From positions 1 to 56,283 of the forward strand of contig CALILP010000088.1 in assembly GCA_938016515.1 (NCBI GenBank): a DNA stretch of 56,283 nt. Reading direction: 5' to 3'. Both the position numbers and the translations under genes were made by a program. Within the stretch, counting starts at the first letter, position 1. The number at the start of each line of letters is the position of its first letter. The notes beneath the pieces are model-generated. The model was not told the origin of the DNA, made no database searches, and saw nothing but the letters and a program-made list of their open reading frames with translations. This document shows positions 1 to 56,283 of this stretch, piece by piece. This DNA comes from an uncultured Paracoccaceae bacterium (GTDB lineage: Bacteria; Pseudomonadota; Alphaproteobacteria; Rhodobacterales; Rhodobacteraceae).

Positions 1-788
1 TGACCACGGATATGCATATGCTGACGGTGGATGCCGTGGCGATCCAGAACATCTTTTTCTGTATCAAGCGCTGTGATCTTGAGGTCGCTGGACTTGCGTC
101 GTCGTCTTATGTGTCAGGGATTTCTTCGCTGGTTGAGGACGAGCAGGAGTTGGGGTCGGCCTGTATCGATCTGGGTGGCGGCTCCACAGGCATTTCCGTC
201 TTTATGCGCAAACACATGATTTATGCTGATGCCGTGCGCATGGGCGGCGATCATGTCACGTCGGATATTTCGATGGGTTTACAGGTGCCGGCCGCGACGG
301 CAGAGCGGATCAAGACGTTCTACGGTGGCGTTGTGGCCACTGGGATGGATGATCGCGAGATGATCGAGATTGGCGGGAACACCGGCGATTGGGAACATGA
401 CCGGCGGACGGTCAGCCGGGCGGAGTTGATAGGGATCATGCGGCCTCGGGTCGAGGAGATATTAGAAGAAGTGCGCGTCCGTCTGGATGCTGCTGGTTTT
501 GAACATCTGCCGTCGCAGCAGATTGTGCTGACAGGCGGCGGAAGCCAGATACCGGGGCTGGATGGTTTGGCGTCAAAAATACTGGGCAATCAGGTGCGGC
601 TTGGTCGGCCTTTACGGGTGCAGGGGTTGCCGCAGGCAGCGACCGGGCCTGCGTTTTCCGCAGCGGTGGGCATGACGTTGTTTGCGGCGAACCCGCAGGA
701 CGAGTGGTGGGACTTTGAAATTCCAACAGATCGCTACCCGAACAAGTCGTTCCGGCGGGCTGTGAAATGGTTCAAGGACAACTGGTAG
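1..788 (+). CDS. ftsA: Cell division protein FtsA, C-terminal part (5' end outside window)
   Basis: This is the 3' portion of ftsA; the reading frame is open from base 3 and enters from the left edge, so the true start is not visible. FtsA is the actin-like ATPase that ties FtsZ filaments to the inner membrane and recruits later division proteins. What is seen: a phosphate-binding strand with the pattern DLGGGSTG, an adenosine-binding strand with VLTGGGSQIPGL, and a C-terminal basic/aromatic tail ending KWFKDNW that fits the membrane-targeting amphipathic helix of FtsA. The next gene on the same strand is ftsZ, the classic order. A methionine codon at base 12 is internal and is not the start. 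Confidence 0.95.
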   Translation, partial: TTDMHMLTVDAVAIQNIFFCIKRCDLEVAGLASSSYVSGISSLVEDEQELGSACIDLGGGSTGISVFMRKHMIYADAVRMGGDHVTSDISMGLQVPAATAERIKTFYGGVVATGMDDREMIEIGGNTGDWEHDRRTVSRAELIGIMRPRVEEILEEVRVRLDAAGFEHLPSQQIVLTGGGSQIPGLDGLASKILGNQVRLGRPLRVQGLPQAATGPAFSAAVGMTLFAANPQDEWWDFEIPTDRYPNKSFRRAVKWFKDNW

Positions 789-1179
789 GCTGTGGCTTGC
801 CAATAGCGCTAAATCTGGTGCGAATCCGCTAGGCAAAGAGCGGCGCGGATGTTAGGAATTCGGTAAGAGCGGAGCCCCGTCAACGAACGTGGGACTTTGC
901 CGACATAAGGCGGACGAGCAGTTGTCCACAGAATCAGAATTGTCTCCTGGCTGGCGCCGGACCTATTGTGTTGTGTCTACATATACGCACGGTTGAGGTC
1001 TGATCGCCAACATGTCGGCTAGGTGGCAAGATCGCGCTGAAACTTAACCGAACCGCGCTATATTTTGTGGCTTTTTTGTGTTTTCCTCGTGACCTTCGGC
1101 TCACCTAACGCTAATGTCGCCCTAATTTAAGAGATCGCCCGGTGGGACGGGCCCCAAAAATCACAGGCGGACTGGACAC
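789..1179 (+). promoter_or_regulatory. ftsA-ftsZ intergenic region with candidate cell-cycle sites
   Basis: This 391-base gap holds no convincing gene. By eye it carries a DnaA-box-like 9-mer TTGTCCACA (922-930, one mismatch to TTATCCACA), two GANTC methylation-type sites (GAATC at 822-826 and at 931-935, the second touching the DnaA-like box), a TTAAC element (1044-1048) and a TTTAA element (1126-1130) that could be CtrA half-sites. In Caulobacter, ftsZ transcription is under DnaA, CtrA and CcrM-methylation control, so a dedicated ftsZ promoter here is plausible. The individual motifs are short and may be chance; no -35/-10 pair is called. Confidence 0.4.
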
Positions 1180-2760
1180 ATGACATTAAACCTCTCGATT
1201 CCCGGCCATGAAGAGCTGAAGCCTCGCATCACGGTATTTGGCGTGGGCGGTGCTGGTGGCAACGCGGTGAACAACATGATCGAGCAAGCGCTTGATGGTG
1301 TAGAGTTCGTTGTTGCCAATACGGACGCGCAGGCGCTGCAGCAGTCCCGCTCTGACGCGAAAATCCAGATGGGCGTGAAAGTCACCGAAGGGTTGGGCGC
1401 TGGGGCCCGCGCAACTGTTGGTGCTGCCGCCGCTGAAGAATCGATTGAGCAGATCGTGGATCACCTTGCCGGTGCCCACATGTGTTTCATCACTGCCGGT
1501 ATGGGTGGTGGCACGGGCACAGGCGCTGCCCCGATCATCGCGCAGGCCGCCCGCGAGATGGGTGTTCTGACCGTTGGTGTTGTGACAAAGCCGTTCCAGT
1601 TTGAGGGCGGCAAGCGCATGAAGCAAGCCGACGATGGCATTGAAGCGCTTCAGAAAGTTGTCGACACACTGATTATCATTCCGAACCAGAACCTGTTCCG
1701 GTTGGCGACTGAGAATACGACGTTTACCGAGGCGTTCTCGCTTGCGGATGATGTGTTGTATCAAGGTGTGAAGGGCGTGACTGATCTGATGGTCCGTCCC
1801 GGCCTGATCAACCTCGACTTTGCTGACGTCCGCGCCGTGATGGATGAGATGGGCAAAGCCATGATGGGCACTGGCGAAGCAGACGGTGAGAACCGTGCTG
1901 TGGATGCTGCCGAGAAGGCCATCGCGAATCCACTGCTGGACGAGATTTCTTTGGAAGGCGCAAAAGGCGTTCTGATCAATATTACAGGCGGTTACGACCT
2001 GACGTTGTTTGAACTGGACGAAGCAGCCAACAAGATCCGCGAAAAGGTGGACGCAGATGCGAATATCATCGTGGGCTCTACTTTGGATACTGCGATGGAC
2101 GGCAAAATGCGCGTGTCTGTTGTGGCAACTGGCATCGACGCTGTCGCGAGTAACGCAGAAACACCACTGCCACGCCGGTCGATGGCCGAACCGCTGACAC
2201 AGCAGCCACAGGTTGAGACCGCAATTCAAGCACCAGCACCAGCGCCGGTTGCTGCTCCTGTTGCGACACCTGCGGCGGCAGTTGCTGCACCTGCGCCACA
2301 GCCTCAGCCGGAACCGGTGGAGCGGAACCTGTTCGCAGAGCAGCCGGCCCCTGTCGCACAGCAAGAGGCCAGTGATGGTTTGCCGCCGCCCGCCTATCAG
2401 CCCGCGCCGGAAACCTCTGTCGAAGCACCAGCACAGGCATATGCAGCACCGGCTGGTCGTGCGACACCGGGCACACCAACGCCTGAGGCGATGGCACGCT
2501 TGCACGCTGCTGTGAACCGTCAACCTGCCGCTGGCGTTCCTGCTGCAGCGCCAGTTCAGGCGCCTGTCGCCACCGAAGCGACATCTGAGGAAAAGTCACG
2601 CTTTGGGATCAACTCTTTGATTAACCGCATGACTGGATCAGAGGCTCAGCCTGCGCCACGCCGTACCCCGGAAGTGACAGCATTGCGCACCGAAGCTGAG
2701 GCCGATCCAGATCAGGAACGCATCGAAATCCCAGCGTTTTTGCGTCGTCAGGCGAACTAA
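1180..2760 (+). CDS. ftsZ: Cell division protein FtsZ
   Basis: FtsZ is the tubulin-like GTPase that polymerises into the cytokinetic ring at mid-cell. The 526-residue product shows the N-terminal nucleotide-binding motif [10 protein letters not shown] (about 21-30) and the tubulin signature GGGTGTG (109-115). After the globular core (to about residue 315) comes a long Ala/Pro/Gln-rich linker of roughly 170 residues, and the conserved C-terminal peptide EIPAFLRR near the end, which binds FtsA and other partners. The long linker makes it larger than E. coli FtsZ (about 383 aa) but matches alphaproteobacterial homologues. The start ATG is preceded by AGGCGG at a suitable distance. A terminator follows at 2814-2842. 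Confidence 0.98.
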
Positions 2761-2813
2761 TTCTGATGAAATAGGGGGCGTTACGTCTTGTGACGTGTCG
2801 TCACTATCACAAC

Positions 2814-2842
2814 AAAAGGCCGCCTTCGGGTGGCCTTTTTCT
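2814..2842 (+). terminator. Rho-independent terminator after ftsZ
   Basis: An 11-bp stem (2814-2824 with 2829-2839) closed by a TTCG tetraloop is followed by a run of T. It lies 53 bases after the ftsZ stop and separates ftsZ from lpxC, so lpxC probably has its own promoter. Confidence 0.9.
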
Positions 2843-2989
2843 ATTCAAAACAATGATTTGCGGCGGTGCGGCATAAAATTCCGCAATGCAGCATCCGCAT
2901 GTTTCAGTCGGTTGCAATTGGTGAATTGAGCGAAGGGGGTGCCAGCCCTAGGTTACGTGTCAGAACCAGACATATCCAAAGGACGCCTC

Positions 2990-3910
2990 TTGCAAGCGAC
3001 GTTGAAGACATCTGTGACTTTCGAGGGGCCCGGCCTGCATGCCGGAATGCCAGCCCTGATGAAAGTGATGCCTGCCAAGGCAGACACCGGAATTGTCTTC
3101 CGGCGGACGGACGTGCCTGCTGATGTCGCCACGTTGGAAGCGCGCTGGGATCATGTGCAGGTGATGCCGCTGAACACGCGACTTGTGAATGAAGCCGGTG
3201 TTACTTTGTCGACCATTGAACATGTGATGGCGGCTTTGGCCGGATGCGGCGTTCATAACGCGCTGATCGAGATTGACGGCCCTGAAGTGCCGATCCTTGA
3301 TGGGTCGTCTGCTGCCTTTGTCCGCGGCTTTGTGAAAGCGGGCTTGGTGCGTCAAACTGCGCCACTGCGCGCTATCGAGATTTTGCGTGATGTGGAAGTG
3401 ACCGAGGGCGACGCCTTTGCGCGTCTTTCACCGGCCACCACGCTGCAGATTGCCTTTGATATTGCATTTGATGATGCGGCGATTGGTGTTCAGCAAAAGA
3501 CCCTGAACATGGCAAATGGCACATTTGTGCGCGAGTTGTGCGACAGCCGCACGTTTTGCCGCGCCGCAGATGTTGAGACGATGCACGCCAAAGGGCTGGC
3601 CCTTGGCGGCACGATGGACAACGCGGTTGTTGTTGATGGTGACCGAGTGCTTAGCCCTGGTGGCCTGCGTCATTCTGATGAAGCTGTGCGACATAAGATG
3701 TTGGATGCATTGGGTGATTTGTATACGGCAGGTGCACCGATCCTTGGCCGTTACACCGGTCATAAAGCCGGTCACAACCTGACCAACAAGCTGTTGCGTG
3801 CCCTGTTTGCTGATCCGCAGAATTGGCGTTGGATCACATGTGACCCAGCAACTGCTGCCCGTTTGCCGGGCGTTGGCGTCTCAACAGCTGATCTGGATGC
3901 CGTTGCCTAA
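2990..3910 (+). CDS. lpxC: UDP-3-O-acyl-N-acetylglucosamine deacetylase LpxC
   Basis: LpxC is the zinc enzyme that removes the acetyl group from UDP-3-O-acyl-GlcNAc, the committed step of lipid A synthesis in the cytoplasm. With a TTG start at 2990 the protein has 306 residues, the family's usual size, and begins LQATLKTSV just as homologues do; AAAGGA lies 7 bases upstream. A GTG at 2939 in the same frame would add 17 unconserved residues. Zinc ligands fit H78 (IEHVM), H235 and D239 (RHKMLD), and the catalytic histidine is H262 in HKAGHN. It follows ftsZ and its terminator, as in many Gram-negatives. Confidence 0.95.
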   Translation: MQATLKTSVTFEGPGLHAGMPALMKVMPAKADTGIVFRRTDVPADVATLEARWDHVQVMPLNTRLVNEAGVTLSTIEHVMAALAGCGVHNALIEIDGPEVPILDGSSAAFVRGFVKAGLVRQTAPLRAIEILRDVEVTEGDAFARLSPATTLQIAFDIAFDDAAIGVQQKTLNMANGTFVRELCDSRTFCRAADVETMHAKGLALGGTMDNAVVVDGDRVLSPGGLRHSDEAVRHKMLDALGDLYTAGAPILGRYTGHKAGHNLTNKLLRALFADPQNWRWITCDPATAARLPGVGVSTADLDAVA

Positions 3911-4048
3911 GGCTGCATCTAAATCCACACCTTGCGCGGAAGTGAACCGGACACGTCAAAAGGCGTTTTGCCCTCGATTTTTCTGTGTTAGACCATGCCG
4001 AAACGGGGTCAAAGACCCTTGCAGAGTTCGCGTCGCGTGAGGACAGGT

Positions 4049-4903
4049 ATGTCAGGCACAATTAAACAGAAACGACCCGGTGCATTCGCCTTGTCTGCCG
4101 TTCTGGCCCTTGGCCTGTTGTCTGGCTGTGGTTTCTTCAATTCCGACAATGAGCCCGCGCTGGAAGATCTTTCAGCACAACAGATTTTCTCGAAGGGCGA
4201 GTTAGAACTGGAACGTGGTCAACCAGATGAGGCCGCTGTCATCTTTGGCGAGATCGAGCGTTTGTATCCGTATTCTGGCTTTGCCCAGCGTGCGTTGATT
4301 ATGCAGGCGTTTTCGTTTCATAAAGACGAGGATTATCCGAACAGCCGTGCCGCCGCACAGCGCTATATTGATTTCTACCCGGTCGAAGAAGATGCCGCTT
4401 ACGCGCATTATTTGCTGGCGCTGTCATACTACGATCAGATTGACGAAATCGGTCGTGATCAGGGCCTGACGTTTCAGGCCTTGCAAGCTTTGCGTGTTGT
4501 GATCGAACAATATCCCGGAACCGAATATGCGACTGCCGCAATCCCGAAATTTGACCTTGCGTTCAGTCACTTGGCTGCCAAGGAAATGGAAATTGGCCGA
4601 TATTACCTGAAGCGTGCGTTCTACGCGGCCGCTGTGAACCGCTTCCGGATTGTAGTTGAGGATTTCCAGACGACCACTCATACGCCAGAGGCGTTGCACC
4701 GGTTGGTCGAGGCGTATCTATCGCTTGGTCTGACGGCTGAGGCGCAAACAGCGGGTGCGATCCTTGGGCATAATTATCAGGGCACGGAATGGTATCAGGA
4801 AAGCTTTGCTTTGCTGACTGGCCAAGGCCTAGAATTGCGTCCTGTGGGCGACAATTGGTTGTCCTCGATCTATCGCCAAGTGCTGCTGGGTGAATGGTTG
4901 TAA
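4049..4903 (+). CDS. bamD: Outer membrane assembly lipoprotein BamD (ComL)
   Basis: BamD is the essential TPR lipoprotein of the BAM complex that inserts beta-barrel proteins in the outer membrane. From ATG 4049 the product has 284 residues with a basic N-terminus, a hydrophobic stretch and a lipobox LLSGC (acylated C27). The rest is TPR-like helical pairs with spaced Tyr/Ala patterns such as GELELERG, YPYSGFAQRA and YPGTEYA. GAGGACAGG just upstream supports this start over an upstream ATG at 3995, which would bury the signal peptide. It sits between lpxC and recN, a common alphaproteobacterial order. Confidence 0.93.
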   Translation: MSGTIKQKRPGAFALSAVLALGLLSGCGFFNSDNEPALEDLSAQQIFSKGELELERGQPDEAAVIFGEIERLYPYSGFAQRALIMQAFSFHKDEDYPNSRAAAQRYIDFYPVEEDAAYAHYLLALSYYDQIDEIGRDQGLTFQALQALRVVIEQYPGTEYATAAIPKFDLAFSHLAAKEMEIGRYYLKRAFYAAAVNRFRIVVEDFQTTTHTPEALHRLVEAYLSLGLTAEAQTAGAILGHNYQGTEWYQESFALLTGQGLELRPVGDNWLSSIYRQVLLGEWL

Positions 4904-4947
4904 GCAGAGTGTGGGCTAAGGCCCGTTTGGTGGGGGCTGTCTGACAG

Positions 4948-6609
4948 ATGCTGCGCGGTCTCGATATTCGCGACATGCTGATCATTGATCGGTTGGAGCT
5001 GGCATTCCAACCCGGCCTGAATGTGCTCACCGGTGAGACCGGTGCTGGTAAGTCTATCCTGTTGGATTCATTAGGGTTCGTTTTGGGTTGGCGCGGCCGT
5101 GCTGAACTCGTTCGCGCGGGTGCCGCGCAGGGTGAGGTCACCGCTGTCTTCGATTTGCCCGATGGTCATCCGGGCCACGCTGTCTTGGAAGAGGCCGGGA
5201 TGGCCGCCGAGGATGGCGAGGTGATCTTGCGCCGCGTGAACGCCAAGGATGGGCGCAAGACAGCGTGGATCAATGATCGCCGGGTCAGTGGCGAGGTTTT
5301 GCGCCAGCTTTCCGATACGTTGATTGAATTGCACGGCCAGCATGATGACCGGGGCTTGCTGAACCCGCGCGGGCATCGCGTGCTGCTGGATGAATATGCC
5401 GGGTTGGATGGTGACCTGGCAAAATGCCGTGCGGCCTGGCGTGCCTTGTCAGAGGCACGTAAGCGGTTGGTGGCAACGCAGGCCCGGATCGCAGAAGCGC
5501 AGGCCGAGGAAGAATACCTGCGTCATGCCGTGGCTGAGTTGGATGCCTTGGACCCCCAACCGGGTGAGGAGGCTGCATTGGATACCCAACGCCGGTTGAT
5601 GCAGGCCGCCGAGAAAATCCGCGACGATATTGCCAAAGCAGGCGATGCCGTGGGTCTGTCAGGTGCAGAAGGCATGGTGTCTGATGCGTCGCGGTGGTTG
5701 ATCGGTGCGGCAGCGCAGGCCGAAGGGAAGTTGGATGCCCCGCTGGCTGCGTTGGAGCGCGCGGCGTTGGCGTTGGATGAGGCGCAGCAGGGCATTGGGA
5801 CGTGTCTGGATGATTTGTCATTCAATCCATCAGAGTTGGAAGACGCTGAGGAACGCTTATTTGCGATCCGCGGCTTGGCCCGTAAGCATCAGGTTCTGGC
5901 GGATGAGTTGAGCAGCTTTGCCGATGATCTGCGGGCCCGTCTGGCGGTTGTGGACGGTGGTGCTGCGGACCTTGCCGTTTGTGAAGGTGATGTCGCCACT
6001 GCACAGGCGGCATATGATGCCGCAGCGGATCGACTGACCGCCAAGCGTGCGAAATCCGCCAAAGCGTTAGACAAGGCAATGGCTGCGGAACTTGCCCCAC
6101 TTAAGATGGAACGCGCTGTTTTTGCGACAGAAATGACGGACGCGGATGCGGGCCCGGATGGCCATGATACCGTTGCTTTTACCGTCGCGACCAATCCCGG
6201 CGCGCCGTCGGGGCCGCTGAACAAGATTGCGTCGGGTGGTGAACTCTCGCGGTTCTTGCTTGCTTTGAAAGTATGTTTGACGCAGGCGGGTGCCGGTGGC
6301 CTGACGATGATCTTTGATGAGATTGATCGCGGCGTTGGTGGTGCCACAGCGGACGCCGTCGGGCGGCGGTTGTCTGAACTGGCGGCAGGGGGGCAGGTGC
6401 TGGTGGTGACCCACTCGCCGCAAGTGGCCGCATTGGGTCAGCATCACTGGCGGGTGGAAAAGCGTCAGACAAAGACACAGACCACATCAACCGTTGTTCC
6501 ATTGCACGCAGAAGACCGCGTTGATGAAATCGCCCGTATGCTTTCGGGCGATACAATTACCGATGCTGCGCGGGCTGCAGCGGCTGCATTGATGACCGCA
6601 TCCGCATAA
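4948..6609 (+). CDS. recN: DNA repair protein RecN
   Basis: RecN is an SMC-like ATPase that binds double-strand breaks and promotes recombinational repair. The 553-residue product has the Walker A motif GETGAGKS (29-36), a long charged Ala/Glu/Arg-rich region typical of SMC coiled-coil arms (about 150-370), the ABC signature SGGELSR (around 427) and the Walker B region IFDEIDRGVGG (around 453). Length matches the family. It follows bamD by 44 bases and probably shares its transcript. No SOS box was recognised upstream. Confidence 0.95.
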   Translation: MLRGLDIRDMLIIDRLELAFQPGLNVLTGETGAGKSILLDSLGFVLGWRGRAELVRAGAAQGEVTAVFDLPDGHPGHAVLEEAGMAAEDGEVILRRVNAKDGRKTAWINDRRVSGEVLRQLSDTLIELHGQHDDRGLLNPRGHRVLLDEYAGLDGDLAKCRAAWRALSEARKRLVATQARIAEAQAEEEYLRHAVAELDALDPQPGEEAALDTQRRLMQAAEKIRDDIAKAGDAVGLSGAEGMVSDASRWLIGAAAQAEGKLDAPLAALERAALALDEAQQGIGTCLDDLSFNPSELEDAEERLFAIRGLARKHQVLADELSSFADDLRARLAVVDGGAADLAVCEGDVATAQAAYDAAADRLTAKRAKSAKALDKAMAAELAPLKMERAVFATEMTDADAGPDGHDTVAFTVATNPGAPSGPLNKIASGGELSRFLLALKVCLTQAGAGGLTMIFDEIDRGVGGATADAVGRRLSELAAGGQVLVVTHSPQVAALGQHHWRVEKRQTKTQTTSTVVPLHAEDRVDEIARMLSGDTITDAARAAAAALMTASA

Positions 6610-6709
6610 GCTGCGCAACCATTGGACAGGTCACTGATTTTGCCCTAAGCCTAGAGGCGTTATGTCACGCCTTGCGGCAGGGTAAATTGCCGCGCTGAAA
6701 GTTCCCGCT

Positions 6710-8398
6710 ATGCGTTCGAAGGCCCCTAGTTTCGCCACCCAGCTGTACCGCAGGGGGCGAAGCGTGATGTATCGCGGGCTGTTTACGATCCAAAGGAATG
6801 GGGCGAACCAGATCCAGTTCTGGTTTATCGCCCTGATGGTCGGAATATGTGCAGGCTTTGCAGCACTTGGGTTTCGTCTGAGCATCAATTGGCTGCAATC
6901 GACGTTGTATCAGGCCGAGGATGTCTACCGCCTGCATTCTTTGGTCACCGCGTTAGAGTGGTATCATATCGTCCTGATTCCGACCCTTGGTGGTTTCGTG
7001 GTTGGTTTGATCTTGCACTTCTTCACGCCGGACGGTCGCGCCCGATCTGTTGCGGATGTGATCGAGGGGGCTGCCCTTAGCGAAGGTCGGGTGCATACCA
7101 AAAGCGGCGTCGCCTCTGCTCTTGCCAGTTGGATAACCTTGTCGTCCGGCGGGTCGACCGGTCGTGAGGGGCCGGTAGTGCATATGGCTGCTGTGATCTC
7201 GACGGTGGTGTCGCGGATCATTCGGGCTGATGGGATCACCGGGCGCGACCTGCTGGGTTGCGCTGTGGCCGCCGCTGTTTCCGCAAGTTTCAACACACCG
7301 ATCGCCGGCGCCTTGTTTGCGTTGGAAGTGGTATTGCGCCACTTTGCGGTGCATGCCTTTGCCCCTATCGTTATCGCCTCGGTTGCTGGGACGGTCATCA
7401 ACCGGTTGGCGTTTGGCGATGTGACATCGTTTGTATTGCCTGCCCAGAACGCCCTGAACTTCTATGTGGAATTGCCTGCATTCCTGATGCTGGGATTGAT
7501 CTGCGGTTTGGTCGCCGTTGTGATGATGCGGTCGATCTTTTGGGCAGAGGACTTTGGCAATCTGGTGCAGCGCCGGTTTCGGATTCCCGGCTACATAAGA
7601 CCCGCCATGTCGGGGGCCTTGCTTGGTGTGATCGCAACACAGTTTCCCCAGATCATCGGCGTCGGTTACGAGACGACCGTCCGCGCCTTGTCGGGGGATA
7701 TGACGCTTGGCTTTGCGATTATCATTGCTGTGGTCAAGGTCGTTGCCGTTTCCATCACTATGGGAGGGCGCATGGGCGGGGGCGTGTTTTCACCTGCGCT
7801 GATGGTGGGTGCGTTGACGGGCCTTGCCTTTGGGATCATCGCCACAAGCGTCTTTCCGACCGTGTCGGGCGAAGGCTCGCTTTATGCGCTGGCTGGCATG
7901 GGTGCGGTCGCAGCCGCTGTTCTGGGTGCGCCCATTTCCACTGCATTGATTGTCTTTGAATTGACAGGGGACTGGCAGACAGGTCTCGCCGTGATGGTCG
8001 CCGTGTCGATGTCGACCGCGATTTCTTCGAACCTTGTGGATCGGTCGTTCTTTCTGACCCAATTGGAGCGGCGCAATGTCCATTTGGCCGCAGGGCCGCA
8101 GGCCTATTTGTTGGCGACTTTCCGTGTTGCCAATGTGATGCGGGGCACCGAACGCGAGAATGCAGCCAACCCTGATATGTGCTGGGATTTGATCCGTGAA
8201 GGGGTCTACATCGACGGGAATGCAACCTTGGAACAGGCGATGCCGCTGTTTGAAAAGGCGAATTACGCTTTCATTCCAGTGGTCACCTTGGGCGACGAAG
8301 ACGCCCCGCCAGAGTTGTGGGGGGCGTTGTTTCAGGTGGATGCGCTGAAGGTGATGAACAAGGCGTTGGCAGCCACTGCCGCCGAAGAACACTCTTGA
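6710..8398 (+). CDS. ClC-family chloride channel/antiporter-like membrane protein
   Basis: A 562-residue polytopic protein of the ClC family, which moves chloride or other anions, either as channel or as 2 Cl-/H+ exchanger. The gating-glutamate motif GREGP is present (151-155, E153), as is GGGVFSP for the third part of the filter. Two features depart from E. coli ClcA: the GSGIP filter segment aligns with RSVAD (112-116), and the internal proton glutamate position is valine (LFALEVV, V207), as in ClC channels. The C-terminal 100 residues (after about 460) look like a single degenerate CBS-type region. The start at 6710 is not well supported by a ribosome site; ATG 6767 is an alternative. Transported ion and mechanism cannot be read from the sequence. 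Confidence 0.85.
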   Translation: MRSKAPSFATQLYRRGRSVMYRGLFTIQRNGANQIQFWFIALMVGICAGFAALGFRLSINWLQSTLYQAEDVYRLHSLVTALEWYHIVLIPTLGGFVVGLILHFFTPDGRARSVADVIEGAALSEGRVHTKSGVASALASWITLSSGGSTGREGPVVHMAAVISTVVSRIIRADGITGRDLLGCAVAAAVSASFNTPIAGALFALEVVLRHFAVHAFAPIVIASVAGTVINRLAFGDVTSFVLPAQNALNFYVELPAFLMLGLICGLVAVVMMRSIFWAEDFGNLVQRRFRIPGYIRPAMSGALLGVIATQFPQIIGVGYETTVRALSGDMTLGFAIIIAVVKVVAVSITMGGRMGGGVFSPALMVGALTGLAFGIIATSVFPTVSGEGSLYALAGMGAVAAAVLGAPISTALIVFELTGDWQTGLAVMVAVSMSTAISSNLVDRSFFLTQLERRNVHLAAGPQAYLLATFRVANVMRGTERENAANPDMCWDLIREGVYIDGNATLEQAMPLFEKANYAFIPVVTLGDEDAPPELWGALFQVDALKVMNKALAATAAEEHS

Positions 8399-8401
8399 TA
8401 G

Positions 8402-8746
8402 TCAGACCTGCTCGACGGTGACTTTCTCACCCTGATGGAAGGCCAGATGGCCTGCGATCTCTTTGACCCCGTCTTTTGGATCTTCGTAGGACCAGACCGC
8501 GTCAGGGATCGTCCCGCTTTTCGCCTCGACCGAGAAATACGTAGCGGTTCCCTTGTGGGGGCAGGTCGTGGTTTTGTCAGAAGGTTCCAGAAACGCCATC
8601 GCGATGTCGGACCGGGGAAAATAGATCACCGCCTCATAGCCGTTTTCTTGCAGGGACAAAGCGGTCTTGCTTTCCCCCAACACGGCGCCAGCCACCCGGA
8701 CCACCCAAGTGCCGGTTGCGGGCGAAATTGTGATTGCGTCGGTCAT
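8402..8746 (-). CDS. DUF427 domain protein
   Basis: A 114-residue cytosolic protein of the DUF427 family, small beta-rich proteins of unknown function. Recognisable family features are GTWVVRVAGAVLGES near the N-terminus, YFPRSDI in the middle and CPHKGTATYF with a conserved Cys-Pro-His. The ATG at 8746 is chosen because AAGAAGGA lies 8 bases upstream; an in-frame TTG at 8764 overlaps that ribosome site. It converges on the ClC gene with a 3-base gap. Confidence 0.88.
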   Translation of the reverse strand: MTDAITISPATGTWVVRVAGAVLGESKTALSLQENGYEAVIYFPRSDIAMAFLEPSDKTTTCPHKGTATYFSVEAKSGTIPDAVWSYEDPKDGVKEIAGHLAFHQGEKVTVEQV

Positions 8747-8831
8747 AGCAAAATCCTTCTTCAAAGCGGGCGCGTGTCGACAGCAAGCGTTTTGCCGAAC
8801 ATGTCACGCAGGTGTAACAGATATTTAGCGG

Positions 8832-10616
8832 TCAGAGTGGTGCGCAGGCGGTCGTCAACCAGTCGTGGGCAGCACCTGATATGCTCTCTGACAGAAGCGT
8901 CAGGATATCAGCATGGTAGCGATCAATCCAGTCCCGTTCTGCCCCTGTCAGATCACCCACTTTGATCAGCCGCCGATCGAAAGGCACATAGGTGAGTGTT
9001 TCAAAGGCGAACATCTCGCGGTCATCAGCGCCCGGCAGGTCCGGGGCAGGGATAACAACGATCAGGTTTTCGATCCGGATCCCAAAGGCGCCTTCACGGT
9101 AGTATCCCGGCTCATTCGACAAGATCATGCCCGGTTGCAGCGCGACATGAGAACGACGAGAGATCCCCTGCGGCCCTTCATGCACGCTCAGATAACTGCC
9201 AACGCCGTGCCCGGTACCATGGTCGTAATCCCGCCCTGCTTGCCACAGCGGTGTGCGGGCCAGAACATCAAGGTGTTGCCCCCCGACGCCTTTTGGAAAG
9301 CGCGCCTGACTGACAGCGATCATGCCACGCAGGACTTGGGTATAACAGGTTTTGTGTGCGTCAGTCGGTGCGCCGATGCTGATGGTTCTGGTGATATCGG
9401 TAGTCCCGTCCACGTATTGACCACCTGAATCGACCAGCAGCAACTCACCTGGGTTCACGAGTCTGTTGGTGTTTTCATCGACCCGGTAATGCACGATGGC
9501 ACCGTTTGGGCCAGAACCAGAGATCGTTTCAAAAGAGATATCCCTCAGGGCGTTAGTTTGACGCCGGAAAGACTCGAGCTGGGTGACAACGTCAATTTCG
9601 GTCAGCTGGCCTGTGGGGGCCTGCGTATCAAGCCACGCCAGAAAGTTCACCATGGCCACTGCGTCACGCATGTGTGCTGCGCGGGCGCCCGCGATTTCAG
9701 TGTCGTTCTTGCAGGCTTTGGGCAGGCTGCAGGGATCGGTCGCATGCTGTTGCTTGTCTTGGGGGATCAGATCAGCAATTGCGGTTGGACAGGACTTTGG
9801 ATCAAGTGCCACACTGCCATCAAGGCTTTGCACGGTTTCGCTGAACGTGTCCCAGGGGTGGACTTTCACCTCTGACCCAAGATGGTCCATCACATCAGCA
9901 GCCTGATCGTCGCGTGCAAAAAGCGTGACAGCGCCCGTACGGTTCAGGATCGCAAGCGCATGGGGGACAGGGTTGCGCTCAATATCGGTCCCGCGGATGT
10001 TCAACAGCCAGGCGATACTGTCAGGCAGCGTCAGAATAGCGTGATCCGCTTGAAGGTCTGCGCCGATCCTTTTCCGCTTTGCCGCATGATCTTCACCTGC
10101 AAATTCAATTGGATGCACGGTGAAGGGGGCGGCAGGTGGTGCCGGTTGATCGATCCAGACGGTATCAACAGCATTTTCAATCGGGGTCAGCTTGATCTGG
10201 GTTTGATGTAGCGCCTTGGTCAGGGTGTTGATCTCGCTGACGGTATGTAACCAGGGATCAAATCCGACGGTGCCCCCAAGTGGCAAATGGTCTTTCAACC
10301 AATCCGCCAGCGATGTCTCGGGCCAGTGAACAGGGGTGAAGACATCCGCGACCTGTTGCTGGACCTGAACCCTGTAACGGCCATCAATGAACACCCCCGC
10401 AACATCCGGCAGTACCGCGCAAAACCCGGCAGATCCGGAAAACCCGGTCAACCATTCCAGTCGCGCGTCTCGTGGGGCAACATACTCGCCCTGATGAACG
10501 TCCGCACGGGGAACCAGAAAACCATCAACCCCCAACCGGACTAATTCAGCGCGCAATGCGGCAAGCCGGTCGGGGCCCTGCTGCGGTGTTGAGGACACCT
10601 CAAACGTTTGAAACAT
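8832..10616 (-). CDS. pepP: Xaa-Pro aminopeptidase (aminopeptidase P, M24B family)
   Basis: Aminopeptidase P releases the N-terminal residue from peptides whose second residue is proline. The 594-residue product has the three-domain architecture of the longer, eukaryote-like type: two creatinase-type N-terminal domains (about 1-300) and a C-terminal pita-bread domain. Metal-ligand segments visible are LLVDSGGQYVDGTTDITR (two Asp), GTGHGVGSYL (His) and NEPGYY ... GIRIENL (two Glu). The start ATG lies directly after a 5' region with no obvious operon partner. E. coli PepP is shorter (about 440 aa), so the symbol is given for function rather than orthology. Confidence 0.92.
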   Translation of the reverse strand: MFQTFEVSSTPQQGPDRLAALRAELVRLGVDGFLVPRADVHQGEYVAPRDARLEWLTGFSGSAGFCAVLPDVAGVFIDGRYRVQVQQQVADVFTPVHWPETSLADWLKDHLPLGGTVGFDPWLHTVSEINTLTKALHQTQIKLTPIENAVDTVWIDQPAPPAAPFTVHPIEFAGEDHAAKRKRIGADLQADHAILTLPDSIAWLLNIRGTDIERNPVPHALAILNRTGAVTLFARDDQAADVMDHLGSEVKVHPWDTFSETVQSLDGSVALDPKSCPTAIADLIPQDKQQHATDPCSLPKACKNDTEIAGARAAHMRDAVAMVNFLAWLDTQAPTGQLTEIDVVTQLESFRRQTNALRDISFETISGSGPNGAIVHYRVDENTNRLVNPGELLLVDSGGQYVDGTTDITRTISIGAPTDAHKTCYTQVLRGMIAVSQARFPKGVGGQHLDVLARTPLWQAGRDYDHGTGHGVGSYLSVHEGPQGISRRSHVALQPGMILSNEPGYYREGAFGIRIENLIVVIPAPDLPGADDREMFAFETLTYVPFDRRLIKVGDLTGAERDWIDRYHADILTLLSESISGAAHDWLTTACAPL

Positions 10617-10660
10617 AGGACGCGCCCTTCTTCTTTTGGTCTTAAATACCTTCGGGGGTG

Positions 10661-10676
10661 CGGGGGCTGGCCCCCG
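10661..10676. repeat. Short GC palindrome between pepP and cobT
   Basis: A perfect 6-bp GC stem (CGGGGG / CCCCCG) with a 4-base loop lies in the 143-base gap between the 5' end of pepP and the 3' end of cobT. It has no T tract on the cobT side, so it is at best a weak transcript end or a remnant of a palindromic repeat. Confidence 0.4.
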
Positions 10677-10759
10677 TTGTCCAAGCGATCAGCAAAATGT
10701 GACCTTTCAGACTGATCACCGACAGATCCAACACACCCATGATTTTTCTAGAAAATCGT

Positions 10760-12640
10760 CTACCCCGCTTTTCGCATCCCCATCACACGCGCGCGTTTGC
10801 GCGGGTCTGTATCAAACAGGCTGGCCAGCTGTTCGGTCATCGCACCGGCCAGTTGTTCGACGTCGGTGATGGTCACCGCCCGTTCGTAGTAACGCGTCAC
10901 GTCATGGCCAATGCCGACTGCAATCAATTCGACGGCCTTTTGGCGCTCGACCATCGCGATCACATCACGCAGGTGCTTTTCCAGGTAATTGGCCGGGTTG
11001 ACCGACAAGGTGCTGTCGTCCACTGGGGCTCCGTCTGAGATCACCATCAGGATCTTGCGCTGTTCATGCCGGGCAATCATGCGCCTGTGGGCCCATTCGA
11101 GGGCCTCGCCGTCGATGTTCTCTTTGAGCAGGCCCTCTTTCATCATCAACCCAAGGTTCGGGCGGGCCCGACGCCATGGCGCGTCGGCCCCTTTGTAAAT
11201 GATGTGGCGCAAATCATTCAAACGGCCCGGCGTCGCCGGACGCCCATCGTTTAGCCACTTTTCGCGCGCCTGCCCACCTTTCCAAGCCTTAGTCGTAAAA
11301 CCGAGGATTTCGACCTTCACCTGACAGCGCTCTAGCGTTCGGGCCATTACATCCGCACAGATCGCCGCAATCGAGATCGGGCGGCCCCGCATAGACCCCG
11401 AATTATCCAGCAGAAGGGTCACGCAGGTATCGCGAAACTCTGTGTCTTTCTCCTGTTTGAACGACAGCGGTGTCGTTGGGTTGGCCACGACGCGCGCCAG
11501 ACGGCCCGCATCCAGCGTGCCTTCTTCCAGGTCAAATTCCCATGACCGGTTTTGCTGGGCCTGCAAGCGACGCTGCAATTTGTTCGCAAGCCGCGAGACG
11601 GCCCCTTTCAGCGGATCAAGCTGCTGATCGAGGTAGGCGCGCAGCCGTTCCAGCTCAATCGGTTCAGCCAGATCTTCGGCCCGGATTTCTTCATCTTCGT
11701 CGGTGGAAAACACCCGGTATTCCGGGTCAGCGGCGGACACGGGCTGCGGGGCAGGTGGTTCCAGCGGGGCCTCGCCTTCTGGCATCTCCATTTCGTCGCC
11801 CATTTCGGCCTCGGCCTGATCGTCCATGGATACTTCGGCCTGCGACGCGTCTCGCTGATCTTCCTGTGTCTGCTCTGCAGAGGCCTCTTGCTCATCGCCG
11901 TCGCTGTCATCGTCACCGGTGCTGTCCGGCTCGTCCTGCTGGTCGTCATTGCCTTCTTCGGCTTCGTCGTCCTGATCATCATCCAGCGTATCCGGATCGT
12001 CACCTAACTGGTCGCCATACCCAAGGTCAGTAATCATCTGACGCGCGAACTTTGCGAAGGCCTGCTGGTCGTTGAGAATGTCTGTCAGACTTTCCAGTGT
12101 TCCGCCGCATTGGTCTTCGATGAAACCACGCCACATTTCCATGACAGTTTCTGCCCCTTTGGGCAGGTCACGTCCCGTGGCAAGGTGTCGGATCAGGTAG
12201 CCTGCTGCCGTAGAGAGAGGCGCCTCTTCCGTTGATCTGATTTGGTCGTAGCCTTTGCGCAAAGCTTCGTTGCCGATCTTGGCATCGATATTGCCGGCCG
12301 TGCCGGGCATGTGCTGGGCGCCAACCGCCTCGATCCGGGCTGTTTCCATTGCATCATACAAATCGCGGGCCATCTGACCCTGAGGCAGATAGCGGGCGTT
12401 GGTTTTTGCGTCATGAAACTTGTGTCGCAGCGCAAATGCATCAGCAGTGCCGCGGGCCAAAAGAACTTCGTCGCGGGTCATACGGCGGCTGACCTGCGGC
12501 AGGCGGATAGTTTCGGATGTCTGGCCAGCCGGATCAACCGAATAGGTCACGGCCAATTCCGGATCGTCGGCCATGACTTTGGTCGCTTCAGCCAGCGCTT
12601 TCTTGAATGGATCCGCCGGGTTGTCGTTTGGTTTGGTCAT
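10760..12640 (-). CDS. cobT: Cobaltochelatase subunit CobT
   Basis: CobT works with CobS and CobN as the ATP-dependent cobaltochelatase that inserts cobalt into hydrogenobyrinic acid a,c-diamide in aerobic cobalamin synthesis. The 626-residue product has an N-terminal alpha-helical region, a very acidic Asp/Glu/Gln linker (about 205-300), and a C-terminal von Willebrand A-type domain with a MIDAS motif DNSGSM (412-417). These are the family's hallmarks. It lies downstream of cobS on the same strand, separated by two small genes; cobN is not in the window. Confidence 0.95.
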
Positions 12641-12726
12641 TTACGCGCAGGCCTCTTTCGTCACCACCCTGACTTAGCTCAAATCAGGACGATGTGAAAT
12701 GGCCCGACGCCACAATTGGTAATCCG

Positions 12727-13122
12727 TTATTGCGTGCCGGGTGCCATCAGAACGCTGGTGCATTCAGTCATCATGGACCGTGCCCGCGACAACGCCCAAG
12801 CGGCGTCGTTTGGATCGCGATTGATCGTTGCACGGCGTAGCAATCTTGACTGCGCATGTTTGGCTTCAACACGCATCAGCAGGACGGCGCGCCCTTCGTC
12901 TTTTGGCATCACCGCAGTGACAAGATCAATCATGGCAGACCGCTGGGCTGTTGTCCGGTCAACGGCCGCAGTGTCGTATGTCCATTGGTGTTCCATCAAG
13001 GCGGACAAGCGCCCTGCGCAGGTCGCGAAGAAGTGGAGTTGCTGGTCGGTCGCATTTGTAAAGGTTGCTGCCGGAGACGCGGCAAGCATGAGGATCGCAG
13101 TACATGTTCTCAAACCGCTCAT
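12727..13122 (-). CDS. Small putative secreted protein of unknown function
   Basis: A 131-residue protein I cannot assign. It begins with a plausible signal peptide (MSGLRTCTAILMLAASPAATFTNA is split here only for description: basic start, hydrophobic core, Ala-rich end near residue 24). The mature part has two cysteines, one in FFATCAGRLSA and one near the C-terminus (MMTECTS), which could form a disulfide. It sits between a 120-residue hypothetical gene and cobT on the same strand. No Shine-Dalgarno is evident, so the start is uncertain. Its link to cobalt insertion is only positional. Confidence 0.65.
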   Translation of the reverse strand: MSGLRTCTAILMLAASPAATFTNATDQQLHFFATCAGRLSALMEHQWTYDTAAVDRTTAQRSAMIDLVTAVMPKDEGRAVLLMRVEAKHAQSRLLRRATINRDPNDAAWALSRARSMMTECTSVLMAPGTQ

Positions 13123-13280
13123 GAATTGAGCATTGACTGCAATTGATTGCCGATCAACTGATCAGTTTGAATACTTTGTGTCTAATTGCAGTGATGCAAC
13201 AGATTAAGTATCTGTTTGAAAGGTGTTTTTGCCAGCGCGGTTGCCCGGCTGGCCAATTGTTTTTTAGTCTTACGTTGCGC

Positions 13281-13643
13281 CTATTCGTCGTAGTCAGGCT
13301 CTTCGAAGGTGATCTTGGCCTCCGGTGCCAGATCGAAAGGATCATCTGACAATTCGTTCATGGTGTTCAGTTCGGCGGCGCCCGGCAGGGCTTCTCCGGC
13401 GTCGTTGATAAAGGCCATGCGGGGCCGATAGACTTTGCCGCCCATGTGAATTTCACCTTCATCAAAGAGAAACGCGAGTTCTGTGACGATGCCTTGCACG
13501 TTGGCTTTGGCCATGTCTTCGGTCATGTTTTCTGAGAAGAGCGGCAACAGCGTGTGGGCGATCAAGGTTGCCGATGCGGCCGCAAGATCGTCGTGGGATG
13601 GCGCGTAGCCGTCTGGCAATTCTGCCCCGATTTTCATTTTCAT
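13281..13643 (-). CDS. Conserved-looking hypothetical protein, 120 aa
   Basis: A 120-residue soluble protein of unknown function lying between cobS and the small secreted protein on the same strand. It has no signal peptide or membrane segment, and is acidic at the C-terminus (ending EEPDYDE). Motif-like stretches are FLFDEGEIHMGGKVYRPRM and PFDLAPEAKITF. A good GAGGTG ribosome site precedes the ATG by about 5 bases. Context suggests co-transcription with the cobaltochelatase genes, but the inverted repeat after cobS may interrupt the message. Confidence 0.7.
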   Translation of the reverse strand: MKMKIGAELPDGYAPSHDDLAAASATLIAHTLLPLFSENMTEDMAKANVQGIVTELAFLFDEGEIHMGGKVYRPRMAFINDAGEALPGAAELNTMNELSDDPFDLAPEAKITFEEPDYDE

Positions 13644-13776
13644 GTCATCACCTCATATCGATGCGTCGCGCAGTTGGGTCGCGCGTGCTTGGAGGTAGCG
13701 TGAAGGTGATTTGTGGCCGCAGTGTGGGCCTTTTGGGACAGAGTGTTGGCGAACATATGGATTGGCAGAGTGCCGC

Positions 13777-13850
13777 GTAGGGTGCGCACTTGTTGCGCAC
13801 CGCCCCCGGGTTGCTTGTGTCTGAAGGTGCGCAACAAGTGCGCACCCTAC
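13777..13850. repeat. 24-bp perfect inverted repeat downstream of cobS
   Basis: Arms 13777-13800 and 13827-13850 are perfect reverse complements, separated by 26 bases. Each arm is itself nearly palindromic (GTGCGCA...TTGCGCAC), so either arm can fold alone or both can pair. The right arm ends 3 bases from the cobS stop. There is no T tract, so it is not a standard intrinsic terminator; a REP-like extragenic repeat or RNA-stabilising hairpin is likelier. Confidence 0.85.
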
Positions 13851-13853
13851 AGT

Positions 13854-14840
13854 TTAGCCAAGCGACATGCTGGCCGCAGACTCGGGCAGTTCTTCGTCAA
13901 AGCAGCGCTGGTAGAATTCAGCGACCGTCTGGCGCTCCAATTCGTCGCATTTGTTCAGGAAGGACAGGCGGAACGCATAACCAACGTCTTGGAAGATGCG
14001 CGTGTTTTCTGCCCAGGACAGCACCGTCCGCGGCGACATCACTGTGGACAAATCGCCATTCATAAAGGCCGTCCGGGTCAAATCCGCGACCGTTACCATC
14101 TGGCTGATCATTTTGCGGCCCGGCTCTGTGTTGAAGTGCGGTGACTTGGACAGCACGATTGCAGCTTCAGCGTCGTGGCTCAGGTAGTTGAGGGTCGCAA
14201 CAAGCGACCAACGGTCCATCTGAGCTTGGTTAATTTGCTGGGTGCCGTGGTAGAGGCCCGTTGTGTCACCCAACCCAACTGTGTTTGCCGTCGCAAAGAG
14301 GCGGAACGACGGGTGCGGCGTGATGATTTTGTTCTGATCCATCAAGGTCAGCTTGCCGTCCGTTTCCAAAACCCGCTGGATCACAAACATGACGTCCGCG
14401 CGGCCTGCGTCGTATTCGTCAAACACGATGGCTACTGGATTACGCAGCGCCCACGGCAGGATACCTTCATGAAACTCAGTGACTTGCACGCCGTCGCGCA
14501 GCTTGATCGCGTCTTTGCCGATCAGGTCAATCCGTGAAATGTGACTGTCAAGATTTACGCGAACTGACGGCCAATTCAGACGTGCAGCAACCTGTTCGAT
14601 GTGTGTTGATTTGCCGGTCCCGTGGTACCCTTGGATCATCACACGACGGTTATACCCAAAGCCCGCAAGGATCGCCAAAGTGGTGTCTGGGTCGAATTTG
14701 TAGGTGCTGTCGATCTCGGGCACGCGGTCAGATTTTTCCGCGAACCCTTTGACTTTCATATCAGAATCGATGCCAAAAACCTCGCGGACAGAGATGTCCT
14801 CGGTTGGTTTCGCGGGTGTGTCCAGTGTGCCATCGGCCAT
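13854..14840 (-). CDS. cobS: Cobaltochelatase subunit CobS
   Basis: CobS is the AAA+ ATPase ring of the aerobic cobaltochelatase, partner of CobT. From ATG 14840 it has 328 residues, the usual length; AGGAAGG lies 8 bases upstream. The frame stays open upstream to 15008 but those 56 residues are Cys/Arg-rich and not family-like. Walker A is GYHGTGKST (71-79); Walker B is [13 protein letters not shown], and a sensor region LFATANTVG follows. It heads the minus-strand cobS - small genes - cobT cluster and is divergent from a small membrane-protein gene. Confidence 0.95.
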
Positions 14841-15077
14841 CTTGATATGCCTTCCTACGGGTCGTGCGTTTGCTCTTTTCGGAATGCTACATAACGCACC
14901 GGCCCGCAAGGGGAAGAGCAGGCAAGAAAATGCGCAGTTGCTTAATCCGCGACAGTATTTTTCCAAAGTGATGGGCTGCTTTGCAGCCAGTCGCCACGAA
15001 GCCGCCACAATCTTTGGCTCAAAGTGGAATCGTACTGCGGAGTTTGTATTTTGTTTGTGTTCCCACCGCGCCTTCGG

Positions 15078-15539
15078 ATGTCCGAAGGAGAGCGTAATTT
15101 CCTTTTTGCGATATTTGCCGTCGGCGCGCTGAGCGCCTTGATGTCTTCTGTGATTGTTGTGCGTTTGTCAGCCTATGGCCCCGCATCCTTTGTGTCTGAC
15201 CCCTTTGCCCTTTGGACCGTTGTGGCCGGCGCAGCAGGGGGCTTGCTTGGGTTTTGGTCCACGTACAACCGTTGGTTTGGGTTTGCGGGGACCCCTGGAC
15301 TAGTGCGCGCCGCATTTGGCGGTCTGATGATCAGCTTTATTGGAACCGTTGCAGGCGGCACATTGATCTTGCCGTATTACGGCACGATGTTTGGTCCGTT
15401 TCAGTTTGTTATCGCTCTGATTGAAACCCCCACCCTTGGGATGCTGTGGGTGGTAATGCTGATTTGCGTCCACAAACTGCTGGAAGACTGGCGCAATGAG
15501 CGGGACAGCATCTTTAGCGAAAAAGAGCCGCCTGTCTGA
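15078..15539 (+). CDS. Small integral membrane protein of unknown function
   Basis: A 153-residue protein with about four hydrophobic segments (near residues 8-28, 43-60, 75-98 and 115-132) and a charged C-terminal tail. I do not recognise the family. The ATG at 15078 gives a natural start, [10 protein letters not shown], but has no clear ribosome site and lies inside an 8-bp palindrome (15071-15088). A GTG at 15024 in the same frame would add 18 residues. The gene is divergent from cobS and convergent with the J-domain gene. Confidence 0.65.
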
Positions 15540-15558
15540 AGCCGCGCTGGAGCCGGGC

Positions 15559-16200
15559 TTAGTCTTTGTCGCGGAAGTGCCGGCTTTCCTTGATCTGATC
15601 CCAGGCCCAAACAACCTCTGACAATTGTTCTTCCTGAGACCGATCACCACCGTTCATGTCCGGATGAAGAACTTTGATCAACGCTTTGTATTGTTTGCGG
15701 ATTTGGGGCTTTGACATCGTGTCTTTTGCCTCAAGAATTTCGACCGCCCGACGCTCAGTCGGGGGCAGTCGCCGGGTGCTGGCATTCGAGGCGTTGCGAC
15801 CGGGGTTCTGGGTCGCGTTCTCGCCCAGCACCTGATGCGGATCGTCGACGCCCAGCCGCGCCCAAGCCCGTTCTTCTTCGGACTTTTTGAATGGCTTCGT
15901 TGGGCGGTCCCAGACACGGTCTTTGGCCATTTGCGCCATCAGCTCTGCTTCTGAGGTGCCGTCGAAGAAATTCCACTTTAGGTTGTATTCGCGGACATGT
16001 TCCTGACAGAACCAAAAAAAGTCATCCAGAATGTCAGGTGATTTCGGCGCACGGAACTTGCCTGCCTCTTCGCATCCTTCGTGATCGCAGACCCGTTTTG
16101 ACGTCTCGGAGGCCCCGGACATGCCCCGCCGCCCCCGTGGATTTTTCTTCTTTGCGGAAGAGACGGACATGTCAAAACCGAAGGGGTCATTCTTTTTCAT
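15559..16200 (-). CDS. J-domain protein with N-terminal Cys/His cluster
   Basis: A 213-residue protein whose C-terminus is a DnaJ-type J domain: helix II/III with the invariant HPD (179-181) in IKVLHPDMNGGD. Such domains stimulate the ATPase of Hsp70 (DnaK). The N-terminal half has a basic start and a cluster C38, C43, C65 and H68 that could bind zinc, which is not part of canonical DnaJ. It lacks the Gly/Phe region and zinc-finger repeats of DnaJ itself, so it is a J-domain co-chaperone of unknown client. It is divergent from bolA. Confidence 0.85.
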   Translation of the reverse strand: MKKNDPFGFDMSVSSAKKKNPRGRRGMSGASETSKRVCDHEGCEEAGKFRAPKSPDILDDFFWFCQEHVREYNLKWNFFDGTSEAELMAQMAKDRVWDRPTKPFKKSEEERAWARLGVDDPHQVLGENATQNPGRNASNASTRRLPPTERRAVEILEAKDTMSKPQIRKQYKALIKVLHPDMNGGDRSQEEQLSEVVWAWDQIKESRHFRDKD

Positions 16201-16277
16201 GTCGTCCGTCTCCTTGTCGACTCAGGGGCATCACAATAAACCCCTGATCTCAGGATTGAAGAGGGTGGAGCAAAATA

Positions 16278-16532
16278 ATGGGCCTTGAAGACGAAATAAA
16301 ATCCGCAATCGCCGAACGACTAGCGCCCGCAGCGTTTGAAGTGATCAACGAAAGTCACAAACATGCAGGTCATGCGGGCGATGATGGCTCTGGTGAAAGT
16401 CATTGGCTGTTGGTGATTGATGCGCCCTCCTTGGCAGATCAGTCACGTATTGCCCGTCACCGCGCTGTTCACACGGCGTTGGGTCCCGACATTATCAGCC
16501 GTATCCATGCATTAGCGATTACGTTTCAGTAG
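16278..16532 (+). CDS. BolA-family protein
   Basis: An 84-residue BolA-like protein. BolA proteins pair with monothiol glutaredoxins in iron-sulfur handling and affect cell shape and stress responses. The class features seen are an N-terminal helix IKSAIAERLAPAAFEVINES, the variable loop with His residues (HKHAGHAG), and the conserved RHRAVHTAL segment near the C-terminus, carrying the presumed ligand histidine. Length is typical. It converges on the next gene with one base between stops. Confidence 0.92.
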   Translation: MGLEDEIKSAIAERLAPAAFEVINESHKHAGHAGDDGSGESHWLLVIDAPSLADQSRIARHRAVHTALGPDIISRIHALAITFQ

Positions 16533-16533
16533 C

Positions 16534-16965
16534 TTAGTCTGTCCGCAACTTCGGATCTGCGCGCAAGGCGTCATCGTCGATGGACGGCGTTTCCACCGTC
16601 ATCATCTTGGCGTCGCTGCGTGAGGTGAACGTCGGTTCGATAGGCGCGGTATTTGTCGGTGCCGTTTCGGCATCGGCTTCAGGCGCCGGCGCTGCAAGGA
16701 GCGCACGGGGCGGCTCGGCTGATTCTGTCGCGGGTGCAGCGGACCGGCGGAAGACCATCATGTTTTGATAGGTCGTTGTGCGTCCGGTCAGGCCTTGCCG
16801 TTCTTCGACGGGCAGGGTGTCTGTACGGACATATTCCCAACCCGCTGCTCCTTTTTCGTTCATGATCTCTTGCAGCGCGTGTGCGAAACGATCTTCGACG
16901 GTTTTCACGCCCTTCGACTTCACGCCTTTTTTGGGGGCGGGGACAACAGAATATTCATAGAACAT
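16534..16965 (-). CDS. DUF4177-like protein
   Basis: A 143-residue cytosolic protein. The N-terminal half (MFYEYSVVPAP, then LQEIMNEKGAAGWEYV and MMVFRR) matches the pattern of DUF4177 proteins, small alpha/beta proteins of unknown role in which GWEYV is conserved. The C-terminal 60 residues are low-complexity Ala/Pro/Glu/Thr and probably disordered. It is convergent with bolA. No function can be given. Confidence 0.75.
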   Translation of the reverse strand: MFYEYSVVPAPKKGVKSKGVKTVEDRFAHALQEIMNEKGAAGWEYVRTDTLPVEERQGLTGRTTTYQNMMVFRRSAAPATESAEPPRALLAAPAPEADAETAPTNTAPIEPTFTSRSDAKMMTVETPSIDDDALRADPKLRTD

Positions 16966-17047
16966 GATCGTTTTACCTGTGTTTGGTCGCGCGATTCTAG
17001 CAAACCTAAATGGCGTGTTAAAGGCAGAGTTCGGGGTGAACCCCGAC

Positions 17048-18562
17048 CTAAAGTCCGAGCTTTGCTGACACCATTTGGTTAACCGCTGCTGGGTTTGCTT
17101 TGCCGCCCGTGGCCTTCATGACCTGACCAACGAACCAGCCCGCCAATTTCGGGTTGGCTTTCGCCTTTTCCACCTGAGCGGGGTTGGCGGCAATGATCTC
17201 GTCCACCGCTGCTTCGATAGCGCCTGTGTCGGTGACTTGTTTCATGCCTTCGGTTTCGACGATCTCTGATGGGTCGCGGCCGGTGGTGTAGGCAATCTCG
17301 AAGACCTCTTTGGCGATCTTGCCGTTGATATCCCCTGACTTGATCAACCCGACAAGTGTGCCGAGGGCCGCGGCCGAAACGGGGCTTTCGGTGATGTCTT
17401 TGTCGTCGTCCTTCTTGAGACGCCCGAACAGTTCGTTGATCACCCAGTTGGCGGACATCTTGCCGTCGCGGCCGTCTGCGACTTGTTCGAAATAGGCTGC
17501 GTTGGCCACATCAGCCGTCAGCACGCTGGCGTCGTAGTCGGATAGCCCGAAGTCGGCCATGAAGCGGGTTTTCTTGGCGTCCGGCAATTCGGGCAGCGCA
17601 CTTGCGATGTCATCGACCCATGCCTGTTCGATTTCCAGCGGAAGAAGGTCTGGGTCCGGGAAATAGCGGTAGTCGTGTGCTTCTTCTTTGGACCGCATGG
17701 ACCGAGTCTCGTTTTTGTCTGGATCGTAGAGGCGGGTTTCCTGCACAACCTCTTTGCCGTCCTCGATGAGGGCGATCTGGCGGCGCGCCTCTACGTCGAT
17801 AGCTTGCTGGATAAAGCGCATGGAGTTCATGTTCTTGATCTCGCAGCGCGTGCCGAGGTGGCTGAAATCCTGCGTTTCCTGATACTTCTCGTACTGCCCC
17901 GGACGGCAGATCGAGACGTTTACGTCCGCCCGCAAGTTTCCGTTTTGCATGTTGCCGTCGCAGGTGCCCAGATAGCGCATGATCTGGCGTAGCTTCGAAA
18001 CATAGGCTGCAGCCTCTTCAGGACCGCGAATGTCGGGGCGGCTGACGATTTCCATCAGTGCCACGCCTGTCCGGTTCAGGTCTACGAAAGACATGTTCGG
18101 GTCCATATCGTGTACGGATTTACCCGCGTCTTGTTCAAGGTGGATGCGTTCGATGCGGACCACGCGGGCTTTGTTGTCGCCCAGTTCAACCAGCACTTCG
18201 CCTTCGCCTACAATCGGGTGGTAAAGCTGTGAAATCTGATAGCCTTGCGGCAGATCCGGGTAGAAATAGTTTTTGCGGTCGAAGGCGCTGAACAGGTTGA
18301 TCTCTGCCTTCAGGCCAAGACCGGTGCGCACGGCCTGTGCCACGCATTCCTCGTTGATGACAGGCAGCATGCCGGGCATGCCTGCGTCAACGAACGCGAC
18401 GTTGCTGTTGGGTTCTGCGCCGAAAAGGGTGGAGGCGCCTGAGAACAGTTTGGCGTTGGTCGCGACCTGCGCGTGCACTTCTAGCCCGATCACAAGTTCC
18501 CAGTCGTGTTTCGCACCAGCGATCACTTTGGGTGTTGGGGTATCAAAGGTCAGGTCCAGCAT
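17048..18562 (-). CDS. gatB: Asp-tRNA(Asn)/Glu-tRNA(Gln) amidotransferase subunit B
   Basis: GatB is the kinase/transamidase subunit of GatCAB, which converts Glu-tRNA(Gln) (and Asp-tRNA(Asn)) to the amidated form. The 504-residue product has the diagnostic N-terminus with IGLEVHAQV, the [14 protein letters not shown] segment, and the C-terminal YqeY-like tail domain (about 350-500). Length matches the family. gatA and gatC are not adjacent. The upstream gap to the lytic transglycosylase gene is divergent. Confidence 0.97.
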
Positions 18563-18694
18563 GGGGTCGGCTCCGTGGAAGGTATCGGGTGCGTTCTAAG
18601 TCAGCGCGCGGGTGGGAACAAGGGCAGGCGGACATGCGCGGATGTTGCGCTGTAGGGTTGCTTTTGCCGGGTGCTTTGGGGCAGGTTTGCCGTC

Positions 18695-19552
18695 ATGTTT
18701 GCTAGGAAGACCATACTGGGGGGGCTTCTGGCGATCTGTGTAGGGGCCACTGCCATGGCCGATCCTGCCGTTCGCCCGTTTTCCCGCGATGATGCGCTAT
18801 TGCTGAAACAGGAGACCGCACGCGCGGCCCTTGCCGGATATCGTGTGCAAGCCCGACCGGCCCACATGATCCGGTATCCGGTTCAAATCGAAACGGTCGC
18901 ACCTGATGTGCGGCCTTTGGCCCGGACCGGGTATTTGCCGAATACGCGGTGGGATTTCAAAGAGGGGTCGGATGTCTGGACCCGCGCTGCCATGACCGCG
19001 ATTGAGGGACATGGCGAGGGTCTTGATTCGTTGGTGCCGCGCGACATTGATCGGTGGTGCCCCGCGTATCGGACGAATGCCAAGCAAGATCGGTTGGCTT
19101 TTTGGGTCGGCATGATGTCGGCCTTGGCCAAGCATGAAAGCACCTATAATCCGCGCGCCGTCGGGGGCGGGGACTTGTGGTATGGGCTGCTGCAGATCTA
19201 TCCTGACACTGCGCAGCGCTATGGGTGTTTTGCCAAGACCGGTGAGGCCTTGAAAGACCCGGTCGATAACCTGAGCTGTGCTGCCCGGATCATGAACGTG
19301 ACCGTCGCGCGCGACAATGCTGTGGCCCTGCATGACGGACGCTGGCGCGGCGTTGCTGCGGATTGGGGTCCGATGTCGAATAGGGGCAAGATTGCTGAGA
19401 TGGCATCGTGGACCAGCGCGCAACGCTATTGCCAGCCAACACAGATCGTTCGGCCCGAGGCCCGTCCAATTGATCAGTTTTTGGTGATGGCAGACCCGGT
19501 CTCGAATGGTCCTTGGGTTAGCACGAGGTCTGTTGCAGGCCGGGACGACTGA
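18695..19552 (+). CDS. Periplasmic lytic transglycosylase (SLT domain)
   Basis: A 285-residue exported protein with a signal peptide (residues 1-22, ending TAMA). The central region contains an SLT-type domain: LAKHESTYNP with the presumed catalytic Glu (E148), then a Gly-rich loop and LWYGLLQIYPDTA, which matches the GLxQI motif. Such enzymes cut the MurNAc-GlcNAc bond of peptidoglycan. The ATG at 18695 is used because it starts the signal peptide and has GGCAGG upstream; an in-frame GTG at 18671 is possible. The 3' end overlaps the convergent acyltransferase gene by 35 bases. Confidence 0.85.
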   Translation: MFARKTILGGLLAICVGATAMADPAVRPFSRDDALLLKQETARAALAGYRVQARPAHMIRYPVQIETVAPDVRPLARTGYLPNTRWDFKEGSDVWTRAAMTAIEGHGEGLDSLVPRDIDRWCPAYRTNAKQDRLAFWVGMMSALAKHESTYNPRAVGGGDLWYGLLQIYPDTAQRYGCFAKTGEALKDPVDNLSCAARIMNVTVARDNAVALHDGRWRGVAADWGPMSNRGKIAEMASWTSAQRYCQPTQIVRPEARPIDQFLVMADPVSNGPWVSTRSVAGRDD

Positions 19553-20381
19553 ACCCATTCTTCAGGGCGGTTGATTTGCGTTTGCCCAGACCAAGTGTCG
19601 CTTCTTTGAGCAATGCTATTCCTTCATCAGCGTTTCGCGGTAAGCCCGCCCCATCAATGGGTGCGCCGATGGTGATCTGGTAGGGCTGAAGGTCCTTGTT
19701 CAGGGTCTCGTGAAACAAGGTAATATCCCGCAATGTCGGATGGATGAGATCACACAGGTAGAACAGCCACGAGTTTCGGGCTTGTAAGTTCACAGGCACC
19801 ACAGGCAGCTCAAATTTCCGGGCCAGCATCGCAGCTGAGGACATCCACGGACGCTCATCCAAGTGGATCCCCCGCCGCTTAGCCAGTCGACCGGATGGAA
19901 AGATCAGACCCAGCCTTCTGTCTTCTTTGGCTTGCCTGACAAAGTGCATGGTTTCGCGCGCGCTGGCATGGGTCCGCTTTTCGGTGCGCCATTCAACCGG
20001 GCAGATCATATCTTTCATTTGCGGCAAAAGCCGCAGGATGTCTTTGTTGGCAAAGGCATAGGCGTCGGGACGTCGTTGCGTGATCATGTGATGAAGGATG
20101 ATCCCATCGGCAATGCCGGTTGGGTGGTTTGCCACGATCAGCGCGGGCCCGGAAGCTGGCACATTGTGCAAGCCTGTGACCTGAACACGTCTGGCCAACA
20201 TTTGCCCCATGCGCCGCATGATGGCTGCCGCATTATCGTCGCGTATCGTTTCAGCGAGTTGCACCGTGCGGTCATAGTGCAAAATTTGATTGAGTAATTT
20301 GCGCGCCCCACGCGCAAGCGGAGAAGGCGCATCCAACCATGGCGCGCGCTCTAGGATCAGGGCATCAATGCGGTCCTTCAT
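19518..20381 (-). CDS. PlsC-like lysophospholipid acyltransferase
   Basis: A 287-residue acyltransferase-family protein. The catalytic block reads NHPTGIADG (H86, D92), i.e. HX5D rather than the usual HX4D of PlsC; this spacing is seen in a branch of bacterial acyltransferases. A downstream FPSGRLAKR block resembles the FPEG phosphate-binding motif, and VVPVNL follows as in PlsC proteins. It probably transfers acyl chains to a lyso-lipid or amino-lipid at the inner membrane; the acceptor is unknown. No membrane helix is obvious. Confidence 0.8.
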   Translation of the reverse strand: MKDRIDALILERAPWLDAPSPLARGARKLLNQILHYDRTVQLAETIRDDNAAAIMRRMGQMLARRVQVTGLHNVPASGPALIVANHPTGIADGIILHHMITQRRPDAYAFANKDILRLLPQMKDMICPVEWRTEKRTHASARETMHFVRQAKEDRRLGLIFPSGRLAKRRGIHLDERPWMSSAAMLARKFELPVVPVNLQARNSWLFYLCDLIHPTLRDITLFHETLNKDLQPYQITIGAPIDGAGLPRNADEGIALLKEATLGLGKRKSTALKNGFSRPGLQQTSC

Positions 20382-20425
20382 AAGACCTCAATGCACAACG
20401 GGCGTAACGGTTCCGTGACGGCCGA

Positions 20426-22978
20426 TCAGCCGCCAAGCATGCGTGTCACCATTTCTTGCGTATCGCGCGATAGCTTGGGGGTTGCCGCAATCCGTTCCAG
20501 CGCTGCCCGCATCTTGGATTGCCGGTCTGCGTCGTAGCGCGTTATCCCGTCATAGGCTGTCGCCATGCGCGCTGTCGTTTGCGGGTTCAGGGGGTCAAGC
20601 TGGATCAACCAATCAGCTAGTAGCGCATATCCTGACCCGTCCTTTTGGTGGAACCCTGCGTGATGCCCGGAAAGCGGTCCAAACACCGACCGGAACCGGT
20701 TGGGGTTGCGCATCGTAAAATCTGGATGCGTCGTCAGTTTCAGAACCGTCGCAGCCGTGTGATCTGGATTGGCGGTGCTGACCTGCAAGCCGAACCATTT
20801 GTCCATCACCAGCCTGTCCGCCTTCCACTGGTCTTCGAACGTCGCAAGCTCTGCCGTCCCGTGCCCGTTGCGCAGCAGGCAGGCAAGGGCTGCAATCTGC
20901 TGGGTCATGTTGTCGGCCTGCGCGAATTGGTGTGCGGCCTGCTTGCCGCCATCAAGACGCGTAATCAGGCCCAGAACCGCATTTCCAAGGTCTCGCTTTC
21001 CCGAAGGGCCGGCATCTGGCGTGTAGAGGCCGGGGACCTGCATAGCCGCGTAAATTGCTGCCAAATGATCCTGAAGGTGTTCCGCCAAGGCTTGTTTTAA
21101 GGTTTCATGCGCCAGATGGATTGCATCAGGGTCAGGCGTGATCCCATCGTCGTATAGCGCCCGTGCGATATCGGCTTGGCTTGGCAAGGACAGCAGGAAA
21201 GCCCGATATGCGGGGTCCAAGGCCTCATTGCGCAGACTGGCTTTCATACCGTCAAGATAGCCCTGTTGCGGGGGGGCACCATCCCGGACCATTGCCTTTA
21301 GCAGCCCTTCGACCAAACGGTTGCCAGCATCCCAGCGGTTAAACGGGTCTGTGTCGGTTGCCAGTAAATGCGCAAGGTCCGCGTCTGATTGATCTTGTTT
21401 CATAATGACGGGAGCCGAGAAACCTCGGTTGATCGACACCAGCGGTCGTTCCGTCAGGCCATCGAATGTGATGGTCTGTGTGTCTGTTGAAAGAGTGATG
21501 AGGTGTGACGCCACAACTTCGCTGCCGTCTTGGCCGATCAGGGCGGTCTCAAGTGGGATGACCCGTGCCGGCCAATCGTCTTTGCCTGCGGCCGCTGTTT
21601 TCTGGGACAGCGTCAGGGTCAGCGTGCCGTCTTTCCACGCTTCGTCCACCGTCACATGGGGCGTGCCGGGGTCCGTCCACCATCGCGCGAACTGGGTCAG
21701 GTCTGTGCCCATGGCCTGCTCGAACGCGGCTCGGAAATCCTCGATCGTGGCGGCGGATCCATCGTGGGTGTCAAAATAAATGTCTAGCGCTTGTTTGTAT
21801 CCGTCGGCCCCGGCAAGGCGGTGCAACATGCCCACAATCTCTGCGCCCTTTTCGTAGACCGTGACTGTGTAGAAGTTGTTGATCTCGACAAAGCTGGAAG
21901 GCCGGGGCGGGTGCGCCAAAGGTCCCGCGTCTTCCCGGAATTGGCGCGCGCGCAAAAGGACCGCATCGTCGATACGTTTGACTGCGGCCGAGCGCATGTC
22001 GGATGTGAATTGCTGGTCGCGGTAAACCGTCAGGCCTTCTTTGAGGCATAGCTGGAACCAGTCCCGGCAGGTGATCCGGTTGCCTGTCCAGTTGTGAAAG
22101 TATTCATGGGCGATGATCGCCTCGATCCGTTCGAAATCTGCATCTGTAGAGGTTGTCGGCGAAGCCAGAACGCAGCTGGAGTTGAAAATATTCAAGCCCT
22201 TGTTTTCCATGGCCCCCATGTTGAAGTCATCCACAGCCACGATATTAAAAATGTCGAGGTCGTATTCGCGGCCATAGACCTCTTCATCCCAGCGCATGGA
22301 TTTCTTCAGGGCCTCCATCCCGAAGGCGCATTTGTCTTCGTCCGGGCCGGGACGCACGTAGATGTTCAAATCCACGTCCTTGCCAGACATCGTTGTGAAG
22401 GAGCCGGGGTGGGCAGTTAGATTGCCTGCGACGAGGGCAAAGAGATACGCAGGCTTGGGCCACGGGTCGTGCCATTCGGCCCAGCCTTCGCCGCTGTCGA
22501 CAGGATTACCGTTGGACAGCAGCACCGGATAGTCGCCTTCGATGCGCACTGTGAAGGTCGCCATGACGTCGGGCCGGTCGGGGTAGTAGGTAATCTTGCG
22601 AAAGCCCTCTGCCTCGCATTGGGTGCAGTACATGCCGCCAGACATATAGAGACCTTCAAGGGCGGTGTTGGTCTGTGGCGAGATGTCGACCTCGGCCTCC
22701 CAGATAAAGGGCGCGGCAGGGACGTTGCAGGTCAGGCCCTCTGGGGTGACTGTGGGGCTCACGGGTGTTCCATCGATTGCAGCTTTGATCAGCCCAAGGT
22801 CTTGTCCGTGCAGAAAGAAGGTGGTGTCGGTGGCATCCGGGTTCGGTCTGAACGCGATCCGGCTTTTGACGCGCGTGGCTGTGGGGTGCAGCTGAAAGGT
22901 CAGCGCGACACTGTCGATCAGATACCCAAACGGGGTGTAGTCAGCCAGATAGATCGTCTGAGGTGCGGCATCTTTCAT
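20426..22978 (-). CDS. pepN: Aminopeptidase N (M1 family)
   Basis: PepN is a broad-specificity cytosolic zinc aminopeptidase. From ATG 22978 the product has 850 residues. The substrate motif GAMEN and the zinc site HEYFH (291-295) with the third ligand E314 are intact. The C-terminal helical domain extends to the end, as in the E. coli-type enzyme (870 aa). ATG 22978 is chosen for AAAGGG 7 bases upstream; the frame is open to 22999. It is divergent from the DUF2256 gene. Confidence 0.96.
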   Translation of the reverse strand: MKDAAPQTIYLADYTPFGYLIDSVALTFQLHPTATRVKSRIAFRPNPDATDTTFFLHGQDLGLIKAAIDGTPVSPTVTPEGLTCNVPAAPFIWEAEVDISPQTNTALEGLYMSGGMYCTQCEAEGFRKITYYPDRPDVMATFTVRIEGDYPVLLSNGNPVDSGEGWAEWHDPWPKPAYLFALVAGNLTAHPGSFTTMSGKDVDLNIYVRPGPDEDKCAFGMEALKKSMRWDEEVYGREYDLDIFNIVAVDDFNMGAMENKGLNIFNSSCVLASPTTSTDADFERIEAIIAHEYFHNWTGNRITCRDWFQLCLKEGLTVYRDQQFTSDMRSAAVKRIDDAVLLRARQFREDAGPLAHPPRPSSFVEINNFYTVTVYEKGAEIVGMLHRLAGADGYKQALDIYFDTHDGSAATIEDFRAAFEQAMGTDLTQFARWWTDPGTPHVTVDEAWKDGTLTLTLSQKTAAAGKDDWPARVIPLETALIGQDGSEVVASHLITLSTDTQTITFDGLTERPLVSINRGFSAPVIMKQDQSDADLAHLLATDTDPFNRWDAGNRLVEGLLKAMVRDGAPPQQGYLDGMKASLRNEALDPAYRAFLLSLPSQADIARALYDDGITPDPDAIHLAHETLKQALAEHLQDHLAAIYAAMQVPGLYTPDAGPSGKRDLGNAVLGLITRLDGGKQAAHQFAQADNMTQQIAALACLLRNGHGTAELATFEDQWKADRLVMDKWFGLQVSTANPDHTAATVLKLTTHPDFTMRNPNRFRSVFGPLSGHHAGFHQKDGSGYALLADWLIQLDPLNPQTTARMATAYDGITRYDADRQSKMRAALERIAATPKLSRDTQEMVTRMLGG

Positions 22979-23159
22979 CGGGTGACCCTTTTTGAACAAT
23001 GGTTGAAATGCCTATGCGAGCAGACAGGCCTTTGCGCTTTAATATTGAGAACCGGGCAGGGAACCACAAGGGATCGTATTTTCAAAAGGCTGCATTAGGT
23101 TCAGGGTGGTGATGCGCCGCCGAAGGGTCACGCGCATCTGCACGTCAGAAAGGTGCCTT

Positions 23160-23300
23160 ATGAAGATGCGCAAAAAGGCGGATTTGCCGCAAAAAACCTG
23201 TGCGACCTGTGGAAAGCCGTTTGCGTGGCGCAAGAAATGGGCGGCTGTCTGGGACGAGGTGCGCTATTGCTCTGAAAGGTGCCGGCGCGGCAAGTCTTGA
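23160..23300 (+). CDS. DUF2256 small zinc-ribbon-like protein
   Basis: A 46-residue basic protein with two Cys pairs: CATC near residue 13-16 and YCSERC towards the C-terminus, around a KPFAWRKKW segment. This is the DUF2256 pattern. Such genes are often found near cryptochrome/photolyase-family genes, and one lies 10 kb away in this window. ATG 23160 gives the family-like start; the frame is open from 23106. The downstream gene glcB begins 112 bases later. Confidence 0.85.
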
Positions 23301-23412
23301 AAGCAAACAGTTTTACAGTCCCCTCGCGTTGCCTGTTAGACAGAATTGTCCTAATTCAGGGCGCAATCGAACCGCGACAATCTGTCGTGCCATCAACAAG
23401 GGTCCTGAGTAT

Positions 23413-25554
23413 ATGCCAGAATATGTCGACCGCGCCGGTCTAAGCGTTGATTCCATCCTGAGTGATTTTATTGAACAATCCGCTTTGCCCGGCACCGGGG
23501 TAGACGCGACTGCGTTCTGGTCTGGCTTTTCGGCGTTGGTACATGATCTGGGCCCTCGCAACCGCGCTTTGTTGGATACACGCGACAGCCTGCAAGAACA
23601 GATTGACCAATGGCACATTGATCACCGGGATGCCCCGCATGACCGGCTGGCCTATGAGGCTTTCCTGAGCGAGATCGGCTATCTGGTGCCCGAGGGCGAT
23701 GCCTTCAAAATCGAGACGACCAATGTCGATCCCGAGATCGCGACCGTTCCCGGCCCGCAGCTGGTGGTGCCGATCACCAATGCCCGTTTTGCCCTGAATG
23801 CTGCGAACGCCCGTTGGGGTAGCCTTTACGATGCTTTCTACGGAACCGATGCGATGGGCACGCGCGCGCAACCAGGCGGATACGACCGGGGCCATGGTGC
23901 CCGCGTCGTGGCCCGCGCCCGTGTTTTTCTGGACGAGACTTTTCCCATTGTCGGCAAAAGCCACGCAGATGTATCCCGCTATACGGTCTTGGACGGCGCG
24001 TTGTTGGTTGATGATCAGCCGCTGGCCGATCCTGCGAAGTTTGCGGGCTTTCGTGGCAACCCGAAAGCCCCTGATGCAGTGCTGTTGCGCAATAACGGAT
24101 TGCATGTGGAACTGGTGTTCGACCGCGCCCATCCAATTGGCAGCCGCGATCAGGCCCTTTTGGCTGATGTCCGTCTGGAAAGCGCTGTGTCTGCCATCAT
24201 GGACTGCGAAGACTCTGTTGCTTGCGTGGATGCAGAAGACAAGGTTTTGGCCTATGGCAATTGGCTGGGTCTGATGCTGGGCAATCTGACGGCTGATCTG
24301 ACGAAGAACGGCAAGGTGATGACTCGCAGGCTTGCGGACGATCTTGCATATACCGCACCGGACGGCAGCACATTGACCCTGAAAGGGCGCGCGCTGTTGT
24401 GGATCCGTAATGTTGGTCATCTGATGACCAACCCTGCAGTGCTCGATCGCGATGGCAACGAAGCCTTTGAAGGGCTGTTGGATGCGATGATCACCACGTT
24501 GATCGCGATGCATGACTTACAGCGCGATGGGGGCAATTCTGCGCTGGGCTCTGTTTATGTGGTGAAGCCGAAAATGCACGGACCCGATGAGGTCGCCTTT
24601 ACCACCGAGATCTTCAATCGGGTGGAAAGCGTGTTGGGCCTGCCTGAAAACACCGTTAAGATCGGGATCATGGATGAGGAACGCCGCACAACGGTGAACC
24701 TCAAAGAGTGCATTCGGGCCGCAAAGGCTCGTGTGGCCTTTATAAATACCGGGTTCCTGGATCGGACCGGTGACGAAATTCATACCTCGATGGAAGCCGG
24801 ACCGTTCAGCCGCAAAGACTTTATCAAGCGCAAGGGCTGGATCACAGCCTATGAAAACCGCAACGTGGATATCGGTCTGGAATGCGGGTTTTCCGGCAAG
24901 GCCCAGATCGGCAAGGGCATGTGGGCAATGCCGGACCTGATGGCCGCAATGGTCGAACAAAAGATCGACCATCCCAAGTCGGGCGCAAACTGTGCTTGGG
25001 TCCCAAGCCCAACGGCTGCGACATTGCACGCGCTGCATTACCACAAGATCGATGTCATGGCGGTCCAGCACAAGATGCTGTCAGGCGGGCGTCGCGCCCA
25101 TGTCAGCGCCATTTTGGATATTCCTTTGGCCGCGTTCCGCGCTTGGACGGACGAACAGGTCCGTCGCGAAGTGGAAAACAACGCACAGGGGATTTTGGGC
25201 TACGTCGTGCGGTGGATCAACGCAGGTGTAGGCTGCTCTAAGGTGCCGGACATCAATGATGTGGGCCTGATGGAAGACCGCGCCACCTGTCGGATTTCCG
25301 CCCAAGCCCTTGCCAACTGGCTTCACCACGACATCGTCAGCCAAACGGTTGTTATGGAAGCAATGCAGAAGATGGCTGCGGTTGTGGATCGCCAGAACGC
25401 CGATGATCCTGACTATATGCCGATGGCCCCCGGTTTCGACGGGATCGCCTTTCAGGCGGCCTGTGATCTGGTGTTTCAGGGGCGGGTACAGCCATCTGGC
25501 TACACCGAACCTGTGTTGCACCGCCGCCGTCTTGAATTCAAAGCGCAAGCCTAG
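23413..25554 (+). CDS. glcB: Malate synthase G
   Basis: Malate synthase G condenses glyoxylate with acetyl-CoA to give malate, letting cells grow on C2 compounds. The 713-residue product is the size of the G isoform (723 in E. coli) and carries its signature [16 protein letters not shown] in the middle, and the Asp/Glu-rich metal region [16 protein letters not shown] 23413 matches the family N-terminus ([11 protein letters not shown]); AAGGG lies upstream. The open frame extends back to 23200 without family-like sequence. It is followed by glcG, as in E. coli. Confidence 0.97.
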
Positions 25555-25599
25555 TGGTCTTGCTTTTAACAAATTCTTCAGAACAAGGAGGCCCTTACC

Positions 25600-26028
25600 G
25601 TGGCTGATATCTCAATTTCCAAAGCGCGCGCGATTATCCGCAAGACTCTGGCGCAGGGTCGCGAGATGGATCTCAAACCCTTGTCCGTTGTCGTGCTGGA
25701 CGCAGGCGGCCACGTTAAGGCCTTTGAACGCGAAGACGGTGCGGCACCGGGGCGCTTTGGGATCGCGCAGGGCAAGGCTTACGGTGCTGTGATGCTGGGC
25801 ATGAGCGGTACAGCACAGATGGCCCGTGCAGAACAGCAGGCCTATTTCATGAATGCCGTCAACGGCGTCTATGGCGGTCAGGTTGTGCCAGTGCCCGGCG
25901 GCGTTCTGGTCCGCGACAAGCGCGGTAATGTCATCGGTGCAGTGGGCGTGACTGGTGATACCAGCGACAATGATCTGGTTGCTGCTATGGCCGGGATTGA
26001 GGGCGCAGGTCTTGCTGGTGACGGCTAA
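25600..26028 (+). CDS. glcG: GlcG/HbpS-family protein (DUF336)
   Basis: A 142-residue protein of the GlcG/HbpS family, which binds small ligands or heme-like molecules but has no firmly known role in glycolate metabolism. Seen: VVVLDAGGHVKAFERED near residue 30, the Gly-rich QVVPVPGGVLVRD and GAVGVTGDTSDND blocks of the family. The GTG start at 25600 is supported by a strong AAGGAGG 8 bases before. It lies 45 bases after glcB and probably shares its transcript. Confidence 0.88.
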   Translation: MADISISKARAIIRKTLAQGREMDLKPLSVVVLDAGGHVKAFEREDGAAPGRFGIAQGKAYGAVMLGMSGTAQMARAEQQAYFMNAVNGVYGGQVVPVPGGVLVRDKRGNVIGAVGVTGDTSDNDLVAAMAGIEGAGLAGDG

Positions 26029-26139
26029 GGTGTTGTTTTGCACACGCAAGTGTTCGCGGCTGTGAGCAAGTAAGGGTTTTCACGGGCGGATTTGCACAGT
26101 ATTCAGTAGCTTGTCAGTTTCATTGTCCAAAGGTGCTAT

Positions 26140-26916
26140 ATGTCACGACCCGTTATCGGAGTGATCGCAAATAGCCATGTGATCAGCGATGATTACCATG
26201 TGCAAGCCGCAGGTGAGATCAATCTCAGAGCGGTCCGGGACGCCTCGGACGCTATTCCTTTGATGATCCCCGCCGACCCGTCGCTATTTGATTTGGATGA
26301 ATTACGCGCAAGCTGCGATGGCTTTGTCTTTACCGGTGGCCGCCCGAACGTGCATCCTGCAGAGTATGGTGAAGAAGAAACCGAGGCCCATGGCACATTT
26401 GATCGTGCCCGCGACCAACTTGTGCTGCCGCTTATTCGGGCCTGTGTCGATGCGGGTCAACCGATTTTGGGGATCTGCCGTGGTTTCCAAGAAGTGAATG
26501 TCGCCTTTGGTGGCTCGCTTTATCCCGAAATCCGTGACTTGCCGGGACGCGACAATCACCGGATGCCCCCTGATGGGACGCTGGAAGAAAAATTCGCCAT
26601 GCGCCACCAGATCACCTTTACCGAGAGCGGGCCGTTTCATCGTTTGATGGGATCGCAGGTTGTATTGACCAATTCGCTGCATGGTCAGGGCATCAAGGAA
26701 CCGGGCGAGCGTATCGTGATTGATGGCCATGCGCCCGATGGCACGCCCGAGGCGATCTATGTCAAGGATGCCCCAGGATTTTCCCTTTCTGTTCAGTGGC
26801 ATCCAGAATGGAATGCAGCGATGGATCCGGTGTCACGCCCGTTGTTTTCTGCATTTGGCGACGCATGTCGTGCTTGGGCTGCGAAGCGTGCGAATGGGAT
26901 GCGAGATTCGGCGTAG
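26140..26916 (+). CDS. Class I glutamine amidotransferase-like hydrolase (peptidase C26, PuuD-like)
   Basis: A 258-residue protein of the gamma-glutamyl hydrolase/PuuD type. The catalytic triad is present: C113 in GICRG, H221 and E223 in QWHPE. PuuD cleaves gamma-glutamyl-GABA in putrescine degradation; no other puu genes are adjacent, so the substrate is not certain. Length fits the family. It stands alone with a 111-base upstream gap and no clear promoter by eye. Confidence 0.87.
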   Translation: MSRPVIGVIANSHVISDDYHVQAAGEINLRAVRDASDAIPLMIPADPSLFDLDELRASCDGFVFTGGRPNVHPAEYGEEETEAHGTFDRARDQLVLPLIRACVDAGQPILGICRGFQEVNVAFGGSLYPEIRDLPGRDNHRMPPDGTLEEKFAMRHQITFTESGPFHRLMGSQVVLTNSLHGQGIKEPGERIVIDGHAPDGTPEAIYVKDAPGFSLSVQWHPEWNAAMDPVSRPLFSAFGDACRAWAAKRANGMRDSA

Positions 26917-26988
26917 CCTAAAGGTTGAGTGCATTTTTCGTGATTTTTCCCACTGCCGCTTTGGCACCGCAAAACCTATATTTTGTAA

Positions 26989-27041
26989 GTACCGGTGCCG
27001 CAGTTCTCAGTTTTCGGTTCATGCGTGAAAGGCGCCGGTAC
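26989..27041. promoter_or_regulatory. Inverted repeat upstream of the D-lyxose isomerase-type gene
   Basis: Arms 26989-26999 and 27031-27041 are reverse complements with one mismatch in 11 (GTACCGGTGCC / GGCGCCGGTAC), spaced by 31 bases. They lie about 96 bases before the isomerase start in a 220-base gap. This could be a paired operator or an mRNA hairpin; no regulator gene is adjacent. Confidence 0.45.
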
Positions 27042-27136
27042 ACCCCCGATTTTTCTTCGCGCTGATGCGTGTTTTTGTGCTTGCCGTAACAATTTTCGCC
27101 CGTCAGACAGAGGACGTCTGAACGAGGAGAGGCAGC

Positions 27137-27823
27137 ATGAAACGGTCCCGCATCAACGATATCATGGCGCAGGCGGATGAGATGATCCGCTCTCATGGGT
27201 TTACGTTGCCACCCTTCGCGAAATGGTCACCTGACCAGTTCAAAGCCAACGCAGATCGCGCCGCAAATGTGATCAGTGCCCGTTGTGGGTGGGACATCAC
27301 CGATTACGGTGCTGGCCGCTATGATGAGATGGGCTTGTTCCTGTTCACGCTGCGCAATGGTCGCCAAGAGGACCTTAAGCGCGGTGGCGGTATGTGTTAT
27401 GCCGAAAAGCTGCTGATTTCAAAGCAGGATCAGCTGTCTCCGATGCATACCCATGTCCTGAAGGCTGAAGACATTATCAACCGGGGCGGGGCCACGATGG
27501 TGATTGAGCTTTATGGCTCTGATCCGGACGGTAATTGGGATGAAACTGCTGGTGGCACAGTGATGTGTGATGGCATACGGCGCGCATTTGCGCCGGGTGA
27601 AAAGATCAAGTTTGCCCCCGGCGAAAGTGTGACCCTGATGCCCGGCGATTGGCATGCGTTTTGGGGCGAGGGCGGCGATGTGCTGATTGGTGAGGTCAGC
27701 ACCGTCAACGATGATGAGACCGACAATATCTTCCGCGATCCCATTGGCCGTTTTGCCGATATTGATGAAGACGTTGACCCGACCCACTTGCTGGTCAGCG
27801 ATTATCAAAACTGGCTGAGCTAA
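27137..27823 (+). CDS. Cupin sugar isomerase, D-lyxose ketol-isomerase type
   Basis: A 228-residue cupin enzyme resembling bacterial D-lyxose isomerases, which interconvert D-lyxose with D-xylulose (and often mannose with fructose). The metal-binding set is visible: H104 and H106 in MHTH, E111 in AEDI, and H173 in GDWHAFWGEG. AGGAGAGGCAGC precedes the ATG. No sugar transporter or kinase is adjacent, so its pathway in this organism is not shown. It converges on the RTX gene with 15 bases between. Confidence 0.82.
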   Translation: MKRSRINDIMAQADEMIRSHGFTLPPFAKWSPDQFKANADRAANVISARCGWDITDYGAGRYDEMGLFLFTLRNGRQEDLKRGGGMCYAEKLLISKQDQLSPMHTHVLKAEDIINRGGATMVIELYGSDPDGNWDETAGGTVMCDGIRRAFAPGEKIKFAPGESVTLMPGDWHAFWGEGGDVLIGEVSTVNDDETDNIFRDPIGRFADIDEDVDPTHLLVSDYQNWLS

Positions 27824-27827
27824 GCAG

Positions 27828-27854
27828 GTTGCGGGTGCTCAGAGCACCTGCAAC
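27828..27854. terminator. Hairpin shared by two convergent genes
   Basis: Arms 27828-27840 and 27842-27854 form a 13-bp stem with one G-T wobble (a few central bases must open as loop). It lies in the 15-base gap between the isomerase and RTX genes and covers the RTX stop codon. There is no long T run, so it is a probable bidirectional transcript end rather than a textbook terminator. Confidence 0.5.
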
Positions 27855-30800
27855 ATCTGCGTTTCATGCTTTTTCAGGCAACGACGCGCTGCTGGGCCGT
27901 AGCCCATTGGGTTGCTGCGTAGTTCGGGGAAAAGGGCGAACAGTTCCTCACGGGCCGAACCTGTAATGCCGTGCAGGCCTTCTTCGCCGGGATGGAAGCT
28001 TTCGGTGGCCGCACCGTCCGCATAGACGACCTCGTGATGGTCGAACATCATATGGATGTACGTCACGTCGCCTCCGGTTTCGCGGGTGACCAACTTGTCG
28101 TCCACAAGATGGATCGCAGGCATCAGCACCTCACGCTCACCGAACAGCAGTTCTGCCCGGTAGCCGGTGAACAGCATGCGGTGCTGCGGTGAGACAAGCA
28201 AATCGGTTTCCAGACCTGTCACAGCGCCGGGGCGGATGCGCACTGGGGCGAACTTGCCCTTGGCGGCCACGGTCCGGGACTGGATCCAGCGGATCGGTTG
28301 CAGTCCGTGATCTCGGGTCACCACCATGTCGCCAACCTTTAGGGTCTCGATTGGGCGCGCGCCTTTTGGCGTGGCGATGGTTGTGCCGGGGGTGAAGCAG
28401 ATGATCCGTTCGATATCTGTGAACGTCAGTGTGGTGCCATCATCCAGCTGAACCGAACCTGAAAAGCTGCCGTCTGGGTCTGTGGTGGTCACCAGCGTGC
28501 TCAGGTCTGCCAAATCGCCCAACTGCAGCGTGTCGCCGTCGCCGATCAGGTTGCCAAAGGCGTCCCGCTCTTCGTCGCCGCCATCGATCGTGATGTTGCC
28601 GTTGCTGGTTGGTCCCGTGGTGTTCAGGATCAGAAGGTCATCATCAGCGCCGGTGTCGATGTCGTCACCATTGCTAAACGTGACTTCATCTTCGCCAGAC
28701 CCAGTCGAGACAGTGTCGCCACCAGCGCCACCTGTGACTGTGTCGTTGCCAGCGCCGGTGATAATCTCTTCGATCTCGGTAAAGCTGGTTGTATCTGTGC
28801 CGTTCGTGATTGTGCCGGTTTCAGGTGCTGAAAGGTCAACAACAACGTCCTCGGTCAGGCCAGAGCCATCAAGGATATCTGTGTCAGTGTCGCCTGCGTC
28901 GCTGCCGCCAGCGATGGTATCATTGCCGAAGGTGTCGTTCACAACGATTGTATCGTCGCCAGTACCTGCGGTGATGCTGTCGTCGCCAATACCACCTGCG
29001 ATCGTGTCGTTGCCAGCACCTGCATCAAATGTATCGTCACCCGCACCGCCAGACAGCATGTCTGTGCCAGCACCGGTCGAGACAACATCATCGCCGATGT
29101 CGCCCAACACAGTATCGTCGCCTGACCCTGTGACAATCGCTTCGATCTCGTTGAAGTCGAGCGTGTCAGTCCCGTTATCGACCGTTCCGGTTTCGGAAGC
29201 CGCGAAGTCGACAGTGACGTCTTGGGATAAGCCAGAGCCGTCCAGAACGTCACCAGTGCCGTCCGCGCCGGTTCCCCCATCGATATCGTCATTGCCGAAA
29301 TCATCGTTGATGACGATGTCGTCCTGACCGGTCCCTGTTGAAATGACGTCATTGCCAAAACCGCTGGTGACTGTGTCATCTCCGGTGCCGGACTCGACCG
29401 TAATGCCTGATGTATCAGCCGTCAGGTCAACGGTGTCGTCGTTGTCTGTCCCCACGATCCGTTCAATATCGGCAAAGTCGCCGTCTGATCCAGCAGCGCC
29501 AACAAGATAGGTGCCTTCTTCATCGCCATTGAACGTGACATTGACCCCATCAGTCGTGCCAACCGTGTCAAAGCTGACCGTATCGATGTCCAGCCCATCG
29601 GTGTCTTCGCCGCCCGTGATGGTGTCTGTGTCGTCGTTTGCAGCAACATTGAACGTATCGCTGTCGCCGCCGCCGAACAGCGTATCGTCGCCCGCACCAC
29701 CAGTGATAATGTCATCGCCGGTGGCAGCGCGCAGCCCGTCGTAGGTGGCAAGGTCTGTAAAGACGTTCCCTGTATCGGGCCCAGAGACAGAGGCCGTCAT
29801 GGCGTTGCCGCCGTTATTTTCGTAATAGATGATCTCTATGACGTGGTCACCCGCGGGCAGGGTGATGGGCGTGCCAGAAACACTGATGACACCGTGGTGG
29901 CCGTCGTTGTCGACAACCTCAATCCCATTGATGAACAGCTTAGAGCCGTCATCTGATGCAGTTTCAAATGTATAATCGCCTGCTGCTGTAACCGTCAGAA
30001 CAGACGTGAATTTGAGCGCATAGTCGTCGCCGGCGTCAAAGGCCGTGGGGTTGATTGTATCAGTATAGCCGACCTCGGTTGGGACACCTTCAAAGTCTGC
30101 TGTGTCTTCAGCGAAGCCCGCTTGCGCAAGGGTTCTTGGGTCGCCAGTTGGATCAAGGTCGTAGTATTCGTAGAACCAAGCTCCGCTGGCCGTGTCGCCA
30201 TAAACGATATCGTCTCCGGCGCCTGCGTCGATGGTATCAGCGCCGTCACCGCCATAGATGTCGTCATTGCCAATACCAGCTGTGATGCTGTCATCGCCGC
30301 CTTGGGCGACAATGATGTCATCGTTTGGTCCTTCGCCTGCAAGCAACTCGTCGCCTGCATCAACCAGATCGCCCTCCAAATCACCGTTGTATCCGGCGTC
30401 AATGACATCTGCGCTTTGCGTCCCGGTCACGATCCCATCAGGCGGCGGAAGCGGAATGCCAATGGCGTTCAGGTACAGCGGATCATCGGCCTCTGCGGGG
30501 GCAATCCCATCAAGCGTGACTGTTTCACCGTTCGGGAAGTTCAGAACCGCATTGCCAGATCCATCGTCTGTCACAACGACGTCGTTGGTATTAACCGGAA
30601 CAGTGTTGGAGTCGTTCAGGCCGGTGACATCAAAGGTGTCATTCCCTGTGAAGGACCCATCCCCGTTTGGCGTTGGGGCGTCAAAGTTCAGAACCGTGTC
30701 GCTGCCAAAGCCGTCCGCCAGTACAATGACGTCGTCTTCGCCGTCAGGAGTTGCCGCGCCTGAGGGGCTGAGGTCAATGGTGTCGTCGCCCTGACCGCTG

Positions 30801-32734
30801 GTGATGGTGTCTTCGCCGCTGCCCGCCAGGATGGTGACATCTGAAGTGTTGTCTGAAGCATCGATGGTGTCGTCAAACGCGGTTGCGTCAATACGCTCGA
30901 TTTCGGAAAAGCTGCCTGCGGCAGTGGTGCCATCAAAGGTGTAGGTCCCGGACTCTGATCCGTTGAAGTCGACCGTAACGCCAGCCGACGAGGTCGGAGA
31001 GGCAAAGTCGACCGTATCGATGTCGCCGTTACCTACGTCTTCGCCACCAGTGATTGTTTCGGCATCACTGTTGTCGGAGACCTCAAACGCATCGTTTCCG
31101 GTTCCGCCAAAGTTCGTGTCGTTCCCGGCCGAGCTTGTGAATGTGTCCTCACCATCGCCACCGTACAAGGTGTCGTCGCCAATCCCGCCGTCTAGGCTGT
31201 CGTTGCCGCCACCAGTGGAATCGTCGATCGGAATGGTATCAAAGGTCAGATCACCGATGTTGATAGAGTGGTTGCCGAAAGCCGGATCAACATTGTTATA
31301 GTCAATTTCAATGCGCGCTACCGGGCCTGCGACATCGATTTGCAAGAACCCATCAATGTCATCGACGGAACCACTTGGGGCTGTGGCGGTCGCTGTCGCC
31401 GTGGCTACGCCATTGGCGTCTGTACTGGTTGTCAGTGTTGCTGCATTGCCCGGTGTCAGTGTGACGGGGATCAGGTTGCCATCGATATCATAGGCGCGAA
31501 TGACAACTTCGTCGCGAAACTGGCCACCCAGCCTGTCGATATCTGAAATCCCAAAGGTGACATTCTCGACGCCGTTAAAGTAGCCGGGCTGGGCTGCTTC
31601 AAAATTAATGGTGGCAGTTGCTGCGTCGCCGCTTGTGCCAGCAGTTCCGCCGCGCAGCATGATGGATGAATTGTCGTCGACGCCGTTGTAGTCGTACAGA
31701 AGATCAGTTGTTTCCATCTGCGCGTAGGTGAAGTTGTCTTCTGCTTCAACGGACAGGGAAACAGTGATGTCCCCATTTGCTGATGCGCCGCTGATCCCAT
31801 CGCTGACATCTGCGCCATCGCTTAAGCCAAGGCCGGACCAGTTGAACGTTGTAGTGCTGGCAGTGGCGCCTGTGTCGTCGGTGTTGTCGCCATAGATCGT
31901 ATCGTTGCCAGTGCCGCCTGTGATCGTGTCATCACCGTTCACAGCTGTTGTCTGATCACCCACCAACAGATCATCACTTGCGCCACCATCAATGGTGTCA
32001 TTTCCGGACCCGCCATAAACTTCATCCGCACCTTCGCCCGCAAGGATGCTATCATTGCCGGCGTTCCCGAAAATCAGGTCATCATCCCCGGTGTCACCTG
32101 GCAGGATCGCGTCGCCGTTATCTACGACATCGCCGTTCGGATCGCCCGCATAGCTGCCGTCAATCAAATCGTCTCCGGTCGTACCCGAGACTGTGCCATC
32201 GCGCGCAATAGCGTTGGTGAAAGAGAGGGCCTCAAGGTTGATAACGCCGGTATTGTTGGTTTCAGAATTTCCGTCTTCGTAGAAGATGCGGAATGATCCT
32301 ACGGGCCCCGCGATTCTGACGACAATTGATGACTGGTCATCTGTTGTGACATTGGAGGCTTCGATTTGAAGCTCTCCGGTCGAGCCGTCTTGCTCTGCGA
32401 TGTGTCCGGCACTCGTGGTCGTGAATGTGATCGGGATTGGGTTGCCCGCGAGGTCATATGCTTCCACGCGCACTTGATCGTCCCAGCCGCCGTTACCGGT
32501 TGCCTGATCAACGTCAAACAGTGTGAATTGGACGTTTTCGACAGCGTCGCTGAACGCGACGTCCAAAGCGGATTCGCCGAAAGACGCATAGCTGCTGCCG
32601 CGCAAGCCCACGCCCGTCCGGCCGAAGAATGCGCCCTCTAGTCCATTGGCTGTGAAGCTGGCCTCAGTGGTTACGCCGTTGTCGCCAGTCAGCGTTTGTG
32701 TCGTCGATGTTGTTGGGATGTTAACGTTTGGCAT
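27839..32734 (-). CDS. Large RTX calcium-binding protein with PA14 and C-terminal Hint domains
   Basis: A 1631-residue acidic protein, almost certainly secreted by a type I system, which is not in the window. Order of parts: an N-terminal beta-type domain (about 20-185); RTX nonapeptide repeats of GGxGxDxxx type; a second copy of the same beta-type domain (about 292-500); more repeats; a PA14-like domain (about 850-990; YTFETASDDGSKLFINGIEV); more repeats with duplicated DGSGL...TNGTDT units; then a Hedgehog/intein-like Hint domain from C1446 (CFTPGTTIATPKGARPIE) to about 1590, and a basic tail ARRCLKKHE. There is no signal peptide. PA14 suggests carbohydrate binding. The Hint block starts with Cys but has nothing after it that looks like a C-extein. 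ATG 32734 has GGGAG 8 bases upstream. Adhesin or enzyme role cannot be told. Confidence 0.85.
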   Translation of the reverse strand: MPNVNIPTTSTTQTLTGDNGVTTEASFTANGLEGAFFGRTGVGLRGSSYASFGESALDVAFSDAVENVQFTLFDVDQATGNGGWDDQVRVEAYDLAGNPIPITFTTTSAGHIAEQDGSTGELQIEASNVTTDDQSSIVVRIAGPVGSFRIFYEDGNSETNNTGVINLEALSFTNAIARDGTVSGTTGDDLIDGSYAGDPNGDVVDNGDAILPGDTGDDDLIFGNAGNDSILAGEGADEVYGGSGNDTIDGGASDDLLVGDQTTAVNGDDTITGGTGNDTIYGDNTDDTGATASTTTFNWSGLGLSDGADVSDGISGASANGDITVSLSVEAEDNFTYAQMETTDLLYDYNGVDDNSSIMLRGGTAGTSGDAATATINFEAAQPGYFNGVENVTFGISDIDRLGGQFRDEVVIRAYDIDGNLIPVTLTPGNAATLTTSTDANGVATATATATAPSGSVDDIDGFLQIDVAGPVARIEIDYNNVDPAFGNHSINIGDLTFDTIPIDDSTGGGNDSLDGGIGDDTLYGGDGEDTFTSSAGNDTNFGGTGNDAFEVSDNSDAETITGGEDVGNGDIDTVDFASPTSSAGVTVDFNGSESGTYTFDGTTAAGSFSEIERIDATAFDDTIDASDNTSDVTILAGSGEDTITSGQGDDTIDLSPSGAATPDGEDDVIVLADGFGSDTVLNFDAPTPNGDGSFTGNDTFDVTGLNDSNTVPVNTNDVVVTDDGSGNAVLNFPNGETVTLDGIAPAEADDPLYLNAIGIPLPPPDGIVTGTQSADVIDAGYNGDLEGDLVDAGDELLAGEGPNDDIIVAQGGDDSITAGIGNDDIYGGDGADTIDAGAGDDIVYGDTASGAWFYEYYDLDPTGDPRTLAQAGFAEDTADFEGVPTEVGYTDTINPTAFDAGDDYALKFTSVLTVTAAGDYTFETASDDGSKLFINGIEVVDNDGHHGVISVSGTPITLPAGDHVIEIIYYENNGGNAMTASVSGPDTGNVFTDLATYDGLRAATGDDIITGGAGDDTLFGGGDSDTFNVAANDDTDTITGGEDTDGLDIDTVSFDTVGTTDGVNVTFNGDEEGTYLVGAAGSDGDFADIERIVGTDNDDTVDLTADTSGITVESGTGDDTVTSGFGNDVISTGTGQDDIVINDDFGNDDIDGGTGADGTGDVLDGSGLSQDVTVDFAASETGTVDNGTDTLDFNEIEAIVTGSGDDTVLGDIGDDVVSTGAGTDMLSGGAGDDTFDAGAGNDTIAGGIGDDSITAGTGDDTIVVNDTFGNDTIAGGSDAGDTDTDILDGSGLTEDVVVDLSAPETGTITNGTDTTSFTEIEEIITGAGNDTVTGGAGGDTVSTGSGEDEVTFSNGDDIDTGADDDLLILNTTGPTSNGNITIDGGDEERDAFGNLIGDGDTLQLGDLADLSTLVTTTDPDGSFSGSVQLDDGTTLTFTDIERIICFTPGTTIATPKGARPIETLKVGDMVVTRDHGLQPIRWIQSRTVAAKGKFAPVRIRPGAVTGLETDLLVSPQHRMLFTGYRAELLFGEREVLMPAIHLVDDKLVTRETGGDVTYIHMMFDHHEVVYADGAATESFHPGEEGLHGITGSAREELFALFPELRSNPMGYGPAARRCLKKHETQMLQVL

Positions 32735-33275
32735 CAGGAGGCTCCCAATGCAGTCGTTTGCGCCGTTGGGCAATCAAAAGTGATTTTTTTTGAATGGCTT
32801 ATGGTGCGTTTTGTGGTGCTACGATCAAGGCGCGCCACAGCGTACAGAGCACCGAAAAATCGATTGCTCCAAGTGTGCGCGTGCACAGTGAGGGCCGACG
32901 ATGGTCCTTGCAGCATTTTGCGTCTCCAACCTCAAACTTTTACACAACAAACACGCCGGCACTTCCGGCTTGGGCGGCAGGTTTGGCCTGCTTTCCCGGT
33001 AACTCAATCAAAAGAACTAGCTGAGGGCGATGGCGAGACTGCGCTGAGTAAGCGGCAGCAATGAGGTCAATTGAGACAAATTTTAGGCAAAGTCTCGGAA
33101 AAGTGGCGTCACTTTTTGGCAGCTGTTCCCCCCGAAACATCAATTTTTATTCAACTATACGTCAAGCATCGACAACCTAAGGGTGTGTCTTGCGAACTGT
33201 GGCATCATTGAGGCAAATCGGTTGCGCGCGTAAAGAATGGGGGTTGCTGAGCGCAGACAACTTGCCCAACAGACC
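32735..33275. other. 541-base gap upstream of the RTX gene, no gene seen
   Basis: Between the RTX start and the 3' end of the photolyase-like gene I find no convincing coding frame, tRNA or strong terminator. Notable only are an 8-T run at 32783-32790 next to a weak 5-bp stem, and AT-rich stretches around 33140-33160. It is the longest non-coding stretch in the window and presumably holds the RTX promoter. Confidence 0.5.
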
Positions 33276-34451
33276 TCATGCAATGGACGCGATCAACGCC
33301 GGAATCCGCTCTTTGAATTTGAAGAAACCTTTGGTCGCATGCGGCCACGCGTTGGCGTCATAGGGCCTCATCTGCTGCGATAAAGTGATGCCAGCTGGGC
33401 GCATGTCACCTTCAATTCCTCGCAACACGTCTGCCGTCGGCCCAACCGGTGCGTAACTGGTTATGATCTGTGTCAGGTCATTGTTCTGTGCCCATTCAAG
33501 GACATCGCTGATTTGTTTGGGGTGGTCGAATTGATAGTCGGTGCGCATGGCCACGTTGTCCAAACCCGCTTGTACAAATGCTGTGACGTCCGGTGCGACA
33601 TGCAGCGGAGTGCGGCCCGATGTTGTCTGCAACACTGCTGTCGCGACAGGGTCCACTTTCCCGAACATCCACGCCGGTGACATGTCATCTTCCGTCAGTA
33701 GAAGCCCTGTTTTTGCTTTGCGATCAATGGTGTCGCTTCCCTTAAGGCTGATAGGGTCCGGGTTGGGCGGTCCATCCAACGGCGTTGCCTGCCGTGCAAG
33801 ACCCTTGGGTGAAAAGCGCCCGTCTGTGAATTTTGCGATGTTATCAGCCTGGGCCAGATAGGTCTTGCCGCGCGTCTGCAACCCACCCACCCAACGCCAA
33901 GACAGCGTGTTGCTGGCAGGGTCCCCGTCCAGCAGATGCCGCATGAAGAAATCCGCACCAAGGACCCACGGCAAACGCAAAGTGAAAATCCAGATTGATG
34001 CAAACCACATGCGTGCGTGGTTGTGTAGATAGCCTGTCTCGACTAGCTCTTTTGCCCAGTGGTCGAAACAATCGATACCGGTTTGACCAGTGCAAGCGGC
34101 TTCCCAGTCGGACCTCAAGCCGCTTTCAGTTTGGACCCTATTGAGTGCCGCTTTCAGGTCGATCTGGTATTGCATCCAGACCGATGGCCGCATTTCTAGC
34201 CAGCCTTTCCAGTAAGTGCGCCAATAGACCTCTTGGATGAATTTTTCGGCCGCCTTGGCAGAGTGATGCCGGAGGGTGGCCCGCAGCACCTCTTCTTCCG
34301 TGATGATCCGATGTCGAATGTATGGCGACAAGGTCGAGACGGTGGTGTGGCCCGGCCGATCATAGTTGCGTTGGGACGCATAGTCGTAGCCCGCATGGGG
34401 TACGAACGCGTTCAATTTCGTGAAGGCGGTGGTGTAGGTGGCGTCCATCAT
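33276..34451 (-). CDS. Photolyase/cryptochrome-family FAD-binding protein with apparently permuted domains
   Basis: A 391-residue protein. Residues about 25-212 match the FAD-binding helical domain of photolyases and cryptochromes: STLSPYIRHRIIT (FAD phosphate loop), QEVYWRTY (like RELxWRDF), TGYLHNHARMWFASI (like TGWMHNRxRM), and LLDGDPASNTLSWRWVGG. The usual N-terminal alpha/beta antenna domain is absent; instead residues about 248-391 look like it: LTQIITSYAPVGPTADVL then GFFKFKERIP, resembling the second half of that fold. DNA repair, photoreception or neither cannot be decided. ATG 34451 has AGGTGG 6 bases upstream; the frame is open to 34547 but that would overlap the SRPBCC gene. It is third in an ArsR - SRPBCC operon, 43 bases after the SRPBCC stop. 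Confidence 0.78.
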   Translation of the reverse strand: MMDATYTTAFTKLNAFVPHAGYDYASQRNYDRPGHTTVSTLSPYIRHRIITEEEVLRATLRHHSAKAAEKFIQEVYWRTYWKGWLEMRPSVWMQYQIDLKAALNRVQTESGLRSDWEAACTGQTGIDCFDHWAKELVETGYLHNHARMWFASIWIFTLRLPWVLGADFFMRHLLDGDPASNTLSWRWVGGLQTRGKTYLAQADNIAKFTDGRFSPKGLARQATPLDGPPNPDPISLKGSDTIDRKAKTGLLLTEDDMSPAWMFGKVDPVATAVLQTTSGRTPLHVAPDVTAFVQAGLDNVAMRTDYQFDHPKQISDVLEWAQNNDLTQIITSYAPVGPTADVLRGIEGDMRPAGITLSQQMRPYDANAWPHATKGFFKFKERIPALIASIA

Positions 34452-34494
34452 AGATTGCCACCTATTGCGCCCGACCACAGGGTCAACCCATTGA

Positions 34495-34944
34495 TTACGC
34501 GAAAACAACCGTTTTGGACACAGCATAGCAATAGGTACCAAGGACAAGGTCCCAGCCTAGCAAATATGACGTGCTGACCGCGTCGGCTGTGTCACCCAGC
34601 ACGTCAAAGCCACCGTGCGTCAGCTCAAGGCGCGTGCCGTTTTTTGTTGGATGAAAGGACACAGAAACGACCGTTGCATGTTCTTCATCGGTGTCTGGAA
34701 ACCATGCAAACGACATATAATGCCCCGGCTCCCAGCCGATGATGCGCCCCCAAAGGTTTATGGTCCCGTCTGGTCCAACTTCTTTGATGTCGCCGTTCTT
34801 ACAGGGCTCAACGATAATTTTGGCATCAGGGCCAAGCGTCGCGTTGCTGTCTTTCGGCCACCAGACATCCATGTCGGCCAAAAAGAGGTCGAAGGCTTCC
34901 TGACAGGTCAAAGGCACCTCTGTCGTTTTGTGAATTGGGGTCAT
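34495..34944 (-). CDS. SRPBCC (AHSA1/START-like) domain protein
   Basis: A 149-residue protein with the SRPBCC ligand-binding fold pattern: an early EVPLTCQEAFDLF helix, GPDGTINLWGRII, a strand pair around FHPTKNGTRLEL, and a C-terminal helix (YLLGWDLVLGTYCYAV). Members bind hydrophobic ligands or act in stress responses; the ligand is unknown. ATG 34944 overlaps the arsR stop (ATGA), so it is translationally coupled to the regulator, a very common ArsR-SRPBCC pairing. Confidence 0.85.
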   Translation of the reverse strand: MTPIHKTTEVPLTCQEAFDLFLADMDVWWPKDSNATLGPDAKIIVEPCKNGDIKEVGPDGTINLWGRIIGWEPGHYMSFAWFPDTDEEHATVVSVSFHPTKNGTRLELTHGGFDVLGDTADAVSTSYLLGWDLVLGTYCYAVSKTVVFA

Positions 34945-35261
34945 GTCCTGTCCTTTCCGGCGGCTTTGTCTTGGGCGGCCTTGGTGTAAGCAGCAAGGGC
35001 GTCGTCCCACATGCTATCAAGGTATTTACGCAGATCGTCTGCGCCTTTCGGGTCAATCGCATACAGCCTGCGGGTGCCTTCGGTTCGAACGGTCAAAAGG
35101 CCGGCGTCCGACAAAACCCGCAAATGCTGGCTTACTGCAGGGCGGCTGACTGGCAGGGTCTGTGCCAATGCGCCAACGTGCAGGGGGCCTGCCTTGAGAG
35201 CTTCTAGGACCAGCCTACGTGTCGGGTCGGCGAGGGCGGCTATTGTCATTCCGTAAGTCAT
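34941..35261 (-). CDS. ArsR-family transcriptional regulator
   Basis: A 106-residue winged-helix repressor. The family start ALADPTRRLVLEAL and the recognition region VSRPAVSQHLRVLSDAGLL are clear, followed by a wing (RTEGTRRLYAI). There is no Cys pair for metal sensing, so it is of the non-metal ArsR type usually found with SRPBCC partners. Start is uncertain: ATG 35261 or ATG 35249 (removing four residues); neither has a strong ribosome site. Two tandem palindromes at 35251-35287 overlap or abut the start and suggest autoregulation. Confidence 0.9.
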   Translation of the reverse strand: MTYGMTIAALADPTRRLVLEALKAGPLHVGALAQTLPVSRPAVSQHLRVLSDAGLLTVRTEGTRRLYAIDPKGADDLRKYLDSMWDDALAAYTKAAQDKAAGKDRT

Positions 35262-35287
35262 TACTTACCGTAAGTCATGGCTTACGG
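35251..35287. promoter_or_regulatory. Tandem palindromic operator of the ArsR operon
   Basis: Two 20-base palindromes lie in tandem with a 17-base period. The one at 35268-35287 is perfect, CCGTAAG-N6-CTTACGG; the one at 35251-35270 has a single mismatch. They cover the arsR start region and face clpP on the other side, so ArsR probably binds here as two dimers. This spacing fits autoregulation of the arsR-SRPBCC-photolyase operon. Confidence 0.8.
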
Positions 35288-35311
35288 ATTCGTCAAGGAC
35301 CGTTTGCCGCT

Positions 35312-35339
35312 CTTGAAGCCCCTGACACGCCCCACTAAG
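35312..35339 (+). promoter_or_regulatory. Candidate heat-shock (sigma-32 type) promoter of clpP
   Basis: CTTGAAG (35312-35318) and CCCACTAAG (35331-35339), 12 bases apart, resemble the sigma-32 -35 and -10 elements, 60 bases before the clpP ATG. clpP is a heat-shock gene in many proteobacteria. The -10 match is imperfect. Confidence 0.4.
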
Positions 35340-35399
35340 ACTCTGTCAGGACATTTAAAGTAACGATGGCACTGACCATCCCGGAATGAGGCGCAGCCG

Positions 35400-36029
35400 A
35401 TGCAAGATCCAGTAGAAACATATATGAACCTCGTGCCTATGGTGGTCGAACAGACCGCACGCGGCGAGCGCGCCTATGATATCTTTTCCCGCCTGCTAAA
35501 AGAGCGGATCATTTTCCTGAACGGTCCAGTGCACGATGGCATGAGCCAGCTGGTCGTAGCCCAGCTTTTGCACCTTGAGGCAGAGAACCCTAAGAAAGAG
35601 ATCAGCATGTACATCAATAGCCCTGGCGGCGTGGTGACATCTGGTTTGTCGATCTACGACACGATGCAATACATCAAGCCAAAGGTCAGCACGCTGGTGA
35701 TTGGGCAGGCGGCCTCGATGGGGTCGCTGTTGCTAACAGCGGGTGAAAAGGGGATGCGTTTCTCGCTGCCGAACTCTCGCGTGATGGTCCACCAGCCCTC
35801 TGGCGGGTATCAGGGTCAGGCGACCGATATCATGATCCACGCGCAGGAAACGCAGAAACTAAAGGACCGTTTGAACCAGATTTACGTGGAGCATACCGGT
35901 CAAACTTTGAAAAAAGTTGAAGCTGCGCTTGAGCGTGACAATTTCATGTCCCCCGAAGAAGCCAAAGACTGGGGTTTGATCGACGAGATCGTGGCCAATC
36001 GGCCAAAAGATGAAGATAGCGACGCATAA
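35400..36029 (+). CDS. clpP: ATP-dependent Clp protease proteolytic subunit
   Basis: ClpP is the serine protease barrel that degrades proteins unfolded by ClpX or ClpA. The 209-residue product has the catalytic triad S106 (GQAASMG), H131 (HQPSGG) and D180 (LERDNFM), plus the INSPGG oxyanion loop. Length is typical. It is followed by clpX after 158 bases, the usual arrangement. Confidence 0.98.
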
Positions 36030-36041
36030 TGACCCAATCGT

Positions 36042-36092
36042 CCCATCCCGTAGTGGATTGTTAACACTTCGTTGACACCATCGTGGGATGGG
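36042..36092 (+). repeat. Inverted repeat between clpP and clpX
   Basis: CCCATCCC (36042-36049) and GGGATGGG (36085-36092) can pair across 35 bases just after the clpP stop, followed by CATTTTG. It may partly end the clpP message or separate clpP from clpX expression; with this long loop it is a weak terminator. Confidence 0.5.
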
Positions 36093-36187
36093 CATTTTGA
36101 GATTGTGGAAGGGTTCTGGCTGCCGTAGGTTGGCGCCGAGCAAGCAGTTTTCGATACGTACATGGCCATTTGGTCAAGGGGAATAAG

Positions 36188-37456
36188 ATGGCGACTTCGT
36201 CCGGCAACGACAGCAAGAACACCCTCTATTGTAGCTTTTGCGGCAAAAGCCAGCATGAGGTCCGCAAGCTGATTGCGGGCCCTACAGTTTTCATCTGCGA
36301 TGAATGTGTCGAACTGTGCATGGATATCATCCGTGAAGAGACGAAGTCAGCTGGCCTGAAAGCTGGCGAAGGCGTGCCGACCCCGACAGAGATTTGCGGT
36401 GTTTTGGACGATTATGTGATCGGCCAAATGCACGCCAAGCGCGTGTTGTCCGTGGCTGTTCACAACCACTACAAGCGCCTGAACCACGCCGATAAGTCCG
36501 ACATTGAATTGGCGAAGTCCAACATCATGCTGATCGGTCCAACCGGTTGCGGTAAAACGTTGCTGGCCCAGACCTTAGCGCGCATTCTTGATGTGCCGTT
36601 CACAATGGCTGACGCGACGACATTGACCGAAGCGGGCTATGTTGGTGAAGATGTCGAAAACATCATTCTTAAGCTATTGCAGGCCTCTGAATATAATGTC
36701 GAGCGTGCCCAGCGTGGCATCGTCTACATCGACGAAGTTGATAAGATTACGCGCAAGTCCGACAACCCTTCGATTACCCGTGACGTCTCGGGCGAAGGTG
36801 TGCAGCAGGCCTTGCTGAAGATCATGGAAGGTACGGTCGCCTCTGTCCCACCACAGGGCGGTCGGAAGCACCCCCAACAGGAATTCCTGCAGGTCGACAC
36901 AACCAATATTCTGTTCATCTGCGGCGGCGCCTTTGCTGGCCTCGATAAGATCATCAGCCAGCGCGGCAAAGGCTCTTCGATGGGCTTTGGTGCCGAGGTG
37001 AAGGATGTCGATGAACGTGGTGTGGGAGAAGTGTTTACCGATCTCGAGCCGGAAGATTTGCTGAAATTCGGCCTGATTCCTGAATTTGTCGGTCGATTGC
37101 CTGTGATCGCGACGCTGACTGATTTGGATGAAGACGCACTGATCATCATCCTGACCAAGCCAAAGAATGCGCTGGTGAAACAGTATCAACGCCTGTTTGA
37201 ACTCGAAGACACCAAACTGACGTTCACTGACGACGCACTGACGGCAATCGCCAAGCGGGCGATCGAACGCAAAACAGGTGCGCGTGGTCTACGGTCCATC
37301 ATGGAAGACATCCTGTTGGATACGATGTTTGATCTGCCGGGCATGGACACTGTCACAGAGGTTGTTGTGAACGAAGAAGCTGTCGGCTCGGATGCTTCGC
37401 CCTTGATGATCCACGATGACAAGAAGGCCAAGAAAGCACCGGCAACGGCCAGCTAA
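36188..37456 (+). CDS. clpX: ATP-dependent Clp protease ATP-binding subunit ClpX
   Basis: ClpX is the AAA+ unfoldase that feeds substrates to ClpP. The 422-residue product has the N-terminal zinc domain (C15, C18, C37, C40), Walker A GPTGCGKT (117-124), the pore loop GYVGEDV and the IGF-like region near [13 protein letters not shown] that belongs to the family. ATG 36188 follows AAGGGGAATAAG; a TTG at 36170 is also in frame. The next gene starts 3 bases after the stop. Confidence 0.98.
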
Positions 37457-37459
37457 CGG

Positions 37460-37831
37460 ATGCAGCGGATGAGCTCTGGCGGGATCTTTGAAGATCAGGT
37501 CGGCTATTCACGCGCCGTTGTTGCGGGTGGGTTTGTCCATGTTTCTGGGTGTGTATGCCCCGGCGAAGATGTGCCGGATGATGTGACGGCACAATGTGCT
37601 GGTGCCTTGGCGCTGATACAAGAGACTCTCGGACGGGCAGGCGTCGGTTTTGCCGATGTTGTGCGGGTCCGGTACATGTTGCCAAATACTGCTGATTTCA
37701 AAGCCTGCTGGCCGCAATTACGTGCGGCCTTTGGTGACAATCCGCCAGCCGCAACGATGATCCGCTGTGGTCTGATTGACCCCAAGTATAAGATCGAAAT
37801 CGAGGTGACGGCACTGGCCGCTGCGACCTGA
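37460..37831 (+). CDS. RidA/YjgF-family protein
   Basis: A 123-residue protein of the RidA (YER057c/UK114) family, trimeric proteins; RidA itself hydrolyses reactive enamine/imine intermediates. Seen: VAGGFVHVSGCVCPGED at the start, YMLPNTADFKACWPQL and AATMIRCGLIDPKYKIEIEVTA at the end, where a conserved Arg and the EIE strand sit. It differs from archetypal RidA in spacing and carries an extra Cys, so its exact activity is open. It is 3 bases downstream of clpX. Confidence 0.85.
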   Translation: MQRMSSGGIFEDQVGYSRAVVAGGFVHVSGCVCPGEDVPDDVTAQCAGALALIQETLGRAGVGFADVVRVRYMLPNTADFKACWPQLRAAFGDNPPAATMIRCGLIDPKYKIEIEVTALAAAT

Positions 37832-37891
37832 CACCACTGGACCTTGCACCGTTTTTCGGGCATCAGCGTGCTAACGAGTTGGAGACAGATC

Positions 37892-38275
37892 ATGGGCCTC
37901 GGTCAAGTTATCAATCGCGCATTCACTTGGTGGAATGGTCAGACCTATTCCATGCAGTTTTTCACCTGGCGCAAAGGTGAGAAAGTTGGTGAAGACAGCC
38001 AAGGCAACGTCTTCTACCAGAACAGCGACGGTAAACGCCGCTGGGTTATCTACAATGGTGATATCGAAGCGTCTCGCGTTGACCCAAGCTGGCACGGCTG
38101 GCTGCATCACACGTGGGACGAACCGCCGACGGACAAGCCGCTGGCCCATAAGGATTGGGAAAAGCCACATCAGGAAAACCTGACAGGCACTGCGATGGCC
38201 TATGCGCCGACAGGGTCCTTGCGAGCTGCAGAGCCAAAGGCACGATCAGACTATGAGGCATGGAGCCCCGAATAA
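37892..38275 (+). CDS. NADH:ubiquinone oxidoreductase subunit NDUFA12-like
   Basis: A 127-residue homologue of the mitochondrial complex I accessory subunit NDUFA12 (B17.2), found in alphaproteobacteria as part of respiratory complex I. Recognisable are [25 protein letters not shown] and the [14 protein letters not shown] segment, written here as parts of the hallmark region. ATG 37892 has GGAG about 8 bases upstream. It precedes the mlaD-like and DUF2155 genes, a typical alphaproteobacterial order; the main nuo operon is elsewhere. Confidence 0.92.
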
Positions 38276-38287
38276 GGGCAAGCAGCG

Positions 38288-38740
38288 ATGCAGGAAAACA
38301 AGACAGAGACGCTTGTCGGTGCTGCGGTTCTTGCTGCGGCAATTGGTTTTGGTGTCTATGCAGCACAGGCTGCTGGCCTTGGGACGCGTACGCAAGGTTA
38401 TGATCTTACTGCCAGTTTCCGCTCTGCTGAAGGTATCGTCGAAGGGACGGACGTGCGTCTTGCAGGCGTAAAGATTGGCCAGATCAGCGATATGACGCTT
38501 AATCGGGATACATTCCGGGCTGATGTGACGCTTCGTTTTGCAGATGGTGTTGCGATCCCGAATGACAGTGCCGTTGCGATTGCCTCTGAAGGGATCCTGG
38601 GTGGCAACTTTGTTGAGATTATTCCGGGTGGGGCTTTGGACAATTTCACAGCTGGTGAGGAAATCGAAGATACGCAGGGCGCGATCAGTTTGATCTCGTT
38701 GCTTTTGAAGTTTGTATCTGGCGAAGGGGATAGCAATTGA
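38288..38740 (+). CDS. mlaD: MlaD-like MCE-domain lipid transport protein
   Basis: MlaD is the inner-membrane-anchored MCE protein that receives phospholipids in the Mla pathway between outer and inner membranes. The 150-residue product has one N-terminal membrane helix (about 10-30) and one MCE domain (about 38-115: DLTASFRSAEGIVEGTDV, then ASEGILGGNFVEI). No mlaE/mlaF genes are adjacent. The stop overlaps the start of the next gene (TTGA), so they are translationally coupled. Confidence 0.87.
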   Translation: MQENKTETLVGAAVLAAAIGFGVYAAQAAGLGTRTQGYDLTASFRSAEGIVEGTDVRLAGVKIGQISDMTLNRDTFRADVTLRFADGVAIPNDSAVAIASEGILGGNFVEIIPGGALDNFTAGEEIEDTQGAISLISLLLKFVSGEGDSN

Positions 38741-39096
38741 AGCGCTTCATTGCAGGAATGTGCATCGCAATGTTACCAACCATTGCCGCGGCACAAGAGG
38801 CAGCGACAGCCCGTGGCGCGGACCTTCGGGTTTTGGACAAGCTGAATGGCATTGTCACAGACGTGACACTGCGTACAGGTGAAACTGCGACGTTGGGGTA
38901 CCTGAAAATCAATCTGTCGGAATGCCGCTTCCCCCGTGCAAACCCTAACGGTGACGCTTATGCTGAACTGGTCGTGACATATCGTAATGGGGAAACGCCG
39001 GCATTCGAAGGCTGGCTGATCGCCTCTGCCCCAGCTCTCAACGCGATGGAGCATCCGCGTTATGACGTTTGGGTGTTGCGCTGTATCAGATCCTGA
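38737..39096 (+). CDS. DUF2155 exported protein
   Basis: A 119-residue protein with a signal peptide (to about residue 19, TIAAAQ) and the DUF2155 domain: LDKLNGIVTDVTL, LSECRFPRANPNGDAYAEL, FEGWLIASAPALNAMEHPRYDVWVL. Function is unknown; it co-occurs with NDUFA12 and mlaD in alphaproteobacteria. The TTG start at 38737 overlaps the mlaD stop and is preferred because it keeps the basic end of the signal peptide. It ends inside the convergent aat gene (37-base overlap). Confidence 0.88.
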   Translation: MKRFIAGMCIAMLPTIAAAQEAATARGADLRVLDKLNGIVTDVTLRTGETATLGYLKINLSECRFPRANPNGDAYAELVVTYRNGETPAFEGWLIASAPALNAMEHPRYDVWVLRCIRS

Positions 39097-39704
39097 GGCG
39101 TGGGGATCGGTGTCGCGACATCGAACTTTGCCAAGACATTAAGCGCATCGCGCAACATGGCATGGTAGTCGTTGCGGCTGATTTCTATCGCACCCAATGT
39201 GGCAAGATGCTCGGTGATGAATTGCGTATCGAAGATGACGAACCCACAGGTGACGAGCCTGTCCACTAGATAGGCCAAAGCAACCTTTGATCCGTCAGTG
39301 GCGGTACTAAACATGCTTTCCCCGAAGAACGCCCCGCCGATAGCAACGCCGTACACACCGCCGATCAACAGATCGTCTTGCCAGACTTCGCAAGAGTGCG
39401 CGTCGCCGCTTGCGTGCAATTCTGTATACAGATCAAAGATCGTTTCATTGATCCACGTCTCTTCGCGGTCTGCACAACCTTGTAAAACATCGACAAAACA
39501 TGTGTTGAATGTGATGTCATACACGCCACTGCGCAACCGGCGGCGCAGTGAACGCGACATGTGGAAGCCATCAAGAGGCAAGATACCACGCAGCCGGGGA
39601 TCAACCCAAAAGACCTCGTCGCTGTCACGGGTTTCTGACATCGGGAATACGCCCAGCCTGTAGGCCTGCAGCAACAAGTCCGGTGTCAGCACCTCGTCTT
39701 TCAT
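39060..39704 (-). CDS. aat: Leucyl/phenylalanyl-tRNA-protein transferase
   Basis: Aat adds Leu or Phe to proteins with an N-terminal Lys or Arg, marking them for ClpAP through the N-end rule. The 214-residue product has the family blocks RLGVFPM, VFWVDPRLRGILPL, SRSLRRRLRSG and ESMFS near the middle. Length is typical. It lies 6 bases after accC, in an accB-accC-aat operon, as in many alphaproteobacteria. Confidence 0.95.
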   Translation of the reverse strand: MKDEVLTPDLLLQAYRLGVFPMSETRDSDEVFWVDPRLRGILPLDGFHMSRSLRRRLRSGVYDITFNTCFVDVLQGCADREETWINETIFDLYTELHASGDAHSCEVWQDDLLIGGVYGVAIGGAFFGESMFSTATDGSKVALAYLVDRLVTCGFVIFDTQFITEHLATLGAIEISRNDYHAMLRDALNVLAKFDVATPIPTPQDLIQRNTQTS

Positions 39705-39710
39705 GACGGG

Positions 39711-41057
39711 CTACGCGAGGTTTTGCTCCAGCCAATGTTCCAGCCAATGGATTGTATAGTCCCCGGTCTGTACATCAGGCTCTGCCAGCAACGCATGAAA
39801 CAGGGGGATCGTGGTATCAACACCATCGACGATCAATTCCCCCAAAGCGCGCGACAGTCGCGCCAATGCCTCCGGTCGGTCGCGACCGTGCACAATCAAC
39901 TTGCCGATCAGGCTGTCGTAGTAGGGTGGAATCCGGTAGCCATCATATAGCGCACTGTCCATGCGCACGCCCAATCCACCAGGTGCGTGGTATTGCGAGA
40001 TTGTTCCGGGGCAGGGTGCGAAGTTAGGCAGCTTTTCTGCGTTGATACGGACCTCAATCGCATGACCATTGATCTGCAGGTCATCTTGTCCAAACGACAT
40101 CGGCTCGCCCGATGCGACCCGCAGTTGTTCACGGACCAAATCGACGCCGAAAATCCCTTCGGTGACAGGATGTTCCACCTGCAGCCGGGTGTTCATTTCG
40201 ATGAAATAGAACTCATCGTTTTCGAATAGAAACTCGATTGTTCCAGCGCCAATGTAGTTGATTTTGGCAACGGCATCCGCACAAACCTTACCAATCCGTG
40301 CGCGCAATTCAGGCGTGATGCAGGGGCCCGGTGCCTCTTCAAAGACTTTCTGATGTCGCCGTTGAAGCGAACAGTCGCGCTCACCCAAATGCACCGCATT
40401 GCCTTTGCCGTCACCAAACACCTGAATTTCGATGTGGCGCGGTGTTGTTAGATACTTCTCGATATAGACTCCGTCGTTGCCAAACGCGGCTTTGCCTTCT
40501 GCACGCGCAGACTGAAACGCTTGTTCCATATCAGCAGCCGTCTTGGCGACCTTCATGCCGCGACCACCGCCGCCTGCGGTGGCCTTGATGATGACTGGAT
40601 AGCCGATCTCTTCGCCAATCCGCTGGGCATCTTCTAAAGATGGCACGCCCCCGTCAGAGCCGGGAACACAAGGCACACCAAGGTCTTTCATGGTGTCTTT
40701 GGCCGTGATTTTGTCGCCCATTACACGGATATGTTCCGCCGTTGGGCCGATAAACGTCAGGCCATGGTCTTCGACGGCTTGAACGAAAGCCGCGTTTTCG
40801 GACAAGAAGCCGTAGCCCGGATGGATGGCCTGTGCGCCTGTGATTTCACAAGCAGAGATGATCGCCGGAAAGCTGAGGTAGGACTGCGCGGAAGACGGAG
40901 GACCGATGCAAATCGCCTCATCGGCCATGCGGACGTGCATTGCGTCAGAATCGGCGGTGGAATGCACCGCAACCGATTTGACACCCATTTCGCGGCAGGC
41001 ACGGACCACCCGCAGGGCGATTTCACCGCGGTTGGCTATCAGGATTTTGTCGAACAT
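39711..41057 (-). CDS. accC: Acetyl-CoA carboxylase biotin carboxylase subunit
   Basis: AccC uses ATP and bicarbonate to carboxylate biotin on BCCP in the first step of fatty acid synthesis. The 448-residue product shows the ATP-grasp features: N-terminal [22 protein letters not shown], the glycine-rich ATP lid [10 protein letters not shown] and [13 protein letters not shown] near the metal site. Length matches. It follows accB by 9 bases. Confidence 0.98.
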
Positions 41058-41066
41058 CGGATGCCC

Positions 41067-41555
41067 CTATTCGATGATCATCAAAGGTGCGCCAAATTCG
41101 ACTGGTCCACCATCTTCAACAAGAATGCGCTTGATCGTTCCTGATCGGGGGGCGGGGATGTGGTTCATGGTTTTCATAGCTTCGATGATCAACAGCGTCT
41201 CGCCTTCAGATACCGTCTTGCCGACAGCCGAAAACGCAGCTGCGCCAGGTTCCGGTGACATATAGACTGTTCCAACCATCGGCGAGGTCACAGCACCCGG
41301 ATGGCTTGCAGGATCATCACCTGATGGGGCAGGGGCGCTGGCTGGTGCCGCAGCTGCAGGCGGGGCGGCTGGTGCAGGCGCAGCAGGAGCCGCGACGGGA
41401 GCAACTTGCGCGTAACGTCCAACCCGCACATCAAGACTGTCATTTTCCGCATAGTCCCGTTTGACGCGCAATTCGGTCAAATCGTTTTCACGCAGCAGTT
41501 CTGCCAGCGCCTGAATAAAGCTGACGTCGCTGTCATGAGAGGTCTTTTTGCTCAT
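41067..41555 (-). CDS. accB: Acetyl-CoA carboxylase biotin carboxyl carrier protein
   Basis: AccB carries biotin between the carboxylase and transferase half-reactions. The 162-residue product has an N-terminal region, an Ala/Pro-rich flexible linker (about 50-82) and a C-terminal biotinyl domain with the modified K128 in EAMKTM. GAGGACAG precedes the ATG. It heads the accB-accC-aat operon. Confidence 0.98.
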
Positions 41556-41673
41556 ACTGTCCTCGGCCCGTTACCTGTTTGCCCGGCTCTTATGTCGCGT
41601 GACATCAGCCGATTGCAACGCTTATAGGCGAAGGGTGCGGCGGTGGAAAGCCGGGGAATGACGTAACGTTCTT

Positions 41674-41732
41674 TAGGGCGTGTGGGCATTCACGCTGCAC
41701 CACTGGCGCAGCGTGAATGCCCACAGGCCCTA
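41674..41732. repeat. 25-bp inverted repeat between accB and a hypothetical gene
   Basis: Arms 41674-41698 and 41708-41732 pair with a single mismatch across a 9-base loop. The right arm covers the stop codon of the hypothetical gene on the minus strand. No T tract follows on either side, so it looks more like an extragenic palindrome or 3' mRNA hairpin than a standard terminator. Confidence 0.8.
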
Positions 41733-42047
41733 GGTGCGCGACCCGCGCGGTGTAACAATCGCGGTCGTGTTGATCGCCGCCTGCGATTGTCGGTAGGCCT
41801 GCAATACGACCTGTTCGCCTTTGAAAGTGCGGTCATCTGCACTTGGGTGGGCAACGCCTTTCAGCGCTGCGATGCGTGATGCATTCACAGCGCCTAGCAT
41901 ATCCTGCGACAGCCCCGCAGTTTGCGAGCCACGCGCGTATCCAGCTGTTGGTGTGCGTGTCGCACCTGTATGAGGGGCACGCGGCAAGCGCCGTGCCGTC
42001 TGATGCTGTGGCAACGAAGGTGCAAATGTAGCGGAGCGGGTATCCAT
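41730..42047 (-). CDS. Hypothetical protein, about 105 aa
   Basis: A 105-residue protein (ATG 42047; in-frame ATG 42080 adds 11 residues). The N-terminal half is low-complexity Thr/Pro/Ala/Arg; the C-terminal half (LGAVNASRIAALKGV, FKGEQVVLQAYRQSQAAI) is helix-like. No signal peptide or membrane segment and no family I can name. It lies between accB and livF on the same strand. No strong ribosome site; it could be a minor gene or non-coding. Confidence 0.5.
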   Translation of the reverse strand: MDTRSATFAPSLPQHQTARRLPRAPHTGATRTPTAGYARGSQTAGLSQDMLGAVNASRIAALKGVAHPSADDRTFKGEQVVLQAYRQSQAAINTTAIVTPRGSRT

Positions 42048-42151
42048 GATTTGGCCTAAAATTGCATCGAATTGATACAATTATTTTTCCGCAACATCCT
42101 TACTTATCGATTAAGGCCACAGCATATTTTTTCGAAAACGTGCAATTCGTG

Positions 42152-42901
42152 TCAGATCGCCAAGTATTGCGCCCGAAGTTGCTCGTCATCGAGGACTTCT
42201 TGGGCCGATCCGTCGTAGACGACTGTCCCAGTGTCCAAGATCACCGCGCGATCTGCCAATTTCAAAGCTGCAACCGCGTTTTGCTCGACGATCACTGTGG
42301 TGATGCCCTGATCACGAATGATATTCAGCGTCTTTGCGATCTCTTGCACAATAACAGGTGCAAGGCCTTCGTAAGGCTCGTCCAGCAAAAGGACTTTGAT
42401 GTCGCGGGCAAGCGCGCGGGCAATGGCCAACATTTGCTGTTCACCACCTGACAGCGTCACGCCTTCCTGTTTGCGCCGTTCGCCCAATCTGGGAAACAGT
42501 TCATAGATTCTTTCCAGCGACCAGCCATGTGGTGGGGCGATTTGGGCCAGCTGTAGGTTTTCTTCAACCGTCAGACCAGCAATGATCCGGCGGTCTTCGG
42601 GCACCAGGGCAATCCCAGAGCGCGCAGCTTCGTGGCTTTTCATCTCGTGCAGCGGTTGGTGGTCAAGCCAGATCTCACCGTGCTTTAGGGCTGGATCATC
42701 CAACCGGGCAATCGTGCGAAGAGTGGATGTTTTGCCAGCGCCGTTACGCCCCAAAAGCGCAAGGATCTCGCCCTCGTGGATGTTGAAGCTGACGTTTTGT
42801 ACAATGTAGCTTTCGCCGTAATACGCTTCGATTTCCCAGACGCTTAGGAAAGCAGGGTGGGTGGCCGCGTTGTTGGCGTTCTTGTTGAATGGTGCGTTCA
42901 T
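42152..42901 (-). CDS. livF: Branched-chain/amide ABC transporter ATPase, LivF type
   Basis: A 249-residue ABC ATPase of the LivF/UrtE type. Walker A GRNGAGKT (51-58), signature LSGGEQQ and Walker B KVLLLDEP with a following EGLAP are clear. It drives, with LivG, import through LivH/LivM. GGGGAGAGAGTAA precedes the ATG. It is the last gene of the five-gene importer operon. Confidence 0.93.
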   Translation of the reverse strand: MNAPFNKNANNAATHPAFLSVWEIEAYYGESYIVQNVSFNIHEGEILALLGRNGAGKTSTLRTIARLDDPALKHGEIWLDHQPLHEMKSHEAARSGIALVPEDRRIIAGLTVEENLQLAQIAPPHGWSLERIYELFPRLGERRKQEGVTLSGGEQQMLAIARALARDIKVLLLDEPYEGLAPVIVQEIAKTLNIIRDQGITTVIVEQNAVAALKLADRAVILDTGTVVYDGSAQEVLDDEQLRAQYLAI

Positions 42902-42943
42902 TTACTCTCTCCCCGCCGCGATTTTTATAGAAAAATCGGGGTG

Positions 42944-43702
42944 TCAGACCTGGGCTTCACCAAGGTACGCTTCACGCACTTTTGGATGGCCTTTGATGTT
43001 TTCCGGTGTTTCTTCAACCAATGGCGTGCCCTGCGCTAACACTGTGATCCGTTCGGCCAGTGAAAAGACAACGTGCATGTCATGTTCGATGATCGCCATC
43101 GTGATGCTACGCTTTTCATTGATCTCTTTCAGCAGATCGATGGTGTTGTTCGTATCGGCCCGCGCCATCCCCGCTGTCGGTTCGTCCAGCAAAAGTAGCC
43201 GCGGCTCTTGGACGAGGCACATCGCCATTTCAAGCCGTCGTTTGTCACCGCGGGACAAACTAGAGGCAGTCATGTGGCGCTTGTCCAACATGTTAACGTC
43301 TTCGAGAATCGCCTCTGCTTGCTCTGCAATTCCAGTTTCGTGACGGGTATTCTCCCATGCGTGTAGGCGGAATGCCCCATCGCGTTTGGCGAAACATGGG
43401 ATCATGACATTTTCGAACACCGTGAGATCGGCGAAGATTTCAGGCGTTTGGAACACTCTGCTGATCCCCATTTGGTTGATCTCATAGGGCTGGCGCCCCA
43501 GCACCGATTGGCCGTCAAACATCACCGAACCAGAGTCCGGAATGAGCTTGCCAACCAGAACATTCAGCAAGGTAGATTTACCGGCCCCGTTCGGGCCGAT
43601 AATCGCGTGTACTGTGTTTTCCGCAACGCTTAGGTTCACATCACCCAAGGCCTGCAGGCCGCCGAAGCGTTTGTTGATGCCTTTGACTTCTAGAATTCCC
43701 AT
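42944..43702 (-). CDS. livG: Branched-chain/amide ABC transporter ATPase, LivG type
   Basis: A 252-residue ABC ATPase of the LivG type. Walker A GPNGAGKS (36-43), a signature region LSRGDKRRLE in which the usual LSGGQ is replaced, as often in LivG/UrtD proteins, and Walker B LLLLDEPTAGM are visible. It lies 42 bases upstream of livF and 12 bases after livM in the same operon. Confidence 0.93.
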   Translation of the reverse strand: MGILEVKGINKRFGGLQALGDVNLSVAENTVHAIIGPNGAGKSTLLNVLVGKLIPDSGSVMFDGQSVLGRQPYEINQMGISRVFQTPEIFADLTVFENVMIPCFAKRDGAFRLHAWENTRHETGIAEQAEAILEDVNMLDKRHMTASSLSRGDKRRLEMAMCLVQEPRLLLLDEPTAGMARADTNNTIDLLKEINEKRSITMAIIEHDMHVVFSLAERITVLAQGTPLVEETPENIKGHPKVREAYLGEAQV

Positions 43703-43714
43703 CTGTCCGTCTCC

Positions 43715-44920
43715 TTATTCTGCAGGCTTCGTGGCGCCAGAAGGCGTGTCGGAAGACTTCTTGCGGCGAAACAGGCCGCCGATGCGTTGGCCTAACTCGA
43801 CCAGACCACCGGGCAGGAAGATGACCACCCCCATGAACACAAGGCCCAGTGTCAGGTGCCAGCCCTTACCAATGAAGGGGTGAATGATGGTGACCATGAA
43901 GTCAGCTAACCCATCCGGCATGAACTCAAACCAGCCCCGCACAACGTTGTCATTGATCGTCGAGACGATGTTTTCCATGTACTTGATAGCGCCCGCGCCG
44001 AGGATCGGACCGACCAAAGTCCCGACACCGCCCAGAATTGCCATGATTACGATCTCACCAGAGGCCGTCCAGAACATCCGTTCTGCCCCCGTCAGCGGAT
44101 CCATTGCTGACATCAAACCACCCGCCAGACCAGCATACATGCCCGAGATGACAAAGGCCGTCAGCATGTAGGGACGTGTGGACACACCGACATAGTTCAG
44201 ACGCTGCTGGTTCGACTTGATCGACCGCAGCATAAGGCCAAAGGGCGACCGAAAGATACGGATCGAGATGTAGAATGCGATCAGCATGCAGATACCAGCC
44301 AGGTAGTACCCATTCTGGAACACGAAGGACCAGCCGCCGACGTCCCATGTGAACGAGTCGTTCATTTCCCAACCAAACAGGTGTGGTAGCTTTGGGTCGC
44401 CTTCGCTGTACAGGATCTGGGGGTCATCAAGATAGACCTGCAAGCCCGTTTCGCCGTTAGTGACGATCGTGTTGAACATTTTGCCGACCAAATCTGAGTA
44501 GGCGATCGCGTACATCATCTGGGCAAAGGCCAGCGTCAGGATAGAAAAGTAGATCCCGGACCGGCGTAAAGCCACGTACCCAATAACGACCGAGAACAGG
44601 CCGGCCACGATGATCGACAGCGCGATGGCAGGGACGATGTTGTATGACAGCAGCTTGAACATCCAAACGGCTGCGAACGATCCCACACCCAGAAAGGCTG
44701 CGTGCCCAAAGGACAGATATCCGGTCAGTCCAAACAGGATGTTGAACCCGATGACCAAGATCCCGAAGATCACAAACCGCTGCATCAGCGCAGGGTAGCC
44801 CGCGTTAAACTGCGAGAAGGCGCTATCCGTTGGGAATGGGTTCAAAAGGATCGGCGCCAGCAGCACCATAAGCGTGACGACAACAAAGAGCATCGTGTCT
44901 TTTGCGTTCATTCCAAGCAT
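43715..44920 (-). CDS. livM: Branched-chain/amide ABC transporter permease, LivM type
   Basis: A 401-residue permease with about nine to ten membrane segments. The family segment [14 protein letters not shown] and the cytoplasmic loop [17 protein letters not shown] are present. It is longer than E. coli-type minimal LivM because of an extracytoplasmic loop around residues 130-190. It pairs with LivH, which starts 2 bases upstream. Confidence 0.92.
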
Positions 44921-44922
44921 GA

Positions 44923-45954
44923 TTATTCCTCCATCACGCCCTTGCGTCCCATCAGGCCACGTGGCCGGGTCAGCAAGATGATGATTGCGACAAGGTAGAT
45001 GATGATCTGGTCGATGCCGGGCAACAGGGATTTGACCTCGTTCATCGAAGCAAAGCTTTGCAAGATCCCCAGAACGAACCCGGCCAACACAGCACCGGGC
45101 AGCGAGCCCATGCCGCCGACGACAACCACCACAAAGGACAGCACAAGGAAGTCCATACCGATATTATAGTTGGGTGACAGGATCGGCGTGTACATTACAC
45201 CTGCAAGGCCTGCGACTGCGGCCGCAAGGCCAAACATGAATGTGAACCGCTTGTCGATGTCGATGCCCAGCAGGCCGACTGTTTCGCGGTCCGCCATCCC
45301 AGCGCGGACGACCATCCCGAAGGTCGTGAACTGCAAGAAGGCGAAGACGGCTGCAATAATGGCCAGCGAGAAAAGGAAGTACACAAAGCGCCAGATCGGA
45401 TAGATGATCGCGTTTGGTTCGAACCCAAGCATCACGCCAAAGTCCATTGCACCCGCGAATGCAGAAGGGGCAGGGGTTGGGATTGGGTTCGCGCCAAAGT
45501 TGGCTTTGATGATTTCACCGATAACGATGGCAAGGCCAAATGTCACAAGGATCTGGTCAGCATGTGGGCGTTTGTAAAAGTGCTTGATCAAACCGCGTTC
45601 CATTGCAAATCCCACGATGATCATGACCGGAATTGCCAGAAAGATTGCTAGGGGAACGGACCAGTCGATCATGGCCGCCCCAATCTCGGGTCCGAACCAA
45701 GCCTCGACGTAAGGCGTCTCGACTTTGAGCGGATTGCCCAAAAAGTCAGTTTGCGTTTCGTCTACCATCTCGAAGCTGGTCGAAAAGATCCGCTGCAGTG
45801 TCACAGAGCAAAACGCCCCAATCATAAACAATGCGCCGTGGGCAAAGTTCACAACGCCCAATGTGCCAAAGATCAGCGTCAGGCCAAGTGCGATCAAGGC
45901 ATAGGCCGATCCCTTGTCCAAGCCGTTCAGCGTTTGAAGAATAATGTCGTCCAT
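44923..45954 (-). CDS. livH: Branched-chain/amide ABC transporter permease, LivH type
   Basis: A 343-residue permease. The N-terminus [20 protein letters not shown] and the segment [16 protein letters not shown] are characteristic of LivH/UrtB. It has about eight membrane segments and a loop insertion near residues 55-80. GGGCGGGGG precedes the ATG. It is separated from the substrate-binding protein gene by a hairpin at 46038-46063. Confidence 0.92.
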
Positions 45955-46037
45955 AGCCCCCGCCCTTTTTTAAGGTCGATGATACCCAATCGGGCCGCCC
46001 CAAAGCGCCCGTGTCAGTCTCGTATGCCCGAGAAGCG

Positions 46038-46063
46038 GGAGATCGGCAGTGATGCCGATCTCC
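46038..46063. repeat. Hairpin between the substrate-binding protein gene and livH
   Basis: A perfect 11-bp stem (46038-46048 with 46053-46063) with a GTGA loop lies 14 bases after the substrate-binding protein stop. On the minus strand it lacks a T tract, so it probably protects the 3' end of a processed message and raises the amount of binding protein over permeases; on the plus strand it is followed by TATTTTT. Confidence 0.75.
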
Positions 46064-46076
46064 TATTTTTGTTGGC

Positions 46077-47432
46077 TTATGCGCCTGGGTTACAGGTACC
46101 CAGCGTCGCTTCTGCACCACCAAACATTGGGTGGTCAGCTGGATATTCGACCTGCGCACGAGGCGTTTGGTCGACGATTTCCAGTGTATCGAACTGGTTC
46201 GTTGGGTTCTCTGTACCCTTCATAACCAGAACATCTTTGAAGCACTGGTGATCAGAGCCACGATACAACGTTGGACCGTTGCCCATGCCGTCAAACTCGA
46301 AGTCTTCCAGAGCTTCGGCAACGCCACATGGGTTGAACGTGCCAGCACGTGTCACAGCATCCGCATAGAGCAGTGTCTGCACGTAGCATGTATGCGCCGC
46401 ACCGGATGGTGGGAAGCCGTACTTTTCACCGAAGGATTTCACGAAGGCTTTGGTGCCTTCATCCTGCAGCTGCCAGTTCCAGTTCATAGAGCCGATCACG
46501 CCTTCGATGTTGGCGCCCGCACCAGCGGCCATCAACTCAGAATACAGTGGCACGATGATCTTAAAGTCTTTGCCGTTGACCTGCTTGTCCTTCAGACCAA
46601 ACTGAACCGCTTGTGTCAGCGAGTTCACCATGTCCCCACCGTAGTGGTTCAGGATCAGCGTATCAGCACCAGAGTTCAGAACAGGCGCGATGTAGCTAGA
46701 GAAGTCACCGGCACCAACGGGTGTCAGAACAGTCTCTGTTGTGCCCCAACCCATGCCTTCTGTGACAGCCTGGATGGATTCCTGTGTAGTCCAACCCCAG
46801 TTATAGTCAGCAGTCAGGTGATAAGCTTGACGCTCATTGCCGTACTCGCCTTCCAGAACGGGGCCAAGGGCCGCACCAGACATGAAGCCGTTAAAGAAGT
46901 GGCGAAAGCCATTTGCTTTGCGGTCTTTACCGGTTGTGTCGTTAGAGTGTGTCAGACCAGCCATGAAGATCACGCCAGCTTCCTGACACAGACCCTGCAC
47001 AGCCACAGCCACACCAGAGGACGAGCCACCAGTGATCATGATGCAGCCGTCTTTCTGGATCATGGACTGTGCGGATGCACGTGCCACGTCAGATTTTGTC
47101 TGCGTGTCGCCTGTGACGAATTCAACTTTTTTGCCAAGAATGCCGTCGCCTTGAAGGTTCTTCTCGGAGAAGGTGTTCAGCATTCCGCCGTCGCCTTCAC
47201 CGTTCAGGTGCTCAACAGCAAGTTCCTGCGCGCGAAGTTCGTCGAGACCTTCTTCAGCGTAAGGACCGGTTTGCGGAACGTTGAAGCCAATTGTGACTGT
47301 GCCGCTGTCGCCCGGCGCATTGGTATAGCCAGAGTGGCCATCTGCGCGCAGATACGTCGGCAAAGCAAGACCGGCACCAGCGATGGCACCTGTCTTCAAC
47401 ACGCCACGACGTGAGAAGTTGGATTTGGACAT
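46077..47432 (-). CDS. ABC transporter substrate-binding protein (HAAT family, Tat-type signal)
   Basis: A 451-residue periplasmic binding protein of the branched-chain amino acid/amide family. The N-terminus has a twin-arginine-type motif SRRGVLK (7-13) and a hydrophobic stretch, so it is probably exported folded through Tat. The LivJ/UrtA-type start of the mature part, TIGFNVPQTGPYAEEG, is clear. Ligand is not certain: amino acid, amide or urea are possible. A strong AGGGAGG precedes the ATG. It heads the importer operon and is divergent from the XRE regulator. Confidence 0.88.
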   Translation of the reverse strand: MSKSNFSRRGVLKTGAIAGAGLALPTYLRADGHSGYTNAPGDSGTVTIGFNVPQTGPYAEEGLDELRAQELAVEHLNGEGDGGMLNTFSEKNLQGDGILGKKVEFVTGDTQTKSDVARASAQSMIQKDGCIMITGGSSSGVAVAVQGLCQEAGVIFMAGLTHSNDTTGKDRKANGFRHFFNGFMSGAALGPVLEGEYGNERQAYHLTADYNWGWTTQESIQAVTEGMGWGTTETVLTPVGAGDFSSYIAPVLNSGADTLILNHYGGDMVNSLTQAVQFGLKDKQVNGKDFKIIVPLYSELMAAGAGANIEGVIGSMNWNWQLQDEGTKAFVKSFGEKYGFPPSGAAHTCYVQTLLYADAVTRAGTFNPCGVAEALEDFEFDGMGNGPTLYRGSDHQCFKDVLVMKGTENPTNQFDTLEIVDQTPRAQVEYPADHPMFGGAEATLGTCNPGA

Positions 47433-47652
47433 AAATATCCTCCCTGTTTATCGAAAAGCCACGCCGGTCTCCAAGCCCGCGCGGCAGGCACTTTGTGCTT
47501 GGCTCACCTTGGAGGCGAATACCCTGTTGAACCAACACCACATTTTTGTCGCAATTGAATTGTGTAAAGTAGTGGACAAGGGCTTTGTAAATTCAGTAAA
47601 ATGATTATCAGCGTAATGCAGAAAGCATCTGAAAACCCACGGAGAATCCAGC
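47433..47652. promoter_or_regulatory. Divergent promoter region of the importer and the XRE regulator
   Basis: The 220-base gap must hold both promoters. TTTGTAAA (47584-47591) resembles the TTTGCAAA boxes I recall for PccR/ScfR-type regulators of short-chain acyl metabolism, with a degenerate second copy 4 bases on. The match is weak and is offered only as a candidate operator. Confidence 0.35.
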
Positions 47653-48963
47653 ATGGTCGGTGAACGCGTCATTGGCTCTCGTATACGAGAGCGCCGCTTG
47701 GACCAAGGGTTGCGTCAGGCTGATGTTGCCGAAACAGTCGGGATTTCTGCAAGTTACCTGAACTTGATTGAGCACAATAAACGCCGAATCGGGGGCAAAC
47801 TGCTGTCGCAACTGGCTGATGTTCTTGAAACGGATGCCGCAACTTTGGCCAGTGGCGCTGATGCTGCAATTCTTGACGGAATGCGTGCTGCGGCAGCCAG
47901 ATTTCCTCAAAACGTCGAAATTGCACGCGCAGAAGATCTTGCAGCCCGCTATCCCGGTTGGGCCAGCCTGATTGCAGCATTGGAAGTGCGCACAACGGCA
48001 TTGGAAAGCGAAGTTCAGGCGCTGACCGATCGCATCGCACATGATCCCGCACTTGCCGGTGCGTTGCACAACGTGATCACTGCTGTGACGTCTATTCGTG
48101 CAACGGCGGGTATTCTTGTGTCAGGGGACCGGATTGACGAAGACTGGCAACAGCGGTTTCACGTCAACATCCACGATGACAGTCGCAAGCTTGCGGACGA
48201 GTCAAAGGCGTTGGTGTCTTACCTTGATCAACCAAAGTCATCGACACACAAATCCGCACCGATGTCAGTGTTCGATCAGGCCGAGGCTTTCTTTGCAGAG
48301 ACCCCAGACTTGATGGCGGCTATCGAAGCCTCGCCAGAGGCTCCGGCGCTTGGTTTGCTGACGTCGTTTGAGAAAGTGCGTCTGGATCGTGATGCGCGCG
48401 TCTTGGTTTTGCGTCACATCGAACGGATGAAGGCGGACGTGCAGGCATTGCCAAAAAATACCTTTGATGCGGCTGCCCTCGCAGCCCTTGGAGATCCCAC
48501 CAAACTGGCCGCTCAGTTTGATGTCCCGCTTCCGGTCGTCTTTCGGCGGCTTGCGTATCTTCCAGCGGATGTTGGGTTGCCGCCGATGGGTTTGGCGATC
48601 TGTGATGCGGCAGGGGCCCTGACGACGATCAAGTCCGTCGCTGGGTTTGGTTTGCATCGTCGCGCAACAAGTTGTCCGCTCTGGCCCCTGTTTGCGGCCC
48701 TTGGCCAGCCGATGCGCCCGATCAAAACAGAGGTGATCTTGCCTGATCCCGGTGAGACACGCTTTTTGTGTTTTGCTGTTGCAACCACAAAACCTCTGGC
48801 GACCTTCAATGTCGCACCGCAGGTTGAAAGTACGATGTTGGTTGCGGCAGATCCTGATCCTGGTCACGGCGATCCGTTACTGGTTGGGTCCAGCTGCCGG
48901 ATCTGTCCCCGGTCAGATTGTGCCGCGCGCAGGGAGCCATCTGTCATCGAAGGTTTCGTTTGA
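47653..48963 (+). CDS. XRE-family regulator, short-chain fatty acyl (ScfR/PccR) type
   Basis: A 436-residue regulator with an N-terminal XRE helix-turn-helix (about 8-62; IRERRLDQGLRQADVAETVG) and a long C-terminal ligand-sensing region ending in a Cys-rich motif CRICPRSDCAARREP, typical of the ScfR/PccR/RamB group that controls propionyl-CoA, acetate or related metabolism. The usual IrrE-type peptidase motif HEXXH is not seen in the middle region. It is divergent from an ABC importer, so it may control it. Alternative: a general regulator with unrelated targets. Confidence 0.85.
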   Translation: MVGERVIGSRIRERRLDQGLRQADVAETVGISASYLNLIEHNKRRIGGKLLSQLADVLETDAATLASGADAAILDGMRAAAARFPQNVEIARAEDLAARYPGWASLIAALEVRTTALESEVQALTDRIAHDPALAGALHNVITAVTSIRATAGILVSGDRIDEDWQQRFHVNIHDDSRKLADESKALVSYLDQPKSSTHKSAPMSVFDQAEAFFAETPDLMAAIEASPEAPALGLLTSFEKVRLDRDARVLVLRHIERMKADVQALPKNTFDAAALAALGDPTKLAAQFDVPLPVVFRRLAYLPADVGLPPMGLAICDAAGALTTIKSVAGFGLHRRATSCPLWPLFAALGQPMRPIKTEVILPDPGETRFLCFAVATTKPLATFNVAPQVESTMLVAADPDPGHGDPLLVGSSCRICPRSDCAARREPSVIEGFV

Positions 48964-49067
48964 CGCTGCATTGCAGTTTGCGGTGTTTCTTTGACAGGCT
49001 ACACAATTGCCGCGATACTCGATCGCGGGACGAGGAAGCGCTGCGGCGCTGACATATGGGACAGAAA

Positions 49068-49442
49068 ATGGGCAAAAGAGTTCTTCTTATTGAAGACGAG
49101 CCGAACATCATTGAAGCCATCAGCTTTATTCTGTCGCGGGACGGGTGGACGGTACATACACATGAAGATGGCGAAACAGCCATGGAAAAGGTCCGTTCGA
49201 CCCCTCCAGACATGATCATACTCGATGTCATGCTGCCGGGTCGCAGTGGCTTTGATATTTTACGTGATATCAGGGCTGACGATGCAACATCCGCGTTGCC
49301 TGTGATGATGCTGACCGCAAGGGGGCAGAACAAGGATCGGGAGCAGGCAGAAAGATTGGGGGCAAACCACTTTATGACCAAGCCTTTCTCAAACCAAGAC
49401 GTCCGCGACCATGTCCGGCTTCTGATCGGAGAGCCGGACTAA
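49068..49442 (+). CDS. Receiver-only response regulator
   Basis: A 124-residue single receiver domain without output domain. With ATG 49068 the acid pair is E9-D10, the phosphoacceptor D53 (MIILDVMLPG), the conserved Thr T83 and Lys K105 (MTKPF). ATG 49056 would add four residues. It overlaps the next gene by one base and lies close to a histidine kinase gene, so it is probably phosphorylated by it and acts by protein contact, as CheY does, or as a phosphate shuttle. Confidence 0.88.
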   Translation: MGKRVLLIEDEPNIIEAISFILSRDGWTVHTHEDGETAMEKVRSTPPDMIILDVMLPGRSGFDILRDIRADDATSALPVMMLTARGQNKDREQAERLGANHFMTKPFSNQDVRDHVRLLIGEPD

Positions 49443-49714
49443 TGGCTGGCGAATTTTTGCAAACCCCGGTCTATCTTGCCCGTCGATCTTACAGGCAACG
49501 CAGACTACGGGACGCTGCTAAAATGGTCCCGATTGTGGGTGTCATACTTTGGCTCTTGCCGTTGGTGGCATCGGCCCCAAGATCGGGATCGACGGGACTG
49601 TATATCTTTGGGGTTTGGATGGCATTGATCTTTGTGACAGCGGGTGTTTCGGCGCGGCTGCGAGACGACCCAGAACAGCCTGAAATGGCTGGTGATAACA
49701 CAGACCCGAAGTGA
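49442..49714 (+). CDS. Small membrane protein of unknown function
   Basis: A 90-residue protein with two hydrophobic segments (about 29-44 and 53-68) between a basic N-terminus and an acidic C-terminus. I do not recognise a family. The ATG overlaps the receiver stop (TAATG), and the kinase gene follows by 24 bases, so it is likely part of the same operon and might be an accessory subunit of the kinase. Confidence 0.7.
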   Translation: MAGEFLQTPVYLARRSYRQRRLRDAAKMVPIVGVILWLLPLVASAPRSGSTGLYIFGVWMALIFVTAGVSARLRDDPEQPEMAGDNTDPK

Positions 49715-49738
49715 CAAGGGCCAGAATGGGCATAGCGG

Positions 49739-52441
49739 ATGTCGTTTAACCTCCTGATCGTTGTGTCTCTGGCGTATGTCGCATTCCTCTTTCTGGTTGC
49801 GTTCTGGGCGGAACGGCGGGCGCGGCGCAGTGGGGCCGGGTGGCTGCGGGGGCCTTTCGTCTATACGCTTTCCCTGTCGATTTATTGCACCGCATGGACA
49901 TTCTACGGCGCCGTTGGGTATGCCGCCCGATCTGGCCTCGAATTTGTAACAATCTATCTGGGACCTACACTGGTCATGATCGGTTGGTGGTGGGTGCTGC
50001 GCCGACTGGTTCGGATCGGGCGCACCCAGCGGATCACTTCAGTGGCCGACTTGATCTCAAGCCGGTTTGGCAAATCGACGTCACTTGGCGTGATCGTCAC
50101 CCTTTTGGCCATCGTCGCGGCCACACCCTATATTGCATTGCAGTTGAAATCGGTCACGCAGTCGTTTTCCGTTTTTGCGGCGTCAGGTGGCAGCATTTGG
50201 GGGCAAGACGATCTGAACACGGCGGCGATTTGGGTCGCGATTGGGCTTGCGATTTTCACGGTCCTGTTCGGGACCCGGAACCTCGATTCAAACGAACGGC
50301 ACAGCGGGATTGTAATTGCGATCGCTGTCGAGGCGATTGTAAAGCTTGTAGCCCTTGTTGCTGTGGGGGTCTTCGTGGTCTGGGGCATTGCGGGTGGCCC
50401 GGCGGCCGTCCTGGCGCAGATTGATCAATCTCCGATTTCGTCCTTCCAGCCCGCTGGAGGGCGTTGGGCTGCGATCATCTTTTTGTCAGCAGCGGCCTTC
50501 ATCTGCTTGCCGCGCATGTTTCAGGTGCTGGTCGTCGAAAACGCAGACGAACGGAACTTGCGCACCGCAAGCTGGGCGTTTCCGCTTTATCTGATGGCGA
50601 TGTCATTGTTCGTCGTTCCGATTGCGGCTGTTGGTTTGCGATTGATGCCTGAGGGTGCAAACCCGGATCTGTTTGTTCTGACACTGCCGTTGGCACAGGG
50701 CGAAAGCGGCTTGGCAATGCTGGCCTTCTTAGGTGGGTTTTCCAGTGCGACATCGATGGTGATCGTTTCGACCATCGCGCTTGCCACGATGGTATCAAAC
50801 CACATCGTTGTTCCAATTTGGCTGAATGCACGCACACCGGGGGCCACAATGTCGGGGGACGTGCGCTATGTCATCGTGTTGTCGCGGCGGCTTTCGATTG
50901 CGGCGATCTTGGCGCTTGGATACCTTTATTTCCGCTTTTCAGGGACAGGAGCCGCCCTCGCAGCCATCGGTCTGATTTCCTTCAGTGGTGCGGTCCAAAT
51001 CCTGCCCGCCCTCTTGGGAGGGATATTTTGGCGAGGGGCGACGCGGGTAGGTGCCGCACTTGGACTAATCACAGGATTTGCAGTCTGGATGTGGACGATG
51101 TTCTTGCCCAGCTTTGGCGCTGACGTCGCTCTGTCGCAAGCTGTGCTGGATCAGGGCCCATTTGGCTTGTCGTGGCTGCGGCCGCATGCCTTGTTTGGAT
51201 TGGACGGAATGGATCAACTGGTCCACGGCCTGATGTGGTCAATGCTTCTGAATACAGCGATGTTCTTTGCAGGCTCGATCATGAGCTTTCCGCGCCCGCT
51301 TGAACGTTTTCAGGGCGCTCAATTCGTTAACGTCTTTGAGATGTCGGAAGGTGCAAAGGCCTGGTCCGGCCGTGGCGCAAGTGCTGAAGATATGCTGATC
51401 ATGGCGCAGCGTATCCTTGGCGGTACCGAAGCCCAGACCCTCTTTCAACAAGAGGCCGCAGGGCAAGGAAAGTCGGGTTATCTGCCGGATGTATCTCCTG
51501 ATTTCATTCTCAGGTTGGAACGTGAACTTGCAGGGTCAGTTGGAGCTGCAACGGCGCATGCGATGATTGGCCAACTGACCGAGGGTGCGGCCGTGTCTGT
51601 GGAAGACTTGATCGCTGTGGCCGATGAGGCGGCACAAATCCTTGAGTATTCAAACCAGCTGGAAGCAAAGTCAGCAGAGCAAGAGCGGACAGCGCGAGCT
51701 TTGCGGGACGCAAACGAGAAATTGACAGCATTATCAATTCAGAAAGACGCGTTCCTCAGCCAGATTTCACATGAACTGCGCACACCGATGACGTCTATCA
51801 GGTCGTTCTCGGAAATTTTGCGGGATGCGAATGTGTCGGATGATGATCACACCCGTTATGCTGGAATCATCCACGCAGAAGCCTTACGTCTGACGCGGCT
51901 TCTCGATGACCTCCTTGACCTGTCGGTACTCGAAAATGGACAAGTCACATTACATCTACAAAGCGGTCAGTTGACCGATCTTCTGGATCGCGCAATTGGG
52001 GCAGCGGGCGTTCACAATGCGAACCTAGGCATTGCGCGGGATCGCGCATCTGAAGAGATCCCGTTGATGACCGATCTTGATCGGCTTGTGCAGGTATTTG
52101 TGAATGTGATCGCCAATGCGCGCAAATATTGCACGGTGGCGCAGCCGGCATTGCGGATCCATGCCCACGAATACGGTGGCAGGCAGGTCGTTGATTTCAT
52201 AGATAACGGTCATGGGATTGATCGCGAAAACCAGTCGATGATCTTTGAGAAATTTGCCCGTATCGAGGATGAAGGCAAAGCGGGTGGTGCGGGTCTTGGC
52301 CTTGCAATCTGCCGCGAGATCATGGCGCGTTTGGGTGGCGAAATCTCATATCTGCCCGGAAAAAGCGGGGCTGCGTTTCGCGTGACGCTGCCGGAACCCG
52401 TCTCGAAGCCTGATGCGCAGGTCTTGTTAGCTTCCCAGTAA
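49739..52441 (+). CDS. Sodium/solute symporter-type sensor histidine kinase
   Basis: A 900-residue protein with an N-terminal sodium:solute symporter (SSS)-like region of about 12-13 membrane segments (1-520), a linker (about 540-650), and a cytoplasmic kinase: H678 in the H-box SHELRTPMTSIRS, N-box VNVIANARKYC, DNGHGI and GAGLGLAI of the HATPase. It belongs to the CbrA/CrbS-like group in which a transporter-like domain senses or carries a solute. Ligand unknown. It follows the receiver and small membrane protein genes and precedes a FliM-like gene. Confidence 0.93.
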   Translation: MSFNLLIVVSLAYVAFLFLVAFWAERRARRSGAGWLRGPFVYTLSLSIYCTAWTFYGAVGYAARSGLEFVTIYLGPTLVMIGWWWVLRRLVRIGRTQRITSVADLISSRFGKSTSLGVIVTLLAIVAATPYIALQLKSVTQSFSVFAASGGSIWGQDDLNTAAIWVAIGLAIFTVLFGTRNLDSNERHSGIVIAIAVEAIVKLVALVAVGVFVVWGIAGGPAAVLAQIDQSPISSFQPAGGRWAAIIFLSAAAFICLPRMFQVLVVENADERNLRTASWAFPLYLMAMSLFVVPIAAVGLRLMPEGANPDLFVLTLPLAQGESGLAMLAFLGGFSSATSMVIVSTIALATMVSNHIVVPIWLNARTPGATMSGDVRYVIVLSRRLSIAAILALGYLYFRFSGTGAALAAIGLISFSGAVQILPALLGGIFWRGATRVGAALGLITGFAVWMWTMFLPSFGADVALSQAVLDQGPFGLSWLRPHALFGLDGMDQLVHGLMWSMLLNTAMFFAGSIMSFPRPLERFQGAQFVNVFEMSEGAKAWSGRGASAEDMLIMAQRILGGTEAQTLFQQEAAGQGKSGYLPDVSPDFILRLERELAGSVGAATAHAMIGQLTEGAAVSVEDLIAVADEAAQILEYSNQLEAKSAEQERTARALRDANEKLTALSIQKDAFLSQISHELRTPMTSIRSFSEILRDANVSDDDHTRYAGIIHAEALRLTRLLDDLLDLSVLENGQVTLHLQSGQLTDLLDRAIGAAGVHNANLGIARDRASEEIPLMTDLDRLVQVFVNVIANARKYCTVAQPALRIHAHEYGGRQVVDFIDNGHGIDRENQSMIFEKFARIEDEGKAGGAGLGLAICREIMARLGGEISYLPGKSGAAFRVTLPEPVSKPDAQVLLASQ

Positions 52442-52472
52442 TGTATCGGCGGTAAAACAACAGGGGCCACTG

Positions 52473-53780
52473 ATGCGTCTCCTGACGGATTGCGCCGTGG
52501 GCAGGCGTGGGGATAGGCAAGCCGAATTGGAACGTATGAGCCGACAAGTGTCACATGATGTGCTGCGCCGGATGGTTTCGCCACCGCCGCCAGCGCCCGA
52601 AGATGTGCCGATCACGTCTTCTCGGGCGATGCGTTTGGCTATTACGCGGGCGGCCGATAAGACCCATGACCTTGCTATCGGCGTTCTGGGCCTGCGTGAA
52701 GAATTGGTCTCGCTTGATGATTTACTTGGCATGCTTGCGCCCGATCTGATGTTGATCGCAATGACGCAGGATGGCCCGATGGTCGGGGTGGCCGCATTGG
52801 ACCTACAATTGCGGTCCGCACTGATTGAAGCCCAAACAGTCGGCAAAATTATTGCAGCTGATCCGGATGATCGCCCACCGACCCGGACAGATGCAACAAT
52901 GGCCGTTCCTTTGCTTGCTTCGATCATTGCGAAATTGCAGGAAACCACACCACGCACGCCATTGGATGGTTGGGGCCAAGGCATTGTCCCTGGGGCTTTG
53001 GTTGCAAACGCAAGGACAGCTGGCTTGATCTTAGCAGAGCGTCCCTATCGGGTCATTCGCGTGACGCTGGATTTGCAGACGGCAGAGCGTCAGGGCGACC
53101 TGTTGCTTGCGATGCCAGATCATCTTGTCGCAGCGCCCACTCAAGAAATCCCCCAAGAAGACGGTGATTGGACCGCGCGCTTTCAAGCGACCGTGAATGC
53201 GTCGCCAGTGCGGCTTGATGCTGAACTTCACCGCTTCAAGTTGCCCTTGTTCGCAGCGGAAAGTCTGCAAGTGGGGCAGGTCCTGCCACTCACGGGATGT
53301 ATGGTTACCTCGATCAAGATGCGTGCCAAAGACGGCCGCATGGTCGCGACTGCCCGTTTGGGACAGTCCGGCGGGATGCGGGCCATCCGGATAGAGCAGG
53401 CAGCAGCACCGGACATGTCGGACTTGGATCAGCTTGGCGACGCAGCAAACCGCGAAGGCCTCCCGGTGCCGGACCACGATCTGGGCTTTGTGGCAGATAA
53501 TGCCGACACGGGTTTTGGTGATGATGACGGTGGAATGATGGATATGGCGGGGCTTGCAATGGATGCGGAGGCCGCGCCGATGGATACTTTTGGCACAGAC
53601 GACGCGACAGAGGCGTTGGATGACATCGAAGCTGCCCTTGATCTTGAAGGGGCTATTGCGGACGCGGGACCTGACGCTGCCGCATGGGGGCTTGAAGACG
53701 AAGGCGCTGAGCTGCCGGCAATGGGACAAGCCACTGCGCTTGATTGGTCAGAAGAAGACTTGGACGCAACCAGCGGCTAG
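52473..53780 (+). CDS. FliM/FliN-family flagellar switch-like protein
   Basis: A 435-residue protein whose residues about 248-312 (LDAELHRFKLPLFAAESLQVGQ...) fit the SpoA/FliMN C-terminal domain of flagellar motor switch and type III secretion proteins. The N-terminal part (1-240) resembles the middle domain of alphaproteobacterial FliM-like proteins, with ALIEAQTVGK and PYRVIRVTLDL. A long acidic Asp/Ala tail follows (about 320-435). The EIDAL CheY-binding peptide of FliM is not seen. AGGGG lies 6 bases before the ATG. It comes 31 bases after the kinase stop and no flagellar genes are adjacent. Confidence 0.8.
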   Translation: MRLLTDCAVGRRGDRQAELERMSRQVSHDVLRRMVSPPPPAPEDVPITSSRAMRLAITRAADKTHDLAIGVLGLREELVSLDDLLGMLAPDLMLIAMTQDGPMVGVAALDLQLRSALIEAQTVGKIIAADPDDRPPTRTDATMAVPLLASIIAKLQETTPRTPLDGWGQGIVPGALVANARTAGLILAERPYRVIRVTLDLQTAERQGDLLLAMPDHLVAAPTQEIPQEDGDWTARFQATVNASPVRLDAELHRFKLPLFAAESLQVGQVLPLTGCMVTSIKMRAKDGRMVATARLGQSGGMRAIRIEQAAAPDMSDLDQLGDAANREGLPVPDHDLGFVADNADTGFGDDDGGMMDMAGLAMDAEAAPMDTFGTDDATEALDDIEAALDLEGAIADAGPDAAAWGLEDEGAELPAMGQATALDWSEEDLDATSG

Positions 53781-53817
53781 CAGCAGTATCTTTCCAGTAG
53801 CTTGAGAGATACAGTTG

Positions 53818-54252
53818 TTAGGCTTTGCGTTGGGCCGCAAGTGTTTCTAGCTGAGGCAGTAACCCTCTTAAATCATAGCCAGCTTTTGCAGTCGCCGCGA
53901 CAATATCGTCGCTTTTGATGTCTCCGGCTTGGCCAAGCGCCCAAATGATGGAAGAGCGCGTGCCCGAGGCACAATATGCCAACACAGGGCCATCAGACGC
54001 ATCAATCGCAGCCCGTTGTTCCGCAATGTTTTCTGCATTCAAAGTATGGTGGGTAATGGGAAGGATCACAAAATCCAGACCGGCCGCTTTTGCCGTGGCT
54101 TCCATGACGGACGCGCAGATATCTCCGGGGATTTCTGCGTCAGGTCGGTTGCAAATGATCGTCGTGAACCCGGCATCTGCGATCGCTTGGCAATGCTCTG
54201 GCAAAATTTGGGGGCTGACAGCGTAGGTCGGGGTAAGTGGGCGAATATCCAT
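53818..54252 (-). CDS. TIGR01244-type sulfur transferase/phosphatase-like protein (DUF442)
   Basis: A 144-residue protein resembling the DUF442/TIGR01244 group (the N-terminal module of beta-lactamase-hydrolase-like proteins). It has a phosphatase/rhodanese-like loop CASGTRS with C94 and R99, preceded by the start RPLTPTYAVSPQI and ICNRPDAE typical of the family. Substrate unknown; roles in sulfide handling are proposed for relatives. It converges with the FliM-like gene. Confidence 0.82.
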   Translation of the reverse strand: MDIRPLTPTYAVSPQILPEHCQAIADAGFTTIICNRPDAEIPGDICASVMEATAKAAGLDFVILPITHHTLNAENIAEQRAAIDASDGPVLAYCASGTRSSIIWALGQAGDIKSDDIVAATAKAGYDLRGLLPQLETLAAQRKA

Positions 54253-54320
54253 GCGCGCTGTTCTAAGCTTTCTGGGGCAGATGGTCCAGTTTAGGATGCA
54301 AACGCAGCATCACAGGTCAT

Positions 54321-54536
54321 TCAGGCAAGAATAACACCCACAACAACCATCATCAAACCCAGCATCGACAAAAACAAAGCACCGATGTTGATTGGCAAGA
54401 TCTTTGACAATCGGGCGCGGAGGGAATCGTCATCCAGCCCTGCGCGTTTCGCGCGCGTGACCGCGAAAATGCTGTAGATGATCCCAGCCAAACCGATGGC
54501 AGACAGCCCCGCGCCAATCCAGACAAGCCATTCCAT
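54321..54536 (-). CDS. Small two-helix membrane protein
   Basis: A 71-residue protein with two hydrophobic segments (about 5-25 and 48-70) joined by a basic loop ([17 protein letters not shown]). Function unknown. It lies upstream of the sulfur-transferase-like gene on the same strand and divergent from gapR. Similar short proteins are common in this order, but I cannot name a family. Confidence 0.7.
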
Positions 54537-54658
54537 TTTGCATCCCTCAAAGTTTCGCGCTGCCTATCGTTGCTGTAACCAACTGGCAAGGGTTGCGGGC
54601 CGGGCAGGGCGCAGCTAGGGAAGGGAAAATGGCCGTCAATCAGCTAAAAGGAAATTCC

Positions 54659-54916
54659 ATGTCCGATGTCGTCTCTGAGTCCACAACAACCGTTGCTGCA
54701 GCCGAATTGCGGCAGTTCATCGAACGGTTTGAACGCCTTGAAGCAGAGAAAAAAGACATTGCCGACGCCCAGAAAGAGGTCATGGCAGAGGCTAAGGGCC
54801 GCGGCTACGACACCAAAGTGATGCGCAAGGTCATTGCGATCCGCAAGCGCGACGCCAATGATTTGGCTGAAGAAGAAGCCGTGCTGGACATGTACAAATC
54901 CGCACTGGGGATGTGA
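54659..54916 (+). CDS. gapR: GapR-family DNA-binding protein (DUF2312)
   Basis: An 85-residue protein of the DUF2312/GapR family. In Caulobacter GapR is a nucleoid protein that binds overtwisted AT-rich DNA and supports replication. The hallmark [18 protein letters not shown] and [13 protein letters not shown] segments are clear. ATG 54659 has AAGGAA 6 bases upstream; the frame extends to 54593 with no family-like sequence. Confidence 0.92.
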
Positions 54917-54976
54917 ACATCAGCTGGGTGCGTCGTCAAAGCGCCCAACATACAAAGGAACCACGCCTGACCGGCC

Positions 54977-55852
54977 CTAGGGCTCGATAAAGGTCACGTC
55001 GGGCATTGCCGCAATGGCATCCACGTCTTCGTCGTAGGCAATCGTCAAACGTTCGACCAGATCTTGTGTGAAGTCAGGCAAGTCCACCTCATCTTCCAAT
55101 AAGTCCTCGATGGCGTATTTGTCCAGGAATGCCATCGCGATCTTCAGTTCATGTTGGGGTGTTGGCGGTGGATTCTTCGTAAGATAAGCCTCCATCCGGC
55201 GCATGCCTTCGGGCGCCATAATTGTGCGAAGTAGGTCAAACGTGCCGACCAGCGGGGTCGATAATGGCACCCCGGTCAAGGACCGCATCAACCGTCCCCA
55301 AATCAACGGCGTATCCTCATTGCACCACACGGTCAGTTTACACTCTGGGGCGACGTAGCGGATACGCTTAATGACGTCCGACCAGCGCACCTCTGTCGGG
55401 TGCATACCACGCATGAAGGTGGGAAGATCGTCGAATTTGGACTTTGCTATTGTCTCAGGAATGAACGTTGCCGGGTTGCGGATCCCTAAGCAAAATTCGA
55501 TGTCGTCACCTGGAAACAGCTGTAACAGACCTCGGATTTTGAATTCGGAAAGGGCGTAGAAGGCACCTTTCTCGAAAATTCTGTTCGGAATGCAAATGAA
55601 GTTCGAGTTTGATAAGATCAACCGCTCTGTCGGTTCGTCGTCAAGGATGGCGTCCAGCATGATCGAGCGTACGTCAGGCGGCGGCGGTGCCCCGTCGAGC
55701 GCCTGAATCGTTTCACGCAGCAATCTGCGATATTTGCCGGGGCCGGGGACCTTGACGCCGTCTTGTGAAAGAACATCGCCATTGCGCAGCAACGATTTGA
55801 GAAGCCGGTCTTCGTCGGTGCAGTTCGCACCAATATGAACAACAATTTCCAT
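54977..55852 (-). CDS. Conserved-looking hypothetical protein, 291 aa
   Basis: A 291-residue soluble acidic protein I cannot assign. Its start, MEIVVHIGANCTDEDRLLKSL, has the rhythm of the first strand and loop of sulfotransferase-like proteins (HIGAHKTGTTSL), but the PAPS-binding residues are not evident. Other conserved-looking stretches are SNSNFICIPNRIF and DIEFCLGIRNPATF. ATG 55852 is preferred over ATG 55885 for this family-like start. It is convergent with gapR and divergent from the tRNA-Thr gene. Confidence 0.7.
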   Translation of the reverse strand: MEIVVHIGANCTDEDRLLKSLLRNGDVLSQDGVKVPGPGKYRRLLRETIQALDGAPPPPDVRSIMLDAILDDEPTERLILSNSNFICIPNRIFEKGAFYALSEFKIRGLLQLFPGDDIEFCLGIRNPATFIPETIAKSKFDDLPTFMRGMHPTEVRWSDVIKRIRYVAPECKLTVWCNEDTPLIWGRLMRSLTGVPLSTPLVGTFDLLRTIMAPEGMRRMEAYLTKNPPPTPQHELKIAMAFLDKYAIEDLLEDEVDLPDFTQDLVERLTIAYDEDVDAIAAMPDVTFIEP

Positions 55853-56201
55853 CTGCACCGCCCTTTGGCTTTTGGGAGGTAACATAGTCCAATTTCCAGA
55901 CAGTTAAACCGCTTTCAGCCCTGCCATTCCTGCGGTGCAACCGCTTGGGCGGCGCTCCTTACAACGTTGGAAACGATGGTAGTTTTGCCGCGAGGGTCAT
56001 AGGCTGATTTGGGAGCGGTTTTGGGGGGCACAAACAAGTCAAACGGTAACTTTACTGCTTGGCTGCTAGAACGAAGCGCGATTAAATCGTGACTATTTTT
56101 GACTGGAATCTCCGGTCGGCACCAGTTCGTGCAATTTTTGCTATCGGGGTTTGCAAAGAACTCTTGCACGGATCAAAATGACAGTCTAAGAGGCGCGCAG
56201 T
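55853..56201. other. Gap upstream of tRNA-Thr, no gene seen
   Basis: About 350 bases between the hypothetical gene and tRNA-Thr. A GTG-started frame on the minus strand (55915-56169) has no ribosome site and no recognisable sequence, so it is not called. The only clear element is the tRNA promoter at the right end. Confidence 0.5.
56164..56192 (+). promoter_or_regulatory. Candidate promoter of tRNA-Thr
   Basis: TTGCAC (56164-56169) and TAAGAG (56187-56192) are spaced by 17 bases, just before the tRNA. A GC-rich stretch (GCGCGC) follows the -10, as in stringently controlled stable-RNA promoters. Transcription would start within a few bases of the mature tRNA. Confidence 0.55.
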
Positions 56202-56277
56202 GCCCCTATAGCTCAGCTGGTAGAGCAACTGATTTGTAATCAGTAGGTCCGCGGTTCGAGTCCGTGTGGGGGCACCA
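56202..56277 (+). tRNA. tRNA-Thr (anticodon TGT)
   Basis: A 76-base cloverleaf with encoded CCA. The acceptor stem (GCCCCTA / TGGGGGC), the D arm with AGCTCAGCTGGTAGAGC, the anticodon loop TTTGTAA with anticodon TGT at 56235-56237, and the T arm with GGTTCGAGTCC are all intact. It reads ACA and, by wobble, other threonine codons. Confidence 0.97.
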
Positions 56278-56283
56278 TTTCAC

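Follow-up and report, generated by a model that had tools for sequence, protein, structure and literature searches.

The photolyase locus and its surroundings

The window (the whole stretch of 56,283 nucleotides analysed here, from contig CALILP010000088.1 of an uncultured Paracoccaceae bacterium, assembly GCA_938016515.1) carries on its minus strand a gene whose product, taking all the evidence as a whole, is with high confidence a photolyase of the NewPHL/SPL type, with the FAD/catalytic domain preceding the alpha/beta domain. The gene and the parts of its product are laid out as follows:

33276..34451, minus strand: whole gene, coding for 391 aa and ending with the stop codon, of the inverted NewPHL-type photolyase (ORF, homologues, AF2)
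33807..34451, minus strand: residues 1-215, helical FAD/catalytic domain, with the PF03441 core at residues 71-199 (Pfam, PDB sequence search, AF2, Foldseek)
34212..34232, minus strand: residues 74-80, EVYWRTY, with E74, W77 and R78 invariant in 43 members (alignment)
34008..34037, minus strand: residues 139-148, TGYLHNHARM, with H143, N144, R147 and M148 the same in 31 of 31 rows (alignment)
33891..33929, minus strand: residues 175-187, DGDPASNTLSWRW, with FAD-binding positions D175, D177 and N181 (PDB sequence search, alignment)
33714..33806, minus strand: residues 216-246, interdomain coil linker (DSSP of the AF2 model)
33279..33713, minus strand: residues 247-391, C-terminal alpha/beta domain, antenna-domain-like (profiles, AF2, Foldseek)

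The start codon is an ATG at 34451, which opens 391 codons on the minus strand, and an AGGTGG stretch is seen by eye 6 nt 5' of it. A longer ORF with a TTG start extends to 34547, but homologue matches start at residues 1-16 and the AGGTGG stretch stands before the ATG. An ArsR-type regulator and an AHSA1-type gene lie immediately upstream on the same strand (34495-35261, 43 nt from the photolyase gene), and a transcript shared by the three genes is possible. Further on, clpP and clpX occupy positions 35400-37456; of 81 regions compared (80 loci plus the window), 45 have a ClpP cluster and 39 a ClpX cluster close to the photolyase, counts that are rough because ORFs were picked mechanically and the photolyase itself was recovered in just 69 of the 81. 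This neighbourhood is taken as regional synteny rather than as a functional link. On the other side of the gene, positions 27839-32773 (minus strand) encode a protein of 1644 aa in which RTX calcium-binding repeats and a PA14 domain are combined with a Hint domain at the C-terminus.

The source assembly (3.4 Mb, 227 contigs, 81% complete) contains a second PF03441 gene, encoding a conventional-order photolyase that is also the sole PF00875 match of this genome, and a single PF04244 protein, presumably of the FeS-BCP kind.

Domain order and the FAD/catalytic domain

The AF2 model of the full protein, built from a 43-sequence alignment, has a mean pLDDT of 96.0 and a pTM of 0.92; residues 1-208 consist of helix and coil, and strands occur from residue 248 onward only. 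PF03441 (FAD_binding_7) matches residues 71-199 (E 3.5e-21) over profile positions 1-127 of 203, leaving the final third unmatched, and no PF00875 domain, which is N-terminal in classical class I enzymes, is found at the N-terminus by Pfam or AF2. The two best NCBIfam models, both photolyase models scoring well under their cut-off, place residues 6-198 at classical positions about 205-396, and the alignment of the FAD domain to classical enzymes likewise begins at residue 6. Class I photolyases lead the PDB sequence search (1tez and 1owl, E 6e-16 to 7e-16), in which the FAD domain can be aligned to the A. nidulans photolyase. The full model retrieves 43 structures from the PDB with Foldseek at E<=0.001, every one a photolyase or cryptochrome, mostly over 200-250 columns and with TMq of 0.34-0.44, as one would see if just one of the domains can be placed by a sequential aligner. 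The preliminary description, which had placed the FAD domain first from motifs that are indeed present in the 391-aa ORF, is thus borne out by the PF03441 match at residues 71-199 and the helical residues 1-208. Its term "circular permutation" is loose, as the exchange involves entire domains and PF03441 stays unmatched over its final third; literature on photolyases and circular permutation yielded no permuted photolyase among the titles listed.

Residues were compared across 31 rows (15 from the 43 aligned members of the window protein's own family, three Fe-S-type relatives and 13 classical enzymes). Thirteen positions are the same in all 31 (Y24, R28, S42, W77, R78, G140, H143, N144, R147, M148, D175, W185 and W187), while E74 and N181 each deviate in one classical row. 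Within the 15 own-family rows, E74, W77, R78, N144, R147, M148, D175, N181 and W185 are identical throughout and W162 is kept in 14, and 53 positions are invariant over the 43 aligned members. An altered FAD phosphate loop had also been suggested, on account of the residue found where a Gly usually sits; this does not hold, since residue 40 varies in the own family and in classical enzymes alike (R 3, G 2, T 2 and A 1 among those listed of the 13 classical rows), and the difference is therefore ordinary variation.

The electron chain is shortened. W185 and W162 occupy what we take to be chain positions, W185 presumably that of the first Trp, and in the four classical rows shown the third Trp aligns with N104, so that no Trp stands at the third position and a dyad (W185, W162) remains. 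A cryptochrome-like light sensor devoid of repair activity would be compatible with such a sequence, but is very unlikely in view of the conserved E74, W77 and M148, which are residues of the CPD pocket, EVYWRTY being presumably a lesion/FAD-site motif. The W185/W162 pair fits the "mere Trp dyad" described for the D. shibae NewPHL, in which about 90% of radical pairs are lost within nanoseconds (PMC8948257), and a chain shortened in this way may weaken FAD photoreduction; characterised members are nevertheless reported as CPD photolyases (PMC9426592).

Origin of the C-terminal domain

Direct sequence searches say little about the second domain: residues 244-391 have no Pfam match at E<=1, and an HMM of the C-terminal domain finds no photolyase among its six matches at E<=10 in PDB sequences. 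Over the 43 C-terminal domains of the own family, Pfam reports DNA_photolyase in one (E 0.031) and an unrelated phosphatase family in four (best E 6.2e-5). As no convincing homologue was obtained in this way, a structure search and an intermediate family were used. Modelled alone, residues 244-391 give a pLDDT of 92.3 and a pTM of 0.83, and this model retrieves nothing from the PDB at E<=0.001 with Foldseek; a plant cryptochrome ranks first (132 columns, TMq 0.57, E 4.6e-3). Photolyases and cryptochromes make up 26 of the best 50 rows, with unrelated folds interspersed from rank 2, and within these 50 rows they reach a TMq of 0.57 versus at most 0.50 for the other folds (universal stress protein or USP, PPAT and others). 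The region matched in these targets would be their N-terminal domain, as we infer from the fact that their other domain is helical.

Profile comparisons with hhalign point the same way, though weakly when made directly. The own-family C-terminal profile aligns with that of 17 classical alpha/beta domains over 93 columns in the same register (P 0.0014, probability 17.8%), with USP over 32 columns only (P 0.00044, probability 33.5%), and with ETF or the reversed classical profile at P 0.17 each, reversed-profile controls ranging overall from 0.17 to 0.54. Since USP against ETF scores about as well (P 0.0016), the direct score taken alone indicates superfamily kinship at most. A bridge profile was made of seven C-terminal domains of inverted relatives (from Deinococcus, Persicobacter and the alphaproteobacterium G016). 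It aligns with the classical alpha/beta profile over 136 columns (P 3.9e-10, hhalign probability 96.7%) and with the own-family profile over 133 columns (P 1.8e-6, probability 89.8%), as against 52 columns with USP (P 0.00091); DNA_photolyase is also found by Pfam, below the cut-off, in three of six bridge proteins scanned (E 7.2e-4, 1e-3 and 2.4e-4).

Could the swap be apparent only, with a HUP/USP-like or other Rossmann-type domain of unrelated origin having been recruited independently? The better P value of USP than of the classical antenna profile, the USP and PPAT structures within the best 50 Foldseek rows and the unrelated Pfam family in four of 43 C-terminal domains would all suit this explanation, which we nonetheless regard as unlikely: the USP match spans about a third of the columns aligned with the antenna profile, the highest TMq values belong to photolyases and cryptochromes, and the bridge family matches both profiles from one end to the other, its own FAD domains sharing one side of a fully supported branch with the window family (see below). 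Taken together, AF2, Foldseek and the profile bridge establish the FAD-first order and suggest that the C-terminal domain is probably a relocated domain of the antenna type. The proposal of an antenna-like alpha/beta domain in last position is hence upheld by the cryptochrome that ranks first, by the top TMq values and by the bridge, and is weakened by the absence of any Foldseek match at E<=0.001 and by the faint direct profile score; neither of the contrary outcomes named beforehand (C-terminal residues that fail to superpose on the photolyase alpha/beta domain, or an unrelated fold conserved in the homologues) was found with Foldseek of the isolated model or with the bridge. The relocated domain most likely corresponds to the published "Z-domain", called "an atypical, short photolyase domain" in PMC9426592.

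Occurrence and known types

The gene belongs to a family whose matches are far stronger than chance. A scan of genome_contigs confirmed at least 583 stretches, of which the best 80 were kept; these relatives are 48-66% identical over most or all of their length, and the loci are mostly titled Rhodobacteraceae or genera of the Rhodobacteraceae group, so that most belong to the group of D. shibae. Neither D. shibae nor M. mesophilicum is named among these best 80. The inverted photolyase is common in the marine bacterial group of the window: 69 of 198 genomes drawn from its own family carry the gene at E<=1e-50 (the window's genome included), nearly all at full length, and in the draw from the phylum a near-full-length match is read from the table for 12 of 299 genomes (again with its own included). 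In eight of 69 matching plasmid records, Ruegeria TM1040 and Asticcacaulis among them, the match extends over 80% or more of the query; six of the eight carry the annotation "FAD-binding domain-containing protein", as had been guessed, and two are without annotation there. Five stretches of viral contigs matched the search pattern, and none of them codes for a relative. Fragmentation of the source genome (227 contigs, 81% complete) could raise the suspicion of an assembly or gene-model artefact, but the same order is found in 42 aligned relatives, as well as in the 69 of 198 family genomes, which refutes this candidate and leaves it next to no credence.

The term NewPHL reportedly goes back to Emmerich et al. 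2020. NewPHLs/SPLs are described with an inverted domain topology and with repair of CPDs in single-stranded DNA, D. shibae A8LJA9 and M. mesophilicum M7YZC8 being named NewPHLs (PMC13274461), and both features are also given for the D. shibae and M. mesophilicum enzymes in PMC9426592, where the order is likewise inverted in the picocyanobacterial Phr4/5, Phr6 and Phr7. SPLs are described following Xu et al. in PMC9649867, and constitute one of eight groups in PMC9178010. The architecture of the window gene is thus already known, contrary to the preliminary description, which knew of no such protein, since inverted NewPHL/SPL and Phr4-7 proteins are in the literature.

Most simply, the window gene is an ordinary NewPHL: it shares with A8LJA9 and M7YZC8, as these are described, an N-terminal FAD/catalytic domain followed by a C-terminal extra domain (Pfam, AF2), a chain of two Trp instead of three (W185 and W162, with N104 third) and alphaproteobacterial hosts, and no difference was found between the published description and the window protein. 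With class I CPD photolyases (A. nidulans 1owl, E. coli 1dnp) it has in common the FAD and lesion-pocket residues and the first two Trp positions, but its domain order is reversed, the third Trp is absent and the C-terminal third of PF03441 is unmatched. Phr7 of Prochlorococcus resembles it by description (FAD domain followed by a "Z-domain", without Fe-S cysteines; PMC9426592), but has a cyanobacterial host. Fe-S-type SPLs, Phr4-Phr5 and Phr6 also have the FAD domain first and the alpha/beta domain last or in the next ORF, a likeness drawn for the Fe-S type from relatives that fall together with the window family in the tree, and for Phr4-6 from descriptions; the Deinococcus and G016 relatives differ in having Fe-S-type cysteines (seen by eye), a more recognisable antenna domain and, sometimes, two ORFs. 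The window family has no Cys in invariant or near-invariant columns (43 members), and hence none of the four Fe-S cysteines of that subtype.

The mode of action can be sketched by borrowing CPD repair, single-strand preference, electron path and antenna loss from characterised relatives and general knowledge, and by setting them beside what was computed here (domain order, fold type, conservation of catalytic residues, the missing third Trp and the grouping on one branch). The N-terminal helical domain would bind FAD and take a cyclobutane pyrimidine dimer into its pocket, most likely from single-stranded DNA; reduced FAD would split the dimer through light-driven electron transfer, and would be re-reduced through the two-Trp chain, W185 and then W162. 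The C-terminal alpha/beta domain, as a displaced and degenerate antenna relative, would pack on the catalytic domain and may have lost its hold on an antenna pigment.

Inverted and split relatives

A tree of 37 FAD-domain rows, with a small classical set, two rows for other classes and an unplaced root, gathers the 22 inverted rows on one side of a branch that has 100/100 support and recurs in 100% of 200 bootstrap trees. A Deinococcus Fe-S-type query retrieves a single close relative from 398 genomes of the phylum, that of G016 (E 9.9e-87); a further 20 matches at E<=1e-25 are far weaker (3.2e-35 at best). These relatives, in which the cysteine motif is seen by eye in Deinococcus and G016, are fused in three Deinococcus plasmids (L153, L177 and L180), and split into two ORFs in a plasmid of Deinococcus sp. 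QL22 (L178:2387-3678) and in the alphaproteobacterium G016 (L095:971-2763, minus strand). In both split pairs, the end of the first ORF and the beginning of the second have four bases in common, ATGA in QL22 and GTGA in G016 (checked at the DNA level, with inferred starts and G016 unannotated), and the pairs look like coupled genes. What is added here is therefore the position of the inverted enzymes on one side of the tree, and the splitting of an Fe-S-type relative in a Deinococcus plasmid and in an alphaproteobacterium.

Does a single event account for all of these forms? We would tentatively propose, at somewhat below even chances, that one exchange was ancestral to all inverted photolyases, that the "Z-domain" of NewPHLs is a decayed antenna domain, and that a two-subunit photolyase was a possible intermediate from classical to inverted enzymes, since in some lineages the domains are still separate subunits, translated from overlapping genes. 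Should the C-terminal domain indeed be the antenna domain in a new place, "lacking" the antenna would not be a primitive trait, and an argument from simplicity would be weakened. The split-gene forms offer a natural system for asking whether the antenna-like domain works in trans.

Two Persicobacter plasmids present another arrangement, in which the inverted photolyase ORF overlaps the start of a conventional-order photolyase/cryptochrome-like ORF (L154:2923-5554 and L179:2234-5000); these second ORFs are 507 and 490 aa long, with mechanical starts.
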